This document shows positions 1 to 64,000 of a DNA stretch of 64,000 nt, in pieces; the first letter of the stretch is position 1; every line of letters begins with the position of its first letter. The position numbers and the translations under genes are program-made. The stretch lies in assembly GCF_003970925.1 (NCBI RefSeq), contig NZ_RWJF01000001.1, positions 2,722,501 to 2,786,500 of the forward strand, in the 5' to 3' direction. The notes below the pieces were generated by a model. The model ran no database searches. It was not told the origin of the DNA and saw nothing but the letters and a program-made list of their open reading frames with translations. Source of the stretch: Sphingomonas ginkgonis. GTDB lineage: Bacteria > Pseudomonadota > Alphaproteobacteria > Sphingomonadales > Sphingomonadaceae.

Positions 1-471
1 CTCCCGCTGCCGATCGTGATCGCCACCGGCTCGCCGCTGATGGGTGGCCTTGCCGAACGGATCGGCCCCAGGCTGCCGCTCAGCATCGGCCCGTTGGTGG
101 TCGCCGCAGGAATGCTGCTCGGGCTCCGGATCGGGACCGAGGCCCGATACTGGAGCGAGATCTTTCCGGCGATCACCGTCATGGCGCTCGGCATGGCGCT
201 GGCGGTCGCGCCGCTCACGTCGACGGTGCTGGCCCCGGTCGACGCGAAGCACACCGGCACCGCGTCCGGTCTTAACAGCGCGGTGGCGCGGCTCGGCGGG
301 CTGATCGCCACCGCCCTGCTCGGCGGGGTGCTCGCGCTCAAGAGCGGGGCGCTGCTCGGCGGCTTCCACCACGCCCTGTTCGCCTGCGCCGCGACCGGGG
401 TCCTGGCCGGCGGCGCGGCGTTGCTGACGGTCGGCGGCGACAAGCCCGCCGGGAACCGCTCCGGGCGATGA
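1..471 (+). CDS. MFS transporter, C-terminal part (5' end outside window)
   Basis: C-terminal half of a major facilitator superfamily permease, probably of the DHA2 drug:proton antiporter type. The reading frame is open from the first base, so the start lies upstream. The visible part has alternating hydrophobic helices separated by short basic loops (a GGLAERIGPRLPL loop between two helices is the usual MFS cytoplasmic-loop pattern), and a last helix pair rich in Gly/Ala/Leu before a short polar tail. Substrate cannot be told from this fragment. The stop codon runs directly into the hairpin at 474-501, which separates it from the opposing phaZ unit. Confidence 0.8.
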   Translation, partial: LPLPIVIATGSPLMGGLAERIGPRLPLSIGPLVVAAGMLLGLRIGTEARYWSEIFPAITVMALGMALAVAPLTSTVLAPVDAKHTGTASGLNSAVARLGGLIATALLGGVLALKSGALLGGFHHALFACAATGVLAGGAALLTVGGDKPAGNRSGR

Positions 472-473
472 AA

Positions 474-501
474 AGGCCGCCCGGGCGAACCCGGACGGCC
501 T
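474..501 (-). terminator. Rho-independent terminator, UUCG loop, for the minus-strand unit
   Basis: A 12-bp stem (AGGCCGTCCGGG with CCCGGGCGGCCT on the minus strand, including one G-U pair) closes a TTCG tetraloop and is followed on the minus strand by TTTT. The G-U pair would be a C-A mismatch on the plus strand, and the T-run exists only on the minus strand, so it mainly serves transcription coming from the micro-ORF/phaZ side. It may also stop readthrough from the MFS gene. Confidence 0.85.
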
Positions 502-533
502 CAAACATTGTCTAGCCGATGAGCGGCTGACGC

Positions 534-587
534 TTAGGCATGCACCTCGGCGGAGGCGACGCTCACCGACTGGGGACAATGAGACAT
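534..587 (-). CDS. Putative 17-aa micro-protein
   Basis: Very short reading frame encoding MSHCPQSVSVASAEVHA. It starts with ATG seven bases after a full AAGGAGGT ribosome-binding site, which is the best Shine-Dalgarno sequence in this part of the window. It lies 68 bases downstream of phaZ on the same strand and is followed by a small hairpin (514-528) and then by the strong UUCG terminator, so it is the last gene of a transcript. It has one Cys and two His, no signal peptide and no membrane segment. I do not recognise the peptide. It could be translated as a small protein, or the strong RBS could belong to a regulatory leader. Function unknown. Confidence 0.45.
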   Translation of the reverse strand: MSHCPQSVSVASAEVHA

Positions 588-655
588 CAGACCACCTCCT
601 TTCAGTTGTTGAACACTGTCAGCAAGATGGCCCGCTCGCCTGCGGTTTCAAGGGC

Positions 656-1885
656 TTAGCCGTTCGCGGCGATGAACTGTTCGACGACCGGCGCGATCAT
701 CTCGCGCCAGCGACGGCCGTTGAAGATGCCGTAGTGGCCGACCCCGTCCGCCATATAGTAGAGCTTCTTGCTCGCCGGGAGCCTGGTCGCGATGTCGAGC
801 GCGGCCTTGGTCTGGCCGAGCCCGCTGATGTCGTCGCGCTCACCCTCGATCGCCAGCAGTGCCGTGTCGCGGATCGCCGCCGGGTCGACCTTGCGGCCGC
901 GATGGGTCAGCAGCCCGCGGGGCAGCAGGTGGTTCTGGAACACCGCATCGATCGTCTGCAGGTAGAATTCGGCGGTCATGTCGCAGACCGATCGATATTC
1001 GTCGTAGAACTTCCGAGTCGCGTCGGCGCTCTCGTCGTCGCCGACCACGAGATGCTTGAACATCTCCCAGTGGCTGATGAGGTGGCTGCCGAGGTTCATC
1101 GTCATGAAGCCGGCGAGCTGGAGGAAGCCCGGATAGACCTTCCGCCCGACGCCCGGGTAGGTCATCGGGACAGTCGCGATGACGTTGCGCTGGAACCAGG
1201 CGTGCGGGCGCTGGGTGGCCAGCGTGTTGACCGCGGTCGGCGCCTCGCGGGTGTCGATCGGGCCGCCCATCATGGTCAGGGTCGCGGGCCGGTTGGGGTG
1301 CTTGTCCGCGCCCATGATCGCGGTTGCCGCATAGGCCGGAACCGAGGGCTGGCACACCGCCAGCATGTGCGGCCGCTCGCCGCCCTGCCCGATCGTCTCG
1401 AGGAACTCGACCAGATAGTCGATATAGTCGTCGAGGTCGAAGCCGCCCTCCGACAGCGGGACGAGCTTCGCGTCGCGCCAGTCGGTGATGTAGACGTCGT
1501 GACCCGGCAGCATCCGCTCGACCGTGCCGCGCAGCAGCGTCGCGTAATGGCCCGACATGGGCGCGACGATCAGCAGCTTGGGCTGGTTCGCCGGCGCGCC
1601 CTCGCGGACGAAATGCTTGAGCTGGCCGAACGGCTTGCGGAGCACGATCTCCTCGCGCACCGGCAGCGTCTTGCCGCCGACCACCGTCTCGGTCAGGTGG
1701 AACTCGGGCTTGCCGCGCGGCGCGGCAGCATGGGCGAACACTTCCAGACTGGCCGCAGCGATCGGGCCCATGTGCCCGTAGCTGAACGGATTGGCCGGGT
1801 TCGACAGCCAGCCGGCTGACAGATTGGCCAAATGAGAAGCGCCCGCGAGCAGCGAGCGCTGCATCTCATAGGCATCGTAGAGCAT
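656..1885 (-). CDS. phaZ: Intracellular polyhydroxyalkanoate depolymerase
   Basis: 409-aa cytoplasmic enzyme that mobilises stored poly(3-hydroxybutyrate) by hydrolysing ester bonds. The N-terminus (MLYDAYEMQRSLLAG) and overall length fit the intracellular PhaZ family. An alpha/beta-hydrolase core is visible: the nucleophile elbow is LAVCQPSVPA near residue 175, where family members use Cys instead of Ser, and a late GVGHYGIFNGRRWRE holds the probable catalytic His. No signal peptide is present, which fits an intracellular granule-associated enzyme. It is transcribed divergently from the ABC exporter at 2011 and is followed by the micro-ORF at 534-587. Family assignment is secure; the polymer specificity is inferred. 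Confidence 0.9.
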   Translation of the reverse strand: MLYDAYEMQRSLLAGASHLANLSAGWLSNPANPFSYGHMGPIAAASLEVFAHAAAPRGKPEFHLTETVVGGKTLPVREEIVLRKPFGQLKHFVREGAPANQPKLLIVAPMSGHYATLLRGTVERMLPGHDVYITDWRDAKLVPLSEGGFDLDDYIDYLVEFLETIGQGGERPHMLAVCQPSVPAYAATAIMGADKHPNRPATLTMMGGPIDTREAPTAVNTLATQRPHAWFQRNVIATVPMTYPGVGRKVYPGFLQLAGFMTMNLGSHLISHWEMFKHLVVGDDESADATRKFYDEYRSVCDMTAEFYLQTIDAVFQNHLLPRGLLTHRGRKVDPAAIRDTALLAIEGERDDISGLGQTKAALDIATRLPASKKLYYMADGVGHYGIFNGRRWREMIAPVVEQFIAANG

Positions 1886-2010
1886 GAATGTCCCTTCCCC
1901 GGACCAATGCTTGTGCAGCGCAAAAGGTCCGCTTGCAAGGCAATCCGCCGATTGGTTCGGGTGCGGCGCACAAGATTGTTGTCCCTCTTCTAGGCTGCTA
2001 ATCCGCGGTC

Positions 2011-3795
2011 ATGGCGAAACCACCCCAGGATGAGCGCGAGAAGGGCAAGAGTCTCGCCAGCTTGACGATGATCTGGCGCTTCGCCAGCCACTATCCGGGG
2101 CATCTCGCCGCGGCGGCGCTGGCGCTGATCGTCGCGGCCGGGGCGACGTCGGGCGTGCCCTACGCCTTTAAGCTGATCATCGACAAGGGCTTCGCCCATG
2201 GCGGCGCCGACGCGCACATCGCGCGCTGGTTCGAATATCTGCTGCTGCTGGTCAGCATCCTGGCGCTCGCCACGGCGACCCGCTTCTACTTCGTCAGCTG
2301 GATTGGCGAGCGGGTCGTCGCCGACCTTCGGCTGGCGGTGCACCGCAACCTGCTGCGCATGCCGCCCGGCTTCTTCGAGGAGAACCGGCCGGCCGAGATC
2401 ACCAGCCGGATCACCGTCGACACCACGATCATCGAGCAGGTGGTCGGCACCACCGTCTCGGTTGCGCTGCGCAACGTGCTGATGGGGATCGCCTGCACCG
2501 TCATCCTCGTCGTTCTCGCGCCCAAGCTCGCGGGCATGATGCTGCTGGGAATTCCGCTGGTCATCCTCCCCCTCGTCTTTCTCGGCCGCGCGGTACGGCG
2601 CATCTCGACCGCCAGCCAGGCGCGGATCGCCGATGTCGGCACCGTCACCAGCGAGGTGCTCGGGGCGATGAAGATCGTCCAGGCCTTCAACCAGCAGGAC
2701 CGCGAGAGCGACCGCTTCACCGCCGCCACCGAAACCGTCTTCAATACCGCGCGGCGGCGGATCCGGATCCGTTCGGTGATGACCGCGCTGGTGATCTTCC
2801 TCCTCTTCACCGCCATCACGCTCGTCATCTGGCAGGGCGCGATCGACGTCGCGGCCGGGCGAATGACCGGCGGCACCATTGCCGCCTTCGTGCTGTACGG
2901 CGGGCTGCTCGCGGGCGCCTTCGGGGCGCTCAGCGAGGTCTACGGCGACCTGCTTCGCGCAGCCGGGGCGAGCGAACGGCTGCACGAACTGCTGGTCGCC
3001 GAGCCAAGCATCCGCGCCCCCGCCGAGCCGAACGCCATGCCCCAGCCGCCGCAGGGCCTGCTCGAATATGTCGACGTCGGCTTCCGCTACCCGACGCGGC
3101 AGGACGTCTCGGCGCTGAACGGATTCACTCTCACCGTCCGTCCCAACGAGCGGCTGGCGGTGGTCGGTCCGTCCGGCGCGGGCAAGACCACCCTGTTCCA
3201 GCTTGCCGAGCGGTTCTACGACCCCCAGCAGGGAAGCGTCCGGATCGACGGCGTGGACCTGCGCGACGCCGATCCATCCGACGTCCGCCGGCGCATCGCC
3301 ATCGTTCCGCAGGAAACGGTGATCTTCGCCGCCTCGGCCCGCGACAATCTTCGCTACGGCCGCTGGAACGCCACCGACGACGAATTATGGGCGGCCGCCC
3401 GGGATGCCAATGCGGAGACCTTCCTTCGCCAACTGCCCGAAGGGCTCGACACCTTCATGGGCGAGGGCGGCGCGCGGCTCTCGGGCGGCCAGCGCCAGCG
3501 GATCGCAATAGCCCGTGCGCTCCTCCGCGATGCGCCCTTGCTGCTGCTCGACGAGGCCACCTCCGCGCTCGATGCGGAGAGCGAGCGGCTGGTCCAAGAC
3601 GCGCTCGAACGACTAATGGGTGCGCGGACGACGATGGTCATCGCCCACCGCCTCGCGACCGTCCGCTCGGCCGACCGGATCATCGTTATGGACGAAGGAC
3701 GGATCGTCGAGGAGGGAAATCACGCCGCGCTGAGCCGGGCCGGCGGCCTCTACGCGCGGCTCGCCCGCCTCCAGTTCGACGATCTCGCCGCCTGA
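2011..3795 (+). CDS. ABC exporter, fused permease and ATPase
   Basis: 594-aa half-transporter of the type IV (MsbA/HlyB-like) ABC exporter fold, working as a homodimer in the inner membrane. About six transmembrane helices occupy residues 20-310. The nucleotide-binding domain follows with Walker A GPSGAGKTT near 385, Q-loop VPQETV, signature LSGGQRQR near 490, Walker B LLLLDEATSALD near 512, and the H-loop IAHRLATV. The loop ENRPAEITSRITVDTTIIEQ in the TM part is typical of the MsbA-like subgroup. Substrate is not predictable; lipids or peptides are the usual cargo. The ATG follows directly on a short divergent promoter region shared with phaZ. The fixed ATPase residues are all present, so it should be active. 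Confidence 0.92.
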   Translation: MAKPPQDEREKGKSLASLTMIWRFASHYPGHLAAAALALIVAAGATSGVPYAFKLIIDKGFAHGGADAHIARWFEYLLLLVSILALATATRFYFVSWIGERVVADLRLAVHRNLLRMPPGFFEENRPAEITSRITVDTTIIEQVVGTTVSVALRNVLMGIACTVILVVLAPKLAGMMLLGIPLVILPLVFLGRAVRRISTASQARIADVGTVTSEVLGAMKIVQAFNQQDRESDRFTAATETVFNTARRRIRIRSVMTALVIFLLFTAITLVIWQGAIDVAAGRMTGGTIAAFVLYGGLLAGAFGALSEVYGDLLRAAGASERLHELLVAEPSIRAPAEPNAMPQPPQGLLEYVDVGFRYPTRQDVSALNGFTLTVRPNERLAVVGPSGAGKTTLFQLAERFYDPQQGSVRIDGVDLRDADPSDVRRRIAIVPQETVIFAASARDNLRYGRWNATDDELWAAARDANAETFLRQLPEGLDTFMGEGGARLSGGQRQRIAIARALLRDAPLLLLDEATSALDAESERLVQDALERLMGARTTMVIAHRLATVRSADRIIVMDEGRIVEEGNHAALSRAGGLYARLARLQFDDLAA

Positions 3796-3847
3796 CCGCG
3801 TCCAAGCCGGCCGCAACGCAAGCGGCCGATCGGACGTTTGGGCCGTA

Positions 3848-4651
3848 ATGAAACGCCAGTTGGAGAAGTCGCGGGAGGAGAAGATCGGGTCGGCCGCGGC
3901 GGTGATCGCCGTTCATGCCGCGCTCGGCTGGGCGCTGATCCAGGGCCTCGGGTTCCGGGTCAGCAACTATGTCGAGAACCCGCTCAAGGTGTTCGACGTC
4001 CTGCCGGAGGCGCCTCCCCCGCCCTTGCTTGTCCCCAAACCGCCGCCGCCGCCCAAGGTCAAGCAGAGCCGCGCCGAGCGGCCGAAGGATGCCGAGGGAG
4101 CCGCAGCCCCACCGGCCAAGAAGAACACCCCGACCGAGGTCGTTGCGCCCAAACCGGTGCTCCCCGTTCCAACCCCGATCGCCGCAGCGCCGGTCGCCGG
4201 CCAGGGTACCGCCGCCAAGTCCGGCGCCGCCCCGGTCGATGGGCCAGGCACCGGGGCGGGCGGTCTTGGGAATGGCACCGGCAGCGGGCTGAGCGGCAAC
4301 GGCCCGGGCGGCGGCGGCGGCGGCGTCGGCGAGGACGCCGAGATGGTCAGCGGCTGGATCAACGCCCGCTCCGACTTCCCAGTCGAGGCGGTCCGCGCGA
4401 ACGCCCAGGGCACCGTCTACTTCGACTTCACCATCCTGCCGACCGGTCGGGTGACCGCCTGCCAGGTGGTTCGCTCCAGCGGCTACCGGATCCTCGACGA
4501 CCAGACCTGCCGCCTCGCCCAAGATCGCTTCCGCTTCCGCCCGGCGACCGACGCCGGGGGACGGGCGATCAGCCAGCGAGTCCACGGCCGTCAGGCGTGG
4601 GAGCTTGGCCGCGGGCGCGATCGCTCCGACGATGAGGAAGACGACCGCTAG
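3848..4651 (+). CDS. TonB family energy-transducer protein
   Basis: 267-aa TonB-like protein. It has a short cytoplasmic N-terminus, one TM helix (about residues 15-35), a long Pro/Lys then Gly-rich periplasmic spacer (about 55-165, including a GGGGGG run), and a C-terminal TonB-type domain whose core reads GTVYFDFTILPTGRVTACQV. It would carry proton-motive-force energy from an ExbB/ExbD motor to outer-membrane TonB-dependent receptors. It is convergent with an exbD gene, and the two stop codons share one CTAG. No ExbB is adjacent, so it probably borrows the motor at 5495-7378. No convincing Shine-Dalgarno precedes the ATG; a slightly upstream start is possible. It is a second TonB in addition to 7420-8100. 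Confidence 0.82.
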   Translation: MKRQLEKSREEKIGSAAAVIAVHAALGWALIQGLGFRVSNYVENPLKVFDVLPEAPPPPLLVPKPPPPPKVKQSRAERPKDAEGAAAPPAKKNTPTEVVAPKPVLPVPTPIAAAPVAGQGTAAKSGAAPVDGPGTGAGGLGNGTGSGLSGNGPGGGGGGVGEDAEMVSGWINARSDFPVEAVRANAQGTVYFDFTILPTGRVTACQVVRSSGYRILDDQTCRLAQDRFRFRPATDAGGRAISQRVHGRQAWELGRGRDRSDDEEDDR

Positions 4652-5100
4652 AAGCGAGCGTAGGCCTCGTTGCCGACGAACCCCATGCGGGTCACGCCGG
4701 CGCGCCGGACCATCGCAAGCAGCCGGTCGACCCTCTCGTAGCGAGCCCTTGCCGCCGGCTGGAGCTGCAGCTCGGGCAGCGCCGGGTCGGCCGCCACCGC
4801 CGCCAGCGTTGCCTCCATCTCTCGCTCGCTCGCCGGCTTGCCGTTCCAGACGAAGGTGCCGCCGTTGGTCACTCCGATGCGGTTGACCGTCGCATAATGC
4901 GGCAGCGCGGTTCCGACCGGCAGGTCGACCCGCACAGCCTGGCTGGGTGGCGGCATGGTGATGATCAGCATGATGAGCAGTACCAGCATGACGTCGATCA
5001 GAGGCGTGGTGTTGATTTCCATGAGCGCCGCCCCTGAAGCGTCCGCGTTCGGCGCTGCAGCCGGACGGGATACGGTAGCGGCAAGAGCGGAATGGACCAT
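4648..5100 (-). CDS. ExbD/TolR family biopolymer transport protein
   Basis: 150-aa motor protein of the ExbD/TolR family. A single TM helix carries the signature MEINTTPLIDVMLVLLIMLI, with the Asp that conducts protons, followed by a periplasmic domain of about 90 residues ending GFVGNEAYARF. The 25-residue N-terminal extension before MEINTTP is unusual for the family. The start is fixed by an excellent AGGAGGTGAG site just upstream. Its C-terminus closely resembles that of the ExbD at 5495-5926 (both end in GFVGNEAY.KF/RF), so the two look like duplicates. It is transcribed alone, facing the tonB-like gene at 3848. Confidence 0.85.
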   Translation of the reverse strand: MVHSALAATVSRPAAAPNADASGAALMEINTTPLIDVMLVLLIMLIITMPPPSQAVRVDLPVGTALPHYATVNRIGVTNGGTFVWNGKPASEREMEATLAAVAADPALPELQLQPAARARYERVDRLLAMVRRAGVTRMGFVGNEAYARF

Positions 5101-5441
5101 GACTCACCTCCTCAAGAATACGATGTAATAACATCACGTGAGTGGTGCGATAGCAAGTCCTTCCAGTCTGTGCCTTCGATTACCTCGAAGCGGCCTCGTA
5201 CAACACCGCAAGGGCGCGGCAAGATCCGGCAGGTTGAAGGTCGGTTTACTAACAGCAAAGATGGTCCAAAGCCTGGCTCGAACCGATCAAACAGTTATTG
5301 AAGCCACTTCGAAAGGCCGGCTTGGCCTCCTCGCTTAAGCTTGAACGGGGTCAACGCCTAAGTGGTCACCGATGCCGGTTGTCTTAGAACCAGGCTTGCC
5401 CCAACAGGGACGGGCAGGTCACCCGGACAGCCCCAACGAGA
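5101..5441. promoter_or_regulatory. Intergenic region with a candidate operator (GATGT-4-ACATC)
   Basis: About 390 bases with no convincing gene, upstream of the exbD at 4648-5100. Just ahead of that gene's ribosome-binding site lies the inverted repeat GATGTAATAACATC (5122-5135), abutting a CACGTG palindrome (5135-5140). In this GC-rich genome the AT-rich dyad is the obvious operator candidate. The remaining sequence is lower in GC than the flanks and contains only short, RBS-less frames. Regulator unknown. Confidence 0.35.
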
Positions 5442-5469
5442 AAGGGCGGCCCGTTGCCGGACCGCCCTT
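5442..5469 (-). terminator. Rho-independent terminator of the tonB-exbB-exbD-exbD operon
   Basis: Stem AAGGGCGGTCCGG / CGGGCCGCCCTTT on the minus strand, with a 4-nt loop and a following TTTCTC tail, lies 26 bases after the last exbD stop. One pair is G-U on the minus strand and would be a mismatch on the plus strand, so it is oriented for the operon. Confidence 0.75.
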
Positions 5470-5494
5470 CTCTCTTACCGCCTCCGTAGGGCGA

Positions 5495-5926
5495 TCAGAA
5501 CTTCATGTAGGCTTCGTTCCCCACGAAGCCCATCTTCTCGACGTGCGCTTGCTTGGTGATCGCAAGCACTTCGTCGACCAGCTCGTAGCGGGCCTCGGGC
5601 TCGGGCTGCAGGTGCAGCTCCGGGACCGGGTTCATCTGCTGCGTGATATCCAGATACTGGCGCAGCTGCTGCTGGTTGACGGTCGCCCCGTTCCACAGGA
5701 TCGCGCCCTGCGTGGTGATGACCAGCTTGTTCTTCACCGGATCGATCGGCGGCGGGGTGTTGTTCTGCTGGTTCTGCGGAAGATCCAGCTTCACCGCGTG
5801 GGTCTGCGGCGGGATGGTGATGATGAGCATGATGAGAAGAACCAGCATGACGTCGATCAACGGCGTCGTGTTGATCTCCATCATCGGCTCGCCTTCACTG
5901 TTCGAGCTCGTGGTCTGCATCGCCAT
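5495..5926 (-). CDS. exbD: ExbD biopolymer transport protein
   Basis: 143-aa ExbD. The signature MEINTTPLIDVMLVLLIMLI follows a 15-residue cytoplasmic N-terminus. The periplasmic domain contains an Asn/Pro-rich stretch (LPQNQQNNTPPPID) and ends GFVGNEAYMKF. It is part of the inner-membrane proton channel that energises TonB. It is the last gene of the operon read from 8100 down to 5495 and lies 18 bases after another ExbD. Two different ExbD paralogues in one operon is common in sphingomonads and xanthomonads, where one copy is often needed only for particular substrates. Confidence 0.93.
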   Translation of the reverse strand: MAMQTTSSNSEGEPMMEINTTPLIDVMLVLLIMLIITIPPQTHAVKLDLPQNQQNNTPPPIDPVKNKLVITTQGAILWNGATVNQQQLRQYLDITQQMNPVPELHLQPEPEARYELVDEVLAITKQAHVEKMGFVGNEAYMKF

Positions 5927-5944
5927 GGCGAGGCGTTCCTTTCG

Positions 5945-6433
5945 TTACAGCCGGGTCACGGCATAACCCGGGGGCGGCTCGGAAATGAAGCCGACGCGGG
6001 CAAAACCGGCACGCTGCATGGTGAAGATGGTGCCGCCGATGCAGCGGTACGGGGTATTCACGTCACCGCGGATATGCGCTTCCGGCATATTTTCCTCGTT
6101 GACGTTCTCAGGGCCGCCAACGGCCTTGACCAGCGCTTCCAGCTTGTCGGTTGCCCGCTTCAGCAGTTCGTCGCTGTCGACCTTCGTCAGCTGCCAGTAA
6201 ACCTCGCACTGACCGCCTGGACCGCCCTTCACCGACAGGTTGACGTTCTCGGGCTTGGTCACGGTGGCTTCGTAAACGACCTTGGGCAGTGCCAGCGGAA
6301 CAGTCTCGACGACCACCGGAACCGCGATCAGGAAGATGATGAGCAACACCAGCATCACGTCCACGAGGGGCGTGGTGTTGATGTCGGACATCGGGACGTC
6401 GTCGCCGCCTTCCTTGCCTACGCTCATTGCCAT
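5945..6433 (-). CDS. exbD: ExbD biopolymer transport protein (longer paralogue)
   Basis: 162-aa ExbD paralogue. The motif MSDINTTPLVDVMLVLLIIF holds the TM helix and its conserved Asp. The periplasmic part is longer than in the neighbouring ExbD and has a distinctive segment with Cys (GGQCEVYW and YRCIGG), possibly a disulfide pair in the periplasm. It ends RVGFISEPPPGYAVTRL. It acts with ExbB (6512-7378) as the proton-driven motor for TonB. It sits between exbB and the second exbD with a short gap, consistent with one transcript. Confidence 0.92.
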   Translation of the reverse strand: MAMSVGKEGGDDVPMSDINTTPLVDVMLVLLIIFLIAVPVVVETVPLALPKVVYEATVTKPENVNLSVKGGPGGQCEVYWQLTKVDSDELLKRATDKLEALVKAVGGPENVNEENMPEAHIRGDVNTPYRCIGGTIFTMQRAGFARVGFISEPPPGYAVTRL

Positions 6434-6511
6434 GGAATTGGCTCTCTCGTTCTCGTCAGGGACAGGATGGCTCCGGACCGGCCCGAACGGCCGGCCCGGA
6501 AATCCATAGTC

Positions 6512-7378
6512 TTAGCGACGGTCGGTCGGCTGCGCCTGCTGGCCGGTCTGGGTTGCGCCGGTCCGCAGCGGCTCGGTGCCGGCCGGGGTCGGAGCGCCAG
6601 GAGCGCGGGTCTGGGCGGTGCGCGAAACAGTCGACGAAGCGGCCGCCGGAGCGAGCATCGCCGGCTTCACGCGACCGTCCGACATCATGTAGCCATGAAC
6701 GTCGTTGGTGAAGGCCGCGAGATCCTCGACGATCGACTTGTTGCGACGGATCAGCCAGTTGTAGGCGAGCACCGCCGGAACCGCGACGACCAGACCGAGC
6801 GCAGTCATGATGAGCGCCTCACCGACCGGACCGGCGACGGTGCTGATCGAAGCCTGACCCGACGCACCGATCTTGATCAGCGCGCGGTAGATGCCGATAA
6901 CGGTACCGAACAGACCGATGAACGGCGCGGTCGAACCAACGGTCGCGAGGAAGGCGAGGCCTTCGCCGAGACGGGCCGCGATGCCACCCTGCGAACGGGC
7001 AAGCGAGTTGGCCATCCAGTCATGCTGGTCGATCGGATCGGTCAGCTTGCTGTGCTGGTCCTGGGCGACGAGGGCGTCGTCGACGATCGCGCGGTAGGCG
7101 CTGCGCTGGTCGAGCTTGGTCGAGGCGTCCTTGAGGTTCGGCGAGTTCCAGAAGCTCGAGCGGACCTTGCGGCCCTGGCTGATGATCTTCTGCTGCTCGA
7201 ACAGCTTGGTGAAGAGGATGTAGAAGGTGCCGACGCTCATGATCACCAGGATCGTGAACACGGTCCAGCTGATGACGCCGCCTTCCTTGAGCGCCTGGAA
7301 CAGGCCGTAGGGGTTGGCGTCGGCGGCGGCCGGGGCGGTTGCCGCGGCGGCCATCAGAGCAAGAACGGGAGAAGCCAT
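6512..7378 (-). CDS. exbB: ExbB/TolQ-type proton channel protein
   Basis: 288-aa MotA/TolQ/ExbB family protein. It starts with a hydrophobic, signal-like segment (MASPVLALMAAAATAPAAA), followed by a TM helix (about residues 35-60), a large cytoplasmic loop, and two more TM helices around 140-230 with the family core FLATVGSTAPFIGLFGTVIG. The C-terminal 50 residues are Ala/Pro/Thr-rich and poorly conserved. It forms the pentameric channel around an ExbD dimer and drives TonB. It lies downstream of tonB (41-base gap) and upstream of two exbD genes. The identity is clear; ExbB rather than TolQ follows from the neighbours. Confidence 0.93.
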   Translation of the reverse strand: MASPVLALMAAAATAPAAADANPYGLFQALKEGGVISWTVFTILVIMSVGTFYILFTKLFEQQKIISQGRKVRSSFWNSPNLKDASTKLDQRSAYRAIVDDALVAQDQHSKLTDPIDQHDWMANSLARSQGGIAARLGEGLAFLATVGSTAPFIGLFGTVIGIYRALIKIGASGQASISTVAGPVGEALIMTALGLVVAVPAVLAYNWLIRRNKSIVEDLAAFTNDVHGYMMSDGRVKPAMLAPAAASSTVSRTAQTRAPGAPTPAGTEPLRTGATQTGQQAQPTDRR

Positions 7379-7419
7379 AGGTTGCTACTTTCCTGAAAAG
7401 AAGTCGTTCTAGGTCAGTC

Positions 7420-8100
7420 TTATTGGGCCGGAAGGACCCATCGGATCGACCCGGAGTAAGAGTCGCCGGTGGGCTGTCCGTTGCTGTCGACTGCCGGGGT
7501 GAACCGCGCGCGGCTCTGCATGATCCGGCAGGTCGTGTTGTCGAGCGAGCGGGACCCGCTGGTACCGGTCACCGAGCAGCCGGTCACCCGGCCATTGGAG
7601 CCGATCTGCAGCGTGAAGCGGGTTGTCCCCTGCTCCTCGGCGCGCACCGCGTCGTCCGGATAGTCAGAGTCCGAGATGTACGACGCGAGGTTGGCCTTGG
7701 CTCGCGCGGCCTGCTGCTTGACAGGCGGCGGCGGTGCCGGCGGCGGGGCGGGCGGAGCCGGCGGGGCCGGACGCTCGATCAGCACCGGTGGCGCGGGAGG
7801 CGGGATGGTCGGGGTCACGCTCACCGGCGGCGGCGGCGTGTTGGTCCGCACCAGCGGCGGCGGAGCGGCCACCTGCGGCGGCGGCGGAGTCTCCGTCTTC
7901 TGCGGGGGCGGCGGTTCCTCGGGCGGAGGCGGCGGCTCGTCCTGGACGTCGAACGTCTTCAGGTCCGTCGCGGCCTTCTTGAACACGTTGTAGGCGAGAC
8001 CCGAAACAAGCGCGTACCCGATGACGACATGGATCAGCGCAACGATGACGATTGCCACCGTCCGATTCGAGCTCATTTGCCTGCGATTGGCGTAGCTCAT
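7420..8100 (-). CDS. tonB: TonB energy transducer
   Basis: 226-aa TonB. A TM helix near residues 12-35 (VAIVIVALIHVVIGYALVSG) follows a short basic N-terminus. Residues about 50-125 are a Pro-rich periplasmic spacer with repeated PPPPPE/PPPP blocks. The C-terminal domain (GTTRFTLQIGSNGRVTGCSV, then a second Cys in NTTCRIM) contacts the TonB boxes of outer-membrane receptors. It is the first gene of the tonB-exbB-exbD-exbD operon. Sphingomonads rely on many TonB-dependent receptors for nutrient uptake, so this is probably the main system of the cell. A strong dyad lies upstream at 8201-8231. Confidence 0.92.
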   Translation of the reverse strand: MSYANRRQMSSNRTVAIVIVALIHVVIGYALVSGLAYNVFKKAATDLKTFDVQDEPPPPPEEPPPPQKTETPPPPQVAAPPPLVRTNTPPPPVSVTPTIPPPAPPVLIERPAPPAPPAPPPAPPPPVKQQAARAKANLASYISDSDYPDDAVRAEEQGTTRFTLQIGSNGRVTGCSVTGTSGSRSLDNTTCRIMQSRARFTPAVDSNGQPTGDSYSGSIRWVLPAQ

Positions 8101-8200
8101 TTAAGCCAATTCTCTCCTCGATTGCCAAGCCCGGCGCCCGAGAGTGCCGGTCTGGGCAGGAAGCCGGCGGCGGGGGCGACGCCGGAAACCTTGAGTGGGC

Positions 8201-8231
8201 GCTTACGATGTTTCAACATATCATCGTAAGC
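8201..8231. promoter_or_regulatory. Perfect 10-bp inverted repeat upstream of tonB
   Basis: GCTTACGATG and CATCGTAAGC form a perfect 10-bp dyad around an 11-base AT-rich spacer, 100 bases upstream of the tonB start, in the 204-base gap between tonB and folB. The inner part holds a second, alternative dyad (ATGTT-TC-AACAT). No T-run follows on either strand, so it is more likely an operator or an RNA structure in the tonB leader than a terminator. It does not resemble a standard Fur box. Confidence 0.45.
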
Positions 8232-8304
8232 AGGGGGCCTCTCTATCTGGCGCACAATGGCGGCGCAACGAATTTTGTTCCGCCGTCATGGTCGCTGGTA
8301 ACGT

Positions 8305-8733
8305 TCACGGCGCCTCGCCGGTGAAACTGGCGATCACCACGCCAACGCCGCGCGCGTCCGGATAGATGTCCGGCTTGGTGGTCGAGACACGAATTGCGCT
8401 TACCCCGGCGCGTGCCGCAACCAACGCAAATATCTTGTTTGCCAGCGTTTCCTGAAGATTCCAGCGCTCCCGTGCGGCGAGCGCGAGGATGTCCGTCCGC
8501 AGCACATCATAGTCCCACGCGTTCACGGCCGCATCATCGGCCGGCGCGTCCAGCGCCTCCAGCCAGACTTCGACACTGACCAGCAGCCGCTGGGGTGTTC
8601 CGATCTCGAACTGGTGAAAACCGATGTCGGCCATGACTTCGAGCGAATCGAGGTGAATGCAGGCCTGCTTCACCCGCAATGTCGCCGGCACTAGGCCGTC
8701 GAGTCGCGGCGTGAATTCGATGATTTCGCTCAA
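8305..8733 (-). CDS. folB: Dihydroneopterin aldolase
   Basis: 142-aa FolB-family enzyme of tetrahydrofolate synthesis, cleaving 7,8-dihydroneopterin to 6-hydroxymethyl-dihydropterin and glycolaldehyde. The T-fold is recognisable from DIGFHQFEIGTPQRLLVSVE near the N-terminus and the ending VSTTKPDIYPDARGVGVVI, with the conserved Lys of TTKP. An N-terminal extension of about 25 residues precedes the usual start of the fold. Its ATG overlaps the stop of the upstream SDR gene (ATGA), so the two are co-translated. The pairing with a pteridine-reductase-like SDR supports a folate role. Confidence 0.88.
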   Translation of the reverse strand: MSEIIEFTPRLDGLVPATLRVKQACIHLDSLEVMADIGFHQFEIGTPQRLLVSVEVWLEALDAPADDAAVNAWDYDVLRTDILALAARERWNLQETLANKIFALVAARAGVSAIRVSTTKPDIYPDARGVGVVIASFTGEAP

Positions 8734-9464
8734 TGGAACTCCAGATGCTGCACGTCGCGCGGCGGCGCCATGAAGCGCTGCCCGGAATCGAGCTGAAGCG
8801 TCTGGCCGGTGAGGACGGGGGAGTCCAGCAGGTAACGGAGTGCCGTTAGGACGTCTGTCGGCTCTACGCCACGCTTCAGCGGGTTGTGCCGGTGTGCGAC
8901 GGCGAAATTCTCGGCGCTTTGCCCGGCCGACTGTAGCATCAGCGCCGGCGCGATTGCATTGACCCGGATCCCCGAGCCCGCCAGCTGCCGCGCCAGCAGC
9001 TCGGTGAGCCCCGCCCCGGCGTATTTGGACAAGGTGTAGCTGAGGAAGTCCGGGTTGGGCGAAGCGAGCTTGGCATCGAGGATGTTAACGATCAGCCGGT
9101 CGCCTCCGAACGCCTCTCTGGCAAAGGCCTGCGACAGCAGCACCGGCGCTTGGACGTTGGTTTTCATGTGGGCTGCAAATTCCCTAAATGAAAAATTCGC
9201 GAGATCGTCCGGGGCGAAGCGGGCGGCGTTGTTGACCAGCAGCCGGAGCGGCGGCAGCCCGCCCGCCCGCGCCGCCGCCACGATCCGCTCCCCGCAGTCC
9301 GGCTCGGCGAGGTCGGCGGTCACCGCCACCGCGTTGGGCGGCACCTCGTCCTCGTCGCGGTGACGGTGCGCCACCACCACCCAGCCGTCCGCCAGCAGCC
9401 CGTCCGCCAGCACCCGCCCGACCCGCCGCGCGGCCCCGGTCACGATCGCGGTCCCGATGTCCAT
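8730..9464 (-). CDS. SDR family oxidoreductase, FolM/pteridine-reductase-like
   Basis: 244-aa short-chain dehydrogenase. The cofactor motif is TGAARRVGR at residues 9-17 (TGxxxxxG), NNAA marks the beta-4 strand near 90, and YTLSK is the catalytic YxxxK near 157. The TGAARRVG form with Arg-Arg after the Ala pair is typical of pteridine reductases and FolM (dihydromonapterin reductase), which use NADPH. The gene overlaps folB by four bases, which strengthens a pterin substrate. The exact substrate is inferred. It is divergent from the DUF1285 gene at 9530. Confidence 0.82.
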   Translation of the reverse strand: MDIGTAIVTGAARRVGRVLADGLLADGWVVVAHRHRDEDEVPPNAVAVTADLAEPDCGERIVAAARAGGLPPLRLLVNNAARFAPDDLANFSFREFAAHMKTNVQAPVLLSQAFAREAFGGDRLIVNILDAKLASPNPDFLSYTLSKYAGAGLTELLARQLAGSGIRVNAIAPALMLQSAGQSAENFAVAHRHNPLKRGVEPTDVLTALRYLLDSPVLTGQTLQLDSGQRFMAPPRDVQHLEFH

Positions 9465-9529
9465 CCTCTGTCCTCACCCTCACTCGTCGCCACGGTCCGT
9501 CACTCGCAATCCGCGAAGCGCGCCCTTAG

Positions 9530-10108
9530 ATGCATCCCATGCCCGAAAAGCGCGCGCCCATCGACATCAGCGGCAAGAGCCTCGCCGACATCGCCGCGCT
9601 GCTCGAGGACCGCTCGCTCCCCCCTGTCGAGCGCTGGAACCCCGGCCACTGCGGCGACAGCGGCATCCGCATCGACCGCGACGGCCGCTGGTGGCACGAA
9701 GAGCGCGAGATCGAGCGCGGCGCGATGGTCCGGCTCTTCTCGACCGTGCTGCGGCGCGAGCCCGACGGCAGCCACGTCCTCGTCACCCCGGCCGAGAAGC
9801 TGAGCGTCGCGGTCGAGCTCGCCCCCCTGCTCGCCACCGCCATGACGAGCGAGGGCGAGGGCGCGGCGCGCCGCCTCGCCTTCCAGCTCAACCGCGGCGA
9901 CGCGGTGATCGCCGGGCCGGACCACCCGCTGCGGATGGCCGGCGAGGTCCCGCTGGTCGACTGCGGCCGCGGGCTCGAGGCGGCGGTCGCCCGCCCCGTC
10001 TACTACGAGCTGGCCGAGATCGCGCTGGGCGAGGGCGCCGACCCGCCCGGGGTGTGGAGCGACGGCGCCTTCTTCCCGCTGGTCGCCGCCGGAAGCACCG
10101 GCGAATGA
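9530..10108 (+). CDS. DUF1285 family protein
   Basis: 192-aa soluble protein recognised as DUF1285 from PPVERWNPGHCGDSGIRIDRDGRWWHEEREI followed by RLFSTVLRREPDGSHVLVTPAEK (quoted as separate motifs around residues 30-60 and 65-88). The family folds as two small beta-rich subdomains; no biochemical activity is known to me. A second in-frame ATG nine bases downstream is an alternative start, and neither has a strong ribosome-binding site. Its stop overlaps the Nudix start (ATGA), and the Nudix stop overlaps the cca start, so the three genes form a tight operon. This order is common in alphaproteobacteria. Confidence 0.85.
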   Translation: MHPMPEKRAPIDISGKSLADIAALLEDRSLPPVERWNPGHCGDSGIRIDRDGRWWHEEREIERGAMVRLFSTVLRREPDGSHVLVTPAEKLSVAVELAPLLATAMTSEGEGAARRLAFQLNRGDAVIAGPDHPLRMAGEVPLVDCGRGLEAAVARPVYYELAEIALGEGADPPGVWSDGAFFPLVAAGSTGE

Positions 10109-10686
10109 GCGTCGCCGAGCGCCTCCGCGCCTCGCTCGTGCTCCCCCCGCCCGCCGACCTGCTGGCGATGGAGGCCGACCTCCTGCCCGGCGAGTTTCGC
10201 GACGCCGCGGTGCTGGTCGCGGTGACCGACCGGCCCGAGCCCGGAGTCCTCCTCACCACCCGCCGCGCCGACCTCCGCGCGCACCCCGGCCAGGTCGCCT
10301 TCCCAGGCGGCAAGGTCGACCGGTGGGACGCCGACGCGACCGCCGCCGCGCTGCGCGAGGCCGAGGAGGAGATCGCGCTGCCCGCCTCGGCGGTCGAGGT
10401 GTGGGGCACCGCCGACCCGTTCCGCACCGGCACCGGCTTCCACATCACCCCGGTGCTCGGGCTCGTCCCCGCCGACCTGCCGCTCGTCCCGCACGAGGGG
10501 GAGGTCGCCGACTGGTTCGAGCCCCCGCTCGCCTTCGTCCTCGACCCCGCCAACCAGCGCGAGGAGGAGGCGATGTTCCGCGGCAAGCTCCGCCGCTACC
10601 ACGTCATCGAGTGGGAAGGCCGGCGGATCTGGGGCGTCACCGCGGCCTTGATCGTCAACCTGTCGCGGCGGATGGGGTGGCGATGA
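10105..10686 (+). CDS. CoA pyrophosphatase (Nudix hydrolase)
   Basis: 193-aa Nudix hydrolase. The segment LLTTRRADLRAHPGQVAFPGG is split here as LLTTRRADLR and HPGQVAFPGGKVD; it is the UPF0035 CoA-pyrophosphatase signature that precedes the Nudix box. The box ends LREAEEEIAL with the metal-binding Glu residues. It would cleave CoA and its derivatives to 3',5'-ADP and phosphopantetheine. The start is the ATG overlapping the DUF1285 stop; the frame is open further upstream, but those residues do not resemble the family. It is translationally coupled to genes on both sides. Confidence 0.88.
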   Translation: MSVAERLRASLVLPPPADLLAMEADLLPGEFRDAAVLVAVTDRPEPGVLLTTRRADLRAHPGQVAFPGGKVDRWDADATAAALREAEEEIALPASAVEVWGTADPFRTGTGFHITPVLGLVPADLPLVPHEGEVADWFEPPLAFVLDPANQREEEAMFRGKLRRYHVIEWEGRRIWGVTAALIVNLSRRMGWR

Positions 10687-11879
10687 CCGACCTCGCCACC
10701 CTCGCCCGCCGCCCCGGCCTGCCCGAGCTGCTCGCCGCGCTCGGCCAAGGCACCGCCCGCTTTGTCGGCGGCGCGGTTCGCGACACGCTGCTAGGCCTCC
10801 CCGTCCAGGACCTCGACCTCGCCACCAGCCTCTCGCCCTACGAGGTGATGCGGCGGCTCGGCGCGGCCGACATCAGGACGGTCCCGACCGGGATCGCGCA
10901 CGGCACCGTCACCGCGATCAGCCGCGGCCAGGTCGCCGAGATCACCACGCTGCGCAGCGACGTCACGACCGACGGGCGGCGCGCCACCGTCGCCTTCACC
11001 GACGACTGGAAGGCCGACGCCGAGCGGCGCGACTTCACCATCAACGCGCTCTACTGGGACCCGGCCGACGGCGCCGCGCCGATCGACTATTTCGGCGGCC
11101 TCGACGACCTCGCCGCCGCGCATGTCCGCTTCATCGGCGAGCCGCTCCAGCGCATCGCCGAGGACCATCTGCGGATCTTGCGCTTCTTCCGCTTCCACGC
11201 CCGCTTCGGCCGCGGCGCGCCCGACCCGGCGGCGCTCGCCGCCTGCACCGCGCGGGCCAACGACCTGATGGCGCTGTCGCGCGAGCGGATCGCCGACGAG
11301 CTGCTCAAGCTGCTCGCCCTTCCCGCCCCCGCCGCGACCGTCGCGGTGATGCTGGAGGCGGGGATCCTGAGGCCCGTCCTGCCCGAGATCGAGTCCGCCG
11401 CCCTGCCCCGGCTCGAGCGGCTGGTGGCGGCGGAGGCGGCGGCCGGAACCGCGCCCGACGGGCTGCGCCGGCTCGCCGCGCTGCTCCCGCCCGATCCGGC
11501 GCTGGCCGAGCGGGTCGCGGCGCGGCTCAAGATCAGCAACAAGGCGCGGGCGCGGATCGCCGCCGCCGCCGACCCCGCGCTCGGCGCCAACCCGCGCGCG
11601 CTCGCCTATGCGCTGGGGAGCGAGGGCGCGGCCGACCGGCTGCTGCTCGCCGACCGCCCCGGCGACGTCCGCGCGCTGGCCGGCTGGACGGTCCCGCGCC
11701 TGCCGATCGGCGGCGGCGAGCTGATCAGGCGCGGCCTCGCCCCCGGCCCGGTGGTCGCGGCGACGCTGCGCGCGATCGAGCGCCAGTGGGTCGCGGCCGG
11801 CTTTCCCGAGGGCGAGCCGTTCGAGGCGATCGTCGGTCAGGCGATGGCCGACGCCCCGGTGGCGCCGGCGCGGGGGTGA
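10683..11879 (+). CDS. cca: CCA tRNA nucleotidyltransferase
   Basis: 398-aa class II nucleotidyltransferase that adds or repairs the 3' CCA of tRNA. The head domain shows RFVGGAVRDTLLG, the catalytic carboxylates in QDLDLAT, and EITTLRSDVTTDGR followed by ADAERRDFTINALYWD. Then comes the RNA-binding motif AAHVRFIGEPLQRIAEDHLR (about residues 140-160). The C-terminal half is Ala-rich and helical. The ATG overlaps the Nudix stop (ATGA). A longer in-frame upstream extension exists but is out of place for the family. It could be an A-adding enzyme, but the full motif set and the absence of a second copy here favour CCA addition. Confidence 0.92.
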   Translation: MTDLATLARRPGLPELLAALGQGTARFVGGAVRDTLLGLPVQDLDLATSLSPYEVMRRLGAADIRTVPTGIAHGTVTAISRGQVAEITTLRSDVTTDGRRATVAFTDDWKADAERRDFTINALYWDPADGAAPIDYFGGLDDLAAAHVRFIGEPLQRIAEDHLRILRFFRFHARFGRGAPDPAALAACTARANDLMALSRERIADELLKLLALPAPAATVAVMLEAGILRPVLPEIESAALPRLERLVAAEAAAGTAPDGLRRLAALLPPDPALAERVAARLKISNKARARIAAAADPALGANPRALAYALGSEGAADRLLLADRPGDVRALAGWTVPRLPIGGGELIRRGLAPGPVVAATLRAIERQWVAAGFPEGEPFEAIVGQAMADAPVAPARG

Positions 11880-12031
11880 GCGGGGCTTCCGCCCGGCTCG
11901 TTTCGTGGCGCAGGGGAGCGTGGGCAGCGGCGGGGTCGCGCTGACGGCCTGAGGGTGCTCCCGGCCGCGTTCCGGCGCGGGGAGCGGGTCCGGGGCGAGC
12001 CGGCGCGGACCGGCCGGCCCCGTGGCGCGCG

Positions 12032-12277
12032 TCAGTCCTCCTGAGAGCCGCCGAGGGCGGTCCCGTCGCGCGGGTGGGCCGAGGCGCCGCCGTCGGGCCG
12101 GTCGCCCTTGTGGACCTGGGTCGGCTCGTCGTCCGCGCCGGTCGCGCTCTTCAGCTCGTCGCGGCTGCCGACGTCGGTGGCGATCCGCCCGCCGCTCGAA
12201 CTCGACTGCGACGGCGCGCCGTCCTCGGCGAGGGAGTCGATGAACTCGTTGTCGGGATGCGGGTCGCGCTGGGTCAT
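12032..12277 (-). CDS. Small hydrophilic protein, hypothetical
   Basis: 81-aa, very polar and acidic protein with no hydrophobic core (Asp, Ser, Gly and Thr dominate; a SQSSSSGG run lies near the middle). It is probably disordered. The start was chosen at the ATG with AGGAGA seven bases upstream; the frame is open further up but without an RBS. I do not recognise a domain. Similar small acidic proteins in sphingomonads are stress-related, but nothing in the sequence proves that. It is isolated between cca (convergent) and the lower-GC islet. The 150 bases between cca and this gene are GC-rich and show nothing. Confidence 0.6.
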   Translation of the reverse strand: MTQRDPHPDNEFIDSLAEDGAPSQSSSSGGRIATDVGSRDELKSATGADDEPTQVHKGDRPDGGASAHPRDGTALGGSQED

Positions 12278-12345
12278 GGGAGGTCTCCTGTGGGTGGAGG
12301 GAGAGCGGATGAGGGAGGGGCGGGGTTCCTCGTGAACGTGACCTC

Positions 12346-13410
12346 TCAAACTGCCGTGAGCGATCTCTTATTCGGCCGAGGTACTGGAACAGTCATGTTC
12401 GCGATTAATCCTTCGAGTTCATCTAGTGGTATTCGCAACTCCTCCGCCACCGAAGCCTTTGTAACTTTCTCTGACCACAGAGTTGCGAAGATTTCTCGCC
12501 AAATCGTAGAGACCTCCCTCTCCACTCCAATCGGTTCACTTGATCGATAACCACGTCGACTAAGATCGATACAAAGAGAGCGATATTGATGCTCAGTCGG
12601 AACTAAATTCAGTTTGTATAATCTATGCAGAAGGGCAAAGGCAGAAACACGCCAACGTTTCTTTGACTGCAGTACGACTGAACTTGTAACAGGCCGACTA
12701 ACTGTTGCTCGAACATCAGCCTCAGGCATGAGGAAAGCCCCCGCAAACCCATCCGCTTCACGTTCGAGCAGTCGCTCTCCCTGTAAATCACCTTTGCAGT
12801 GCAGAACCAAATGCCCCAACTCATGTGCTGCGTCGAAGATGCTGCTCTCCGGCGTCTTAAAATTATTTAGAAACACGTATGGCTTTGCATCTCTCCAGAA
12901 CGAGAAAGCATTAACATTAGCAGTGTCTTCGCTTAATGCGAGCACCCGGACACCCTTGCTCTCAAGAAGAGCGACCATGTTTCCTACTGGCCGTTCACCG
13001 ATGCCCCAATACTGCCGCAAAGCTACTGCCGCACGAAATGGTTCGGTCTCGCTTGACAGGTCGGGAAGGTCAGGGTCCGGCAAATCGAACTGTGTTTCAG
13101 CCCAAGCTGCCAATTGCAATCCGAGAGCGCCAGCCGCGAGCGCCGCGTCTTTTTCTTTGGCGCTCATCTTAGAAAAACTGCGGAAGCTGACGCCGCGATG
13201 GTCAATGTCCGCTGGATCGTCTGCATAAAAGAAAGCTAATGGATAGTTGAGTGCAGTCGATAAACGCTCGACAGTCATTGCGTCTGGACTACGATGGCCC
13301 TTTTCCAGCCGCGACAGCGTATCTGGAGTCAAACCAGTAGCTTCCGCTAGAGCACGAGCAGTCAACCGCCGCCGCATACGCGCCAGCGCAAGTCGCTTGG
13401 GGTTAAACAT
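12346..13410 (-). CDS. XRE-family HTH plus ImmA/IrrE metallo-endopeptidase
   Basis: 354-aa fusion. Residues 1-65 are an XRE helix-turn-helix (LTARALAEATGLTPDTLSRL). Residues about 165-260 are an ImmA/IrrE-type zinc protease with HELGH in DAAHELGHLVLH and a downstream EREADGFAGAFLMP providing the third metal ligand. Proteins of this layout typically cleave a partner repressor or act as the protease half of a toxin-antitoxin or mobile-element switch. The gene and its upstream neighbour (4-base gap) are clearly lower in GC than the flanks and use AT-ending codons, which suggests acquisition by transfer. The catalytic residues are intact. Confidence 0.88.
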   Translation of the reverse strand: MFNPKRLALARMRRRLTARALAEATGLTPDTLSRLEKGHRSPDAMTVERLSTALNYPLAFFYADDPADIDHRGVSFRSFSKMSAKEKDAALAAGALGLQLAAWAETQFDLPDPDLPDLSSETEPFRAAVALRQYWGIGERPVGNMVALLESKGVRVLALSEDTANVNAFSFWRDAKPYVFLNNFKTPESSIFDAAHELGHLVLHCKGDLQGERLLEREADGFAGAFLMPEADVRATVSRPVTSSVVLQSKKRWRVSAFALLHRLYKLNLVPTEHQYRSLCIDLSRRGYRSSEPIGVEREVSTIWREIFATLWSEKVTKASVAEELRIPLDELEGLIANMTVPVPRPNKRSLTAV

Positions 13411-13414
13411 CAGG

Positions 13415-14149
13415 CTAGCCCGCTCTGCGGGTCACTGTTGGCTTAAACTCTACGGGAAGATCCTCTGGTCGAGCTGGGGCGGGATCATCATCTTCGCTTC
13501 CGAAACTGACAAAATTACGCTCGACACAAGGTCCGAAAGTCCCACCTTGAATGGTTGGGCGAGAGAGCTCAGCACGACCAGCCGGGTCGACCATCAAGTA
13601 GAATAGCCGGATACCAAGGCCGCTCTCCTCACGCGTAAAAACTGGCAGGTTCTCGAATAGATTGGCGTGACAAAGACGTTCTGCTCCAGATCCTTTGCCA
13701 GAGATTGGTACAGGGGAGTGGAACTGGTCACAGCAACGGTCCACGTTCGCGAACGCAATGCGCACATTGAGACTAAGATTGACGATTGCTTCAACACCAC
13801 CGGGGCGCTCAAGAGTCCAATCTTCCCCAATGAACTCTTCCCTCAGCGCCCAAACGCCATACTGATAGGCAAAAGCCCCGGCAGCGTTCGCGGCGTGCAG
13901 CAGCGTCACGTTTGCGCGTTCCGCCATTGCTACATCTCGTACTCGCCGTAGGCCCGAGACGGTCAGCGCAAGGGACTTCACACGCTCCTCGACATCATCG
14001 AAGTCACTGCGCAAAGTCTGTTCAGTACGGCGAGCGGGGTAAGCAGGGTCGATTTTCATGACCGCGTTTGTGGTCGCAAAAATCGACTTCGTCAATGGCG
14101 CATATCGATCGAAGGATCGCGCCGCTCTTTTTGGGTCGCCATGGAACAA
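13415..14149 (-). CDS. Unknown partner of the ImmA/IrrE protein
   Basis: 244-aa soluble protein without a recognisable domain. The N-terminal half is helical (TEQTLRSDFDDVEERVKSLA); the middle contains a mixed region with CCDQFHSPVP and a second Cys in ERLCHAN. There is no signal peptide or TM segment. An internal ATG at 14059 (MKIDPAYPARR) would give 214 residues and is equally plausible, since neither start has a good RBS. It ends four bases before the XRE-ImmA gene and shares its lower GC, so the two form one transferred operon. It could be the substrate or partner of the protease. The 237 bases from here to parC hold no gene that I can see. Confidence 0.65.
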   Translation of the reverse strand: MFHGDPKRAARSFDRYAPLTKSIFATTNAVMKIDPAYPARRTEQTLRSDFDDVEERVKSLALTVSGLRRVRDVAMAERANVTLLHAANAAGAFAYQYGVWALREEFIGEDWTLERPGGVEAIVNLSLNVRIAFANVDRCCDQFHSPVPISGKGSGAERLCHANLFENLPVFTREESGLGIRLFYLMVDPAGRAELSRPTIQGGTFGPCVERNFVSFGSEDDDPAPARPEDLPVEFKPTVTRRAG

Positions 14150-14386
14150 ATTGGCAACACTTTCGTCTGGCGCGGGTAAGGCCGCTCGCCCCTCGATGCA
14201 CCCTCAGCCCCGAGCCAACCTTCGTATCCACGCAAAACTACACCTCCATTATCGACACCTCTCCGCCGACTTTCTCGCTACCCTGACGCGCCGCCGGAGC
14301 CTTGAAGCCCACTCCGCCACGAACGTCGCCTCAAAGCACAATCCCCACCCTCGACGCGCCGTCCGCCCCGTTGCTAAGACGTTCTC

Positions 14387-16618
14387 ATGGCCACGCCCGA
14401 CGACAGCAGCATCATCGATACGCCGTTCGACTCTGCCCTGAGCGAGCGCTACCTCGTCTACGCCCTCTCGACGATCACCGCCCGCTCGCTCCCCGACGTG
14501 CGCGACGGGTTGAAGCCGGTGCACCGGCGGCTGCTGTGGGCGATGCGGCTGCTTCGGCTCGACCCGGCCGGGGCGTACAAGAAGAGCGCGCGCGTGGTCG
14601 GCGACGTGATCGGCAAGTACCACCCGCACGGCGACGCCTCGGTCTACGACGCGATGGTGCGCCTGGCGCAGGGGTTCGCGCTGCGCTACCCGCTGGTCGA
14701 CGGCCAGGGCAATTTCGGCAACATCGACGGGGATAACGCCGCCGCCTACCGCTACACCGAGGCGCGGCTGACCGCGGTCGCGACGCGGCTGATGGCCGGG
14801 CTCGACGAGGGGACGGTCGAGTTCCGCCCCACCTACAACGGCGAGGAAGAGGAGCCGGAGGTCTTCCCCGGGCTGTTCCCCAACCTGCTCGCCAACGGGG
14901 CGAGCGGGATCGCGGTGGGGATGGCGACCTCGATCCCGCCGCACAATGTCGGCGAGCTGGTCGAGGCCGCGGCGCACCTCATCGACAATCCCCACGCCGA
15001 GGAGCGGGCGCTGATGGACTTCGTGTCCGGCCCCGACTTCCCGACCGGGGGCGTGCTGGTCGACAGCGCGGAGAGCATCGCCCACGCCTATGCGACCGGG
15101 CGCGGCAGCTTTCGCCTCAGGGCGCGGATCAGCGTCGAGAAGGAGAAGGGCGGCGGGTGGCACCTGCTGGTCAGCGAGATGCCCTATGGGGTGCCCAAGT
15201 CCAAGCTGATCGAGCAGATCGCCGCGCTGATCGGGGACCGGAAGCTGCCGATCCTCGCCGACGTCCGCGACGAGAGCGACGAGCAGGTGCGGGTGGTGCT
15301 GGAGCCGCGGGCGCGGACCGTCGATCCCGACCTGCTGCTCGAGAGCCTGTACAAGCTGACCGACCTCGAGATCCGCTTTCCGCTCAACCTCAACGTGCTC
15401 GACGCCAACCGGACTCCGGGGGTGATGAGCCTCCGTCAGGCGCTGACCGCGTGGCTGGCGTTCCAGATCGAGGTGCTGGTGCGGCGCTCGACCGTTCGGA
15501 TCGGGAAGATCGACGACCGGCTGGAGCTGCTCGACGGGTTCCTGGTGGCGTTCCTCAACCTCGACCGGGTGATCGAGATCATCCGCACCGAGGACGAGCC
15601 CAAGGCGGTGATGATCGCCGAGTTCCAGCTGACCGACCGGCAGGCCGAGGCGATCCTCAACATGCGGCTGCGGTCCTTGCGGCGGCTGGAGGAGATGGAG
15701 ATCGGCAAGGAGCGCGCCGCGCTGGCCAAGGAGCGCGAGGAGCTGGCGAAGCTCATCGAGAGCCCGGCGCGGCAGCGGACCCGGCTCAAGCGCGACCTCG
15801 CCGCGCTCAAGGAGCAGTTCGGGGACGAGCGGCGCACGCTGGTGGCGGAGGCGGCCGCGGGGCCGAAGGAGATCGACTGGACGGCGATGATCGAGAAGGA
15901 GCCGATCACCGTCATCCTCTCGCAGCGCGGGTGGATCCGGGCGATGAAGGGCCATGTCGCGCTGGATGACGCGGAGACGCTCAAGTTCCGCGAGGGCGAC
16001 GGGCTGTTCCGGATCTTTCACGCCCAGACCACCGACAAGCTGCTGCTGATGGCGGCGGACGGGCGCGGCTACACGCTGGCCGGGGACAAGCTGCCGGGCG
16101 GGCGCGGCTTCGGCGAGCCGGTGCGGCTGTCGATCGACCTGCCCGGCGAGGTGGAGATCGTCGACCTCCTGCCGCTCAGGGGCGGGATGCGGATGCTGGT
16201 CGCGTCGAGCGACGGGCGCGGCTTCGTCACCAACGCCGACGCGGTGCAGGCCGAGACGCGCAAGGGCAAGCAGGTGGTGAACCTCAAGGCGGGCGCGAAG
16301 CTGGCGCTGGTGCGGCCGGTCCCGGCCGAGGCGGACAGCGTGGTGGTGATCGGCGAGAACCGCAAAATGCTGCTGTTCCCGCTGACCGAGCTGCCCGAGA
16401 TGGGCCGCGGCCAGGGGGTGACGCTGCAGCGCTACCGCGACGGCGGGCTGGCCGATGCCGCGGCGATCCGCGCCGCCGACGGGCTCAGCTGGTCGATGGG
16501 CGGCGAGACCCGGCGGACCCGGACCGAGGCCGACCTCACCCCGTGGCGCGCGGCGCGCGGCGCGGCGGGCCGGCTGGCGCCGCTGGGTTTTCCGAGGTCC
16601 AACCGTTTCGGCGGCTGA
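14387..16618 (+). CDS. parC: DNA topoisomerase IV subunit A
   Basis: 743-aa type IIA topoisomerase subunit that cuts and rejoins DNA to decatenate daughter chromosomes. The active-site Tyr lies in [11 protein letters not shown] near residue 123, and the quinolone-determining helix reads [10 protein letters not shown] near 80. The C-terminal beta-pinwheel (from about 500) lacks the canonical GyrA box QRRGGKG; only the degenerate RKGKQVVNL is visible, which separates it from GyrA. The partner parE is not in the window. It is monocistronic by position: a lower-GC islet lies upstream and an EAL gene starts 64 bases downstream. Confidence 0.93.
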
Positions 16619-16682
16619 CGCAACCTGGGTTAACGCCGATCTCAACCCGCTCTTAACGCCTTGAACGGCATAGGCCGGGGTG

Positions 16683-18398
16683 ATGCGATCGGCGTCCCCT
16701 GTAGCTCGTGAGCCGGAGTCGGCTGACGATTGTGCGTTCCCGCTGGAGACGGCGGCGGACCGTGCCCTGCTGCAGGCGCTTCCGATTCCCGCCGCGGTGG
16801 TCGGCGAGGGGCTCGGCCTGATCGCCGCCAACCAGGCCTATCGCGACGCCGAGACTCTGTCGGGCTCGGCTACCTTCGAGCACGGCCCGCTGTCGCAGCG
16901 GATCGCCGACTGGTTCGCCGGAGTGGCGCCCGCCGACGGCTCGCGGGTGGACGAGCTCGAGCTGGTCGACGGCGACGACGTCTCGAGCCGCCACTGGCGG
17001 GTCAAGTTCGCCCCCCTCCCCGCCGCTGCCGACGGGGCCCGGCGCTGCCTCCTCAGCCTCGTTGACCGCACCGTCGAGGTGCAGGCCGAGCGGACCCTGC
17101 GCGCCGAGATGCTGCGCGACAGCCTGACCGGCCTCCCCAATCGGCTCGGCTTCACCGAGATGATCGAGGCGGCGGGCAAGGAGCCGAAGACCTTGCGCGG
17201 CGACCATGCGGTGCTGGTCGTCGACATGCTCCGTTTCAGCCGGATCAACGAATCCATGGGCAGCCTCGCCGGCGACGAGCTGCTGATCACCTTCGCCCGG
17301 CGGCTGATGAGCGCGCTGCGCGCCGGCGACCGGCTGGCCCGCACCGGGGGCAACGAGTTCGGGATCATCGTCTCGCTCCGCCGCGGCATTTCCGACGCCC
17401 TCAAGGCGGCCGAACGGATCCAGTCGGTGATGAACGCGCCGTTCCGCCTGTCCGAGCTGGAGATCCGGGTCGAGTGCGCGATCGGCATGGCGCTGATGAC
17501 CGACGGGCAGGACCCCGAGGAGCTGTTCCGCAACGCCCAGTTCGCGGTCAAGCAGGCCAAGCAGGCGGGCAAGCCGCAGGTCTACGAGCCACGCGAGGCG
17601 AGCGCCGCGCGCCGCCGCTTCTCGATCGAGACCGAGCTTCGCCGCGCGATCGACCGCGACCAGCTGCAGCTCTATTACCAGCCGCTGATCAACCTCAAAA
17701 CCGGCGAGGTGTCGGGCTACGAGGCGCTCGCCCGCTGGACCCACGAGGACCGCGGCGAGATTTCGCCGAGCGAGTTCATCCCCGTCGCCGAGGAGAGCGG
17801 CCTCATCCTCTCGCTTGGCCGCTGGGCGATGGACAAGGCGGCGACCACCCTCGCCGGGTGGGACGCCAAGGCGGGCGAGAAGCTCCCGCTCTATGTCGGC
17901 GTCAACCTGTCGGCGATCCAGGTCGCCCGCGACGACATCGCCGGGGTGGTGGCGAGCGCGCTTCGCTCGAGCGGGCTGTCGGGCGACCGGCTGACGCTCG
18001 AGTTGACCGAAAGCTCCATCGTCCAGGACCCGGCCCGCGCGACCCGCGTATTCGATGCGTTGAAGGCGCTCGAGACCACGGTCGCGATGGACGATTTCGG
18101 GACCGGCTACTCGAGCCTCGCCTATCTCCAGCGGCTGCCGATCGACGTGCTCAAGATCGACCGCAGCTTCGTCACCGGCATGATGGTCGACCATGACAGC
18201 GTGGCGATCGTCCGCGCCGTGCTCAGCCTCGCCGAGGCGCTCGGCATGTCGACTACCGCCGAAGGGATCGAGACTCGCGAGCTCGCCACCACGCTGGCGG
18301 CGCTCGGCTGCGCGAGCGGCCAGGGCTTCCACTTCGCCCGTCCGCTCGAGGCGGATGCCGCGCTGAACTATTGGAAAAGCCGCCGCCGGCGGCGCTAG
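16683..18398 (+). CDS. Diguanylate cyclase-like/phosphodiesterase (PAS-like, degenerate GGDEF, EAL)
   Basis: 571-aa cytoplasmic c-di-GMP protein. An N-terminal PAS-like sensor region spans about 30-140. A GGDEF domain follows (DSLTGLPNR near 140), but its active site reads GGNEF near residue 222, so the catalytic Asp is Asn. The EAL domain from about 315 keeps its key motifs: YEALARW, ESGLI, NLSAIQ, ELTES and DDFGTGYSSL. The protein is therefore expected to hydrolyse c-di-GMP, with the GGDEF part acting as a regulatory GTP-binding module. A GTG three bases before the ATG is an alternative start. Confidence 0.88.
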   Translation: MRSASPVAREPESADDCAFPLETAADRALLQALPIPAAVVGEGLGLIAANQAYRDAETLSGSATFEHGPLSQRIADWFAGVAPADGSRVDELELVDGDDVSSRHWRVKFAPLPAAADGARRCLLSLVDRTVEVQAERTLRAEMLRDSLTGLPNRLGFTEMIEAAGKEPKTLRGDHAVLVVDMLRFSRINESMGSLAGDELLITFARRLMSALRAGDRLARTGGNEFGIIVSLRRGISDALKAAERIQSVMNAPFRLSELEIRVECAIGMALMTDGQDPEELFRNAQFAVKQAKQAGKPQVYEPREASAARRRFSIETELRRAIDRDQLQLYYQPLINLKTGEVSGYEALARWTHEDRGEISPSEFIPVAEESGLILSLGRWAMDKAATTLAGWDAKAGEKLPLYVGVNLSAIQVARDDIAGVVASALRSSGLSGDRLTLELTESSIVQDPARATRVFDALKALETTVAMDDFGTGYSSLAYLQRLPIDVLKIDRSFVTGMMVDHDSVAIVRAVLSLAEALGMSTTAEGIETRELATTLAALGCASGQGFHFARPLEADAALNYWKSRRRRR

Positions 18399-18507
18399 GT
18401 CGAACCTCCGGCGGACCCAGGGCGGGCATCCCCGATCGGGCGCGATCGGCCGGAAATCGGCAGAATATGCTTGCTCCGATCGTCCGGCCGGGTCCACTGA
18501 ACGGCGG

Positions 18508-19119
18508 ATGATCCTCGCCCTCGACACCTCCACCGCGGCGTGCACCGTCGCGCTGTTCGAGCCCGATGGCCGATTGTCCGCCGAGCGCCACCTCGTGATC
18601 GGGCGCGGTCATGCCGAGCAGCTGGTGCCGATGGTCGCCGAGGTGGTCGGCGAGGCCCGACCGAAGCGGGTGCTGGTCGGATGCGGGCCGGGCAGCTTCA
18701 CCGGGTTGCGGGTCGGGATCGCGGCGGCGCACGGGCTGGCGATCGGCTGGGACGCGGCGATCGCGGGCATTTCCAGCCTCGCCCTGCTCGCCGCGCCGCA
18801 CGCCGGCAAGGGGCCGCTCGCCGGGGTGATGAGCGGTGGCCATGGCGAGCTCTTCGTACAGGCCTTCGACGGCGATCCGCTGGCTCCCGCCGGCCCGCTC
18901 CTCAACCAGCCCGCCGAGGCCGCCGCGGCGATGATCGATGCGCCGCTGCTGGTCGGCCCGGCCGCCGCCGCGCTGCAGGCCGCGCGCGGCTGGGGCGAAG
19001 TCGTCGACAGCCTGCCCGACGCCGGCTTCGCGCTCCGCCTGCCCGAGGCGCTCAGGACGCTCGCGCCGCAGCCGGTCTACGCCCGGGCCCCCGACGCGCG
19101 GCCGAAGGCGGCAGCATGA
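18508..19119 (+). CDS. tsaB: tRNA t6A synthesis protein TsaB
   Basis: 203-aa ASKHA-fold protein needed, with TsaD and TsaE, to make N6-threonylcarbamoyladenosine at position 37 of ANN-reading tRNAs. Family marks are the N-terminal ILALDTSTAACTVALF, RGHAEQLVPM (the HAE metal-motif remnant) and GCGPGSFTGLRVGIAAAHGL. Its stop overlaps the start of the rimI-like gene (ATGA), the usual tsaB-rimI pairing. Confidence 0.93.
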   Translation: MILALDTSTAACTVALFEPDGRLSAERHLVIGRGHAEQLVPMVAEVVGEARPKRVLVGCGPGSFTGLRVGIAAAHGLAIGWDAAIAGISSLALLAAPHAGKGPLAGVMSGGHGELFVQAFDGDPLAPAGPLLNQPAEAAAAMIDAPLLVGPAAAALQAARGWGEVVDSLPDAGFALRLPEALRTLAPQPVYARAPDARPKAAA

Positions 19120-19595
19120 ACGGGCCGCAGCCCGCGCCCGCGCTCGCCCTTTCGCCCGCCGGCGCGGCGGACCTCGACGAGGTCATGCTGGTGATGCGCA
19201 GCGCCTTCGCGCCCGAGTTCGGCGAGGCCTGGACCCGCGGCCAGTGCGCCGGGATCCTGCCGATGAGCGGCGTGTCGCTGGTGGTCGCCCGAAGCGGCGA
19301 CGAGGCGGTCGGCTTCAGCCTGTCCCGAACAGTCGGCGACGAGGCGGAACTGCTGCTGATCGGGGTCCGGCAGGAGGCCCGTCGCGAGGGCGTCGCGAGC
19401 AGCCTGCTCGAACATTTCATCGCGCGTGCCAAAAACGAACAGGTTCATCGACTTCATCTCGAAGTCAGGGATGGCAATGCAGCAATCCAACTGTACCGGA
19501 AGTTCGATTTCACCATCGTGGGTCGTCGTGCCAGCTATTATCGTGGCGGCGACGGGCAATTCTATGACGCCCTGACCCTTGCTCTGCTTATTTGA
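19116..19595 (+). CDS. rimI: Ribosomal-protein-alanine N-acetyltransferase-like GNAT protein
   Basis: 159-aa GNAT acetyltransferase. The acetyl-CoA pyrophosphate loop is VRQEARREGVASSLLEHF (R/Q-x-x-G-x-A), and motif B is LHLEVRDGNAAIQLYRKFDF followed by GRRASYYRGGDGQFYDA, the RimI-type ending. RimI acetylates the N-terminal Ala of ribosomal protein S18 and is coupled to tsaB in many bacteria; the four-base overlap with tsaB here is the main reason for the symbol. The start is the ATG in that overlap. Confidence 0.88.
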   Translation: MNGPQPAPALALSPAGAADLDEVMLVMRSAFAPEFGEAWTRGQCAGILPMSGVSLVVARSGDEAVGFSLSRTVGDEAELLLIGVRQEARREGVASSLLEHFIARAKNEQVHRLHLEVRDGNAAIQLYRKFDFTIVGRRASYYRGGDGQFYDALTLALLI

Positions 19596-19698
19596 CGTAT
19601 TGACTTACGTTAACTTGTCTTTGCAGGTCCAATCACATAAGTAAACTATGACGGTGGTGCGGGGGGCACTGCCCGCTTTTGCTCGGATGGACTACAGC
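19596..19698 (+). promoter_or_regulatory. AT-rich promoter region of mucR
   Basis: The 103 bases before the chosen mucR start are much richer in A/T than the surroundings (GTATTGACTTACGTTAAC and CACATAAGTAAACTATG). A TTGACT box at 19600-19605 is the best -35 candidate, without a clear -10 at 17 bases. MucR/Ros proteins bind AT-rich sites and commonly repress their own gene, so autoregulation here is plausible but not shown. Confidence 0.35.
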
Positions 19699-20133
19699 AT
19701 GAACGATAACGACAATAATCAGGAAACCCTGATCACCCTCACCGCAGACATCGTCGCGGCCCACGTCAGCAACAACAGCGTCTCGGTCAACGATCTGCCG
19801 CAGCTGATCCAGAACGTGCACGGTGCGCTCGCCGGTCTCGGCGGTACCCAAGCCGCGCCGGAAGCCAAGCCGGAGCCCAAGGTCCCGGTCCGCACCTCGG
19901 TCAAGCCCGATTACATCGTCTGCCTCGAAGACGGGAAGAAGCTGAAGATGCTCAAGCGGCATCTGATGACCCACTACAACATGACCCCGGAACAGTATCG
20001 GACCAAGTGGGGTCTTGCCGCCGACTATCCGATGGTCGCGCCCAACTATGCCGAACAGCGCCGCACGCTGGCCAAGTCGATCGGGCTCGGCACCAAGCGC
20101 CGCAAGTCGGCCGGCGCCCGCGCCCGCAGCTGA
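19699..20133 (+). CDS. mucR: MucR/Ros family zinc-finger transcriptional regulator
   Basis: 144-aa DNA-binding regulator. The N-terminal half (LTADIVAAHVSNNSVSVNDL) matches the oligomerisation region of MucR; residues 70-110 are the Ros/MucR finger DYIVCLEDGKKLKMLKRH, ending LMTHYNMTPEQYRTKWGL. The finger has Cys75, His88 and His92, but the usual second Cys is Asp78, so metal binding must be C-D-H-H or weaker. A basic C-terminal tail (KRRKSAGARARS) follows. The start MNDNDNNQ was chosen because it fits the family; in-frame ATGs at 19648 and 19687 are alternatives. MucR homologues control exopolysaccharide, motility and cell cycle. Confidence 0.9.
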   Translation: MNDNDNNQETLITLTADIVAAHVSNNSVSVNDLPQLIQNVHGALAGLGGTQAAPEAKPEPKVPVRTSVKPDYIVCLEDGKKLKMLKRHLMTHYNMTPEQYRTKWGLAADYPMVAPNYAEQRRTLAKSIGLGTKRRKSAGARARS

Positions 20134-20142
20134 ACATTCATC

Positions 20143-20173
20143 GCCTCCCCGGCCTTATTTCCGGGGAGGCTTT
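20143..20173 (+). terminator. Rho-independent terminator after mucR
   Basis: Perfect 10-bp stem GCCTCCCCGG / CCGGGGAGGC with an 8-base loop, followed by TTT, ten bases after the mucR stop. It isolates mucR from fur. Confidence 0.8.
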
Positions 20174-20206
20174 GACGCGGCGCGACGCCGCTCCTAGTTT
20201 CCGGCC

Positions 20207-20638
20207 ATGCCGCACCGCATCGACGTCGAAGCCCTCTGTGCCGAGAAGGGCTTGCGCATCACCGAACAGCGCCGGACGATCGCCAAGGTACTCGGCGAGA
20301 GCGAGGACCACCCCGACGTCGAGACGCTCCACGAGCGCGCGGCCGCGGTCGACCCCAACATCTCCATCGCCACCGTCTATCGGACCGTCCGCCTGTTCGA
20401 GGAGGCCGGGGTGCTCGAGCGGCACGAGTTCGGCGACGGCCGCTCGCGCTACGAGCCGACCACCGAAACCCACCACGACCATCTGATCGACGTCGAGAGC
20501 GGCAAGGTCATCGAATTCCACGACGAGGAGCTGGAGCAGCTCCAGCGCCGGATCGCGGAGCGGCTCGGCTACCGGCTGGTCGATCACCGGATGGAACTCT
20601 ACGCGGTGAGCGCCGGGCGCGAGCGCGACCGCGGATGA
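20207..20638 (+). CDS. fur: Fur family transcriptional regulator
   Basis: 143-aa winged-helix repressor of iron (or manganese) uptake genes. The DNA-binding half has the Fur pattern LRITEQRRTIAKVL then ISIATVYRTVRLFEEAG; the dimer half has THHDHLIDVESGKVIEF with the regulatory metal ligands His-His-Asp-His. The position where many Fur proteins have the structural-zinc CxxC reads DVES, and no second CxxC follows, as is usual in alphaproteobacterial Fur. Its stop overlaps the start of the downstream acyltransferase (ATGA). The metal sensed cannot be settled from sequence alone. Confidence 0.9.
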   Translation: MPHRIDVEALCAEKGLRITEQRRTIAKVLGESEDHPDVETLHERAAAVDPNISIATVYRTVRLFEEAGVLERHEFGDGRSRYEPTTETHHDHLIDVESGKVIEFHDEELEQLQRRIAERLGYRLVDHRMELYAVSAGRERDRG

Positions 20639-21369
20639 ACGGACGCGCGCTGCTGCGGGTGGCAGCGCTGGTCGGCTGGTTCGCGGTGGCCGCCCCGCTG
20701 CACCTGCTGACGCGCGCGACGGGACGATCGCGCTGGCCGCGGCGCTTCCTTCGTGTGGCGACCCGGATCATGGGTGCGCGGCTGACGGTCGAGGGCGCGC
20801 CGCTGGCGCCCGGGACGCTGATCGTCGCCAATCATACCAGCTGGCTCGACATTCCGCTGCTCGCCGGGGCGACCGGCTGTGCCTTCGTCTCCAAGCAGGA
20901 GGTGCGGGGCCACCCCCTGCTCCGCTGGCTCGCCGACCAGAACGCGACCATCTATGTCGACCGCTCGGACCGGCGGGGCATGCCGGCGCAGGCGCAGGCG
21001 ATCCGCGCCGGGCTGGCGCGCGGACAGGCGCTGGCGATCTTTCCCGAGGCGACGACCGGGGACGGCGGGACCCTGTTGCCGTTCAAGCCGGCGCTGCTGT
21101 CCGCGGTGGCGCCGCCGCCCGACGGGGTGACGGTGCGGCCGGTCGCGGTCGACTATAACGGGGCCGCGCCCGAGTTCGGCTGGCACGGCGACGAGACGGG
21201 GAAGGACAATGCGAGGCGGGTGCTCGGCCGGCGCGGCTCGGTGCCGGTGACGGTTCGGCTGCTCGACCCCCTGCCCCCGCTCAAGGACCGCAAGGCACTG
21301 GCGGGGATGGCGCGCGACGCGATCGCCGCGGCGCTGGCGCCTTCCGGAGTGGCGCCCGCTGGCCTATAG
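20635..21369 (+). CDS. plsC: 1-acyl-sn-glycerol-3-phosphate acyltransferase (PlsC-like)
   Basis: 244-aa membrane-associated acyltransferase of phospholipid synthesis, converting lysophosphatidate to phosphatidate. An N-terminal hydrophobic helix is followed by the catalytic NHTSWLD (NHx4D), the acceptor-binding FPEATTGDGG (FPEGTRS equivalent) and a proline-containing block near the end. It overlaps fur by four bases and is followed nine bases later by miaB, so fur-plsC-miaB is probably one transcript. Related proteins acylate ornithine lipids, so the exact acceptor is inferred. Confidence 0.83.
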   Translation: MNGRALLRVAALVGWFAVAAPLHLLTRATGRSRWPRRFLRVATRIMGARLTVEGAPLAPGTLIVANHTSWLDIPLLAGATGCAFVSKQEVRGHPLLRWLADQNATIYVDRSDRRGMPAQAQAIRAGLARGQALAIFPEATTGDGGTLLPFKPALLSAVAPPPDGVTVRPVAVDYNGAAPEFGWHGDETGKDNARRVLGRRGSVPVTVRLLDPLPPLKDRKALAGMARDAIAAALAPSGVAPAGL

Positions 21370-21378
21370 GGCTGCGCC

Positions 21379-22704
21379 ATGAACAAGCCCCAGACTTTCC
21401 GGGTGAAATCCTTCGGCTGCCAGATGAACGTCTATGACGGCGAGCGGATGGCCGAGCTGCTCGCCGACCGCGGGATGACCGTCGCGGACGAGGGGGCGGA
21501 TGCCGACCTCGTCGTGCTCAACACCTGCCACATCCGCGAGAAGGCGGCGGAGAAGGCCTATTCGGACGTTGGCCGGCTGCGCCGGGAGGACGGGTCGAAG
21601 CCGCTGATCGCGCTCGCGGGCTGCGTCGCGCAAGCCGAGGGCGAGGAGGCGCGGCGACGGTCCGCAATGATCGACATGGTGGTCGGCCCGCAGGCCTACC
21701 ACCGCCTGCCCGAGATGATCGCTGCGGCGGCCGAGGGACGCGCCGGGGTCGACACCGACATGCCGGCGGCGACCAAGTTCGACGCGCTCCCCGCAAGGCG
21801 GCGGGGCGGCGTGTCGGCCTTCCTGTCGGTGCAGGAGGGGTGCGACAAGTTCTGCACCTATTGCGTCGTGCCCTACACCCGCGGGGCGGAGATCAGCCGG
21901 CCGTTCGCGGACGTGGTCGCCGAGGCCGAGCAGCTGGTGGCGGGCGGGGCGCGCGAGCTCACCCTGCTCGGGCAGAACGTCAACGCCTGGGAGAGCGACG
22001 GGCGCGACCTCGCCGGGCTGATCCGCCATCTCGCGAGCTTCGCCGAGCTGGAGCGGATCCGCTACACGACCAGCCACCCGGTCAACATGGGCGAAAGCCT
22101 GATCGCCGCGCATGGCGAGATCGGCAAGCTGATGCCCTATCTCCATCTGCCGGTGCAGTCGGGGTCGGATTCGATCCTGCGGGCGATGAACCGCAGCCAC
22201 ACGGTCGAGAGCTACCTCGCGACGATCGCGCGGGTCCGCGCGGCGCGGCCCGACATCGCGATCAGCGGCGACTTCATCGTCGGGTTTCCGGGCGAGAGCG
22301 AGGCCGACTTCGAGCGCACGCTGCAGGTGGTCGACGCGGTCGGCTACGCCGCCGCCTTCTCGTTTAAGTACAGCCCGCGCCCGGGGACGCCGGCGGCAGG
22401 GATGGACGGGCAGGTCGCGGCCGAGGTGATGGACGAGCGGCTGCAGCGGCTGAACGAGCGGCTCCAGCACCACGGGCGCGCCTTCAACCAGGGGTGCGTC
22501 GGCAAGACGGTCGACGTGCTGGTGGAGAAGAAGGGCCGCCGCCCGGGCCAGATGATCGGCAAGTCGCCCTGGCTGCAGAGCGTGTTCGTGGAAACGGCGG
22601 CGGGTATCGGCGAGATGATCCGGGTCACGCTGACGGAGGCGCTGCCCAATTCGCTGGGCGGGGTGCTGGCGGAGCCGATCGGGAGCCGCGTCGTTTCCGT
22701 TTGA
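21379..22704 (+). CDS. miaB: tRNA-2-methylthio-N6-dimethylallyladenosine synthase
   Basis: 441-aa radical-SAM methylthiotransferase that converts i6A37 to ms2i6A37 in tRNA. The N-terminal UPF0004 domain carries one iron-sulfur cluster through Cys14 (SFGCQMN), Cys50 (NTCHIRE) and Cys85 (AGCVAQ). The radical-SAM core has CDKFCTYC near 155-162 (CxxxCxxC), and a TRAM domain ends the protein (GKTVDVLVE onward). All cluster ligands are present. The length is typical. Confidence 0.96.
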
Positions 22705-22732
22705 GGCGGGCGGTTCAACCCGAGGAACGCAG

Positions 22733-23611
22733 GTGGCGGACGACGACTCTCCCGGCTGGCTCGACCGCGGCCTGTTCCCATTCAAGAGCCGGTTCCGCGA
22801 CATCGCGGGCAACCGGGTCCACTATATCGACGAGGGTGACGGGCCGGTGCTGCTGATGCTGCACGGCAACCCGACCTGGTCCTTCCTCTATCGCCACCTC
22901 GTCCGGCTGCTTGCCCCCGACTTCCGCTGCATCGCGGTCGATTATCCCGGCTTCGGGCTGAGCCAGGCGGCGCCGGACTATGGCTTCACCCCGCGCGAGC
23001 ATTCGGCGGTGGTCGAGGGGCTGGTCGACGCGCTCGGGCTCGATCAGTTGACGATCATGGTGCAGGACTGGGGCGGGCCGATCGGGCTCGGGCTGGCCGG
23101 GCGCCGGCCGGAGCTGACCCGCGCGCTGCTCATCGGCAACAGCTTCGCCTGGCCCGCAACCGGCGGGATGATCGCCTTCTCCCGCCTGTTCGGGAGCCGG
23201 CTCGGCCGCTGGTCGATCACCCGCCAGAACCTGATGGCGCGCTGGCTAATCCCCGCCGGCACCAACCGGACCCTGAGCCGGCCGGAACTGGCCGCCTATT
23301 ACGGCCCGTTCCCGTCACCCGCCTCGCGCCTGCCGATCTGGACCTTCGCGCGGCAGATCCGGCTTTCCCGCGCCTATCTGGCGGAGGTCGAAGCCGGACT
23401 CCGGCGGATCGCTGACCGGCCCGCGCTGATCGCCTGGGGCGAGGCGGACGGGGCATTCCGCGCGGCCGATCGCGAGCGGTTCGAGCGGCTGTTCCCCGCC
23501 CACCGCACCGTGGTGCTCGCCGGCGCGAAGCATTTCATCCAGGAGAATGCGCCCGACACGATCGCCGCGGCGATCCGCGACTGGTTCCCCGTCGCGGCCC
23601 CCTCGCACTGA
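22733..23611 (+). CDS. Haloalkane-dehalogenase-like alpha/beta hydrolase
   Basis: 292-aa alpha/beta hydrolase with the haloalkane dehalogenase pattern. HGNPTWSFLYR supplies Asn46 next to the oxyanion hole; the nucleophile elbow VQDWGGP has Asp112 and adjacent Trp113, the two residues that with Asn46 hold the halide; Asp239 (GEADGAF) and His267 (AKHFIQEN) complete the triad. An Asp nucleophile excludes an ordinary esterase. It would release halide from haloalkanes, though natural substrates of such chromosomal copies are usually unknown. The GTG start has a GAGGAA site upstream; miaB ends 28 bases before. Confidence 0.82.
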   Translation: MADDDSPGWLDRGLFPFKSRFRDIAGNRVHYIDEGDGPVLLMLHGNPTWSFLYRHLVRLLAPDFRCIAVDYPGFGLSQAAPDYGFTPREHSAVVEGLVDALGLDQLTIMVQDWGGPIGLGLAGRRPELTRALLIGNSFAWPATGGMIAFSRLFGSRLGRWSITRQNLMARWLIPAGTNRTLSRPELAAYYGPFPSPASRLPIWTFARQIRLSRAYLAEVEAGLRRIADRPALIAWGEADGAFRAADRERFERLFPAHRTVVLAGAKHFIQENAPDTIAAAIRDWFPVAAPSH

Positions 23612-23620
23612 GCGCGCCCG

Positions 23621-24136
23621 TCAGCCCCGGTGGAAGCCGGTCAGCTGGAGCGAGTGGCCTGAGAAGAGCCCGCCGCCGCGCCAGCGATAGGCGATGACGT
23701 AGCGCCCGCCGCCGCGGCGGTCGGCACCCTGCTCGATGTAGCGCGCGGCGATCGTCACCGGCAGGCTCCCCGCCCCCTCGCGCTTGCCGCCGGCGAGCAG
23801 CGGCTCGACGTCGCTCGCGGCGAGCTGGCCGTCGCTGCCGGTGGTGACCGGCGGCTTGCCGGCGGCGGTCAGCGTCAGCTGGTCGAGCGCGTGGCTCGGG
23901 TCGGCCGGGGCGATCGTCAGCGTCCGGCCCTCGTCCGAGACCCGCCCGCGCAGCGCCAGCGGAACGCTTTTCGGCCCGGTCGGCGCGGACGCGGGCGCCG
24001 GCTCGCTCCGGGACGGACCGTTCCACCCGTTCCACAGCCCCAGCGCCGAGACGATCAGCGCCAGGAGCGCGATCAGCTCGCCGATGTTGATCCAGCGCCG
24101 CCGCGTCTGGCGCGCTTCTTCCTCGCGTGACGTCAT
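23621..24136 (-). CDS. Hypothetical single-TM protein
   Basis: 171-aa protein with a charged cytoplasmic N-terminus (MTSREEEARQTRRR), one TM helix at about 17-37 (INIGELIALLALIVSALGLW) and a 130-residue periplasmic domain without Cys that ends LFSGHSLQLTGFHRG. No known domain is recognised. Its ATG overlaps the stop of the EI24-family gene, so the two are co-translated, and it may assist or regulate that membrane protein. Its stop is convergent with the dehalogenase-like gene. Confidence 0.75.
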   Translation of the reverse strand: MTSREEEARQTRRRWINIGELIALLALIVSALGLWNGWNGPSRSEPAPASAPTGPKSVPLALRGRVSDEGRTLTIAPADPSHALDQLTLTAAGKPPVTTGSDGQLAASDVEPLLAGGKREGAGSLPVTIAARYIEQGADRRGGGRYVIAYRWRGGGLFSGHSLQLTGFHRG

Positions 24137-24849
24137 GCCGCCCGTCTAGCGCCCGAGCCGCGCTGGTAAAGATGGACCGCGGCGGCCGCGCCGAGCAGCG
24201 GGGCGGCAAGGTTGACGAACGGGACGATCAGCAGCACGCCGACCGTGAGCCCGATCAGGCGGAGCGGCCAGCGGTTGGCGCGCAGCCAGTCGCGGAGATC
24301 GGGCCCGCGCAGCGTCCGCCCGGCGGCGAGTTCGCCAAGGTCGGGCGCGATGGCGAGACCGTTGACGAGCGCGAAGATGATGAACGGACCGATGCCGGTG
24401 ATCAGCAGGATCAGCGCGATGGGCAGCGCGACGAGGTTGTAGAGCAGCACCCGCCCGCCCGAGCGGATTCCGAGCCAGATCCCGCGGCCCCAGCCGAGCG
24501 GCGCCGAATGGCCGGCGGCCTGGGGATAGTGGATGTCCTCGACCGCCTGGGTGATCCGCTCGCTCATCCCCGTCAGCACGCCGATCGCCACCCCGGGGAA
24601 GAGGAACCAGCCGAGCAGCAGCGTCGCGAAGAAGGCACCGAAGCCGCCGCTCCACGGATCGAGCGGACATTCGTCGCCGATCAGCGAGCAGGGGTCGGCG
24701 CCGTTCAGCAGCCAGGCGAGCAGGACGAACAGGCCGGCAAAGATGACCAGCGTCCAGACGATCGCCCGAACGAGGATCGCCAGCATCGGGCGGCGGCCGA
24801 GGTCGCCGAGGGCGAGCGTCAGGGCGCTGGACAGGATCGCGGCACGCAT
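24133..24849 (-). CDS. EI24 domain-containing membrane protein (CysZ-like)
   Basis: 238-aa integral membrane protein. Hydrophobic segments lie near 25-48, 70-95, 130-165 and 200-228. The layout, with an amphipathic N-terminus and the central GWGRGIWLGIRSGGRVLLYNL region, fits the EI24/CysZ family. CysZ is a sulfate transporter, but many EI24 proteins are uncharacterised and no sulfur genes are adjacent, so the substrate is unknown. The Cys pair in DPCSLIGDECPLDPW is in the first periplasmic loop. Confidence 0.8.
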   Translation of the reverse strand: MRAAILSSALTLALGDLGRRPMLAILVRAIVWTLVIFAGLFVLLAWLLNGADPCSLIGDECPLDPWSGGFGAFFATLLLGWFLFPGVAIGVLTGMSERITQAVEDIHYPQAAGHSAPLGWGRGIWLGIRSGGRVLLYNLVALPIALILLITGIGPFIIFALVNGLAIAPDLGELAAGRTLRGPDLRDWLRANRWPLRLIGLTVGVLLIVPFVNLAAPLLGAAAAVHLYQRGSGARRAA

Positions 24850-24915
24850 GGGCGGGAGGTTAGGCGGGGGAGGTGGGGGGCGTCAAAGGGAGGGCACATG
24901 ATTGCAGCTTCCGCA

Positions 24916-24997
24916 CGTCATCCCCGCGAAAGCGGGGATCCAGCTTCCTTTTCCGCGTCAGTAGTTGAGCTGGATCCCCGCTTTCGCGGGGATGACG
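24916..24997. repeat. Dispersed palindromic repeat, inverted pair
   Basis: Two inverted copies of a unit beginning CGTCATCCCCGCG: left 24916-24946, right 24968-24997, separated by about 21 bases. Each copy contains its own hairpin (CCCCGC-GAAA-GCGGGG), and the two copies can also pair with each other. Same family as the copies at 29543, 29992, 46776 and 48483. It sits in the 362-base gap before the symporter gene; the rest of that gap shows nothing that I can identify. Confidence 0.9.
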
Positions 24998-25211
24998 GCT
25001 GGGTTTGAGGAGGACCGGTACTTCGCGAGGATGACGGCCATGGTGTGTCGGCACGTGGGGTGAGTTCTTGCTGGTGCTGGCGGCGGGGCGGAAGGAAATG
25101 CTCCCTTGCCGACAATCTCGGCAGCTTCCTTGCTTTCTCCGCTCGCCCGATTGCCCGGGCGGGTCCAGCGCATAAGTGAGGCGGTCCGTTTGCCTGTCGC
25201 AAGGACCGCCC

Positions 25212-26510
25212 GTGCCGAGTACCGCGTCTTCCTCCCCTCGCCTGTCGTTCGGCGCGCAGGTCGCGATCGGTGCCGTGGCGGGCGTGCTGCTCGGGCTGGC
25301 CGCCAAGGCCGCGCCGGACGCGGCTTGGCTCGCGCCGGTGCTGAAGACGGTCGGCGACCTGTTCGTGCAGCTGCTGAAGGCACTGGTGCCGCCGCTGGTG
25401 GTGACGGCGGTGATCGCGAGCATTGCCAACCTCGGCCAGGTGCAGAACGGCGCGCGGCTCGCCGGGCGGACGCTCTTATGGTTCGCGATCACCGCGGCCT
25501 GCTCGGTGACGATCGGGCTGGCGGTGGGCACCATCCTGCAGCCCGGGCATCATGTCGGCGGGCCGCTCGCCGCTGGGCATCCGGACTCGATGGGCAGCTG
25601 GACGGATTTCCTGAAGGGGCTGTTCCCCTCCAACATCCTCGGGCTGCAGGCGTCGACGACTTTGGCCGATGGGACGGCCAAGACGGGTCTCAGCTTCAAC
25701 ATCCTCCAGCTGGTCGTGATCTCGGTCGCGCTAGGGTTCGCGGCAGTGAAGCTGGGCGACCGGGGCCGGCCGTTTCTCGCGCTGGCTGACTCGCTGCTGC
25801 AGATCAGTCGGCAGCTGCTGAACTGGGTGCTCAAGCTGACGCCCATCGGCACGGCCGGGCTGCTCGGGACGGCGGTCGCAAGCTATGGCTGGGCGACCCT
25901 CGCGTCGCTCGGCTGGTTCGCCGCGGCGGTCTATCTCGGGCTGCTGCTGGTCGGGTTCGGCCTCTATCCCGCGATCCTGCTGCTGAAGGGCCTGCCGGTC
26001 GGGCAGTTCGCGCGCGCCGCCCTGCCCGCCGCGCAATTGGGCTTCGTCAGCCGGACGTCGATCGGCACCTTGCCGCTGACCGAGGAGCGGACGATCGGGG
26101 CGCTCGGCGTGCCGCGCAGCTACGCCGCCTTCGCGGTGCCGCTCGGCGCGACGACCAAGATGGACGGCTGCGCGGCGATCTACCCGGCGGTGTCGGCGCT
26201 GTTCGTCGCGCAATTCTACGGGATCGCGCTGGGGCCGCTCCATTATGCGATGATCGCCTTTGTCTCGATCGTCGGATCGGCGGCGACGGCGGGGGTGACG
26301 GGGGCGACGGTGATGCTGACGCTGACCCTCTCGACGCTCGGGCTGCCGCTCGAGGGCGCGGGGCTGCTGCTGGCGATCGACCCGATCCTCGACATGGGCC
26401 GGACCGCGCTGAACGTCACCGGGCAGATGCTCGTCCCCTATGTGGTGGCGCACGAGGAGGGGCTGCTGGAAGCTCCGGTGCAAGTTCCGGAGCGGGTGGT
26501 GCTGGCGTGA
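25212..26510 (+). CDS. Dicarboxylate/amino acid:cation symporter (DAACS)
   Basis: 432-aa secondary transporter of the glutamate/aspartate/C4-dicarboxylate:cation family. Eight TM helices and two re-entrant loops are expected; visible marks are the SRTSIGTLPLT segment (serine-rich loop equivalent), GATTKMDGCAAIYPAVSALFVAQ, and the late GLLLAIDPILDMGRTALNVTGQ with the cation- and substrate-binding Asp/Arg/Asn. The start is the GTG with AAGGA eight bases upstream; another in-frame GTG lies 36 bases earlier. The transported species (glutamate, aspartate, succinate) cannot be chosen from sequence. Confidence 0.88.
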   Translation: MPSTASSSPRLSFGAQVAIGAVAGVLLGLAAKAAPDAAWLAPVLKTVGDLFVQLLKALVPPLVVTAVIASIANLGQVQNGARLAGRTLLWFAITAACSVTIGLAVGTILQPGHHVGGPLAAGHPDSMGSWTDFLKGLFPSNILGLQASTTLADGTAKTGLSFNILQLVVISVALGFAAVKLGDRGRPFLALADSLLQISRQLLNWVLKLTPIGTAGLLGTAVASYGWATLASLGWFAAAVYLGLLLVGFGLYPAILLLKGLPVGQFARAALPAAQLGFVSRTSIGTLPLTEERTIGALGVPRSYAAFAVPLGATTKMDGCAAIYPAVSALFVAQFYGIALGPLHYAMIAFVSIVGSAATAGVTGATVMLTLTLSTLGLPLEGAGLLLAIDPILDMGRTALNVTGQMLVPYVVAHEEGLLEAPVQVPERVVLA

Positions 26511-26545
26511 GGTCATTCCACCACTCGGCTGCGCGATCGGTTTCT

Positions 26546-26570
26546 CTCCCCTGAAGCAGGTTCAGGGGAG
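26546..26570. repeat. Perfect 10-bp hairpin CTCCCCTGAA / TTCAGGGGAG
   Basis: A 10-bp perfect stem with a 5-base loop lies 36 bases after the symporter stop and before phoH. No T-run follows, so it is a poor intrinsic terminator. The arm sequence resembles the element inside ylxR (CCTTTCCC-TGAA-GGGGAAGG at 42640-42660), so it is probably a solo copy of that second repeat family. Confidence 0.6.
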
Positions 26571-26685
26571 GAATGGGTGCTTGCCTGAGGGCGGGTTGGC
26601 CCTATCTTGGTTGCGAACGGGGCGCTTGAGGAGTCGAACGGGGCCTGATGAGTCGTGAGCATAAGCTGACCGGTGGCGCTGCCTG

Positions 26686-27681
26686 ATGGCCAAGCGCGAC
26701 CTCGCCCCCGCCGCCAACGATCGAGCCCGGCTCGAGCTCGAATTCGAACAACCCTATCTGATCGGCCCCCTGTTCGGCGACTATGACCGGCACCTGCTGG
26801 CGATCGAGGACCGGCTCGGCGTGAACATCGCGGCGCGCGGGTCCAAGGTGCAGATCGAGGGCGAGCCGGATGCCGCGGCGCGGGCGCGCGAGGTGCTGCT
26901 CGGGCTCTACAACCGACTGGACCAGGGCCATGACATCGACATGGCGGCGGTCGAATCCGTGCTCGGCATGGCCAACCAGGGCAAGCTCGACGGGATCATC
27001 AGCGACGACGTTGGCGCCGCGCCGCGGGTGATGATCCGCACGCGCAAGAAGACGATCGTCCCGCGCTCCACGGTGCAGACCCACTACATGGAAGCGCTGG
27101 CGCGCGACGACATGATCTTCGCGCTGGGCCCGGCGGGCACCGGCAAGACGTATCTGGCGGTGGCGCAGGCGGTCAGCCAGCTGATCGGCGGGAGCGTCGA
27201 CCGGCTGATCCTGTCGCGCCCCGCGGTCGAGGCGGGCGAGCGGCTGGGCTTCCTCCCCGGCGACATGAAGGAGAAGGTCGATCCCTATCTCCGCCCCCTG
27301 TACGACGCGCTCTACGACATGCTCCCGACCGAGCAGGTCGAGCGGCGGATCGCCAGCGGCGAGATCGAGATCGCGCCGATTGCCTTCATGCGCGGGCGGA
27401 CGCTCAACGATGCCTTCATCATCCTCGACGAGGCGCAGAACACCACGCCGCAGCAGATGAAGATGTTCCTGACCCGCTTCGGCATGCGCAGTCGGATGGT
27501 GATCTGCGGCGACCCCAACCAGACCGACCTTCCGCGCGGGGTCGAGAGCGGGCTGGCCGACGCGGTCGGCAAGCTCGAGGGCATTCCCAAGATCGAGATG
27601 GTGCGCTTCGGCGCCGCCGACGTTGTCCGCCATCCACTCGTCGGGCGGATCGTCGAAGCCTATGAGGGGCCGGCGCAATGA
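26686..27681 (+). CDS. phoH: PhoH-like ATPase
   Basis: 331-aa PhoH-family P-loop ATPase. Walker A is GPAGTGKTYLAV near residue 147 and Walker B is FIILDEAQNTTPQQMKMFLTR near 244 (quoted in parts). The N-terminal 100 residues hold the KH-like region (LGVNIAARGSKVQIEGEP). It is predicted to be an RNA-related ATPase or helicase. It forms an operon with ybeY (4-base overlap) and the corC-like gene, the conserved phoH-ybeY-corC-lnt order; lnt follows after the GIY-YIG/repeat block. No good RBS precedes the ATG. Confidence 0.93.
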   Translation: MAKRDLAPAANDRARLELEFEQPYLIGPLFGDYDRHLLAIEDRLGVNIAARGSKVQIEGEPDAAARAREVLLGLYNRLDQGHDIDMAAVESVLGMANQGKLDGIISDDVGAAPRVMIRTRKKTIVPRSTVQTHYMEALARDDMIFALGPAGTGKTYLAVAQAVSQLIGGSVDRLILSRPAVEAGERLGFLPGDMKEKVDPYLRPLYDALYDMLPTEQVERRIASGEIEIAPIAFMRGRTLNDAFIILDEAQNTTPQQMKMFLTRFGMRSRMVICGDPNQTDLPRGVESGLADAVGKLEGIPKIEMVRFGAADVVRHPLVGRIVEAYEGPAQ

Positions 27682-28184
27682 CGCTCGAGATCGCCCTCGA
27701 CGCCGACGAGGAGTGGGACAGTAGCACCGACTGGGCGCGGCTCGCCGACGCGGCGGCCCGCTCGGCCATTCTCGAGAGCGCGTTTCCGCAACTCGCCGCT
27801 GCCGCGCGGTCGGTCGAGATCAGCGTCCGGCTGACCAGCGACGCGGAGGTGCGTGTGCTGAACGCCGAGTGGCGCGGCAAGGACAAGCCGACCAACGTCC
27901 TGTCCTTCCCGATGCTCGAGGAAGACGAGTTGAACCAGGCAATGGTTGCCGGACCCGAACTGTTGCTCGGCGATCTGGTGCTTGCGCGCGGGGTCTGCGA
28001 GAGCGAGGCGGCGGACAAGGGGGTGGCGGTCGCGACCCATGCGACGCACCTGATGGTGCACGGGACGCTCCACTTGCTTGGCTATGATCATGGCGACGAC
28101 GACGAGGCCGAAGACATGGAGGCGCGCGAGGTGCGCGCCCTCGCCCGGCTCGGGATCGCCGACCCCTACCAGGTGAACGACTGA
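27678..28184 (+). CDS. ybeY: Endoribonuclease YbeY
   Basis: 168-aa zinc endoribonuclease acting in 16S rRNA 3'-end maturation and ribosome quality control. The metal motif HGTLHLLGYDHG (Hx3Hx5H) lies near residue 127, and NVLSFPM and ELLLGDLVLA are also family marks. Its start overlaps phoH and its last base is the first base of the corC-like gene. Confidence 0.95.
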   Translation: MTLEIALDADEEWDSSTDWARLADAAARSAILESAFPQLAAAARSVEISVRLTSDAEVRVLNAEWRGKDKPTNVLSFPMLEEDELNQAMVAGPELLLGDLVLARGVCESEAADKGVAVATHATHLMVHGTLHLLGYDHGDDDEAEDMEAREVRALARLGIADPYQVND

Positions 28185-29059
28185 TGGCCAGCCAGCCTGA
28201 CAACGGCAGCCGATTATGGCGCGGGATGCGTGCCCTGATCTTCGGTGACGATCATGAGACGACGCTGCGCGACCAGATCGAGGAGGCGATCGACGAGGCG
28301 GAGACGCAGCGCCCGGTGCGCGGCGACCTCAGCCCGCACGAGCGGCAGATGCTGCGCAACCTGCTGCACTTCGGCGATCGCACCGCTGGCGAGGTGGCGG
28401 TCACCCGCGGCGAGATCGTCGCGGTGCCCGAGACGATCGGCTTCGACGCGCTGGTGACCGCGCTCGCCGAGGCGGGCCACAGCCGCCTGCCCGTCTATGG
28501 CGAAAGCCTCGACGAGGTGACCGGCATGGTGCTGGTCAAGGACGTGTTCGCCGCGATGCAGGGACCGCCCGAGGGCCGCTCGGTCAAGGCGCTGGTTCGC
28601 GAGCCCTTGTTCGTGCCCGAAAGCATGGGGGTGCTCGACCTGCTCGCGCGAATGCGGGCGCAGCGGGTGCACCTGGCGATCGTCGTCGACGAGTTCGGCG
28701 GGACCGAGGGGTTGATCACCATCGAGGACATCGTCGAGGAGATCGTCGGCGAGATCGAGGACGAGCATGACGAGGCCGGCGCGCAGCTGCTGGTCGCGCT
28801 CGACGACGGTCTGTGGGAGGCCGACGCCCGGGTCGAGCTGGAGGAGCTGGCGCAGGCGGTCGACCCGCGTTTCGAGGATGAGGAGGACGAGGTCGACACG
28901 CTGGGTGGCCTCGCCTTCCTGCTCGCCGGGCACATTCTCGAGCCGGGCGAGGACGTCTGCCATCCGAGCGGCTGGCGGATCGAGTGCGTCGCGGCGGACC
29001 GGACCAAGATGACCCGGCTCCGCCTCCATGCGCCCGGCGAGGCGCCGGTCCCCGCCTAG
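28184..29059 (+). CDS. CorC/HlyC-type CBS-domain protein
   Basis: 291-aa cytoplasmic protein with two CBS domains (about 75-195, e.g. [23 protein letters not shown] and [20 protein letters not shown] in parts) followed by a C-terminal transporter-associated FAD-like domain (from about 205). It lacks the N-terminal TM domain of CNNM/CorB proteins, so it is the CorC-type form implicated in magnesium and cobalt efflux. Third gene of the phoH-ybeY operon. Its stop shares a CTAG with the convergent VOC gene. Confidence 0.88.
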
Positions 29060-29478
29060 TTCTTCGCGAACAGCCGGGCGGGGTCGGCCATCGCCTTGAA
29101 CTCGAGCGCATTGCCCGCGGGATCGAGCAGGAACATGGTCGCCTGCTCGCCCGGCAGCCCGGCGAAGCGGACGGTCGGCTCGATGACGAAGCGCTGGTTG
29201 GCGGCGCGCAGCCGGTCAGCGAGCGCCTGCCAGCTGGCCATGTCGAGCACCAGCCCGAAGTGCGGCACGGGGACGTCCTCGCCGTCGACCGGATTGGAGG
29301 CGCGGGCGCGCGCGGCCTCCGGCGCGAGATGGGCGACGATCTGGTGGCCGTGGAGATCAAAGTCGATCCACCGGTCCGAACTGCGTCCCTCCGGACAGCC
29401 GAGCAGCTCCCCGTAGAAGCGGCGCGCGGCGGCGAGGTCGTCGACGGGGAAGGCGAGGTGGAAGGGTGGCGGGGTCAT
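29056..29478 (-). CDS. VOC family protein (glyoxalase/extradiol dioxygenase fold)
   Basis: 140-aa VOC-superfamily protein with two beta-alpha-beta-beta-beta modules. The first begins [22 protein letters not shown] with metal ligand His near residue 7; the second begins [20 protein letters not shown] with another His; the end [15 protein letters not shown] supplies the Glu. The set His-His-Glu suggests that a metal site is kept. The substrate is unknown; sequences like this are usually labelled glyoxalase or ring-cleaving dioxygenase-like. Confidence 0.82.
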
Positions 29479-29542
29479 GGCAGGAGTATAGGCGGTCGGG
29501 GGACGGACGGAAGGGTTCTTGCGGGCCGGGGGAGCGGGAAGA

Positions 29543-29634
29543 AGCTGGATCCCCGCTTTCGCGGGGATGACGGCTGCTGGGTTGGAGCGGGCGTATCAGC
29601 CGTCATCCCCGCGCACGCGGGGATCCCGCTTCTT
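29543..29634. repeat. Dispersed palindromic repeat pair next to the GIY-YIG gene
   Basis: Two units of the CGTCATCCCCGCG family in inverted orientation (29543-29572 and 29601-29634). The second unit ends only two bases before the stop codon of the GIY-YIG nuclease gene. Each unit has its own hairpin. Confidence 0.88.
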
Positions 29635-29636
29635 GG

Positions 29637-29975
29637 TTACACCTGCATGAGGTCCCACAGGTCGCGCCAGTCCGGGTTGTTGCGCTCGATCGCCTCGATC
29701 TTCCACGCGCGCCGCCACTTCTTCATCGCCTTCTCCGCCCCGATCGCCTCGTCGATGGTGGGGAACTCCTCGGCATGGACGAGGCGGCTGCAGCGGTAGC
29801 GGCGGCAGAAGGCCGAGCCTCGGCCGCTGCGATGGGCGTGGATCCTGGCTTCGAGGTCGGCGGTGACGCCGATGTAGAGGGTGCCGCGGTAGCGATTGGC
29901 CATGATGTAGACCCAGCCCGACAGGTGAACCTCCCGCGTTCTCCCCCGAGCAACGGCGAATGCAGCCCGTTTCAC
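29637..29975 (-). CDS. GIY-YIG nuclease family protein
   Basis: 112-aa single-domain GIY-YIG nuclease. The signature is GWVYIMANRYRGTLYIGVTAD, given here as WVYIM (GIY position) and LYIGVT (YIG position), then the catalytic Arg in LEARIHAHRSG and Glu in FPTIDEAIGAEKAMKKWRR. The GTG start is needed to keep the first strand. It belongs to the small stand-alone type (UPF0213/YhbQ-like) with no known cellular role. It is bracketed on both sides by palindromic repeats, 2 bases from one and 16 from the other. Confidence 0.85.
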   Translation of the reverse strand: MKRAAFAVARGRTREVHLSGWVYIMANRYRGTLYIGVTADLEARIHAHRSGRGSAFCRRYRCSRLVHAEEFPTIDEAIGAEKAMKKWRRAWKIEAIERNNPDWRDLWDLMQV

Positions 29976-29991
29976 CCCGTCTCGTCAAGGG

Positions 29992-30351
29992 AGCTGGACC
30001 CCCGCTTTCGCGGGGGTGACGGTTGTCCGGACGATCGGGCAGCTTTCTGCCGTCATCCCCGCGCAAGCGGGGATCCCGCTTCTTCCCTTTGCCCGACGAA
30101 GGCAGCTGGACCCTCGCTTTCGCGGGGGTGACGCGACTGGGGTGGGGCGGGCATACCGGCCGTCATTCCCGCGCAAGCGGGGATCCCGCTTCTTCCTTTG
30201 CCCGACGCAGGCAGCTGGACCCGCGCTTCCGCAGGAGGTGACGCGACTGGGGTGGGGCGGGCATACCGGCCGTCATTCCCGCGCAAGCGGGGATCCCGCT
30301 TCTTCCTTTGCCCGACGAAGGCAGCTGGACCCCCGCTTTCGCGGGGGTGAC
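29992..30351. repeat. Cluster of palindromic repeats with a 110-bp tandem array
   Basis: Unit at 29992-30021, then from 30051 an array in which the same 110-bp segment recurs with near identity (ACGCGACTGGGGTGGGGCGG at 30131 and again at 30241). Each period holds one left unit (CGTCATTCCCGCGCAAGCGG) and one right unit (AGCTGGACC... CGCGGGGGTGAC). About 2.7 copies are present, ending with a complete right unit at 30322-30351. Mutations in one right unit (CGCTTCCGCAGGAGGTGAC) show decay. It fills the gap between the GIY-YIG gene and lnt; no gene is present. Confidence 0.88.
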
Positions 30352-30419
30352 GGGTGAGAGTGCTGCGTTCGAGCGCTCCCCCGTGCCAAAGCGCGCTGCT
30401 GCTGCCATAGGCGCGGCCC

Positions 30420-31961
30420 ATGATCGATTCTTCGTGGCGCCGGGGATGGCGCGGGGCTTTGGTGGCGGTTGGGGCGGGCGCGGGGTCGGCGTTCGCCTTC
30501 CAGCCGTTCGGGATCGAGCCGCTGATGCCGCTCGCCTTCGCGCTGCTGTTCTGGCTGATCGCCGACACCGCCAGCCTGTGGCGCGCGCTGCTGGTCGGCT
30601 GGCTGTTCGGGCTCGGCCAGTTCTGCATCGGGCTGAACTGGATCGCCACCGCCTTCACCTTCCAGGCGGCGATGCCGGCGTGGCTCGGATGGCTCGCGGT
30701 GTTCCTGCTGTCGCTCTATCTCGCGGTCTATCCGATGCTGGCGGTCGCGCTCGGCTGGACCTTCGGGCGGCGGTCGGAGATCGCCCGTATGCTGGCGCTC
30801 GCGGGCGCCTGGGCGCTGTGCGAATATCTGCGCGCGACGATGTTCACCGGCTTTGCCTGGAACCCGGTCGCCGCGGCGAGCGTGCCGGTCGCGGCGCATG
30901 TCGTCCCGCTGGTCGGCACTTATGGTGCATCGGCGCTGATGGTGCTGCTCGGCGGCGCGCTGTTCCTGCTCGGGCGGTGGGAGGTCCGGCCGCTGCTGGC
31001 GGTGGCGGCGAGCGGTCTCCTGCTCGCGGTGGTCGCGCCGCTCACCACCCGGCTCCTGCCGCCGCGCCCCGAGACGCTGCGCATCGTTCAGTCGAACATC
31101 GGCCAGGAACAACGCTGGAGCCCCGCCGCCGCCGGCCAGTCCGAGCGGCGATTGACCGCGCTGTCGATGGCGCCCGACCTACCCTCCCCCTTCCTCCTCT
31201 TCTGGCCCGAGTCCGCGATCACCGAGCCGCTCGAAGACCAGCGCCGCGGCGCCGAGCCGTTCGTGCTGGCCCAGCGGCAGACCGCGGCCGCGCTGCTCGG
31301 ACCGCGCGACCTGCTGATGGCGGGCGGGATCGGGCTGCTGTCGACCGACGGGCGGCAGGTCAGCGGCGGGGTCAACAGCATCTTCGTCCTCGGCCAGGGC
31401 GGGCGCGAGATCGGGCGCTACGACAAGGCGCACCTCGTTCCCTATGGCGAGTATCTGCCGATGCGCCCGCTGCTGTCGGCGATCGGCCTGTCGCGCCTTG
31501 CGCCCGGCGACCTCGACTATGCCTCGGGGCCCGGCCCGGCGACCATCGCCATGCCCGACGGCCTGCGGGTCGGCTTCCAGCTCTGCTACGAGATGATCTT
31601 CTCGGGCGAGGTGGTCGACCGACGGCACCGGCCCGAGGTGATCTTCAACCCTTCCAACGATGCCTGGTTCGGGCGCTGGGGGCCGCCGCAGCACCTCGCC
31701 CAGGCCCGGCTCCGCGCCGCCGAGGAAGGCTTGCCGGTGATCCGCTCGACGCCCACCGGGATCAGCGCGCTGGTCGACGCAGACGGGCGCCTGCTCCGCC
31801 AGATCGGCTGGAAGCAGGCCGGCGTCATCACCGCCCCGCTGCCTCCCGCCCGCACGCCCACCCTGTTCGCCATGACCGGCAACCTGCTGCCGATCCTGCT
31901 CGGCTTTGCGCTCCTCATCGGGGCCATTGTGATCGACCGCGGCCGCCGCTACAGGGCATGA
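30420..31961 (+). CDS. lnt: Apolipoprotein N-acyltransferase
   Basis: 513-aa inner-membrane enzyme that adds the third acyl chain to the N-terminal Cys of lipoproteins. Six to seven N-terminal TM helices (residues 10-210) precede a periplasmic nitrilase-like domain with the catalytic triad: Glu in FWPESAI (about 264), Lys in YDKAHLVPYGEYLP (about 334) and Cys in GFQLCYEMIF (about 388). A last TM helix lies near 490. It would follow corC in the ancestral order, but repeats and two reverse-strand genes now intervene. An in-frame overlap with repeat DNA upstream is ignored. Confidence 0.94.
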   Translation: MIDSSWRRGWRGALVAVGAGAGSAFAFQPFGIEPLMPLAFALLFWLIADTASLWRALLVGWLFGLGQFCIGLNWIATAFTFQAAMPAWLGWLAVFLLSLYLAVYPMLAVALGWTFGRRSEIARMLALAGAWALCEYLRATMFTGFAWNPVAAASVPVAAHVVPLVGTYGASALMVLLGGALFLLGRWEVRPLLAVAASGLLLAVVAPLTTRLLPPRPETLRIVQSNIGQEQRWSPAAAGQSERRLTALSMAPDLPSPFLLFWPESAITEPLEDQRRGAEPFVLAQRQTAAALLGPRDLLMAGGIGLLSTDGRQVSGGVNSIFVLGQGGREIGRYDKAHLVPYGEYLPMRPLLSAIGLSRLAPGDLDYASGPGPATIAMPDGLRVGFQLCYEMIFSGEVVDRRHRPEVIFNPSNDAWFGRWGPPQHLAQARLRAAEEGLPVIRSTPTGISALVDADGRLLRQIGWKQAGVITAPLPPARTPTLFAMTGNLLPILLGFALLIGAIVIDRGRRYRA

Positions 31962-31962
31962 C

Positions 31963-31978
31963 ATAAAGATTTCCTTAT
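31963..31978 (+). promoter_or_regulatory. Candidate operator upstream of metK (ATAAAGA-2-TCCTTAT)
   Basis: An imperfect 16-bp palindrome ATAAAGATTTCCTTAT lies 28 bases before the metK ATG, followed by a further half site (CCTTATAT). It is sharply AT-rich in GC-rich DNA. It resembles, from memory, the ATAAAGA-type palindromes assigned to ArsR-family SAH-responsive repressors (SahR) of methionine-cycle genes in alphaproteobacteria. That assignment is inference. No SAM-II or other riboswitch fold is obvious in this short leader. Confidence 0.45.
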
Positions 31979-32006
31979 ATCCTTATATCGAGGGTTTCGC
32001 AGCGCA

Positions 32007-33218
32007 ATGCGTCACAACTATCTCTTCACCTCCGAGAGCGTTTCCGAAGGCCATCCCGACAAGGTCGCCGACCAGATCAGCGACGCGATCGTCGACCTCT
32101 TCCTGTCCAAGGACCCCGAGGCGCGGGTCGCGTGCGAAACCCTGACGACCACCCAGAAGGTGGTGCTGGCGGGCGAGATCCGCGGCCAGGGGATCATGGA
32201 CACGCAAGGCAACTGGGCGCCCGGCGTGCCGGAGGAGATCGAGCAGGCGGTGCGCGAGACCGTGAAGCGGATCGGCTACGAGCAGGACGGTTTCCACTGG
32301 GAGAGCCTCGACTTCTCCAACAACCTCCACCCCCAGTCGGCGCACATCGCGCAGGGCGTCGATGCCAGCGGCAACAAGGACGAAGGCGCGGGCGACCAGG
32401 GCATCATGTTCGGCTTCGCCTGCGACGAGACCCCGGACCTGATGCCGGCGACGCTCTACTACAGCCACAAGATCCTCGAGCGGATGGCCGCGGACCGCCA
32501 TTCGGGCGCCGCCGCCTTCCTCGAGCCCGACGCCAAGAGCCAGGTCACGCTGCGCTTCGAGGACGGCAAGCCGGTGCGCGCCACCGCGATCGTCGTCTCG
32601 ACCCAGCACGCCAAGGGCTATGACGAGGGCGACCGCGAGGCCGAGCTCCACAGCTATGTGAAGAAGGTCGTCGCCGACGTCATCCCGCACGAGCTGCTCA
32701 ACGGCGAGACGGTCTACCACATCAACCCGACCGGCAGCTTCGAGATCGGCGGCCCGGACGGCGACGCCGGGCTGACCGGGCGCAAGATCATCGTCGACAC
32801 CTATGGCGGCGCGGCCCCGCACGGCGGCGGCGCGTTCAGCGGCAAGGACCCGACCAAGGTCGACCGCTCGGCCGCCTATGCGGCGCGCTACCTCGCCAAG
32901 AACATCGTCGCGGCCGGGCTCGCCCGCCGCTGCACCATCCAGCTCGCCTACGCGATCGGCGTGTCGGAGCCGCTCTCGCTCTACGTCGACACCCACGGCA
33001 CCGGGACGGTCGACGACAGCGCGATCGAGCTGGCGATCGGGCGGGTCGAGAAGCTGGGTGGGCTGACCCCGCGCGGGATCCGCATCGCGCTCGACCTCAA
33101 CAAGCCGATCTATTCGAAGACGGCGGCCTACGGCCACTTCGGGCGCAAGGCCGAGGGCGACCTGTTCCCGTGGGAACGGACCGACCTGGTCGAGGAGCTC
33201 AAGGCCGCGCTGGCCTGA
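32007..33218 (+). CDS. metK: S-adenosylmethionine synthetase
   Basis: 403-aa enzyme making SAM from methionine and ATP. Family motifs are all present: [20 protein letters not shown] at the start, [12 protein letters not shown] near 130, and [19 protein letters not shown] near 275. It acts as a cytoplasmic tetramer. It has its own AT-rich promoter/operator region and a strong terminator, so it is a single-gene unit. The SAM made here also feeds MiaB, TrmB and the ICMT-like enzyme in this window. Confidence 0.97.
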
Positions 33219-33224
33219 TGCGAA

Positions 33225-33252
33225 AAGGGCGGGGCCTCGCAGCCCCGCCCTT
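33225..33252 (+). terminator. Rho-independent terminator after metK
   Basis: 11-bp perfect stem AAGGGCGGGGC / GCCCCGCCCTT with a 6-base loop, starting six bases after the metK stop. It lies between metK and the convergent small secreted protein gene and could serve both strands (A-run on one side, TTCCGCTT on the other). Confidence 0.8.
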
Positions 33253-33275
33253 CCGCTTGAAGGTCGTCCGGCCGG

Positions 33276-33596
33276 TTACCAGCGGCGATCCTTCATGTTG
33301 TGCTTCTTGTTGTACACCCGCGCCGACAGCTGGTCGTAGCGGCGCTGGAGGTCGGCCACCTCGTAGCGGCTGTAGCCGCCGCGCGCGTAGCGATCGTCCA
33401 TCCGCTCGAGATTGACGAACTGGCGACGCAGGCTGTTCGCCTCGCCCCGGGTCAGCGAGCCGTTGGCGACGCCCTGCTCGATCCGGTTGTAGAGATTGGC
33501 CTGACGCTGGCCGATCGGCTGCCAGTTCTGGGCGGCAGCGGGGACGGCGACGGCGACGGCCGAGGCGGCGGTCAGGGCAAGAACGAGCTTGTTCAC
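33276..33596 (-). CDS. Small secreted protein, hypothetical
   Basis: 106-aa protein with a Sec signal peptide (NKLVLALTAASAVAVAVPAAAQ, cleavage after AAAQ or AAA). The mature part is a charged helical segment (LYNRIEQGVANGSLTRGEANSLRRQF; then YSRYEVADLQRRYDQLSARV, given in parts) resembling small periplasmic proteins of sphingomonads. No Cys. The start is a GTG with GGAG eight bases upstream; the frame is open further up but without a signal peptide. Function unknown. Confidence 0.75.
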   Translation of the reverse strand: MNKLVLALTAASAVAVAVPAAAQNWQPIGQRQANLYNRIEQGVANGSLTRGEANSLRRQFVNLERMDDRYARGGYSRYEVADLQRRYDQLSARVYNKKHNMKDRRW

Positions 33597-33710
33597 GATC
33601 GTGACTCCTTCGACTGGGCTCCCTCGAAAAGGGGAGTTACCGCCGACCAACGCTCGTTTTCCGAGGTGTATCCCTCGTTCATCCGCCGTTGTTTTCGGGT
33701 CACACGAGGT

Positions 33711-34316
33711 TCAGCTTCCGGGTACTCCGGTGCCATCCGGTGCCGCGGGGATGAGCGAGCAAGCGAGCGCTGCCGAGGCGGCGCCGATCGCCGCGCCGGC
33801 CACCACGTCGGACAGGAAATGGTTCTTGCTGGGGAGTTGCGCCGCGCAGATCGACAGCGCGCCGGCGGCAATCACCGGCGCCGCGCCGGGATAGTCGAGC
33901 ATCGCCGCTCCCGCCGCGGCGATCGTCCCCGCACTGTGACCCGACGGCATCGAGCGGAGATCCTTCTCCTTGCTCTGGCCGGGCTCCAGCGCGTAGCCGC
34001 GCCCTTCCAGCGTGGCGTTCGGGCGGGTCCGGTCGACGACGTTCTTCACCAGTCCCTTGGCGACCGTCGACAGCCCGTGCGCGCACAGCATCCGCAGCCC
34101 GGCCTGGCGCAGCCGCGGGTTGTGGGTGACGAGCGCACCGACGACGATTCCCGCCGACAGCAATTGCATCGGTGGCTGGTCGCCGAGCCCCGCGAACGCC
34201 TTGACCGAACGCCCCGGCTGTCGCTTGTCGTCGAGCTCGACCGCGCGCGCGACCGCCAGATCGACGCGTTCGATGGTCGTGAGCGGGCGGTCCTGCTGCT
34301 TGATCGGCTTGGTCAT
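33711..34316 (-). CDS. PAP2 family phosphatase
   Basis: 201-aa membrane phosphatase of the PAP2/phosphatidic acid phosphatase superfamily. The three active-site motifs are KNVVDRTRPN (KxxxxxxRP), MPSGHSAG (PSGH) and LPSKNHFLSDVVAG (SRxxxxxHxxxD variant in which Lys replaces Arg). Several hydrophobic helices lie around and after these motifs. It probably dephosphorylates lipid phosphates or undecaprenyl pyrophosphate. The Lys-for-Arg change is uncommon and might alter activity. It is divergent from trmB. Confidence 0.82.
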   Translation of the reverse strand: MTKPIKQQDRPLTTIERVDLAVARAVELDDKRQPGRSVKAFAGLGDQPPMQLLSAGIVVGALVTHNPRLRQAGLRMLCAHGLSTVAKGLVKNVVDRTRPNATLEGRGYALEPGQSKEKDLRSMPSGHSAGTIAAAGAAMLDYPGAAPVIAAGALSICAAQLPSKNHFLSDVVAGAAIGAASAALACSLIPAAPDGTGVPGS

Positions 34317-34381
34317 GACCCCTGAACGCCCGCCCTGGCCCGCTTGTGCCGCGCCGCGCTTGACGCTAGCCGCCCCACCCC

Positions 34382-35080
34382 ATGACCGCGTTCAAGCCGG
34401 GCGATCCCACCACCCTCAACCGTCTCTACGGCCGCTCGAGCGGACACAAGCTGCGCGCCGGGCAGCAGGAGCTCGTCGACCGGCTGCTGCCGCAGATCAG
34501 CGTCCCCGCCGACGGGCCGATCACCGCCGAGCGGCTGTTCGGCGAGCCGCGCCCGCTCCATTTCGAGATCGGCTTCGGCGGTGGCGAGCATCTCGCCAGC
34601 CGCGCCGACATGCTGCCCGACCATGGCTTCGTCGGGGCCGAGCCCTTCCTGAACGGCGTCGCGCAGGCGCTCGGCCACATCCGTGACCAGCGACTCGCCA
34701 ATGTCCGGCTGCACATGGGCGATGCGCTCGAGGTGCTCCGGAGGGTGCCCGACGGCGCCCTGTCCTTCCTTTACCTGCTCCACCCCGACCCATGGCCCAA
34801 GGCGCGCCATGCCAAGCGGCGGATGGTCAACGACGGCCCGCTGGCGCTGTTCGCCGAGAAGCTCAAGCCCGGCGGCGAACTCCGCATCGCCACCGACCAT
34901 CCCGTCTATCTCGACTGGGCGCTGATGATCATGCAGCGCCACGTCGCCACGTTCGAGTGGACGGCCGAGAGCCCGAGCGATTTCCTCGAGCCCAGCGGCG
35001 GCTGGATCCAGACCCGCTACGGCGCGAAGAGCCGGCGCGAGGGGCGGCGGCCTTATTATCTCCGCTACCGGCGGAGATAG
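34382..35080 (+). CDS. trmB: tRNA (guanine-N7-)-methyltransferase
   Basis: 232-aa SAM-dependent methyltransferase making m7G46 in tRNA. The SAM-binding motif is LHFEIGFGGGEHLASRA, the acceptor-site pattern is LLHPDPWPKARHAKRRMV, and a conserved TDHPVYLDWAL follows. The ending TRYGAKSRREGRRPYYLRY is also typical of TrmB. A complete, ordinary family member. Confidence 0.95.
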   Translation: MTAFKPGDPTTLNRLYGRSSGHKLRAGQQELVDRLLPQISVPADGPITAERLFGEPRPLHFEIGFGGGEHLASRADMLPDHGFVGAEPFLNGVAQALGHIRDQRLANVRLHMGDALEVLRRVPDGALSFLYLLHPDPWPKARHAKRRMVNDGPLALFAEKLKPGGELRIATDHPVYLDWALMIMQRHVATFEWTAESPSDFLEPSGGWIQTRYGAKSRREGRRPYYLRYRRR

Positions 35081-35145
35081 AAACGCCGGGCAACCTTTGC
35101 GAAAGCTCAAGCCTCTATGCTGCCGGCGTTGTTCCGGGGGGAAAG

Positions 35146-36147
35146 GTGGGCAAGCAACGCTTCGTGACGCTTGATGGCCTGCGGGGCTTGGCCGCCCTGG
35201 CGGTTCTGCTTCATCATGCGGTCCCCAAGCTGATGCCCGGGCATGTCCTGCTTCCAGCCGGCTACCTGTCGGTAGACTTCTTCTTCCTTCTCAGCGGCTT
35301 CGTGATCTCCGCCGTTTACGAGATGCGTTTCCCGAAAGGGCTTGGAAGCTTCGTCCGGACCCGTCTTGTTCGGCTGGTGCCAACCATGTGGTGCGGCATC
35401 TTGCTGGGCGCACTCCTGGCCTCCTGGCGAGGAATGGATCTCGTCGAGCTGAGGCTCTCCGCCGCGCTGCTCTTTATCCCCCTGGTTTTCGGCAATTTCG
35501 GCCTGTTCGCTCTGAACGGGGTCCAATGGTCGCTCTATTTCGAGTTGGTCGCCAACTACGTCCATGGTCTGCTGATCTGGCGCATGCCGACCTACTGGAT
35601 CGCAGTGATCGCACTCTGCGCCTATGCCAGCCTCGGCCTGCTGAGCGATCACTTCGGATCGATGGCCTTCGGCGATCGAGATGCGAACTTCGCCGCAGGC
35701 TATGCCAGGGTTGCGGCAAGCTACCTCGGCGGCGTTCTCGTCTTCCGCTCCTGGCAACAGGGAAGGCTTCTTGACCTGTCCGGTCTCAACCCGTTCCTCC
35801 TGTTCGCCCTCGTCATGGCGATTTCCTGCTGGTTCGGACCGAAGTTCGATTTCGCCGCCGTGCTGGTCTGGCCGCTGGTGTTGATCGCCGGCATCCAGCA
35901 CCAGACCAGGTTCGAGGCGCTCTGCGCGTTCGGTGGCGCCGTCTCCTTTCCCCTGTACGCCGTTCATCTGCCCATCGTGGACGGCACGCTTCTCGCGCTT
36001 GGGACCGGCGCGAGCCAAGCCGCCTTCGCCTGCGTCTGCGCACTGGGCGTCGCCATGCTGCCGATGCAGCTGAAACGGCTCCGGAGCAGGCTGGCGGCAG
36101 CAGGGCCTGTTACCAGTGCGGCCGCCGGACAACCGCTCACGCGATGA
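35146..36147 (+). CDS. Acyltransferase 3 family membrane protein (OafA-like)
   Basis: 333-aa integral membrane O-acyltransferase. The N-terminal signature FVTLDGLRGLAALAVLLHHA (about 6-25, with the catalytic His pair), then SVDFFFLLSGFVIS, identifies the acyltransferase 3 family. About ten TM helices follow, with QWSLYFELVANY in the middle. Such enzymes acetylate or succinylate surface polysaccharides or lipids. The GTG start with a purine-rich GGGGGGAAAG upstream is the best available. Somewhat lower GC than neighbours. Its last 11 bases overlap the convergent carbonic anhydrase. Confidence 0.87.
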   Translation: MGKQRFVTLDGLRGLAALAVLLHHAVPKLMPGHVLLPAGYLSVDFFFLLSGFVISAVYEMRFPKGLGSFVRTRLVRLVPTMWCGILLGALLASWRGMDLVELRLSAALLFIPLVFGNFGLFALNGVQWSLYFELVANYVHGLLIWRMPTYWIAVIALCAYASLGLLSDHFGSMAFGDRDANFAAGYARVAASYLGGVLVFRSWQQGRLLDLSGLNPFLLFALVMAISCWFGPKFDFAAVLVWPLVLIAGIQHQTRFEALCAFGGAVSFPLYAVHLPIVDGTLLALGTGASQAAFACVCALGVAMLPMQLKRLRSRLAAAGPVTSAAAGQPLTR

Positions 36148-36844
36148 AGGTCACCCGCCCCTCGTCGAGGTCGTAGCGCGCCCCGACGATCATCAGCCTG
36201 CCCTTTTCCAGCGGCTCTTCGAGCAACGAACCGGGGGCGTGGCGGAGCTGGTCGACGACGCGGCGGACGTTGGCCTGGACCGCGGCCTCGGTGGCTTCCG
36301 CACCGCTGATCCCGTGCACCGCCTCACGCGCCGTGGGAACGATCGGGGCGACCATCGCGCCGAGGCTGGCGGGGAGCGCGGTGCCCTTGGTCGCGACCTC
36401 GACCGCGGCGTTCACGGCACCGCACCGCTCGTGCCCGAGCACGACGATCAGCGGCGCGCCGAGATGCTCGACCGCATATTCGATCCCGCCCATCTCGAGC
36501 GGGGTCACGCTGTGGCCGGCGTTTCGGACCACGAACAGCTCGCCCAGCCCGGTCGAGAAGAGCAGCTCTGGCGCGACCCGGCTGTCGGCGCAGCTGACGA
36601 TGACGGCATAGGGGTGCTGCGCCTTGGCGAGGCCGCCGACCATGCTCGCCGGGTGAAGCGCCGCGCCGCCAGCGAGAAAGCGCGCGTTGCCGGCCTTGAG
36701 CCGGGCCAGCGCCTCCGCCGGGCTGGGACCCGCGGGCGCCTCGGCTGGGTTTGCGAGCGCCAGCGCAGGCGGGAAGCAGAGCGCGGCGGCGCCGGCGATC
36801 GTGGCGGTGAGCAGGGAACGGCGATTGAAATCGGCTGATGGCAT
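36137..36844 (-). CDS. Beta-carbonic anhydrase with Tat signal
   Basis: 235-aa beta-class carbonic anhydrase. Zinc ligands are Cys in SCADSRVAPE (CxDSR) and His/Cys in VVLGHERCGAV (HxxC). The N-terminus NRRSLLTATIAGAAALCFPP is a twin-arginine signal, so the enzyme is probably folded and exported to the periplasm, which is unusual compared with the cytoplasmic majority. The start at 36844 has AAGGACC upstream and gives exactly this signal; a longer frame exists. It converts CO2 and bicarbonate. Monocistronic. Confidence 0.9.
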   Translation of the reverse strand: MPSADFNRRSLLTATIAGAAALCFPPALALANPAEAPAGPSPAEALARLKAGNARFLAGGAALHPASMVGGLAKAQHPYAVIVSCADSRVAPELLFSTGLGELFVVRNAGHSVTPLEMGGIEYAVEHLGAPLIVVLGHERCGAVNAAVEVATKGTALPASLGAMVAPIVPTAREAVHGISGAEATEAAVQANVRRVVDQLRHAPGSLLEEPLEKGRLMIVGARYDLDEGRVTFIA

Positions 36845-36996
36845 GAGAGGTCCTTTCTCCCTCCGCCTTAGGTGGCCGGCAGGAGTGGCCGGGCCGCTCG
36901 CCGCGGGATCTGCTCCGTTTCGAACCGTTCGCGCCACTCCTTGCGGACCGCGTCGGCGGGCGTAGGATGGGCTGGCGCGTTCTTGGCGGAGGCTCC

Positions 36997-37395
36997 ATGC
37001 TGAGGTTCGTCCTGTTGCTCCCGCTCGCCGGGCTTACCGCCTGCACCTACGCCCGCACCACCATGCTCGGTCCCGACACGGCGCTCGTTGCGGTCTCCGA
37101 TTCGGAGGGATCGACCGTCGCCGTCCAGCGCAAGGCGATGACCACCGCCGCGCGGGAGGGCCGCCGCCGCGGCTTCGACTATTTCGGCGTCCTCGCGAGC
37201 GACGAGGGCCGGGAAGCCTCGACCGGTCTCGACCGCGGGCAGATCCCCACCCCGGACGACTCGCGCGCGCAGAGCGTCGGGAGCGCGACCTATGTCAGCG
37301 CCGCCGCCGCGCTCCGGGTCCGCTACTATCGCCGCGGCGAGCTTCCGCCGGCCGCGACGGGCCTCTACAGCACCGCCGTGCTGCGGCCCCGCTGA
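36997..37395 (+). CDS. Putative small lipoprotein
   Basis: 132-aa protein with a type II signal peptide: MLRFVLLLPLAGLTAC with lipobox LTAC, so Cys16 would be lipidated by Lgt, LspA and Lnt. The rest is a compact charged domain (RRRGFDYFGVLASDEG, ATYVSAAAALRVRYY) without a domain name that I can give with confidence. The start is fixed by a GGAGG site just upstream. Convergent with the sugar dehydrogenase-like gene. Confidence 0.75.
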   Translation: MLRFVLLLPLAGLTACTYARTTMLGPDTALVAVSDSEGSTVAVQRKAMTTAAREGRRRGFDYFGVLASDEGREASTGLDRGQIPTPDDSRAQSVGSATYVSAAAALRVRYYRRGELPPAATGLYSTAVLRPR

Positions 37396-37414
37396 GCGCC
37401 GGTCCCCGACGCCC

Positions 37415-38644
37415 TCAGCGCGCCGGGTCGAGCCGGAGCAGCCGGCCTTCGTCCTCGAGCAGGTAGACGCTGCCGTCGGGGCCCTGCTCCACCTCGCGGA
37501 TCCGGGCGCCCATGTCCCACTGGTCGGCCTTCTCCGCCCGGTCGCCGTCGAGGTGAACCCGGATCAGCGCCTGCCCCGACAGCGCGCCGAGCAGTAGGTC
37601 GTTCTTCCACCCGGGGAACTTCGCCCCGGTGTAGACGATCAGCCCGGCCGGCGACACTGACGGGTTCCAGAAGACCTTGGGCGGCTCGAACCCGTCGCCC
37701 GCCTTGTGGTCGGGGATGTCGACTCCATCGTAATTGCTGCCGTTCGAGGCCCGCGGCCAGCCATAGTTGCGGCCAGGCAGGATGAGGTTGACCTCGTCGC
37801 CGCCCTTCGGCCCCATCTCGATCTCCCACAGCTTGCCGTCTGGCGCGAAGGCGAGCCCGAGCGGGTTGCGGTGCCCGCTCGACCAGGTCTCGGCCGGGGT
37901 CAGGTTGGGTCCGGGCCAGCGGAAGCTCCGCCCGCTCGCCTTGCCGGCCGCGACGGTGTCCTTGGGCGGCGCGGTGATGCTGACGCTCGCCGCGCCAATC
38001 TTGCCCGCCAGCGGGTTGCCCGGGGCCGGCTGCCCGTCGAGGGTCAGGTGAAGGATCTTGCCGAGCGGCTGGCTCGGATCCTGCGCCGGCGTGAAGCGCT
38101 GCCGCTCGCCCGAGGAGAGGAATAGCGAGCGGCCGTCGGGCGCGAAAGCGATGCGGGCGCCGAACTGGCCGCCCTCGCCGCCCGCCGGGTCATGCCAGAT
38201 GACCTTGAGGCCGGTCAGCCGCCAAGTGCCGCCCCCGGCCAGCGTCGCCCGGGCGAGCGCCAGTCCGCTGCCGCCCGCCGCCGACGGCTCGGAATAGGTG
38301 AGATAGACCGCCTTGCTGCTGGTGAAGTCGGGCGCGGGAACGACGTCGAGCAGGCCGCCCTGCCCCGAGAAGAGCACGTCGGGTCCGCCGCTCACCGGCT
38401 TCTTGGTTTTGGCCACCACGTCGACCAGCCAGATCCGGCCTTCCTTCTCGGTGACCAGCGCCTGATTTCCCATTCCGGGCAGGAACGCCATGGCCCATGC
38501 GGAACTGAAACTGGTTAGGGGCGTAACGGTGAAGGGACGGCCGCCGCCCGAGGGCGCGGCGCTGTCGGCCTTGGAGGAGTTTGCTGAACAGGCTGCGAGC
38601 GCACAACAGGCAAGCAGCCACTGGGACGCCTTCGATTTCATCAT
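37415..38644 (-). CDS. PQQ-dependent sugar dehydrogenase-like lipoprotein
   Basis: 409-aa periplasmic beta-propeller enzyme of the soluble glucose/aldose dehydrogenase (YliI/Asd) family. A lipoprotein signal (MMKSKASQWLLACCALAAC) precedes the propeller. Marks are GQGGLLDVVPAPDF, ETWSSGHRNPLGLAF (catalytic His region), WEIEMGPKGGDEVNL and GRNYGWPRASNG. It would oxidise aldose sugars with PQQ and pass electrons to the respiratory chain. The ATG at 38644 has CAGGAGAAA upstream. It is divergent from the type III PKS with only about 50 bases between. Confidence 0.88.
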   Translation of the reverse strand: MMKSKASQWLLACCALAACSANSSKADSAAPSGGGRPFTVTPLTSFSSAWAMAFLPGMGNQALVTEKEGRIWLVDVVAKTKKPVSGGPDVLFSGQGGLLDVVPAPDFTSSKAVYLTYSEPSAAGGSGLALARATLAGGGTWRLTGLKVIWHDPAGGEGGQFGARIAFAPDGRSLFLSSGERQRFTPAQDPSQPLGKILHLTLDGQPAPGNPLAGKIGAASVSITAPPKDTVAAGKASGRSFRWPGPNLTPAETWSSGHRNPLGLAFAPDGKLWEIEMGPKGGDEVNLILPGRNYGWPRASNGSNYDGVDIPDHKAGDGFEPPKVFWNPSVSPAGLIVYTGAKFPGWKNDLLLGALSGQALIRVHLDGDRAEKADQWDMGARIREVEQGPDGSVYLLEDEGRLLRLDPAR

Positions 38645-38696
38645 TTTCTCCTGCGCGCCGCCCCCGCGGACCGCTTCATGTAGAAAGCCTCCGCCC

Positions 38697-39743
38697 CTGC
38701 GACCGGTTCCCCTGCTATCCCTCGCCACCGCGACCCCGCCCTTCCGCCTGCCGCAAGCGGAAGCCAAGGCGCTCAGCCGAGACCTGTTCGAAGGCCGCAA
38801 GGGCCTGTTCGAACGCCTGTCCGGCGTGTTCGACAATGCCGGCATCGAGGGTCGCGACCTGGTCGCGCCGGTCGACTGGTACCGCGAGCCGCACGGCTAT
38901 GAATCGCGCAACCGGCTCTATCTCGAGAGTTCGGAAGCGCTGTTCGAAACGGCCGCGGCCGCGGCGCTCGAGCGTGCCGGGCTGAAGGCCAGCGACATCG
39001 ACGGCATCGTCACCGTCTCGACCACCGGCATCGCCACCCCCAGCCTCGAGGCGCGGGTCGCGCCGCGAATGGGGTTCCGCGACAATGTCCGGCGCGTCCC
39101 CCTGTTCGGGCTCGGCTGCGCCGGCGGGGTCGGCGGGCTCGCCACCGCGGCGCGGCTGGCGGGCAGCGAGCCGGGCAGCCGCTGGCTGTTCGTCACCATC
39201 GAGACCTGCTCCATCTCGATCCGGCTCGACAGCGACGATCCGGCCTCGCTGGTGGCGACCGCCCTGTTCGGCGACGGCGCCGCGGCCTGCGTGGTCGGCG
39301 GCGCGGAAGGAACCGGGCTGGCGACCATCACCAGGGCCGGCGAGCGGCTGTGGCCCGACACGCTCGGGATCATGGGCTGGCGGGTCGAGGATCCGGGCTT
39401 CGCGGTGGTGTTCGACCGCGCGATCCCGCCCTTTATCACCGCCGAGCTCAACGGCGCGGTCGCCGGTCTGCTCGCCGACTTCGGCCGCGAGTGGAGCGAC
39501 ATCGACCGGCTTTGCTGCCATCCCGGCGGCGCCAAGGTCATCCAGGCGATCGAAGAGGCGATGACGCTCGAGCCCGGCACGCTCGACCTCGAGCGCGAGG
39601 TGCTTCGAGACCATGGCAACATGAGCGCCCCGACCGTGCTGTTCGTGCTCGACCGGCTGCTGGGCCGGGGCTTGCCCAACACGGTGCTGATGACCGCCTT
39701 CGGGCCGGGCTTCACCTGCGCCGGAATGCTGCTGCAGCGATGA
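38697..39743 (+). CDS. Type III polyketide synthase (chalcone/stilbene synthase family)
   Basis: About 348-aa type III PKS that extends an acyl-CoA starter with malonyl-CoA to form alkylresorcinol or alkylpyrone products. Catalytic residues are Cys in FGLGCAGGVGG, His in LCCHPGGAKV and Asn in DHGNMSAPTV. The conserved N-terminus LLSLATATPPFRLPQAEA begins near 38712, but no ATG, GTG or TTG lies in frame just before it. The CTG at 38697 is my best guess; the frame stays open upstream into the divergent gene, where starts would add about 40-70 unrelated residues. It is translationally coupled to an ICMT-like methyltransferase. Confidence 0.85.
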   Translation: MRPVPLLSLATATPPFRLPQAEAKALSRDLFEGRKGLFERLSGVFDNAGIEGRDLVAPVDWYREPHGYESRNRLYLESSEALFETAAAAALERAGLKASDIDGIVTVSTTGIATPSLEARVAPRMGFRDNVRRVPLFGLGCAGGVGGLATAARLAGSEPGSRWLFVTIETCSISIRLDSDDPASLVATALFGDGAAACVVGGAEGTGLATITRAGERLWPDTLGIMGWRVEDPGFAVVFDRAIPPFITAELNGAVAGLLADFGREWSDIDRLCCHPGGAKVIQAIEEAMTLEPGTLDLEREVLRDHGNMSAPTVLFVLDRLLGRGLPNTVLMTAFGPGFTCAGMLLQR

Positions 39744-40267
39744 CCCACCCGCTCTGGCCGGCGATCGCCATTCTCGCCTTCGTGACGCTGCAGCGGCTGC
39801 TCGAGCTGCCGCTCGCCCGCGCCAACACCCAGCGGCTGCTCGCGGCGGGGGCGAAGGAATTTGCGCCCGGCCACTACCCGCTGATCGTCGCGGTGCATGC
39901 CAGCTGGCTGGCCACCCTGTGGTGGCTGACGCCCGGCCGTCCGATCAGCGTCCCGCTCCTGCTGCTGTTCGGCCTGCTGCAGGTGGCGCGCATCTGGGTG
40001 CTACGGACGCTCGGCCCGCGCTGGACGACTCGGATCATCGTGCTGCCGGGCAAGCCGCTGGTGCTCGGCGGTCCCTATCGCTTCGTGAAGCACCCCAACT
40101 ATATCGTCGTCGCGGGCGAGCTGGCGGTGCTTCCGCTGGTGTTCGGATTGCCGGTCGTGGCGCTCGTCTTCACCGTGTTGAACGGGCTGGTGCTGGCGAT
40201 CCGGATCCGCGCCGAGGACCGCGCGCTCGCCGAGTCCGCTTCCCCGTTGCAGAGCCTGCAGCCTTAG
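39740..40267 (+). CDS. Isoprenylcysteine carboxyl methyltransferase-like membrane enzyme
   Basis: 175-aa membrane methyltransferase of the ICMT/PEMT-like family: four to five TM helices and the C-terminal SAM-binding block GGPYRFVKHPNYIVVAGE then NGLVLAIRIRAEDRAL. Its ATG overlaps the PKS stop (ATGA). In other bacteria the same pair (BpsA-BpsB, SrsA-SrsB) makes methylated alkylpyrones or alkylresorcinols, so this protein probably O-methylates the PKS product in the membrane. That role is inferred from the pairing. Confidence 0.85.
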   Translation: MTHPLWPAIAILAFVTLQRLLELPLARANTQRLLAAGAKEFAPGHYPLIVAVHASWLATLWWLTPGRPISVPLLLLFGLLQVARIWVLRTLGPRWTTRIIVLPGKPLVLGGPYRFVKHPNYIVVAGELAVLPLVFGLPVVALVFTVLNGLVLAIRIRAEDRALAESASPLQSLQP

Positions 40268-40366
40268 CCTATATCGCTTCTCGTCTCCTCGACATCGTCA
40301 GATGCCTGAGGCTGGGCCCTCCCGGGTCCGGTCCGACGAACGCTTGCACCTAGACCAAGGACTTGA

Positions 40367-40906
40367 ATGGCCGATCTCGCCGCCCTGACCCAGCTGATCG
40401 AGCCGGAGGTGAAGAGCCTCGGCTTCGCGCTGGTGCGCGTCGCGATGATCGGCGGCACGTCCGACCCGACGCTGCAGGTGATGGCCGAGCGGCCCGACAC
40501 GCGCCAGCTCGACCTCGCCGACTGCGAGGCGATCTCGCGCCGCCTCTCCGACCGGCTCGACGCGGAAGAAGCCGCCGGGCGCGACCCGATCGACGAGGCC
40601 TACCGGCTCGAGGTCAGCTCGCCCGGGATCGACCGGCCGCTGACCCGCCGCGCCGACTATCGCGACTGGGCCGGGCACGAGGCCCGGCTTAAGCTCGCCG
40701 AGGTGGTCGACGGCGCCAAGCAGGTGTCGGGCGAGATCGAGGGCATCGACGGCGACACCGTCCGCATCGGCTCGCCCAAGGGCACCCGCGAGATCCCGTT
40801 CGACAAGATCCAGTCGGCCAAGCTGCTGCTCACCGACAAGCTCATCAACGCCACCGCGCCGCTCAGCACCGAGGGCGCCGATTCCATCCAGACCATAGAA
40901 GGTTAA
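40367..40906 (+). CDS. rimP: Ribosome maturation factor RimP
   Basis: 179-aa factor for 30S subunit assembly. The N-terminal domain has DLADCEAISRRLSDRLDAE and the conserved YRLEVSSPGIDRPLTRRADY; a C-terminal SH3-like beta domain follows. First gene of the rimP-nusA-ylxR-infB operon, with nusA starting six bases downstream. The roughly 100 bases before it, after the ICMT gene, probably hold the operon promoter (no clear boxes). Confidence 0.94.
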   Translation: MADLAALTQLIEPEVKSLGFALVRVAMIGGTSDPTLQVMAERPDTRQLDLADCEAISRRLSDRLDAEEAAGRDPIDEAYRLEVSSPGIDRPLTRRADYRDWAGHEARLKLAEVVDGAKQVSGEIEGIDGDTVRIGSPKGTREIPFDKIQSAKLLLTDKLINATAPLSTEGADSIQTIEG

Positions 40907-40912
40907 GACCGC

Positions 40913-42547
40913 ATGGCCACCGCCGCCCCCGCTTCGGTTTCCGCCAACAAGGCCGAGCTGCTCGCGATCGCCGACAGCGTCGCGCGCGAGAAGCTGATCG
41001 ACCGGACGATCGTCATCGAGGCGATGGAAGACGCGATCCAGCGCGCGGCCCGCGCCCGCTACGGCGCCGAGAACGACATCCGCGCCAAGCTCGACCCGCA
41101 GTCGGGCGACCTTCGCCTGTGGCGCGTGCTCGAGGTGGTCGAGGAGGTCGAGGACTATTTCAAGCAGGTCGATCTGAAGGGCGCGCAGAAGCTCAAGAAG
41201 GACGCCGGCCTCGGCGACTTCATCGTCGATCCCCTGCCCCCGATCGAATTCGGGCGGATCGCCGCGCAGGCCGCCAAGCAGGTCATCTTCCAGAAGGTCC
41301 GCGACGCCGAGCGCGAGCGCCAGTACGAGGAGTTCAAGGACCGCGCCAACGAGGTCATCACCGGCGTCGTCAAGCGGGTCGAGTTCGGCCACGTCGTCGT
41401 CGACCTCGGCCGGGCCGAGGGTGTGATCCGCCGCGACCAGCAGATCCCGCGCGAGATGGTCCGCGTCGGCGACCGCATCCGCTCGCTGATCATGCGCGTC
41501 GCCCGCGAGGCGCGCGGCCCGCAGATTTTCCTCAGCCGCGCGCATCCCGAGTTCATGAAGAAGCTGTTCGCGCAGGAAGTGCCCGAGATCTACGACGGCA
41601 TCATCGAGATCAAGGCCGCCGCGCGCGACCCGGGCTCGCGCGCCAAGATCGGCGTGATCAGCTACGACAGCTCGATCGACCCGGTCGGCGCCTGCGTCGG
41701 CATGAAGGGCAGCCGAGTCCAAGCGGTGGTCCAAGAGCTGCAGGGCGAGAAGATCGACATCATCCCGTGGAGCGAGGACACCGCGACCTTCGTCGTCAAC
41801 GCGCTCCAGCCGGCGACCGTCAGCCGCGTCGTCATCGACGAGGAAGAGAGCCGGATCGAGGTGGTGGTCCCCGACGACCAACTCAGCCTGGCGATCGGCC
41901 GCCGCGGGCAGAACGTCCGCCTGGCGAGCCAGCTGACCGCCTCGCAGATCGACATCCTGACCGAGCAGGACGCGAGCGAGAAGCGCCAGAAGGAGTTCGT
42001 CGAGCGCTCCGAGATGTTCCAGAACGAGCTGGACGTCGACGAGACGCTCGCCCAGCTGCTGGTCGCCGAAGGCTTCACCAGCCTCGAGGAAGTCGCCTAT
42101 GTCGAGGCGGACGAGATCGCCTCGATCGAGGGGCTCGACGACGACATTGCCTCCGAGCTGCAGAGCCGCGCAAACGAGGCGCTGGAGCGGCGCGAGGCGG
42201 CGGCGCGCGAGCAGCGCCGCTCGCTCGGCGTCGACGATGCGCTGGCCGAGCTTCCGCACCTCACCGAGGCGATGCTGGTGACGCTCGGCAAGGCCAATAT
42301 CCGCACGCTGGACGACCTCGCCGACCTCGCCACCGACGAGCTGGTGCAGAAGAAGCGGCCGGAGCCGCGCCGCCGCGCCGAAAACGCCCGCGAGAACCGC
42401 CCGGAGGACAAGGGCGGTGTGCTCGCCGAGTACGGCCTGTCGGAAGAGCAGGGCAACGAGATCATCATGGCCGCCCGCGCCCACTGGTTCGAGGACGAGG
42501 ATCAGCCCGCAGTCGAGGAGGCCGCCGATGCGGACTCCCCGCAATGA
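40913..42547 (+). CDS. nusA: Transcription termination/antitermination factor NusA
   Basis: 544-aa RNA-polymerase-binding factor. In order: N-terminal RNAP-binding domain (1-130), S1 domain (about 140-205, GVVKRVEFGHVVVDLG), two KH domains (about 235-345, including IGVISYDSSIDPVGACVGMK and DDQLSLAIGRRGQNVRLA in parts), and C-terminal acidic repeats with helix-hairpin-helix LVAEGFTSLEEVAYVE. It controls pausing, termination and rRNA antitermination. Its last 20 bases overlap the ylxR start. Usual alphaproteobacterial length. Confidence 0.96.
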   Translation: MATAAPASVSANKAELLAIADSVAREKLIDRTIVIEAMEDAIQRAARARYGAENDIRAKLDPQSGDLRLWRVLEVVEEVEDYFKQVDLKGAQKLKKDAGLGDFIVDPLPPIEFGRIAAQAAKQVIFQKVRDAERERQYEEFKDRANEVITGVVKRVEFGHVVVDLGRAEGVIRRDQQIPREMVRVGDRIRSLIMRVAREARGPQIFLSRAHPEFMKKLFAQEVPEIYDGIIEIKAAARDPGSRAKIGVISYDSSIDPVGACVGMKGSRVQAVVQELQGEKIDIIPWSEDTATFVVNALQPATVSRVVIDEEESRIEVVVPDDQLSLAIGRRGQNVRLASQLTASQIDILTEQDASEKRQKEFVERSEMFQNELDVDETLAQLLVAEGFTSLEEVAYVEADEIASIEGLDDDIASELQSRANEALERREAAAREQRRSLGVDDALAELPHLTEAMLVTLGKANIRTLDDLADLATDELVQKKRPEPRRRAENARENRPEDKGGVLAEYGLSEEQGNEIIMAARAHWFEDEDQPAVEEAADADSPQ

Positions 42548-43337
42548 TCGCGTAGGCGACCTCCCCTCCCCACAGGGGGAGGGACCGGGGGCTGGGGTGT
42601 CGAGAGATGCTCCGGCTGCCGGTGACTCCCCTGCCCCCGCCCTTTCCCTGAAGGGGAAGGAAAAGGGCAGCGATCCCGAGCGCAGCTGCATCCTGACGCG
42701 CCGGACGGCGCCGAAGGACAGCCTCATCCGCCTCGCCCTCTCCCCCGATGGCGAGGTCGCTCCCGATGTCCGCGCGCGGGCGCCGGGGCGCGGCGCGTGG
42801 ATCGGGGTCGGCAAGGCCGAACTCGATGCCGCGCAGGCCAAGGGCAAGCTCAGGGGCGCGCTGCAGCGGGCGTTCAAGACGCAGCAGGTCAGCGTCCCCG
42901 CCGACCTTGGCGAGCGGATCGCCGCGGCGCTTCGCCAGGCCGCGCTCGACCGGCTCGGAATGGAAGCCAAGAGCGGCAACCTCATCAACGGTGCCGACCG
43001 GGTCGAGATCGCCGCCCGCTCCGGCCAGGTCCGCCTGCTGATCCACGCCGCCGACGCCGGGAGCGACGGGCGGCGCCGCATGGACCAGGCCTGGCGGGTG
43101 GGCGGAGGCGAGCCGCGGGGGCTGGAATTTCCCGAGGGACGCACCATCTTGTCATTGGCACTAGGGCGCGAGAATGTGGTACATGTCGCGCTGACCGATC
43201 CTGCCGCCGCCTCGCGTGTCCGAGACGCGATCCTGCGGTGGCGCGCTTTCATTGACCCGAACCCTCAGCTAGACGGCGGCGAGCCCGCTGGACTGGCGAC
43301 CGGCACGGCTGACGCAAGAGACGAAGGAACAGAATGA
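42528..43337 (+). CDS. ylxR: YlxR-family RNA-binding protein with repeat-derived N-terminal segment
   Basis: 269-aa protein whose conserved DUF448/YlxR domain starts only at about residue 48: [20 protein letters not shown] then [13 protein letters not shown], with an L7Ae-like region after about residue 95 ([18 protein letters not shown]). The first 45 residues read [16 protein letters not shown] and [11 protein letters not shown], which are the translation of a palindromic element (42556-42670). Normal YlxR begins close to the C-x-x-T-R motif. The start ATG lies inside nusA. The domain binds RNA or nucleoid/RNase P in related species. It is followed by infB with a 4-base overlap. Confidence 0.82.
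42556..42670. repeat. Palindromic element inside the 5' part of ylxR
   Basis: GC-rich element with two hairpins: CCTCCCC-ACA-GGGGGAGG near 42560-42580 and CCTTTCCC-TGAA-GGGGAAGG at about 42641-42660. The outer arms GACCTCCCCTCCCC and AAGGAAAAGGGCAG can be read as one inverted structure. It is read through in frame by ylxR. A solo hairpin of similar sequence is at 26546-26570. This family differs from the CCCCGCGAAAGCGGGG family. Confidence 0.7.
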
Positions 43338-45886
43338 CCGACCAGACCGACAAGCCGAAGCTGGGCACCCGGCCGCCGCTGGGGATCAAGCGCACGGTCG
43401 AGACAGGCAAGGTCAAGCAGAGCTTCAGCCACGGGCGGTCGAACACGGTCGTCGTCGAGGTCAAGAAGCGGCGCATTCTCGGCAAGCCGGGCGAGGCGCC
43501 GGCCGCGGCCGAGCCGCAGGCGGCTGCGCCCGCCCCCGCACCGGAGGCGCCCAAGCCGGCTGCCCCGCGCCCGGCCGCGCCTGCCCCGACCCCGCGCCGC
43601 TCGCCGGTCGACGACATCACCGCCCGCAAGGAGCTCCAGGCGCGGCTGCTGCGCGAGGCCGAGGAGGCCCGCATGGCCTCGCTCGAGGAAGCCCGCCGAC
43701 GCGACGAGCAGGCCCGCAACAACGCCAGCGAGGACGAGAAACGTCGCGCCGAGGAGAACCGCAAGGCGGAGGAAGACGCCCAGCGCCAGGCCGAGGTCGA
43801 CGCCCGTCGCCGCGCCGAGGAAGAGGCGGCTGCCGCCGCTGCTCCGGCTCCGGCCCCGGCCGCGGAGGAGCCGCGTGCGGCTGCCCCCGCCGCGCCGGCC
43901 GGCCAGCAGTTCACGCCCGTCCGCCGTCCGCCGCCGCCGGCGCCCCCCGCGCCCAAGCGGCCCGAGCCCGCGCGCCCGAGCCGTGGCCGCGGCGACGACC
44001 AGCGCCAGCGCGGCAAGCTGACCGTCACCCGCGCGCTGTCGGGCGACGACGGCCGCGCCCGCAGCCTCGCCGCGCTCCGCCGCGCCCGCGAGAAGGAGAA
44101 GCGCTCGCACATGGGCTCCGGCCCGCGCGAGAAGCAGGTCCGCGACGTGGTCGTGCCGGACAGCATCACCGTCGGCGAGCTCGCCAACCGCATGGCCGAG
44201 AAGAGCGCCGATCTGGTGAAGTCGCTGTTCAAGATGGGCATGATGGTCACCGTCAACCAGACGATCGACCAGGACACGGCCGAGCTGCTGGTCACCGAGT
44301 TCGGGCACAACATCAAGCGGGTCAGCGAGAGCGATATCGACATCGACACCGCCGCGGACGTCGATGCCGACGAGACGATGATCGCGCGCCCGCCGGTCGT
44401 CACCATCATGGGCCACGTCGACCACGGCAAGACCTCGCTGCTCGACGCGATCCGCGGCGCCAACGTGGTCAAGGGCGAGGCCGGCGGCATCACCCAGCAC
44501 ATCGGCGCCTATCAGGTGAAGCTGCCGAGCGGTGACAAGGTCACCTTCCTCGACACGCCGGGCCACGAGGCCTTCACCGAGATGCGTGCCCGCGGCGCCG
44601 ACGTCACCGACATCGTCATCCTGGTGGTGGCGGCGGACGACGGCCTGCGCCCGCAGACGATCGAGGCGATCAATCACACCAAGGCGGCCGGCGTGCCGAT
44701 GATCGTGGCGATCAACAAGATCGACAAGCCCGACGCCCGCGCCCAGCGCGTTCGCGAAGAGCTGCTGCAGCACGAGATCGTGGTCGAGCAGCTGGGCGGC
44801 GACGTCCAGGATGTCGAGGTGTCGGCGCTGCAGAAGACCAACCTTGACGGGCTGCTCGACGCCATCGCGCTGCAGGCCGAGATCCTCGAGCTGCGCGCCA
44901 ATCCCGCCCGCGCCGCCGAGGGCACGGTGATCGAGGCCAAGCTCGACAAGGGCCGCGGCCCGCTTGCCACCGTGCTGGTCCAGCGCGGCACGCTTAGGGT
45001 CGGCGACATCTTCGTCGTCGGCGCCTCCTCGGGTCGCGTCCGCGCGATGATCGACGATCATGGCCGCCAGGTGAAGGAAGCCGGGCCGTCGATGCCGGTC
45101 GAGGTGCTCGGCCTCGGCTCGGTCCCGTCGGCGGGCGACCAGCTGACGGTCGTCGAGAACGAGGCGCGTGCCCGCGAGGTCGCCGCCTATCGCCAGGGCG
45201 TGCTCGACCGCAAGCGGACCACCGCGGCGCCGATGAGCCTCGAGAACATGTTCGCCAACCGGGCCTCGACGACCATCGAGTTCCCGCTGGTGGTCAAGGC
45301 CGACGTCCAGGGCTCGACCGAGGCGATCGTCAATGCGCTTAACCGCCTGTCGACCGACGAGATCAAGGTCCGCATCCTCCACTCGGGGGTCGGCGCGATC
45401 ACCGAGAGCGACGTGACCCTCGCCGCCTCGACCGGAGCGCCGATCATCGGCTTCAACGTCCGTCCCAACGCCAAGGCGCGCGAGGTGGCGGAGCGCAACA
45501 AGGTCGAGCTCCGCTACTACGACGTCATCTACCACCTGACCGACTGGGCCAAGGGCGCGATGGCGGGCGAGCTGGGTCCGGAGATCATCGAGACGGTCGT
45601 CGGACGTGCCCGGGTGCAGGAGGTGTTCCCGGCCGGCAAGCGCGACAAGGCCGCCGGCCTGCTGGTGCTTGAGGGCGTCATCCGAAAGGGTCTCAACGCC
45701 CGCCTCACCCGCGAGGACGTCATCGTCTCCAAGACCACCATTTCCTCGCTCCGCCGGTTCAAGGACGACGTGGCGCAGGTTGTGGCGGGTCTCGAGTGCG
45801 GCGTACTGCTGGCCGACACCAACGACATCAAGCCGGGCGACAGCCTGGAGGTGTTCGAGGTCGAGGAACGCGCGCGGACGCTGTAA
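43334..45886 (+). CDS. infB: Translation initiation factor IF-2
   Basis: 850-aa GTPase that brings fMet-tRNA to the 30S subunit. An N-terminal IF2-associated segment ([19 protein letters not shown]) is followed by a long low-complexity Ala/Pro/Glu/Arg region (about 55-265). The G domain has [12 protein letters not shown] near 359, DTPGHEAF and NKIDKPDA; then come domains II, III and IV ending [16 protein letters not shown]. The length and long linker are typical of alphaproteobacteria. Its start overlaps ylxR. Confidence 0.97.
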
Positions 45887-45979
45887 GCGACGCAGGAAGG
45901 CTGAAGTCGACGGCCGGGCGGCCAGGAGCGGAAGCGCTCCGGGCGGGCTCGGCCGGAGATCGTGGAGGAGAGCTGCCAG

Positions 45980-46348
45980 ATGCTGGGTGCCCCGACGCCG
46001 ATCCTGCGCAGTTTCGACGAGACGAAGACCCGTCGCTTCTACCTCGATTTCCTCGGGTTCGAGCTGGTCTTCGAGCATCGCTTCGCGCCGGACCTGCCGC
46101 TCTACCTTGGGCTGCGCAGCGGCGACTGCCAGCTTCACCTCAGCGAGCATTTCGGCGATTGCTCGCCGGGCGCGCGGGTGCGGATCCCGGTCGACGACGT
46201 CCGGGCCTTTGCCGCGGCGCTGCGCGCGAAGAATTACGAGAACGCCCGGCCGGGCGAGCCGGAGCGAATGGACTGGGGCTCGTGGGAGCTCACCATCCAC
46301 GATCCCTCCGGCAACCGCCTGACCTTCTACAGCGAGGCTGACGACTGA
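45980..46348 (+). CDS. Glyoxalase superfamily (bleomycin-resistance-type) protein
   Basis: 122-aa VOC-fold protein: [20 protein letters not shown] at the N-terminus, [20 protein letters not shown] in the middle, and the usual ending [17 protein letters not shown]. It resembles the bleomycin-resistance/glyoxalase subgroup annotated in many alphaproteobacteria. The start at 45980 was chosen for GGAGGAG nine bases upstream; GTG at 45962 is an alternative. It is inserted between infB and rbfA, and its stop overlaps the rbfA start (TGATG), so it is co-translated with the operon. Substrate unknown. Confidence 0.83.
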
Positions 46349-46740
46349 TGCGCCGCAACGAGACCATTGAAGGCCGCTCCGTCCGCCTGCTCCGCGTCGG
46401 CGAGCAGGTCCGCCACGTGCTGAGCGAGATCCTGCAGCGCGGCGACGTCCACGATTCCACGCTGCAGAGCCATCTCGTCAGCGTGACCGAGGTTCGCATG
46501 TCGCCCGACCTGCGCCACGCCACCGTGTTCGTGAAGCCGCTGCTCGGCCAGGACGAGGAAGCGGTGCTGAAGGCGCTCAGGACCAACACCGCCTATCTCC
46601 AGCGCGAGGTCGCCCACCGGGTGCGGACCAAATATGCGGCCAAGCTCAAGTTTCTGGCCGACGAGAGCTTCGATGAAGGCAGCCACATCGACCGGATCCT
46701 GCGGTCCGAGCATGTGGCGCAGGACCTTGATGAGCAGTGA
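46348..46740 (+). CDS. rbfA: Ribosome-binding factor A
   Basis: 130-aa KH-like factor for 16S maturation in the 30S subunit, also needed for cold adaptation. Motifs: [38 protein letters not shown] and [20 protein letters not shown]. Overlaps the upstream VOC gene by one base. Complete. Confidence 0.95.
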
Positions 46741-46775
46741 CGATTGCTCCGTGAGCGGGTCCGATGACCAATGAC

Positions 46776-46857
46776 CGCCACCCTCGCGAACGCGAGGGTC
46801 CAGCTTCCTCGACGGCCGGCGAAAGGCAGCTGGATCCCCGCATTCGCGGGGATGACG
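46776..46857. repeat. Palindromic repeat pair at the 5' end of the GNAT gene
   Basis: Left unit 46776-46808 (CACCCTCGCGAACGCGAGGGTC core) and right unit 46828-46857 (CCCCGCATTCGCGGGG core), same family as at 24916 and 48483. It lies between the rbfA stop and the probable GNAT start. An in-frame ATG at 46764 would read through it and add about 36 residues. Confidence 0.85.
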
Positions 46858-46871
46858 AACTGGGGGCGGCG

Positions 46872-47384
46872 ATGGCTGGCGAGGGGTGCCGCGCCGAACC
46901 TTTCCGCGAGGAGTTTCGCGCGGCGCTCAAGGCGGCCTGCGCGGAGGATCGCGCGGTTTGGGCGTTCTACGCCAATGACTTCGGACCGGACGGGTTCGAC
47001 TCCAGCCTCGGCCCCTATCTCGCCAGGACCGACGCGCGGACCTTCGTCCTGTTCGACGGCGAGGAACTGGTCGGCATGTCGAGCTATCTCGGCATCGATC
47101 CCGCCCGGCAGGTGCTGGAGATCGGCGGGACCTACTACCGCCCCCGCTTTCGCGGCACCGGCTTCAACCGCCGTGCCAAGGCGATGATGCTGGAGCGCGC
47201 GTTCGACAGCGGCATCCGCCGGGTCGAGTTCCGCGTCGACCGCCGCAACGCGCGCAGCCAGGCGGCGATGGCGAAGCTCGGCGCAGTCCGCGAAGGCGTG
47301 CTTCGCGCCGACCGCATCACCTGGACCGGCCACGTCCGCGACACGGTGCTGTTCGCCATTCTCAAGGACGAGTGGCCGGTCTAG
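46872..47384 (+). CDS. GNAT family N-acetyltransferase
   Basis: 170-aa GNAT acetyltransferase of the RimJ/RimL-like type: the acetyl-CoA-binding block is YYRPRFRGTGFNRRAKAMML and the C-terminal motif is VEFRVDRRNARSQAAMAKLG then GVLRADRITWTGHVRDTVLF. Such proteins acetylate protein N-termini or small molecules; the target is unknown. I start at the ATG after the palindromic repeat (46872) because the upstream residues (HPREREGPAS, QLDPRIRGDDE) are translated repeat. If ATG 46764 is used in the cell, the protein carries that peptide as an N-terminal tail. Confidence 0.82.
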   Translation: MAGEGCRAEPFREEFRAALKAACAEDRAVWAFYANDFGPDGFDSSLGPYLARTDARTFVLFDGEELVGMSSYLGIDPARQVLEIGGTYYRPRFRGTGFNRRAKAMMLERAFDSGIRRVEFRVDRRNARSQAAMAKLGAVREGVLRADRITWTGHVRDTVLFAILKDEWPV

Positions 47385-47394
47385 TCGGCACCCC

Positions 47395-48009
47395 ATGGCC
47401 AAGCTCTATTTCTACTATGCCGCGATGAATGCGGGGAAGTCGACGACGCTGCTGCAGGCGGACTTCAACTATCGCGAGCGGGGCATGGAGACGATGCTGT
47501 GGACTGCGGCGCACGACGACCGCGCCGGCGTCGGGCGGATCGCCTCGCGGCTCGACATCGGGGCGGCGGCGCGGGTTTATCGTCCCAAGACCAGGCTGAT
47601 GGACGCGGTGCTCGATGAGCTGAAGAGCCGCCAGCTCCACTGTGTACTGGTCGACGAGGCGCAGTTCCTGACCCGCGAGCAGGTGCTGGAGCTGTGCCGG
47701 CTGGCGGACGAGCGCAACATTCCGGTGCTCTGCTACGGCCTCAGGACCGATTTTCTGGGCCAGCTCTTCCCCGGCAGCGCTGCCTTGCTCGCGCTCGCCG
47801 ACGCGCTGATCGAGCTGAAGGCGGTATGCGAGTGCGGGCGCAAGGCGACGATGAACCTGCGGGTCGACGCGGCGGGTCGCGCGGTCGCCGCCGGGGCGCA
47901 GACCGAGATCGGCGGCAACGACCGCTATGTCGCGCTGTGCCGACGCCATTTCTTCGAGCGGCTGCGCGCCGGCGAGGCGGGGAGCATGGGCGGCGACGAG
48001 CCGGCCTGA
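47395..48009 (+). CDS. tdk: Thymidine kinase
   Basis: 204-aa type II thymidine kinase of nucleoside salvage, phosphorylating thymidine with ATP. P-loop is YYAAMNAGKSTTLL (residues 7-20), the DEAQF motif (VLVDEAQFLT near 87) provides the catalytic Glu, and the lasso domain holds a zinc site of which CECG and a later CRRH are visible. It is placed between a GNAT gene and truB in the infB operon region. Ordinary length. Confidence 0.94.
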   Translation: MAKLYFYYAAMNAGKSTTLLQADFNYRERGMETMLWTAAHDDRAGVGRIASRLDIGAAARVYRPKTRLMDAVLDELKSRQLHCVLVDEAQFLTREQVLELCRLADERNIPVLCYGLRTDFLGQLFPGSAALLALADALIELKAVCECGRKATMNLRVDAAGRAVAAGAQTEIGGNDRYVALCRRHFFERLRAGEAGSMGGDEPA

Positions 48010-48014
48010 CCGCC

Positions 48015-48995
48015 ATGCTGAACGGCTGGATCATCCTCGACAAGCCGCTGGGCCTGGGGTCGACGCAGGCCGTGTCCGCGGTCAAGCGCGCGCTGCGCGA
48101 GGCCGGCGAGCCCCGGACCAAGGTCGGGCACGGCGGGACGCTCGACCCGCTCGCGACGGGCGTGCTGCCGGTGGCGCTGGGCGAGGCCACCAAGCTCGCC
48201 GGGCGGATGCTGGACGCGACGAAGGGGTATGATTTCACGGTTCGCTTCGGGGTGGAGACGGACACGCTCGACCTGGAGGGAAAAGAGGTCGCTGTTAGCG
48301 GCCATCGCCCGACCCTCGCCGAGATCGAAGCGTTGCTGCCTCGGTTCACCGGGCCGATCGAGCAGGTGCCGCCGGCCTATTCGGCGCTGAAGGTGGAGGG
48401 CAAGCGGGCCTATGATCTGGCGCGAGCGGGGGAGGAGGTGACGCTGGCGGCGCGGAAGGTGACCATCCACTCCCTAGTTATTCGTCACCCCCGCGAAAGC
48501 GGGGGTCCCGCTTCTTGTCCTGGGTCCGGAGGGAAGCTGGATCCCCGCTTTCGCGGGGATGATGGAAGGGGGCTGGGCGGCGATGGCGCAGTGCACGAAA
48601 TCACCCTCGCCGCCACCGTCTCCAAGGGCACCTACATCCGCAGCCTCGCCCGCGACATCGCGCGGGCGCTTGGCACCGTCGGGCACGTCACCATGCTGCG
48701 GCGGACGAAGGCCGGTCCGTTCACCCTCGGCCAAGCCATTTCGCTGGACTTTCTCAGCCAAGCCGCTAAGGCGCGCGACCTGACGAGGACGGTGCTCCCG
48801 CTTCAGGCGGGGCTGGACGACATCCCGGCCCTCCCCGTCGACCCCGACCAGGCAAAGCTGCTCCGACAGGGTCAGCGCTTGGCCGGTCTGCCCGTGAAAC
48901 CGGGCCTCTACCTTGCGACACTGGCCGAAACGCCCGTCGCGCTGGTCCAGGCCTCGGCCCTCGACCTCTGGGTCGTGCGCGGGTTCAACGTCTAG
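48015..48995 (+). CDS. truB: tRNA pseudouridine(55) synthase carrying an in-frame repeat insertion
   Basis: 326-aa enzyme making pseudouridine 55 in the T-loop of tRNAs. The catalytic Asp is in GHGGTLDPLATGVLP near residue 43; YSALKVEGKRAYDLAR, KGTYIRSLARDIARALG and the C-terminal PUA-like end are typical. Between KVTIHSL and VHEITLAATV sits an extra stretch of about 38 residues (RHPRESGGPAS ... [11 protein letters not shown]) that exactly matches the palindromic repeat 48483-48565. The frame is preserved. In known TruB structures this point is a surface loop before the KGTYIR strand, so the enzyme may remain active. Confidence 0.93.
   Translation: MLNGWIILDKPLGLGSTQAVSAVKRALREAGEPRTKVGHGGTLDPLATGVLPVALGEATKLAGRMLDATKGYDFTVRFGVETDTLDLEGKEVAVSGHRPTLAEIEALLPRFTGPIEQVPPAYSALKVEGKRAYDLARAGEEVTLAARKVTIHSLVIRHPRESGGPASCPGSGGKLDPRFRGDDGRGLGGDGAVHEITLAATVSKGTYIRSLARDIARALGTVGHVTMLRRTKAGPFTLGQAISLDFLSQAAKARDLTRTVLPLQAGLDDIPALPVDPDQAKLLRQGQRLAGLPVKPGLYLATLAETPVALVQASALDLWVVRGFNV
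48483..48565. repeat. Palindromic repeat inserted in frame inside truB
   Basis: Left unit CGTCACCCCCGCGAAAGCGG (start 48483) and right unit from AGCTGGATCCCCGC to GGGATGATGG (ending about 48565), same inverted-pair structure as the intergenic copy at 24916-24997. Read in the truB frame it yields RHPRESGGPAS and [11 protein letters not shown] without stops. With adjacent bases the insertion spans about 48477-48590, 114 bases or 38 codons. Confidence 0.92.
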
Positions 48996-49013
48996 ACACA
49001 AGGAGTAAAGACG

Positions 49014-49283
49014 ATGTCGATCACCGCCGAGCGCAAGCAGGAGCTCATCGCCGAGCACCGCCGCGCCGACAACGACACGGGTTCGCCCGAGGTGCAGATC
49101 GCGATCCTCACCTCGCGCATCCAGACCCTGACCGAGCATTTCAAGACCCACGCCAAGGACAACCACTCGCGGCGCGGGCTGCTGATGCTGGTCAACAAGC
49201 GGCGTTCGCTGCTCGACTATCTGAAGCGCGAGGACGCGGAGCGCTACACCGACCTGATCGGCAAGCTCGGCCTTCGCAAGTAA
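49014..49283 (+). CDS. rpsO: 30S ribosomal protein S15
   Basis: 89-aa primary 16S-rRNA-binding protein of the 30S platform. Typical sequence: the start [17 protein letters not shown], then [17 protein letters not shown] and [20 protein letters not shown]. Preceded by AAGGAG. It is followed by a UUCG-type terminator and then pnp, the classical rpsO-pnp order. Confidence 0.98.
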
Positions 49284-49286
49284 CAC

Positions 49287-49310
49287 CAAGGGCGCCTTCG
49301 GGCGCCCTTG
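49287..49310 (+). terminator. rpsO terminator with UUCG loop
   Basis: Perfect 10-bp stem CAAGGGCGCC / GGCGCCCTTG closing TTCG, just after the rpsO stop; the tail CTCTTTGG is only weakly U-rich. It probably terminates part of the transcripts, and the rest may read into pnp. The remaining 127 bases to pnp contain no gene. Confidence 0.8.
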
Positions 49311-49437
49311 CTCTTTGGGCTCGCGGCAATCCGGCAACGAGCCCTGACGGGGCATATCAGGCCCTACCCCGCTCGCAGACCGGCTTGTCTGCCACTGCTG
49401 CCCCGCCGGGATCCGCCCGCCGGGAGAAGGAAAATAC

Positions 49438-51801
<2,364 letters not shown>

Positions 51802-51820
51802 GCCGTTCAGACCGAACGAA

Positions 51821-51852
51821 GGAGGGCCTCGCGGGCAACCGCGGGGCCCTTC
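51821..51852 (+). terminator. Hairpin terminator after pnp
   Basis: GGAGGGCCTCGCGG pairs with CCGCGGGGCCCTTC around a GCAA loop (one G-U near the middle), 19 bases after the pnp stop. The downstream GTCATTTCG is only moderately T-rich. Confidence 0.7.
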
Positions 51853-51976
51853 GTCATTTCGAGGCATCTGACGTCGAGCTTACGAGTTGGTCAATCATTC
51901 ACCCCTGCCCCCGGGCGTTCATCCGGCCGCAAGCTGGCCCGGCCGAACCGTCGGGCGCGACGCGGGAGACAATGAC

Positions 51977-52651
51977 ATGCGGCTATTGGTGGTCGAGGAT
52001 AACCAGGACCTGTCGGAAGCGATCAGCTCGGCCTTCCGGCGACGCCATGTCTCGTGCGACCTCGCCCATCGCGCCAGCGACGCCGAGCAGCTGTGCAGCA
52101 CGACCCACTACGAGGTCATCATCCTCGACATCGGCCTTCCCGACGAGGACGGCGTGTCGCTGCTGAAGCGGCTGCGCGGCCGCGGCAACAAGACCCCGAT
52201 CATCCTCCTCACCGCGCGCAGCGAGCCCGAAATGCGGGTCGCCGGGCTGCGCGCCGGGGCCGACGACTATCTGGTCAAGCCTTTCTGGTTCGACGAGCTC
52301 CACGCCCGGGTCGAAGCGCTGCTCCGCCGCGCCACCGGCTACACCGATGCCAAGCTCGAGGCCGGCCGACTGTCACTCAACACCGACACCCGCGAGCTGA
52401 CGATCGGCGACGTCCAGGTCGACGCCTCCACCCGCGAAGTCGAGCTGCTCGAGATCCTGCTCCGCCGCAAGGACCATGTGACCCCGCGCCGGATCGTCGA
52501 GGACCAGCTGTTCGGCGCCGGCGAGGCGCTCGGCTCCAACGCGGTCGAGGTATATGTCCACCGCCTCCGCCGCAAGCTCGAGCAGAACCAGGCCGAAGTC
52601 TCGATCAAGACGGTGCGCGGGGTCGGCTACATGCTGATGGCGGGGACGTGA
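51977..52651 (+). CDS. OmpR/PhoB-type response regulator
   Basis: 224-aa two-component regulator. The receiver domain (1-115) has Asp7/Asp8 acidic pocket (VVEDNQ), phosphoacceptor Asp51 (IILDIGLPDEDG), Thr in LLTARSE and Lys in DDYLVKPF. The winged-helix domain (130-224) ends SIKTVRGVGYMLM. The start is the ATG of MRLLVVEDN, preceded by GGGAG; the open frame further upstream is not family-like. Its stop overlaps the GTG of the kinase, so the pair is co-translated. A tandem 11-bp repeat downstream at 54001 may be its binding site. Confidence 0.92.
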   Translation: MRLLVVEDNQDLSEAISSAFRRRHVSCDLAHRASDAEQLCSTTHYEVIILDIGLPDEDGVSLLKRLRGRGNKTPIILLTARSEPEMRVAGLRAGADDYLVKPFWFDELHARVEALLRRATGYTDAKLEAGRLSLNTDTRELTIGDVQVDASTREVELLEILLRRKDHVTPRRIVEDQLFGAGEALGSNAVEVYVHRLRRKLEQNQAEVSIKTVRGVGYMLMAGT

Positions 52652-53991
52652 GGCTCGTCCCGCGTTCGCTGTTCGGACGGCTCGTCGTCGTCCAGGCAGT
52701 GGTCGCGCTCCTGCTCGCCGGCGCGCTTCCGCTGCTCACCTCGCGGCTGCTGAGCTCGACCGTCAACAGCTTCGTCGGGCGCGAGCTCGACCGCAGCGCG
52801 GAGCGGATCGCTCCCAATCTCCGGCTCGAGAACGGGCGCTGGTCGTTCCGCCGCGGCTTCGAGCCGCCCAGCTTCTTCGCGCCCAACGGGATCCGCCGCT
52901 TCGACGTGATCGACGGGGATCGCCGCATCCTCTTCAGCGGCGGCCCGCGCTATGGCATCGACTTCCGCGAGCTGCCGCTCGAGGCGAGCCACGCCCATCG
53001 CCTCGCCAACGGCATCGACATCGCCACCTACCCGTTGCCGCAGGGCGGGTCGGGCGAATGGCTGGTGATCAGTTCCGACCGCCGCCGCCCGGAAGAGCTG
53101 GTGGCGCGGCTCGCGACCGCCTTCCTCACCCGCTTCCTGTGGATCGTCCCCGCCTTCGTCATCGCCTCGCTGCTGCTCAGCCTGCTGCTGTTCGCACGGG
53201 CGACCCGCTCGATCCGGCGCGCGTCGAGCGACGCCGACCTGGTCGACGCCAACCGGCTCGACGTGCGGCTCGACTGGCAACGCCTCCCGCGCGAGGTCCA
53301 ACCGCTTGCCGAGGCCGTCAACAGCGCGCTCGATCGGGTTCACGACGCGTTCGAAGCGCAGACCGAGTTCGTCGCCAACGTCGCGCACGAGCTGCGCACC
53401 CCGCTCGCCACCATCGCCTGCCGCGCTGAGGAGGTCACCGACCTCGAGCTGCGTGAGCGGCTGCTGGCCAGCGTCAGCCATGCCGCGCACGTCATCGAGC
53501 AGGTGATGCGCCTCGCCCGGCTCGCCTCGAGCGACGACGTCAACAGCCGCGTCGACCTCCGCGCGCTGGCGCTTGCCTCGGTCGAGCACAGCGCCGGCCG
53601 GGTCTTCACCAACGGCCGCAGCATTGCCTTCCATGACGAGGAGGAGGGCCGCCCGGTGGTCGCCCGCGGCATCGCCGGCCTCGCCCAGCTCTCGCTCGAC
53701 AACCTCATCGACAATGCCCAGCGCCATACGCCGACCGGCACCAGCATCGTCGTCCACCTCGGCCCCGGTCCCACGCTGCGGGTCGAGGACGACGGACCCG
53801 GCATCGCGGTCAGCGACCGCAACCGGGTCCAGCGCCGCCACTGGCGCGCCGACGACCGCCGCTCGGACAGCGCGGGACTCGGGCTCAGCATCGTCGACCG
53901 GGCGATGGTCGCTCAAGCGGGGCGGCTCGAGGTCGGCGAAAGCGCGCTCGGCGGGGCCGCCATGACCCTGCGATTCGAAGAGCCAGCCTAA
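52648..53991 (+). CDS. Sensor histidine kinase
   Basis: 447-aa membrane kinase. TM1 is at about 10-32 (LVVVQAVVALLLAGALPLL), a periplasmic sensor of about 115 residues follows, TM2 is near 160-180 (FLWIVPAFVIASLLLSLLLF), then a HAMP-like linker. The H-box is FVANVAHELRTPLATIA (His near 248), the N-box LIDNAQRHTP, G1 VEDDGPGIA and G2 SAGLGLSIV. The GTG start overlaps the regulator's stop. Partner of the regulator at 51977. The ligand is unknown. Confidence 0.9.
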   Translation: MRLVPRSLFGRLVVVQAVVALLLAGALPLLTSRLLSSTVNSFVGRELDRSAERIAPNLRLENGRWSFRRGFEPPSFFAPNGIRRFDVIDGDRRILFSGGPRYGIDFRELPLEASHAHRLANGIDIATYPLPQGGSGEWLVISSDRRRPEELVARLATAFLTRFLWIVPAFVIASLLLSLLLFARATRSIRRASSDADLVDANRLDVRLDWQRLPREVQPLAEAVNSALDRVHDAFEAQTEFVANVAHELRTPLATIACRAEEVTDLELRERLLASVSHAAHVIEQVMRLARLASSDDVNSRVDLRALALASVEHSAGRVFTNGRSIAFHDEEEGRPVVARGIAGLAQLSLDNLIDNAQRHTPTGTSIVVHLGPGPTLRVEDDGPGIAVSDRNRVQRRHWRADDRRSDSAGLGLSIVDRAMVAQAGRLEVGESALGGAAMTLRFEEPA

Positions 53992-54000
53992 AAAACTGTT

Positions 54001-54020
54001 GCACGTAAGTCGCACGTAAG
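54001..54020 (+). promoter_or_regulatory. Tandem 11-bp repeat GCACGTAAG, candidate response-regulator site
   Basis: GCACGTAAGT-C-GCACGTAAG: two identical 9-bp direct repeats spaced by 11 bases (one helical turn), in the 94-base gap between the kinase gene and the outer-membrane protein gene. Direct repeats with a 10-11 bp period on one face of the helix are how OmpR/PhoB regulators bind. Distance to the downstream ATG is about 65 bases. Confidence 0.5.
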
Positions 54021-54085
54021 AAGAAAAACGTAGATGATCTCCTGCCGACCCCACCCCTGGTCTGGCGATTAAATGGAGACTATCG

Positions 54086-54694
54086 ATGATTAAGGCAGTT
54101 CTTGCCTCCCTTTCGTGCACTCTTCTTGCCACTACTCCGGCATTTGCAGAAGACAGCATGACTGGCACCGCTCATGTCGAGGGACAACTCGCGCTCGACC
54201 ATCTCCGGCTCACCGACCAGACCGGGTCGAGCGCGGCCGGCACCACCACCGGCAATAACCGGCTGCTGGTCGGGATCGGCGCAGGCTACGACCTCCCGGT
54301 CGGTGGCGGGCTGCTGGCCGGTGTCGACGCCGGAGTGATGGGGCTCGGCAAGTCGGCCTGCGCATCCTCGGTCACCGCGAGCGGCGACCAGCTCTGCTCC
54401 AAAGTGAAGCGCGACATCAGCGCCGGCGCGCGCCTCGGCTACCAGGCCGGCCCGGCGCTGCTGTTCGGCCGGGTCGCCTACGACAATAGCCGGGTCGGCT
54501 CGACCTACACCGCCAGCGACGGGACCACGGTGACGACCGCCGCGCACAGCACCGGCTCGCCGCAGGTCGGCGGCGGCGTCGAGCTCGGCCTCGGCGCCGG
54601 CCTCTACGGCAAGGCGGAATATCGCTACAATACGCGGAGCGACGGCACTTATCACCAGAGCCAGCTCCTCACCGGCGTCGGCATCAAATTCTGA
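54086..54694 (+). CDS. Outer-membrane beta-barrel protein (opacity-like)
   Basis: 202-aa exported protein: signal peptide MIKAVLASLSCTLLATTPAFA, cleaved before EDSM. The mature part alternates hydrophobic and polar residues (RLLVGIGAGYDLPVGGGLL, AGARLGYQAGPALLFGRVAY, VGGGVELGLGAGLYGKAEYR) and ends with Phe (LLTGVGIKF), as expected for an eight-stranded barrel of the OmpA/opacity group. Cys pair in ACASSV and LCSKV could form a loop disulfide. It follows the two-component genes and the tandem repeat, so it may be their target. Confidence 0.85.
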   Translation: MIKAVLASLSCTLLATTPAFAEDSMTGTAHVEGQLALDHLRLTDQTGSSAAGTTTGNNRLLVGIGAGYDLPVGGGLLAGVDAGVMGLGKSACASSVTASGDQLCSKVKRDISAGARLGYQAGPALLFGRVAYDNSRVGSTYTASDGTTVTTAAHSTGSPQVGGGVELGLGAGLYGKAEYRYNTRSDGTYHQSQLLTGVGIKF

Positions 54695-54861
54695 TGCCGG
54701 GGGACCGCGCCCTCGCACCCGATCTGCCCGCGTGGGGCGCGGTCCCGTTCGTCCGCAGCCGGGTCGAAGCGACCTTCCGGCCCGTCGGGTCGCCCGATGG
54801 CGCCCGGTTTCCTGATACCGTCGGCTTGCCCCCGTCCGGACCCACGGCTAGCAGGCACGGC

Positions 54862-55893
54862 ATGACAGGAGCGGAAGGACCGAGCCTCGCCCGGGCCGAC
54901 GGGCGCCTGCCGCTGCGGTGGCCGTGGCCCGTCAAGGCCGCGCTGGCGGTCGCCGGCGCCATCGTTGCGCTACTCCTCCGCTTCGCGCTGGACGGGGTGC
55001 TGCCGCCCGGTTTCCCTTTCCTCACCTTCTTCCCGATCGTGGTCGGCATTGCCTTCCTGCTCGGCAGCCGCTTCGGCCTGCTCGCCGCGCTGCTCGGCGG
55101 CCTGCTGAGCTGGTATTTCTTCATCCAGCCGGTGCGCACCTTCTCGCTCTCTCCCGGCAGCCTGCTCGCGCTCGCCTTCTACGTCTTCTCTTGCGGCGTC
55201 CCGATCCTGTTCATCGACCTCCTCCAGCAGAGCAACGCCTCGCTCCGCGCCGAGCGCGAAACCAGCGCCCGCCTCGCCGAGACCCGCGAGCTGCTGTTTC
55301 GCGAACTCCAGCACCGCATCTCCAACAATCTGCAGATGGTCGCCGCGCTGCTCACCATTCAGCGCCGCCAAGTCGCGGACCCCGGCGCCAAGGCAGCGCT
55401 CGACGAGGCCTCGCAGCGACTGGTGACTGTCGGGCGGATCAGCCGCCAGCTCTACGACCCAAGCGGCGCCGGGCGCGAGCTCGCGCCCTTTCTCGACGAG
55501 ATCATCCGCGACATCCTCGGCAGCAGCGGGCGCAGCGGGATCGAGCACCGGGTCAGCGGCGGGATCGACTCACCGCTCTCCCCCGACGCCGCCATCCCGG
55601 TCGCGCTGGTCGTCGCCGAGAGCATCGCCAACGCCGTCGAGCACGGGTTCGAGGGCCGCGACAGCGGGCAGCTCCACATCCGCATCGCGCCAAGCGCCCG
55701 CGACCGGCTCTCGATCGAGATCGAGGACGACGGCAACGGCCTTCCCGACGGCTTCTCGCTCGACGGCAGCAACAGCCTCGGGCTGCGTATCGCGACCATG
55801 CTCGCGGGCCAGCTGGGCGGCCGCTTCAGCCTCGGGTCGGCGACGGGCAGCGGCGGCACGATCGCGCGCCTCGACCTGCCGATGGCGGCCTGA
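54862..55893 (+). CDS. Membrane sensor histidine kinase, HisKA_2/HWE type
   Basis: 343-aa kinase. A DUF4118-like membrane region with three or four TM helices occupies about 20-120 (LPPGFPFLTFFPIVVGIAF, LGGLLSWYFFIQPVRTFSL). A coiled linker follows, then the HisKA_2 dimerisation helix with phosphoacceptor His in LLFRELQHRISNNLQMVAAL, and a HATPase with ESIANAVEHGFEG and IEDDGNGLPDGF. Such kinases often feed the PhyR/NepR general stress pathway in alphaproteobacteria, or light and redox signals. I chose the ATG at 54862; an upstream ATG at 54694 overlaps the barrel gene but adds 56 atypical residues. Confidence 0.87.
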   Translation: MTGAEGPSLARADGRLPLRWPWPVKAALAVAGAIVALLLRFALDGVLPPGFPFLTFFPIVVGIAFLLGSRFGLLAALLGGLLSWYFFIQPVRTFSLSPGSLLALAFYVFSCGVPILFIDLLQQSNASLRAERETSARLAETRELLFRELQHRISNNLQMVAALLTIQRRQVADPGAKAALDEASQRLVTVGRISRQLYDPSGAGRELAPFLDEIIRDILGSSGRSGIEHRVSGGIDSPLSPDAAIPVALVVAESIANAVEHGFEGRDSGQLHIRIAPSARDRLSIEIEDDGNGLPDGFSLDGSNSLGLRIATMLAGQLGGRFSLGSATGSGGTIARLDLPMAA

Positions 55894-55911
55894 GCCACAT
55901 CGCCCGGCGGG

Positions 55912-57708
55912 TCAGCCCGCCGACAGTTCGTGCTGCTCGTGGATCAGCTTCCAGCTGTCGAGGTCGGCCAGCATCACCCGCGCCGCCTGCTCGACCAGGT
56001 CCGCCGCGCGGCCGAGGTGTGGTTCCTCGCCGAGCGCATCGGCGATCCGCCTGAGCTGGCGGGCGGTACCGAGGCTGCGGATCGCGGTGCCGCCATAATC
56101 CCCCTGTACGCGGATCCCGAAGATCGCCGCGCCGATTGCCGGGAAGCCGGTCGAGATGAACCCCCAATACCAGCTGTGCGAACGGACGAAGCCGGGCAGG
56201 AAGATGGTCCCGAGCAGCACCGTCAGACAGGCGATGACGGTGCCGAGGAAGAGCAGGGTCGAGACGAGCTCCAGTCGCTCGTCGAAGCGGCGGGACTGGG
56301 CGGCGAGCTTGCGATGATAGGCGATCTGCGGCTCGAGTTCGTGGCCGGCGATGATGGTCGCCAGCCGTGCCGAAGCGGCGGTGTCGAGCCGCCCGTGCGG
56401 CACGCCGAGCGAGCGCCACACCGCGGCGGCATACCATTCGATCCACCGGCCGGCGACCGGCTCGGCGGGGTCGCCGGGCGGATCTGGGCTGGCGACCCCG
56501 AGCAGCTTCAGGCTGCGCATCGGTCGCAGCCGCTCGGCCAGCTGGCGATAGTCGAGCCAGCGCTGGTGCCAGCGCCAGCGGATCCCGGCGCTGGTGTTGG
56601 AGAGGATGAGGATGACGATCCCAATCTCCAGCCCCGCCATCGCCAGCTTGCCGCCGGGCAGGGTCAGGCCCGAGATCCCGACCAGGATCGACAGAGCGGC
56701 GAAGGCGAAGTTGAAGATGTGCCCGCTGCGATAGGCCTGGGCGAAGTGGCTGGCGAGCGTGTCGACCCAATCGTAGATGGTCTCAAGCGAGCCGAGCCCA
56801 ACGTGGATCCCGGTCCCGACCTGGCTGGCCGCGCGATAGTCCGACCATTCGCGCGCGTTGAAGCGGCGCTGGCGGTCGGCGCTGATGTCGGCGGGCGAGA
56901 GGCGGCGGGTGCCGGTCAGCGCGCGGAGCAGCGGATAGTCGATCCGCCAATGCCAGCGGATGCGCCGCTCGGTCCAGAAGCGGTCGAGGAAGGCGCGCTC
57001 TTGCGGGTCGGGCGGGGGCGCCGCCACCGCTCCCAGCATCGCCGCGAGATCCTCGTCGTCGAGCGGAGAGCACATCGCCTCGGGGTCCTGAGACATGGTC
57101 GCTGGATCGAGCGGCGACCAGATCAGCCGCGGCGGCAGCGCCGGGTCGAGCGGCAGGTGGAGCACCGGCGTGCCGCGCGCGATCGCCCATTGCACCACGT
57201 CGGCGGTGCCGCCCTTGCCCCGCCCCCGCTCGCCGTCCCATAAGGCGATCAGCAGGTCCGAATGGGCCACCAGCGCGCGCCCGGCGAGCCAATAGCCCTC
57301 CTCGACATGGCTGGACTCGATCTCGAGCGTTCGCCCGGCCTGCTCCAGCAGCCGGCGGAACGCGCTCGTCCAGCGCTCGCCGTCGAGCGTCTGCTCGTAG
57401 GTGTCGGCGGGCATCGGCAGGATCGCCTGCAGCTCGAACCCGCGCTCCAGCCCGGCCTCGGCGACGATCTGGTCGGCCCCGTCGGCCAGCGCCGAGAGGA
57501 GCAGGAAGCGCGGCTCGGCGGGCGCGAAATGGGCGGCGTCGACGCGCGCGATCTCGCGGCCGCGCTCGACCAGCCGGTCGAGCAGCCGCCCGACCTCGCC
57601 GGCCAGCTGCTCGGCCGCGCCGGGCGCGAAGCGGCCCGAGCGGTGACCGGTCACGCCGACCGCCAGGGTGAAGGGAGGTTTGGGCGGATGGCCGGCGCTC
57701 GCCGTCAT
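55912..57708 (-). CDS. SLOG-like domain fused to a four-TM membrane module
   Basis: 598-aa protein. The N-terminal ~200 residues look like a Rossmannoid SLOG nucleotide-sensing domain: VGVTGHRSGRFAPG, FLLLSALADGADQIVAEAGL, QAILPMPADTYEQ and LIALWDGERGRGKGGTADVV. The C-terminal part has two pairs of TM helices (about 325-385 and 490-550) around a cytoplasmic region (RWRWHQRWLDYRQLAERLR), reminiscent of the SLATT type of membrane effector. It ends with a helical segment. The start overlaps the PP2C stop (ATGA), so both are made together. The domain assignments are by motif resemblance; function is inferred to be nucleotide-triggered membrane action. Confidence 0.75.
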   Translation of the reverse strand: MTASAGHPPKPPFTLAVGVTGHRSGRFAPGAAEQLAGEVGRLLDRLVERGREIARVDAAHFAPAEPRFLLLSALADGADQIVAEAGLERGFELQAILPMPADTYEQTLDGERWTSAFRRLLEQAGRTLEIESSHVEEGYWLAGRALVAHSDLLIALWDGERGRGKGGTADVVQWAIARGTPVLHLPLDPALPPRLIWSPLDPATMSQDPEAMCSPLDDEDLAAMLGAVAAPPPDPQERAFLDRFWTERRIRWHWRIDYPLLRALTGTRRLSPADISADRQRRFNAREWSDYRAASQVGTGIHVGLGSLETIYDWVDTLASHFAQAYRSGHIFNFAFAALSILVGISGLTLPGGKLAMAGLEIGIVILILSNTSAGIRWRWHQRWLDYRQLAERLRPMRSLKLLGVASPDPPGDPAEPVAGRWIEWYAAAVWRSLGVPHGRLDTAASARLATIIAGHELEPQIAYHRKLAAQSRRFDERLELVSTLLFLGTVIACLTVLLGTIFLPGFVRSHSWYWGFISTGFPAIGAAIFGIRVQGDYGGTAIRSLGTARQLRRIADALGEEPHLGRAADLVEQAARVMLADLDSWKLIHEQHELSAG

Positions 57709-58421
57709 CCCCCCCGCACCTCGACGATCACCAGCGTGACATTGTCGGGCGCGCCGCGCTCGAGCACCCGGTCGAGCAGCCGGTCGGCGATCGCGCCGAG
57801 CGCCGGGCGGCCGAGCTCGGCGGCCAGCTCGGCATCAGGCACGACCCGGGTCAGCCCGTCGCTCGCCAGCAGGAAGCGGTCGCCCGGCTCGACCGCGCCG
57901 CCGACCAGCTCGACCTCGATCCGCGGGGCGGCGCCGACCGCGCGGGTGACGACGCTGGCGTTGGGGTGGGTGTCGGCCTCTTCCGCCGCCAGCATCCCGG
58001 CATCGACCAGGTCCTGGACCAGGCTGTGGTCGCGGGTGAGCCGCTCGAGCTGCCCCCCGCGCAGCAGGTAGGCGCGGCTGTCGCCGGCCCAGAAGACGCG
58101 GAACAGCGCATGGTTGGCGGCGAGGCCGACGATGGTGCTGCCGATGGTGCTGAGCCCGGCCTCCTTCGCCATCGCGACGAGCTCGCGGTTGACCTGCTCG
58201 ACCGCGTCGATGGCATGGCCGGCGGCCTCGTCGGGGCTTCGCGCGGGCGGCAGCGCGGCGAGCGCCTCGACCAGCCGCCGGCTCGCGACGTCGCCCGCCG
58301 AATGGCCGCCCATCCCGTCGGCCACCGCCCACAACCCCTCCCCCGGCCGGGCGAGCAGGCTGTCCTCGTTGATCTTGCGGCGAAGACCCACATGGGTCCG
58401 GCTGACGCACTCGAACGCCAT
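57705..58421 (-). CDS. PP2C family Ser/Thr protein phosphatase
   Basis: 238-aa PPM phosphatase. Metal-binding and family motifs are intact: RRKINEDS (Asp20), WAVADGMGGH (Asp35-Gly36), STIGSTIVG, FWAGDSRAYLLR, LLASDGLTRVV and RGAPDNVTLVIV. No TM segment, so it is cytoplasmic. It would remove phosphates placed by the divergent kinase at 58579. Together with a kinase and an FHA protein it has the same logic as the PppA-PpkA-Fha switch of type VI secretion, but no secretion genes are present here. Translationally coupled to the SLOG protein. Confidence 0.9.
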   Translation of the reverse strand: MAFECVSRTHVGLRRKINEDSLLARPGEGLWAVADGMGGHSAGDVASRRLVEALAALPPARSPDEAAGHAIDAVEQVNRELVAMAKEAGLSTIGSTIVGLAANHALFRVFWAGDSRAYLLRGGQLERLTRDHSLVQDLVDAGMLAAEEADTHPNASVVTRAVGAAPRIEVELVGGAVEPGDRFLLASDGLTRVVPDAELAAELGRPALGAIADRLLDRVLERGAPDNVTLVIVEVRGG

Positions 58422-58578
58422 CCGCTTCTCCCCCCAACCTCATCCGCGCTCCACCGGGAGGCGGGTTCGCCCGAATAAGGCTGCGCCATCGTTCCGGGCG
58501 ACGCGAGACTAGCATTTTCCGCAGCTATGTGCGATTTCTCGCGGTTAGAAAACCTTATCGTCGCGGGGGACACCGACG
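58422..58578. promoter_or_regulatory. Divergent promoter region between PP2C and kinase genes
   Basis: 157 bases separate the two divergent starts and must hold promoters for both arms. It is less GC-rich near the kinase (TAGCATTTTCCGCAGCTATG, TTAGAAAACCTTATCG). No clear -35/-10 pair or dyad can be named. Confidence 0.4.
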
Positions 58579-60939
58579 ATGAACAAGCCCTACAGCAATC
58601 GGGCCCTGCCGTCGGGGACGGTGCTGCGCGAGTGGCGTCTCGAGGAGGTCCTCGGCGTCGGCGGCTTCGGCATCGTGTACAAGGGTCGCGGAATCTATTT
58701 CGACGAGCTCGTCGCCATCAAGGAATATTTCCCCGGCGCGATCAGCGAGCGCGACGCCGACGCCACCGTGGTGCCGATCGACAGCAATGCCGAGGAAGTG
58801 CACGCGCTCGGGCTGAAGAAGTTCGTGGAGGAAGCCAAGCTCCTCTGGAACCTGTCCACCCCGACGCGCCATCCCAACATCGTCAACGTCCGCAGCCTGT
58901 TCGAGATTCACGGCACCGCCTACATGGTGATGGACTTCGAGGACGGGACCTCGCTGTCCCGGCTCCTGAAGGACGGTCAGCGCTTCAACGAGCGCTCGCT
59001 GCGGGCGATGGTCGAGCCGATCGCCGAAGGGCTCGAGCGCGCGCACCGGGTCGGCGTGCTCCACCGCGACATCAAGCCGCCGAACATCCTAATGAATTCG
59101 GACGGGCGGCCGGTGCTGATCGACTTTGGCTCGGCGCGCTTCGAGACCGCCGATGCGACCAGCACGTCGGTCACCTTCCACACCCCGCCCTACGCGGCGA
59201 TCGAGCAATATGTGAAGACCTACCCGCAGGGCCCGTGGACCGACATCTACGCGCTCGGCGTGGTGCTGTACGAGTGCATCACCGGCGAGAAGCCGCCGGA
59301 GGTGCTCGAGCGACTGCACGGCGGGCTGGGCAAGCCGCTCGCGAGCGAGAAGTGGCCGGGCTACGGCAAGAACTTCCTCGCCGCCGTCGACGCGGCCATG
59401 GCGATTCGCCCGGCCGATCGGCCGCAGTCCATCTCGGACTGGCTGGGCCTGGTCCGCGGCAAGGCGGGCAAGCCGGCGAGGCGCGTCCCCGTCGAGGTCG
59501 AAGTCGACGGCGAGGCGACGCGGATAGCGACCTTCGGTTCGGCGGCGGACGAGATCCGGCCGGTGGCCCCGCTGCCCGAGTCAGCGCTGGTCCGCGAGAA
59601 GATCGAGACCGCCGTTCCTGGCGATGTCGGAGCGGTCGAATTCAAGCGCGCTGGCGAGGAGACCGGGGCGCGGGCCAAGGCCGCTGCGTTGCCGATCGAG
59701 GCGGCAGCGCAGGCATCGAAGCGGCGGAAGGCGCTCACTGCCGCAACCCCGGCGCCGGCGGACACCGCGGACAAGGCCACAGGCAAGCTGGCTGCCGAGG
59801 AGCCGCTGGCTCCATCCAAGTCTGTCCCGGCCGCCAGGCCTGCGGTCGAGACCCGAAAATTGTCGCCGCTCCTGCTCGGGGCGGTGGCGCTGGCGCTGTT
59901 CTCGGCAGGGCTGGCCGCCTGGACGATGCTCGGGCGCGGCAGCAGCGAACCGCAGGCGGCAATCGCCACCCAGCCCACGGGCTCGGGGGTCGCTGCAGCC
60001 AGCGGCACCGCGCCGGCCAGCGATCCGCGCGCGCTGCCGCAGGCGGTCATGGCGCTCGCCAACGACGCGCGGACGGCCGGAGTCACCGGAGCTCCGGTCG
60101 ACCGCCTCCAGGCGGCAAGCGACCGCCTCGGCGCCATGCTGAACCAGGGCGGCGCGCCCGACACGGCCGCGATGACGAAGCTCGCGCTGAGCGCCAATGC
60201 CGACTTCGCCGCAGCGCTGCTGAGCGACGCGGACTCCAAGGCGCATTCGATCGCCAGCGAGGTTGGCTGGGCGAACCCGGACCGACCGTCGGTCGCGCTG
60301 ACGCCGGACCGGCGGGCGGCGGCGGCGACGCTCCGCCAGACGCTGGCGGGCCTCCGCACGGCCGTCCAGGCGACGACCAGCGCGGCCGACCCGTCCGCCT
60401 CCTTCACGGCCGCCCGCCAGGCGCTCGAGCAGTCGAAGAGCTTCGCCACCTCGGCGTCGGCGGTCTACAGCCTGGAAGCGGTGCGCATCCAGCAGGCCGC
60501 GACCGAGAAGGCGGAGCGGCTGGCGCAGACCGCCGCCCCAGTCCCCGCGCCGCTCGCCACGACGCCGCGCGCGCCGGCGCTCGCGGCCAATCCCCGCGCG
60601 CGGCCGGGCGTCGCCGGGTTCAATCCCTACGCCTCGACCACGCCGACGGTCTCCACGCAGAGCGTCTCGCCCGCCAAGCTGAGCGAGTTCAACGCGATCA
60701 TCGAGCAGGCTCGCGGCCAGGCACGGCAGGTCATGGCGATGGCCGACCGCGGGTCCAATCCGCTGCTCCAGAACAACAAGCGGTCCGCCGCCAACTACGA
60801 CAAATATCTGCGGACGCTGAAGGATTCGATGCGCGGCGTCCGGAGCGACAGCGATGCCAACCGGCTGATCGCGCAGGCCAAGCAGACCCGCGCCTACATT
60901 GTCTATCTGGTCAACAGCTCGAACGCCGCGGCGCGCTGA
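58579..60939 (+). CDS. Membrane Ser/Thr protein kinase
   Basis: 786-aa eukaryotic-type kinase. Kinase domain residues 19-290: glycine loop GVGGFGIVY, ATP Lys48 (VAIKEYF), catalytic HRDIKPPN (Asp164, Lys166, Asn169), DFG (Asp182) and PPYAAIEQY in place of APE. A Pro/Ala linker then leads to a single TM helix at about 429-451 (LLLGAVALALFSAGLAAWTM) and a 335-residue outer region, helical and Ala-rich, without PASTA repeats. The tail contains repeated QA-rich helices and LIAQAKQTRAYIVYLVN. It is an active RD-type kinase by sequence. It would phosphorylate proteins read by the FHA domain of the convergent TIR-FHA gene; this is inference. Confidence 0.92.
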   Translation: MNKPYSNRALPSGTVLREWRLEEVLGVGGFGIVYKGRGIYFDELVAIKEYFPGAISERDADATVVPIDSNAEEVHALGLKKFVEEAKLLWNLSTPTRHPNIVNVRSLFEIHGTAYMVMDFEDGTSLSRLLKDGQRFNERSLRAMVEPIAEGLERAHRVGVLHRDIKPPNILMNSDGRPVLIDFGSARFETADATSTSVTFHTPPYAAIEQYVKTYPQGPWTDIYALGVVLYECITGEKPPEVLERLHGGLGKPLASEKWPGYGKNFLAAVDAAMAIRPADRPQSISDWLGLVRGKAGKPARRVPVEVEVDGEATRIATFGSAADEIRPVAPLPESALVREKIETAVPGDVGAVEFKRAGEETGARAKAAALPIEAAAQASKRRKALTAATPAPADTADKATGKLAAEEPLAPSKSVPAARPAVETRKLSPLLLGAVALALFSAGLAAWTMLGRGSSEPQAAIATQPTGSGVAAASGTAPASDPRALPQAVMALANDARTAGVTGAPVDRLQAASDRLGAMLNQGGAPDTAAMTKLALSANADFAAALLSDADSKAHSIASEVGWANPDRPSVALTPDRRAAAATLRQTLAGLRTAVQATTSAADPSASFTAARQALEQSKSFATSASAVYSLEAVRIQQAATEKAERLAQTAAPVPAPLATTPRAPALAANPRARPGVAGFNPYASTTPTVSTQSVSPAKLSEFNAIIEQARGQARQVMAMADRGSNPLLQNNKRSAANYDKYLRTLKDSMRGVRSDSDANRLIAQAKQTRAYIVYLVNSSNAAAR

Positions 60940-60945
60940 GGCGGG

Positions 60946-61932
60946 TCAGACCTCGTCCTGATTACGGACTTCGTGGCGGAAGCAGACGCTGCCGATGCGG
61001 AGCACGCTGCCGACCGCCAGCATGGCTTCGCCCTCGATGCGGTAGCCGTCGATATAGGTGCCGTTGGTCGACCCGAGATCGCGCACCCGGAGCCGGTCGT
61101 CGGCGAGTTCGATCCGGCAGTGCTGGCGCGAGACGCGATTGTCCTGGAGGATGATGTCGGCCGGCGCCGAGCGGCCGATCCGGAGGCCGAGCGGGCTGAC
61201 GACGAACCTCTTTTCCATCCGCTCGCCGACCATCATCTCGAGGCAGTGGAATTGCTCATCCTCGAGCTCGGCAAATGTCTCGGGCCGGGTGAACGTCTGC
61301 GTGTGCTCGCCCTCGTCGATGTCCGCCAGCGCGTTTCTCGCGCCCCAGGTCGAGCGCGCCGGCTGGGGAGCCGCAGCCCGGACGGGAGCGAAGCGCGCAA
61401 CCGGTTGCGCGAAGGCGGCCCGGGCCGGTGCCGGATGGCGAAGCGGCACGACGTCCGCCGCGCGCTCGGCCCGGCGAGCCGCTGCCGCACGAAGGCCAAC
61501 CGGCTCGCTGGCGGCCGGCGCTCCGCCCGCGGGCGCCTGGTCGACCAGCCGGTGGAGGTCGCGCACGAACCCGCGCCAGGTGCGATCGGTCACTTCGCCT
61601 TCCCAGTGCGACAGGTCGGTGGTATGGGTGAGCTCGAAGATGATCGGCCGGTCGCACTCCTCGATGATCACCGGCGCGAGGGTGCGGCGGCGATCGGCCA
61701 GAGTCGCCTCGGCACGGACCCAGCGCGAGGCGACCGAGCGCGGCGACCACAGCACGACGACCGCCTTGGCCGCCTTGAGCGCGGTCTCGATCACCTCGTC
61801 GAACGTCTCGCCGCTGTGCAGGACGGCATCCCACCAGACGCTGAAGCCTTCCTGTTCGAAGCTCTCGGCGAACAGGCGCGCGACGTCCCGGTCCTCGCGC
61901 GTATAGGAGATGAAGACATCCGACCCGGGCAA
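60946..61932 (-). CDS. TIR-FHA fusion protein
   Basis: 328-aa cytoplasmic protein. Residues 3-140 are a TIR domain: DVFISYTREDRDVARLF, GFSVWWDAVL, and SVASRWVRAEATL with Glu75 at the position of the NADase catalytic Glu. A linker rich in Ala/Arg/Pro (about 140-215) follows. Residues 243-320 are an FHA domain with Arg254 (RIGRS), Ser268/His271 (SRQHC) and Asn290 (STNGTYID), the residues that bind phosphothreonine. So a TIR effector or scaffold is coupled to phosphopeptide recognition. It is convergent with the kinase gene, six bases apart. It could act in immunity, cell suicide by NAD loss, or non-immune signalling. Confidence 0.9.
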   Translation of the reverse strand: MPGSDVFISYTREDRDVARLFAESFEQEGFSVWWDAVLHSGETFDEVIETALKAAKAVVVLWSPRSVASRWVRAEATLADRRRTLAPVIIEECDRPIIFELTHTTDLSHWEGEVTDRTWRGFVRDLHRLVDQAPAGGAPAASEPVGLRAAAARRAERAADVVPLRHPAPARAAFAQPVARFAPVRAAAPQPARSTWGARNALADIDEGEHTQTFTRPETFAELEDEQFHCLEMMVGERMEKRFVVSPLGLRIGRSAPADIILQDNRVSRQHCRIELADDRLRVRDLGSTNGTYIDGYRIEGEAMLAVGSVLRIGSVCFRHEVRNQDEV

Positions 61933-62155
61933 GGGTGAACTCCTGTTCCGACCAGTGGCAAGACGTTGAGCAACACACGCGGCGGGCGGCTCGACTCGGA
62001 AGCGCCCGGAGTACGGTTGGTTAACATTCTAGGAATTGCGCCACTCGAGGCAAGCACCCAGCGACGGGATGTGCCATGCCGGACCAGCGACAGTCGCGAG
62101 GGCCGGATCGAGAGCCGCGCTCGCCCCCGCCGCCGACCCGGGCTAGGACCGGCGA

Positions 62156-63043
62156 ATGGGCTGGCGAAAGGACATCTGGCGCTGCGCGATCGTCGACCGG
62201 CCACTGCAAGCCGTGGTCCGCCAGGGACTGGCGGGCGCGTCGGTCCACTGGCTCGGCGAGGAGCCGCCCCTCACCTTCCTGGCCGACCCGTTCGGCGTGT
62301 CGCTGCGCACGGGAGGGACTGCCCTCTTCGCCGAACGCTTCGACTATCGCGACCGCCACGGCTGGATCGAGCGGCTGGACCTGGCCGCCGACGGAAGGCT
62401 GCTGGAGCGACGGCTTGCGCTGCGCGAGCCGTGGCACCTGTCCTACCCGGTTCCCCTCGAGGCGGAGGGTGCGCAGTGGCTCCTGCCCGAAGCGCATCGC
62501 TCGGGCGCGCTGACGCTGTACCGTGCGCATCAGGACTGGGACGAGTGGCAGCCCGAGTGCCGCATCATGCTGGATGCGGTTCCTGTCGACGCCAGCCCGG
62601 TCTGGCACGAGGGGCGCTGGTGGCTCTTCTACGCGCCGGCCGGAAGCAAGGCCGAGAAGATCGGCCGGCTGCATATCGCCCATGCGGAGCGGCTGACGGG
62701 TCCATGGACCGCGCACCCGGGCAACCCGGTCCGCCGCGGTGCCGACGGTTCTCGCCCGGGCGGCCTGCCGCAGCGGATCGACGGCCGGCTGCTGCTTCCG
62801 GTGCAGGATTGCCGCCGCACCTACGGAGCGGCGATCCGGCCGCTGTGGATCGATCGCCTCGATCCGCGGGAGTTCGCGGCGACCCTCGGCGAGCCGATCG
62901 GTTCGCCAGCCGGCGCCGGGGCGTACCGGAACGGACTGCACACGCTCAACCCGCTCGGCGAGCGGACGCTGATCGACTGCAAGCGGATCGACCAGTCGCT
63001 GGCGGGACTGGCGATCGAGCTCAGGCGCCGGCTCGGCCGCTGA
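62156..63043 (+). CDS. Glucosamine inositolphosphorylceramide transferase-like beta-propeller protein
   Basis: 295-aa protein with the pattern of the GINT1 N-terminal/GH43-like five-bladed propeller family: LTFLADPFGVSL near the start, SYPVPLEAEGAQWLLPEAHR, ASPVWHEGRWWLFYAPAG, and RPGGLPQRIDGRLLLPVQDC (each strand-like). There is no signal peptide. In bacteria these proteins appear in polysaccharide or lipid-glycan clusters. The ATG has AGGA eight bases upstream. The last 23 bases overlap the end of the convergent glycosyltransferase gene. Function inferred only from family. The 223 bases between the TIR-FHA gene and this gene hold divergent promoters (TTGGTTAACATTCTAGG is the AT-rich part). 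Confidence 0.72.
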   Translation: MGWRKDIWRCAIVDRPLQAVVRQGLAGASVHWLGEEPPLTFLADPFGVSLRTGGTALFAERFDYRDRHGWIERLDLAADGRLLERRLALREPWHLSYPVPLEAEGAQWLLPEAHRSGALTLYRAHQDWDEWQPECRIMLDAVPVDASPVWHEGRWWLFYAPAGSKAEKIGRLHIAHAERLTGPWTAHPGNPVRRGADGSRPGGLPQRIDGRLLLPVQDCRRTYGAAIRPLWIDRLDPREFAATLGEPIGSPAGAGAYRNGLHTLNPLGERTLIDCKRIDQSLAGLAIELRRRLGR

Positions 63044-64000
63044 TCCGGCCGACCACCGCCTCTCCGGCGCGGCGGAAGGCGGCGGCGGAGTAGAGCGAAC
63101 GCACCCGCTCGCGCGCCGCGGCGCCTAGCGGTGCGAGGCTGGCGGGGTCGTCGAGCAGGTGCCGGAGTGCAGCGGCGAGCGCGATCGGATCGCCCGGCGG
63201 GACGAGCAGACCCGAACGGCCATCCTCGATCGTCGCGGCGATCTCGCCGACCGCCGATCCGACCACCGGCAGGCCGGCGTTCATGGCCTCGTGGGCGGCG
63301 ATGCAGAAGCCCTCGGAGCGGGACGGCTGCAGGTAGAGATGAAGGCCGGCCAGGAAGCCGGGCGCATCGGTCACGAAACCCGGCAGCCCCACCCCGGTCA
63401 GCCCGGCAGCTGCGAGCTGCGCTTCGAGCCGGGAGCGCTCGCCGCCATCGCCGGCGATCGTCAGCGCCATCGGCGCGGGGGGCACGAACCCGCCGCGGGC
63501 TAGGTTCGCGAGCGCCTCGATCAGCACGTCATAGCCTTTGACCGGGTGGAGGCGTCCGAGGCTGCCGAGGCGGAGCGGTTCACCGGCTTGCCAGGGCGTC
63601 GCCGGCGGCGCGGACTCGTCGACCGCGACGATCGGCCAGCACGCCAGCCGTGCCGGCTCCACCCCCAGCCGCCGCGCAGTCAGCGCGGTGATCGCGGGCG
63701 AATCCCCGATCCACAGCTCGGCGCGGCGCTGAAGCCAGCGGAGCAGCCGCTCGTTCCACGGCTTGAGGAAGGCGGCGTGCTGCCAGCAGACGACCGGCAC
63801 GCCGAGCCTCGGCCCGACGAGCAGGCCGAGGATGGTGGCATGGGACAGCGAGGTCCACAGCCGCGTCGGTCGCCACTCGCGAAGGGCGCGGGACAACCAG
63901 CGCAGCGCCCCGAGGCGATCGTGCTCGGGCTCGTCGCGGACCAGCGGATCGAGCCCAGCGGCGATCATCGCCGGCAGGCCCAGACCGTCGCGCCGCGCCA
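63021..64000 (-). CDS. GT4 family glycosyltransferase (5' end outside window)
   Basis: At least 325 residues of a GT-B fold glycosyltransferase; the reading frame runs out of the window, so the N-terminus is missing. The second Rossmann half has LRLGSLGRLHPVKGYDVLIE, then LTIAGDGGERSRLEAQLAA and the EX7E-type motif QPSRSEGFCIAAHEAMNAGLPVV with the donor-binding Glu pair, then GLLVPPGDPIALAAAL. These mark GT4 retaining transferases of exopolysaccharide or lipopolysaccharide synthesis. The sugar and acceptor are unknown. Convergent overlap of 23 bases with the GINT-like gene. Confidence 0.88.
   Translation of the reverse strand, partial: ARRDGLGLPAMIAAGLDPLVRDEPEHDRLGALRWLSRALREWRPTRLWTSLSHATILGLLVGPRLGVPVVCWQHAAFLKPWNERLLRWLQRRAELWIGDSPAITALTARRLGVEPARLACWPIVAVDESAPPATPWQAGEPLRLGSLGRLHPVKGYDVLIEALANLARGGFVPPAPMALTIAGDGGERSRLEAQLAAAGLTGVGLPGFVTDAPGFLAGLHLYLQPSRSEGFCIAAHEAMNAGLPVVGSAVGEIAATIEDGRSGLLVPPGDPIALAAALRHLLDDPASLAPLGAAARERVRSLYSAAAFRRAGEAVVGRISGRAGA

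What the first reader, a model, noticed from the sequence alone, without database searches (positions are those of the whole stretch)
48477..48590. Palindromic repeat inserted in frame inside truB
The genomic repeat found between genes elsewhere (24916, 29543, 29992) is here inside a conserved tRNA-modification gene. It adds about 38 residues (RHPRESGGPAS ... [11 protein letters not shown]) between KVTIHSL and VHEITLAATV with no frame loss. The same repeat encodes open frames in both flanking orientations, which makes it tolerable inside genes. This parallels the Rickettsia palindromic elements that insert into proteins, but in a different lineage and repeat family.
Basis: partly seen in the sequence, partly recalled or inferred. 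Interest (0 to 1): 0.85.

Follow-up and report, generated by a model that had tools for sequence, protein, structure and literature searches.

The report
Repeat landing loop inside TruB enzyme
A short mobile DNA palindrome sits, without breaking the reading frame, inside one floppy loop of a tRNA-modifying enzyme, and related bacteria carry several unrelated palindromes in that same loop, which makes the loop look like a natural tolerated landing site for repeats.

Summary
A CGTC-type REP dimer (48483-48564, 82 nt) lies in frame in truB (48015-48995). The genome holds 39 half-elements; a reversed-pattern control finds none. In-frame REPs, even in truB of two sphingomonads, were published in 2013 (PMC3733652), so this single insertion is a new member of a known kind.

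What my searches did not find in print is its setting. The hairpin loop between strands 147-156 and 195-202 is a recurrent landing site. Of 115 parsed TruB loops from an even draw over the family, 27 hold a significant palindrome, of at least seven repeat types, against 0 of 345 windows elsewhere in truB. Insertions of 15 or more residues occur only there. Outside the order 76 of 79 loops have 9-12 residues. Four CGTC subfamilies use the same hydrophilic open frame in 40 of 41 left arms. AlphaFold leaves the insert disordered. A MurD loop is a second site in a biased sample. Best reading: insertion by unknown machinery, then survival in a tolerant loop; target preference is not excluded.

The parts
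48015..48995 (+). truB, tRNA pseudouridine(55) synthase, 326 aa, carrying the insert
   Evidence: TIGR00431; TruB_N and TruB_C_2; Foldseek top match 1k8w_A
48477..48599 (+). 41-residue hairpin loop (commonly 9-10 residues in uninserted relatives)
   Evidence: pLDDT below 50 at residues 160-182, between strands 147-156 and 195-202
48483..48564 (+). CGTC-type REP dimer with the CGTC tags outside (HH type), read as [27 protein letters not shown]
   Evidence: HH definition
48484..48512 (+). left half-element
   Evidence: 3 mismatches to the copy at 24917
48535..48563 (-). right half-element
   Evidence: 1 mismatch to the copy at 24917
24916..24997 (+). copy of the same dimer elsewhere in the window
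   Evidence: 30-nt arms, 100% complementary
29543..30351 (.). cluster of 8 half-elements of the same family
46777..46856 (+). further dimer at the 5' end of a GNAT acetyltransferase ORF (46764-47384), same reading frame; may lie upstream of the true start

Best explanation
A non-autonomous CGTC-1 REP dimer inserted into truB at the tip of a surface beta-hairpin. The insertion survived because its length and phase kept the frame open and gave a hydrophilic, disordered loop that leaves the TruB fold intact (sequence and structure prediction; catalysis not tested). In this family the hairpin acts as a permissive landing site: different families of multicopy palindromes have entered it repeatedly, and insertions of such size are not seen elsewhere in TruB, presumably because they are purged (inferred). 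After insertion the palindrome decays by point mutation while the open frame stays (suggested by several genus members). How the element moved is unknown.
For: Multicopy repeat in the own genome. Loop palindromes in 27 of 115 sampled TruBs (loops under 18 aa were not tested and count as without); 0 of 345 control windows of 120 nt pass the same test. Insertions of at least 15 aa only at this loop, 67+1 of 117 rows; elsewhere the longest is 9 aa. At least seven repeat types by translated signature and, on a quick LG+G4 TruB tree without the loop, 21 changes of palindrome state and 31 of type. Four of the seven types were searched and are multicopy in genomes that hold them in TruB, though in G090 only two other places match its type. 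CGT is a codon in 40 of 41 left arms over four CGTC subfamilies, and in 17 of 18 once the commonest position is set aside. That left-arm frame is open in all four consensus subfamilies and hydrophilic (GRAVY -0.73 to -2.18, against +0.20 to +1.07 for the frame in which GTC is a codon). Disordered insert between confident strands in two models with different repeats. Open frames with weak palindromes in genus members, e.g. L039, L041-L043 (IR 4-9, no shuffles run on these). A non-repeat 36-aa extension uses the same loop in 35 of 115, so the loop tolerates length as such.
Against: 23 of 41 CGTC-type left arms start exactly 6 nt after the strand-end Leu codon, across four subfamilies. This is tighter than tolerance alone predicts and could be target preference or shared descent. 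One arm (L136) uses the hydrophobic frame. The 44 loops come from all TruB loci fetched, among them the set, which is biased to inserts, and are not independent events. 11 of 115 loops of 19 or more aa show neither a significant palindrome nor the extension. Parsimony changes rest on a quick tree and cannot tell gain from loss. Di Nocera et al. say that apart from recB, REPs in genes of one functional category sit at different sites; whether that covers truB is unclear. No activity or expression data.
Confidence: 0.75

Rival explanations
1. Target-site preference: the machinery that moves these palindromes recognises a DNA or single-strand feature at this codon, so the hotspot reflects targeting rather than tolerance.
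For: Left ends pile up at offset 6 (23 of 41) over four CGTC subfamilies; pyrimidine at -1 in 26 of 29 two-armed loops.
Against: The codons before the site (often Ile/Val) bias those bases anyway; the 12 own-genome dimers listed show no clear shared target or duplication by eye; other CGTC copies start at 0-27 nt (one at 234), with one out-of-phase exception at 2; non-CGTC palindromes and a non-repeat extension use the loop too.
Confidence: 0.15
2. The insert is kept for a function, either as an mRNA hairpin acting on truB-rpsO-pnp or as a protein extension aiding RNA binding.
For: Frequent occurrence in one loop.
Against: Sequence, length and repeat type differ between species; weak palindromes remain in open frames; 47 of 115 family members have 8-18-residue loops; the encoded peptide is predicted disordered.
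Confidence: 0.08
3. One ancient insertion or domain inherited by the family and later lost or overwritten.
For: The 36-aa extension is shared by 35 of 115; decayed CGTC-like inserts in one part of the genus may be one event.
Against: Unrelated repeat types in the same loop; palindromes on top of the 36-aa extension in 5; the window's copy lies among short-loop relatives.
Confidence: 0.1

Closest known systems
CGTC-tagged REPs, CGTC-1 family (Di Nocera et al. 2013, PMC3733652)
   Same: CGTC end, 8-bp stem beginning AT (ATCCCCGC/GCGGGGAT), 4-nt loop GAAA, CCA tail, HH dimers (tags outside), no dedicated transposase; that paper already lists REPs in truB of E. litoralis, S. alaskensis and S. maltophilia
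   Different: In the parts read, same-site insertion is stated only for recB, and there is no loop, frame or multi-family analysis of truB; their Additional file 3 was not available
Rickettsia palindromic elements (RPE)
   Same: In-frame insertion of palindromes into conserved proteins; RPE-1 in R. conorii TruB as cited by Di Nocera; RPE-6 assigned there to CGTC-1
   Different: Other lineage; RPE-1 is another, longer family; whether it sits in the same TruB loop was not tested
REPIN/RAYT systems
   Same: Short paired inverted REPs spread through the genome
   Different: No Y1-type transposase match in the window's genome or in 8 of 11 repeat-bearing relatives

Membership tests
CGTC-1 REP | Unpaired CGTC at one end, 8-bp stem starting AT, 4-nt loop, tail near CCA | tested here: met
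   CGTC-ATCCCCGC-GAAA-GCGGGGAT-CCA in own-genome copies, compared by eye with the paper's text; the truB left arm has AC for AT and CCC for CCA, the right end reads GATG
CGTC-1 REP | Many copies per genome, predominantly HH dimers (tags outside) | tested here: met
   39 half-elements; in the window 5 neighbouring pairs have the tags outside and 3, all in the 29543-30190 cluster, inside; definition
CGTC-1 REP | No associated transposase gene | tested here: met
   No Y1_Tnp match in the own genome; other transposase types not searched
Rickettsia palindromic elements | Palindrome inserted in frame in a conserved protein gene | tested here: met
Rickettsia palindromic elements | Sequence match to a named RPE family | not tested
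   RPE sequences not fetched; the RPE-6 link to CGTC-1 is the paper's statement
REPIN/RAYT | GTAG tag and a RAYT gene in the genome | tested here: not met
   CGTC end; 0 PF01797 matches in own genome, the control rang in 5 of 14 genomes

The most novel reading that the evidence does not exclude
The TruB hairpin (with a MurD loop) is a natural safe harbour inside core enzymes of one bacterial family, partly targeted by a shared mobilising machinery that moves several unrelated palindromes to one codon position, so that repeats supply new protein loop sequence again and again.
Probability: 0.2. Interest if true: 0.8.

Novelty: new variant of a known kind. Interest (0 to 1): 0.6.

Why it matters
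It turns a scattered curiosity (palindromes inside proteins) into a replicated natural experiment: one loop, many repeat insertions of unrelated types, frame and position rules, and uninserted relatives as controls. That allows a direct test of whether selfish repeats seed new protein sequence by tolerance or by targeting. It also warns annotators that such loops ([26 protein letters not shown] and the like) are repeat-derived and not domains.

Tried and rejected
Rejected: chance palindrome (0 of 345 control windows; 0 reversed-pattern hits). Rejected: RAYT-driven spread as shown fact (no Y1_Tnp in own genome; in 3 of 11 relatives, none in G160, which had the most matches). Rejected: MurD site 2 as a second hotspot; of 30 MurD loci, 5 gave no readable segment and of the other 25 only the window genome's shows a REP by eye, where it takes the place of a stretch of similar length. 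MurD site 1 does recur (7 of 30), but those 30 are the best-scoring of 59 genomes and so biased towards inserts; L374 could not be parsed, L370 gave a weak score on a misplaced segment (1 of 40 shuffles), and segments under 45 aa were not tested.

Own-genome intragenic survey: 16 loci, about 12 separate places, were looked at; four places with 2-3 mismatches near 1.41, 1.83, 2.12 and 2.67 Mb were not fetched. In the 118-locus sample three gave no parsable loop and were dropped: L226 (contig end), L265 (aberrant motif, with a PLPFRGG-like insert) and L291 (TKGTYVR, short loop by eye). In the class sample L469 was dropped. The 80 named loci favour insert-bearing TruBs and were not used for frequencies, but they do enter the frame count. 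The split of the alignment is a weak sign (one match can also mean an unaligned second half), so loop lengths in the order's other families were taken from the coordinates.

Literature: one search listed 6 papers, of which I opened PMC3733652 and PMC10969869; searches found none; led to PMC3733652 on this subject (two other papers seen as listing only); two searches were seen as listings only.

Full report
Observation. truB (48015-48995) carries a 41-residue loop, 48477-48599, between IHSL and ITLAATV. In it sits an 82-nt dimer (48483-48564) of a repeat present 39 times as half-elements in the 3.2-Mb genome, with none in the reversed-pattern control. The dimer itself codes for 27 residues, and four of its six frames are open.

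What the repeat is. The units read CGTC-ATCCCCGC-GAAA-GCGGGGAT-CCA and are often paired with the tags outside. This matches the CGTC-1 family of Di Nocera et al. 2013 (PMC3733652; I read the abstract, background, the opening of the results, the section on genome distribution and passages). That paper finds no transposase tied to CGTC repeats; here too no Y1-type transposase matches in the genome. It also states that truB carries REPs in E. litoralis, S. alaskensis and S. maltophilia and RPE-1 in R. conorii, and that, apart from recB, REPs in genes of one functional category sit at different sites. So the single insertion is not new in kind. The review PMC10969869 (passages only) describes RPEs as the known precedent.

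The loop is a hotspot. In an even draw of 119 genomes of the family (85 genera), 118 had TruB and 115 loops could be parsed. Loop lengths were 8-9 aa in 21, 10-18 in 26, 19-30 in 5, 31-45 in 45 and over 45 in 18. 27 loops hold an inverted repeat (score 10 or more) that at most 1 of 60 dinucleotide shuffles reaches; 19 meet a stricter cut. Loops under 18 aa were not tested. The same test on 345 windows of 120 nt elsewhere in the same genes passes none. Across the protein, insertions of 15 aa or more fall at this loop only (67+1 of 117 rows); elsewhere the longest is 9 aa. 35 of the 115 carry a non-repeat 36-aa extension in the same loop by a motif rule (L223 looks like one more), and 5 of the 27 palindromes lie on top of it; 11 loops of 19 aa or more have neither, several with decayed-looking repeat signatures. 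In other families of the order, all 23 TruBs whose two halves were matched have loops of about 8-13 aa. Outside the order, one genome per family, 76 of 79 parsed loops are 9-12 aa and none exceeds 23.

Several repeat types. The loop palindromes fall into at least seven types by translated signature. Four are CGTC-tagged (CCCGCG, CCTGAA, CCGGA and CTGAGC stems, names mine); the others are longer palindromes read as GTGRGT/SSPARGGG..PPPRAGE, PLPFRGG..PNPSPEGEG and SSPARGRWR..LPLAGEE. Four of the seven were searched for. Besides the window's own type, GTGRGT gave 78, 93, 53 and 38 matches in four genomes that hold it in TruB and 22 in one that does not (G096). PLPFRGG gave 34, 81 and 82 in three that hold it, 22 in one that does not (G431), and 5 in G090, which holds it but has only two other places. 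The CCTGAA half-element gave 25, 35 and 19 in three that hold it and 61 in one that does not (G090), with 0 in reversed controls. Matches are counted on both strands, so a palindrome may count twice. On a quick TruB tree without the loop, palindrome state needs 21 changes and type 31. In the genus, 9 of 30 have long loops with 5 changes, and the window's row falls with ten short-loop rows (SH-aLRT 89).

Frame and position. 44 different CGTC-type loops were found among all TruB loci fetched (258, biased set included; arms sought with up to 7 mismatches). 41 have a recognisable left arm; in 40 the CGT is a codon. The exception is L136. 23 start 6 nt after the strand-end Leu; of the other 18, 17 are in the same phase. 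These counts are not independent events. That frame is open in all four consensus left arms and hydrophilic; the frame in which GTC is a codon is open but hydrophobic, and the remaining left-arm frame has a stop in three of the four. Position concentrates more than tolerance alone would predict; no target duplication is evident. This is the main unexplained point.

Structure. AlphaFold on 47 TruBs gives mean pLDDT 88, with residues 160-182 under 50 between confident strands 147-156 and 195-202. The fold matches E. coli TruB bound to RNA, 1k8w, and the sequence alignment breaks at the same place. A second model, Sphingomonas sp. Root241 TruB with a different repeat, gives the same picture, 163-185 under 50.

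Other hosts. In the window's genome MurD carries two repeat-derived stretches. MurD site 1 holds significant palindromes in 7 of 30 loci (a biased set). In relative G160, 53 copies or parts of one palindrome were found in the 36 stretches fetched, which cover the places listed in a cut-off table. I tested 20 spanning frames, covering 20 of the 53, with Pfam; frames with low third-position GC were left out. Three copies lie in frame with domain matches on both sides: TruB, methylmalonyl-CoA mutase between its two domains, and valyl-tRNA synthetase. Tolerated sites inside conserved genes thus look few per genome, and TruB is one of them repeatedly.

Mechanism. Shown by sequence: repeat identity, in-frame position, recurrence, frame bias. 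Predicted: disorder. Inferred: random or semi-random insertion, purging of harmful insertions, persistence in a tolerant loop, later decay. Decay is suggested by genus members with open frames but weak palindromes (L039, L041-L043). Not shown: translation of the insert, TruB activity, the mobilising enzyme.

Verdict. The finding is real, its class known, its context new as far as my searches show. The library held is open-access only, so prior notice elsewhere is possible.

Noticed in passing
L006:802-2184 (own-genome murD): MurD carries two repeat-derived stretches: a palindrome of about 35-40 residues from residue 49 and a CGTC-REP at 264-286 that takes the place of a variable stretch of similar length in relatives.
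   Followed up: partly
L284 (G102 truB): A 93-residue loop made of several repeats in a row, including two different CGTC subfamilies.
   Followed up: no
L265 (G463 truB): TruB with a PLPFRGG-like insert and an aberrant KGPKIRS in place of SKGTYIRS; possibly a damaged gene or an assembly fault.
   Followed up: no
L338 and L346 (G160): Same palindrome in frame in methylmalonyl-CoA mutase (between domains) and in valyl-tRNA synthetase.
   Followed up: partly
L209-L283, several loci: A conserved 36-residue non-repeat extension (..FATTxGRPDPYDPxAPLELAD.) in the same TruB loop in 35 of 115 sampled genomes; origin unknown.
   Followed up: partly
window 46764-47384: GNAT acetyltransferase ORF begins with a REP dimer in the same reading frame; the true start may be downstream.
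   Followed up: no
window 29543-30351: Eight half-elements in a tight cluster, some pairs with the CGTC tags inside.
   Followed up: no
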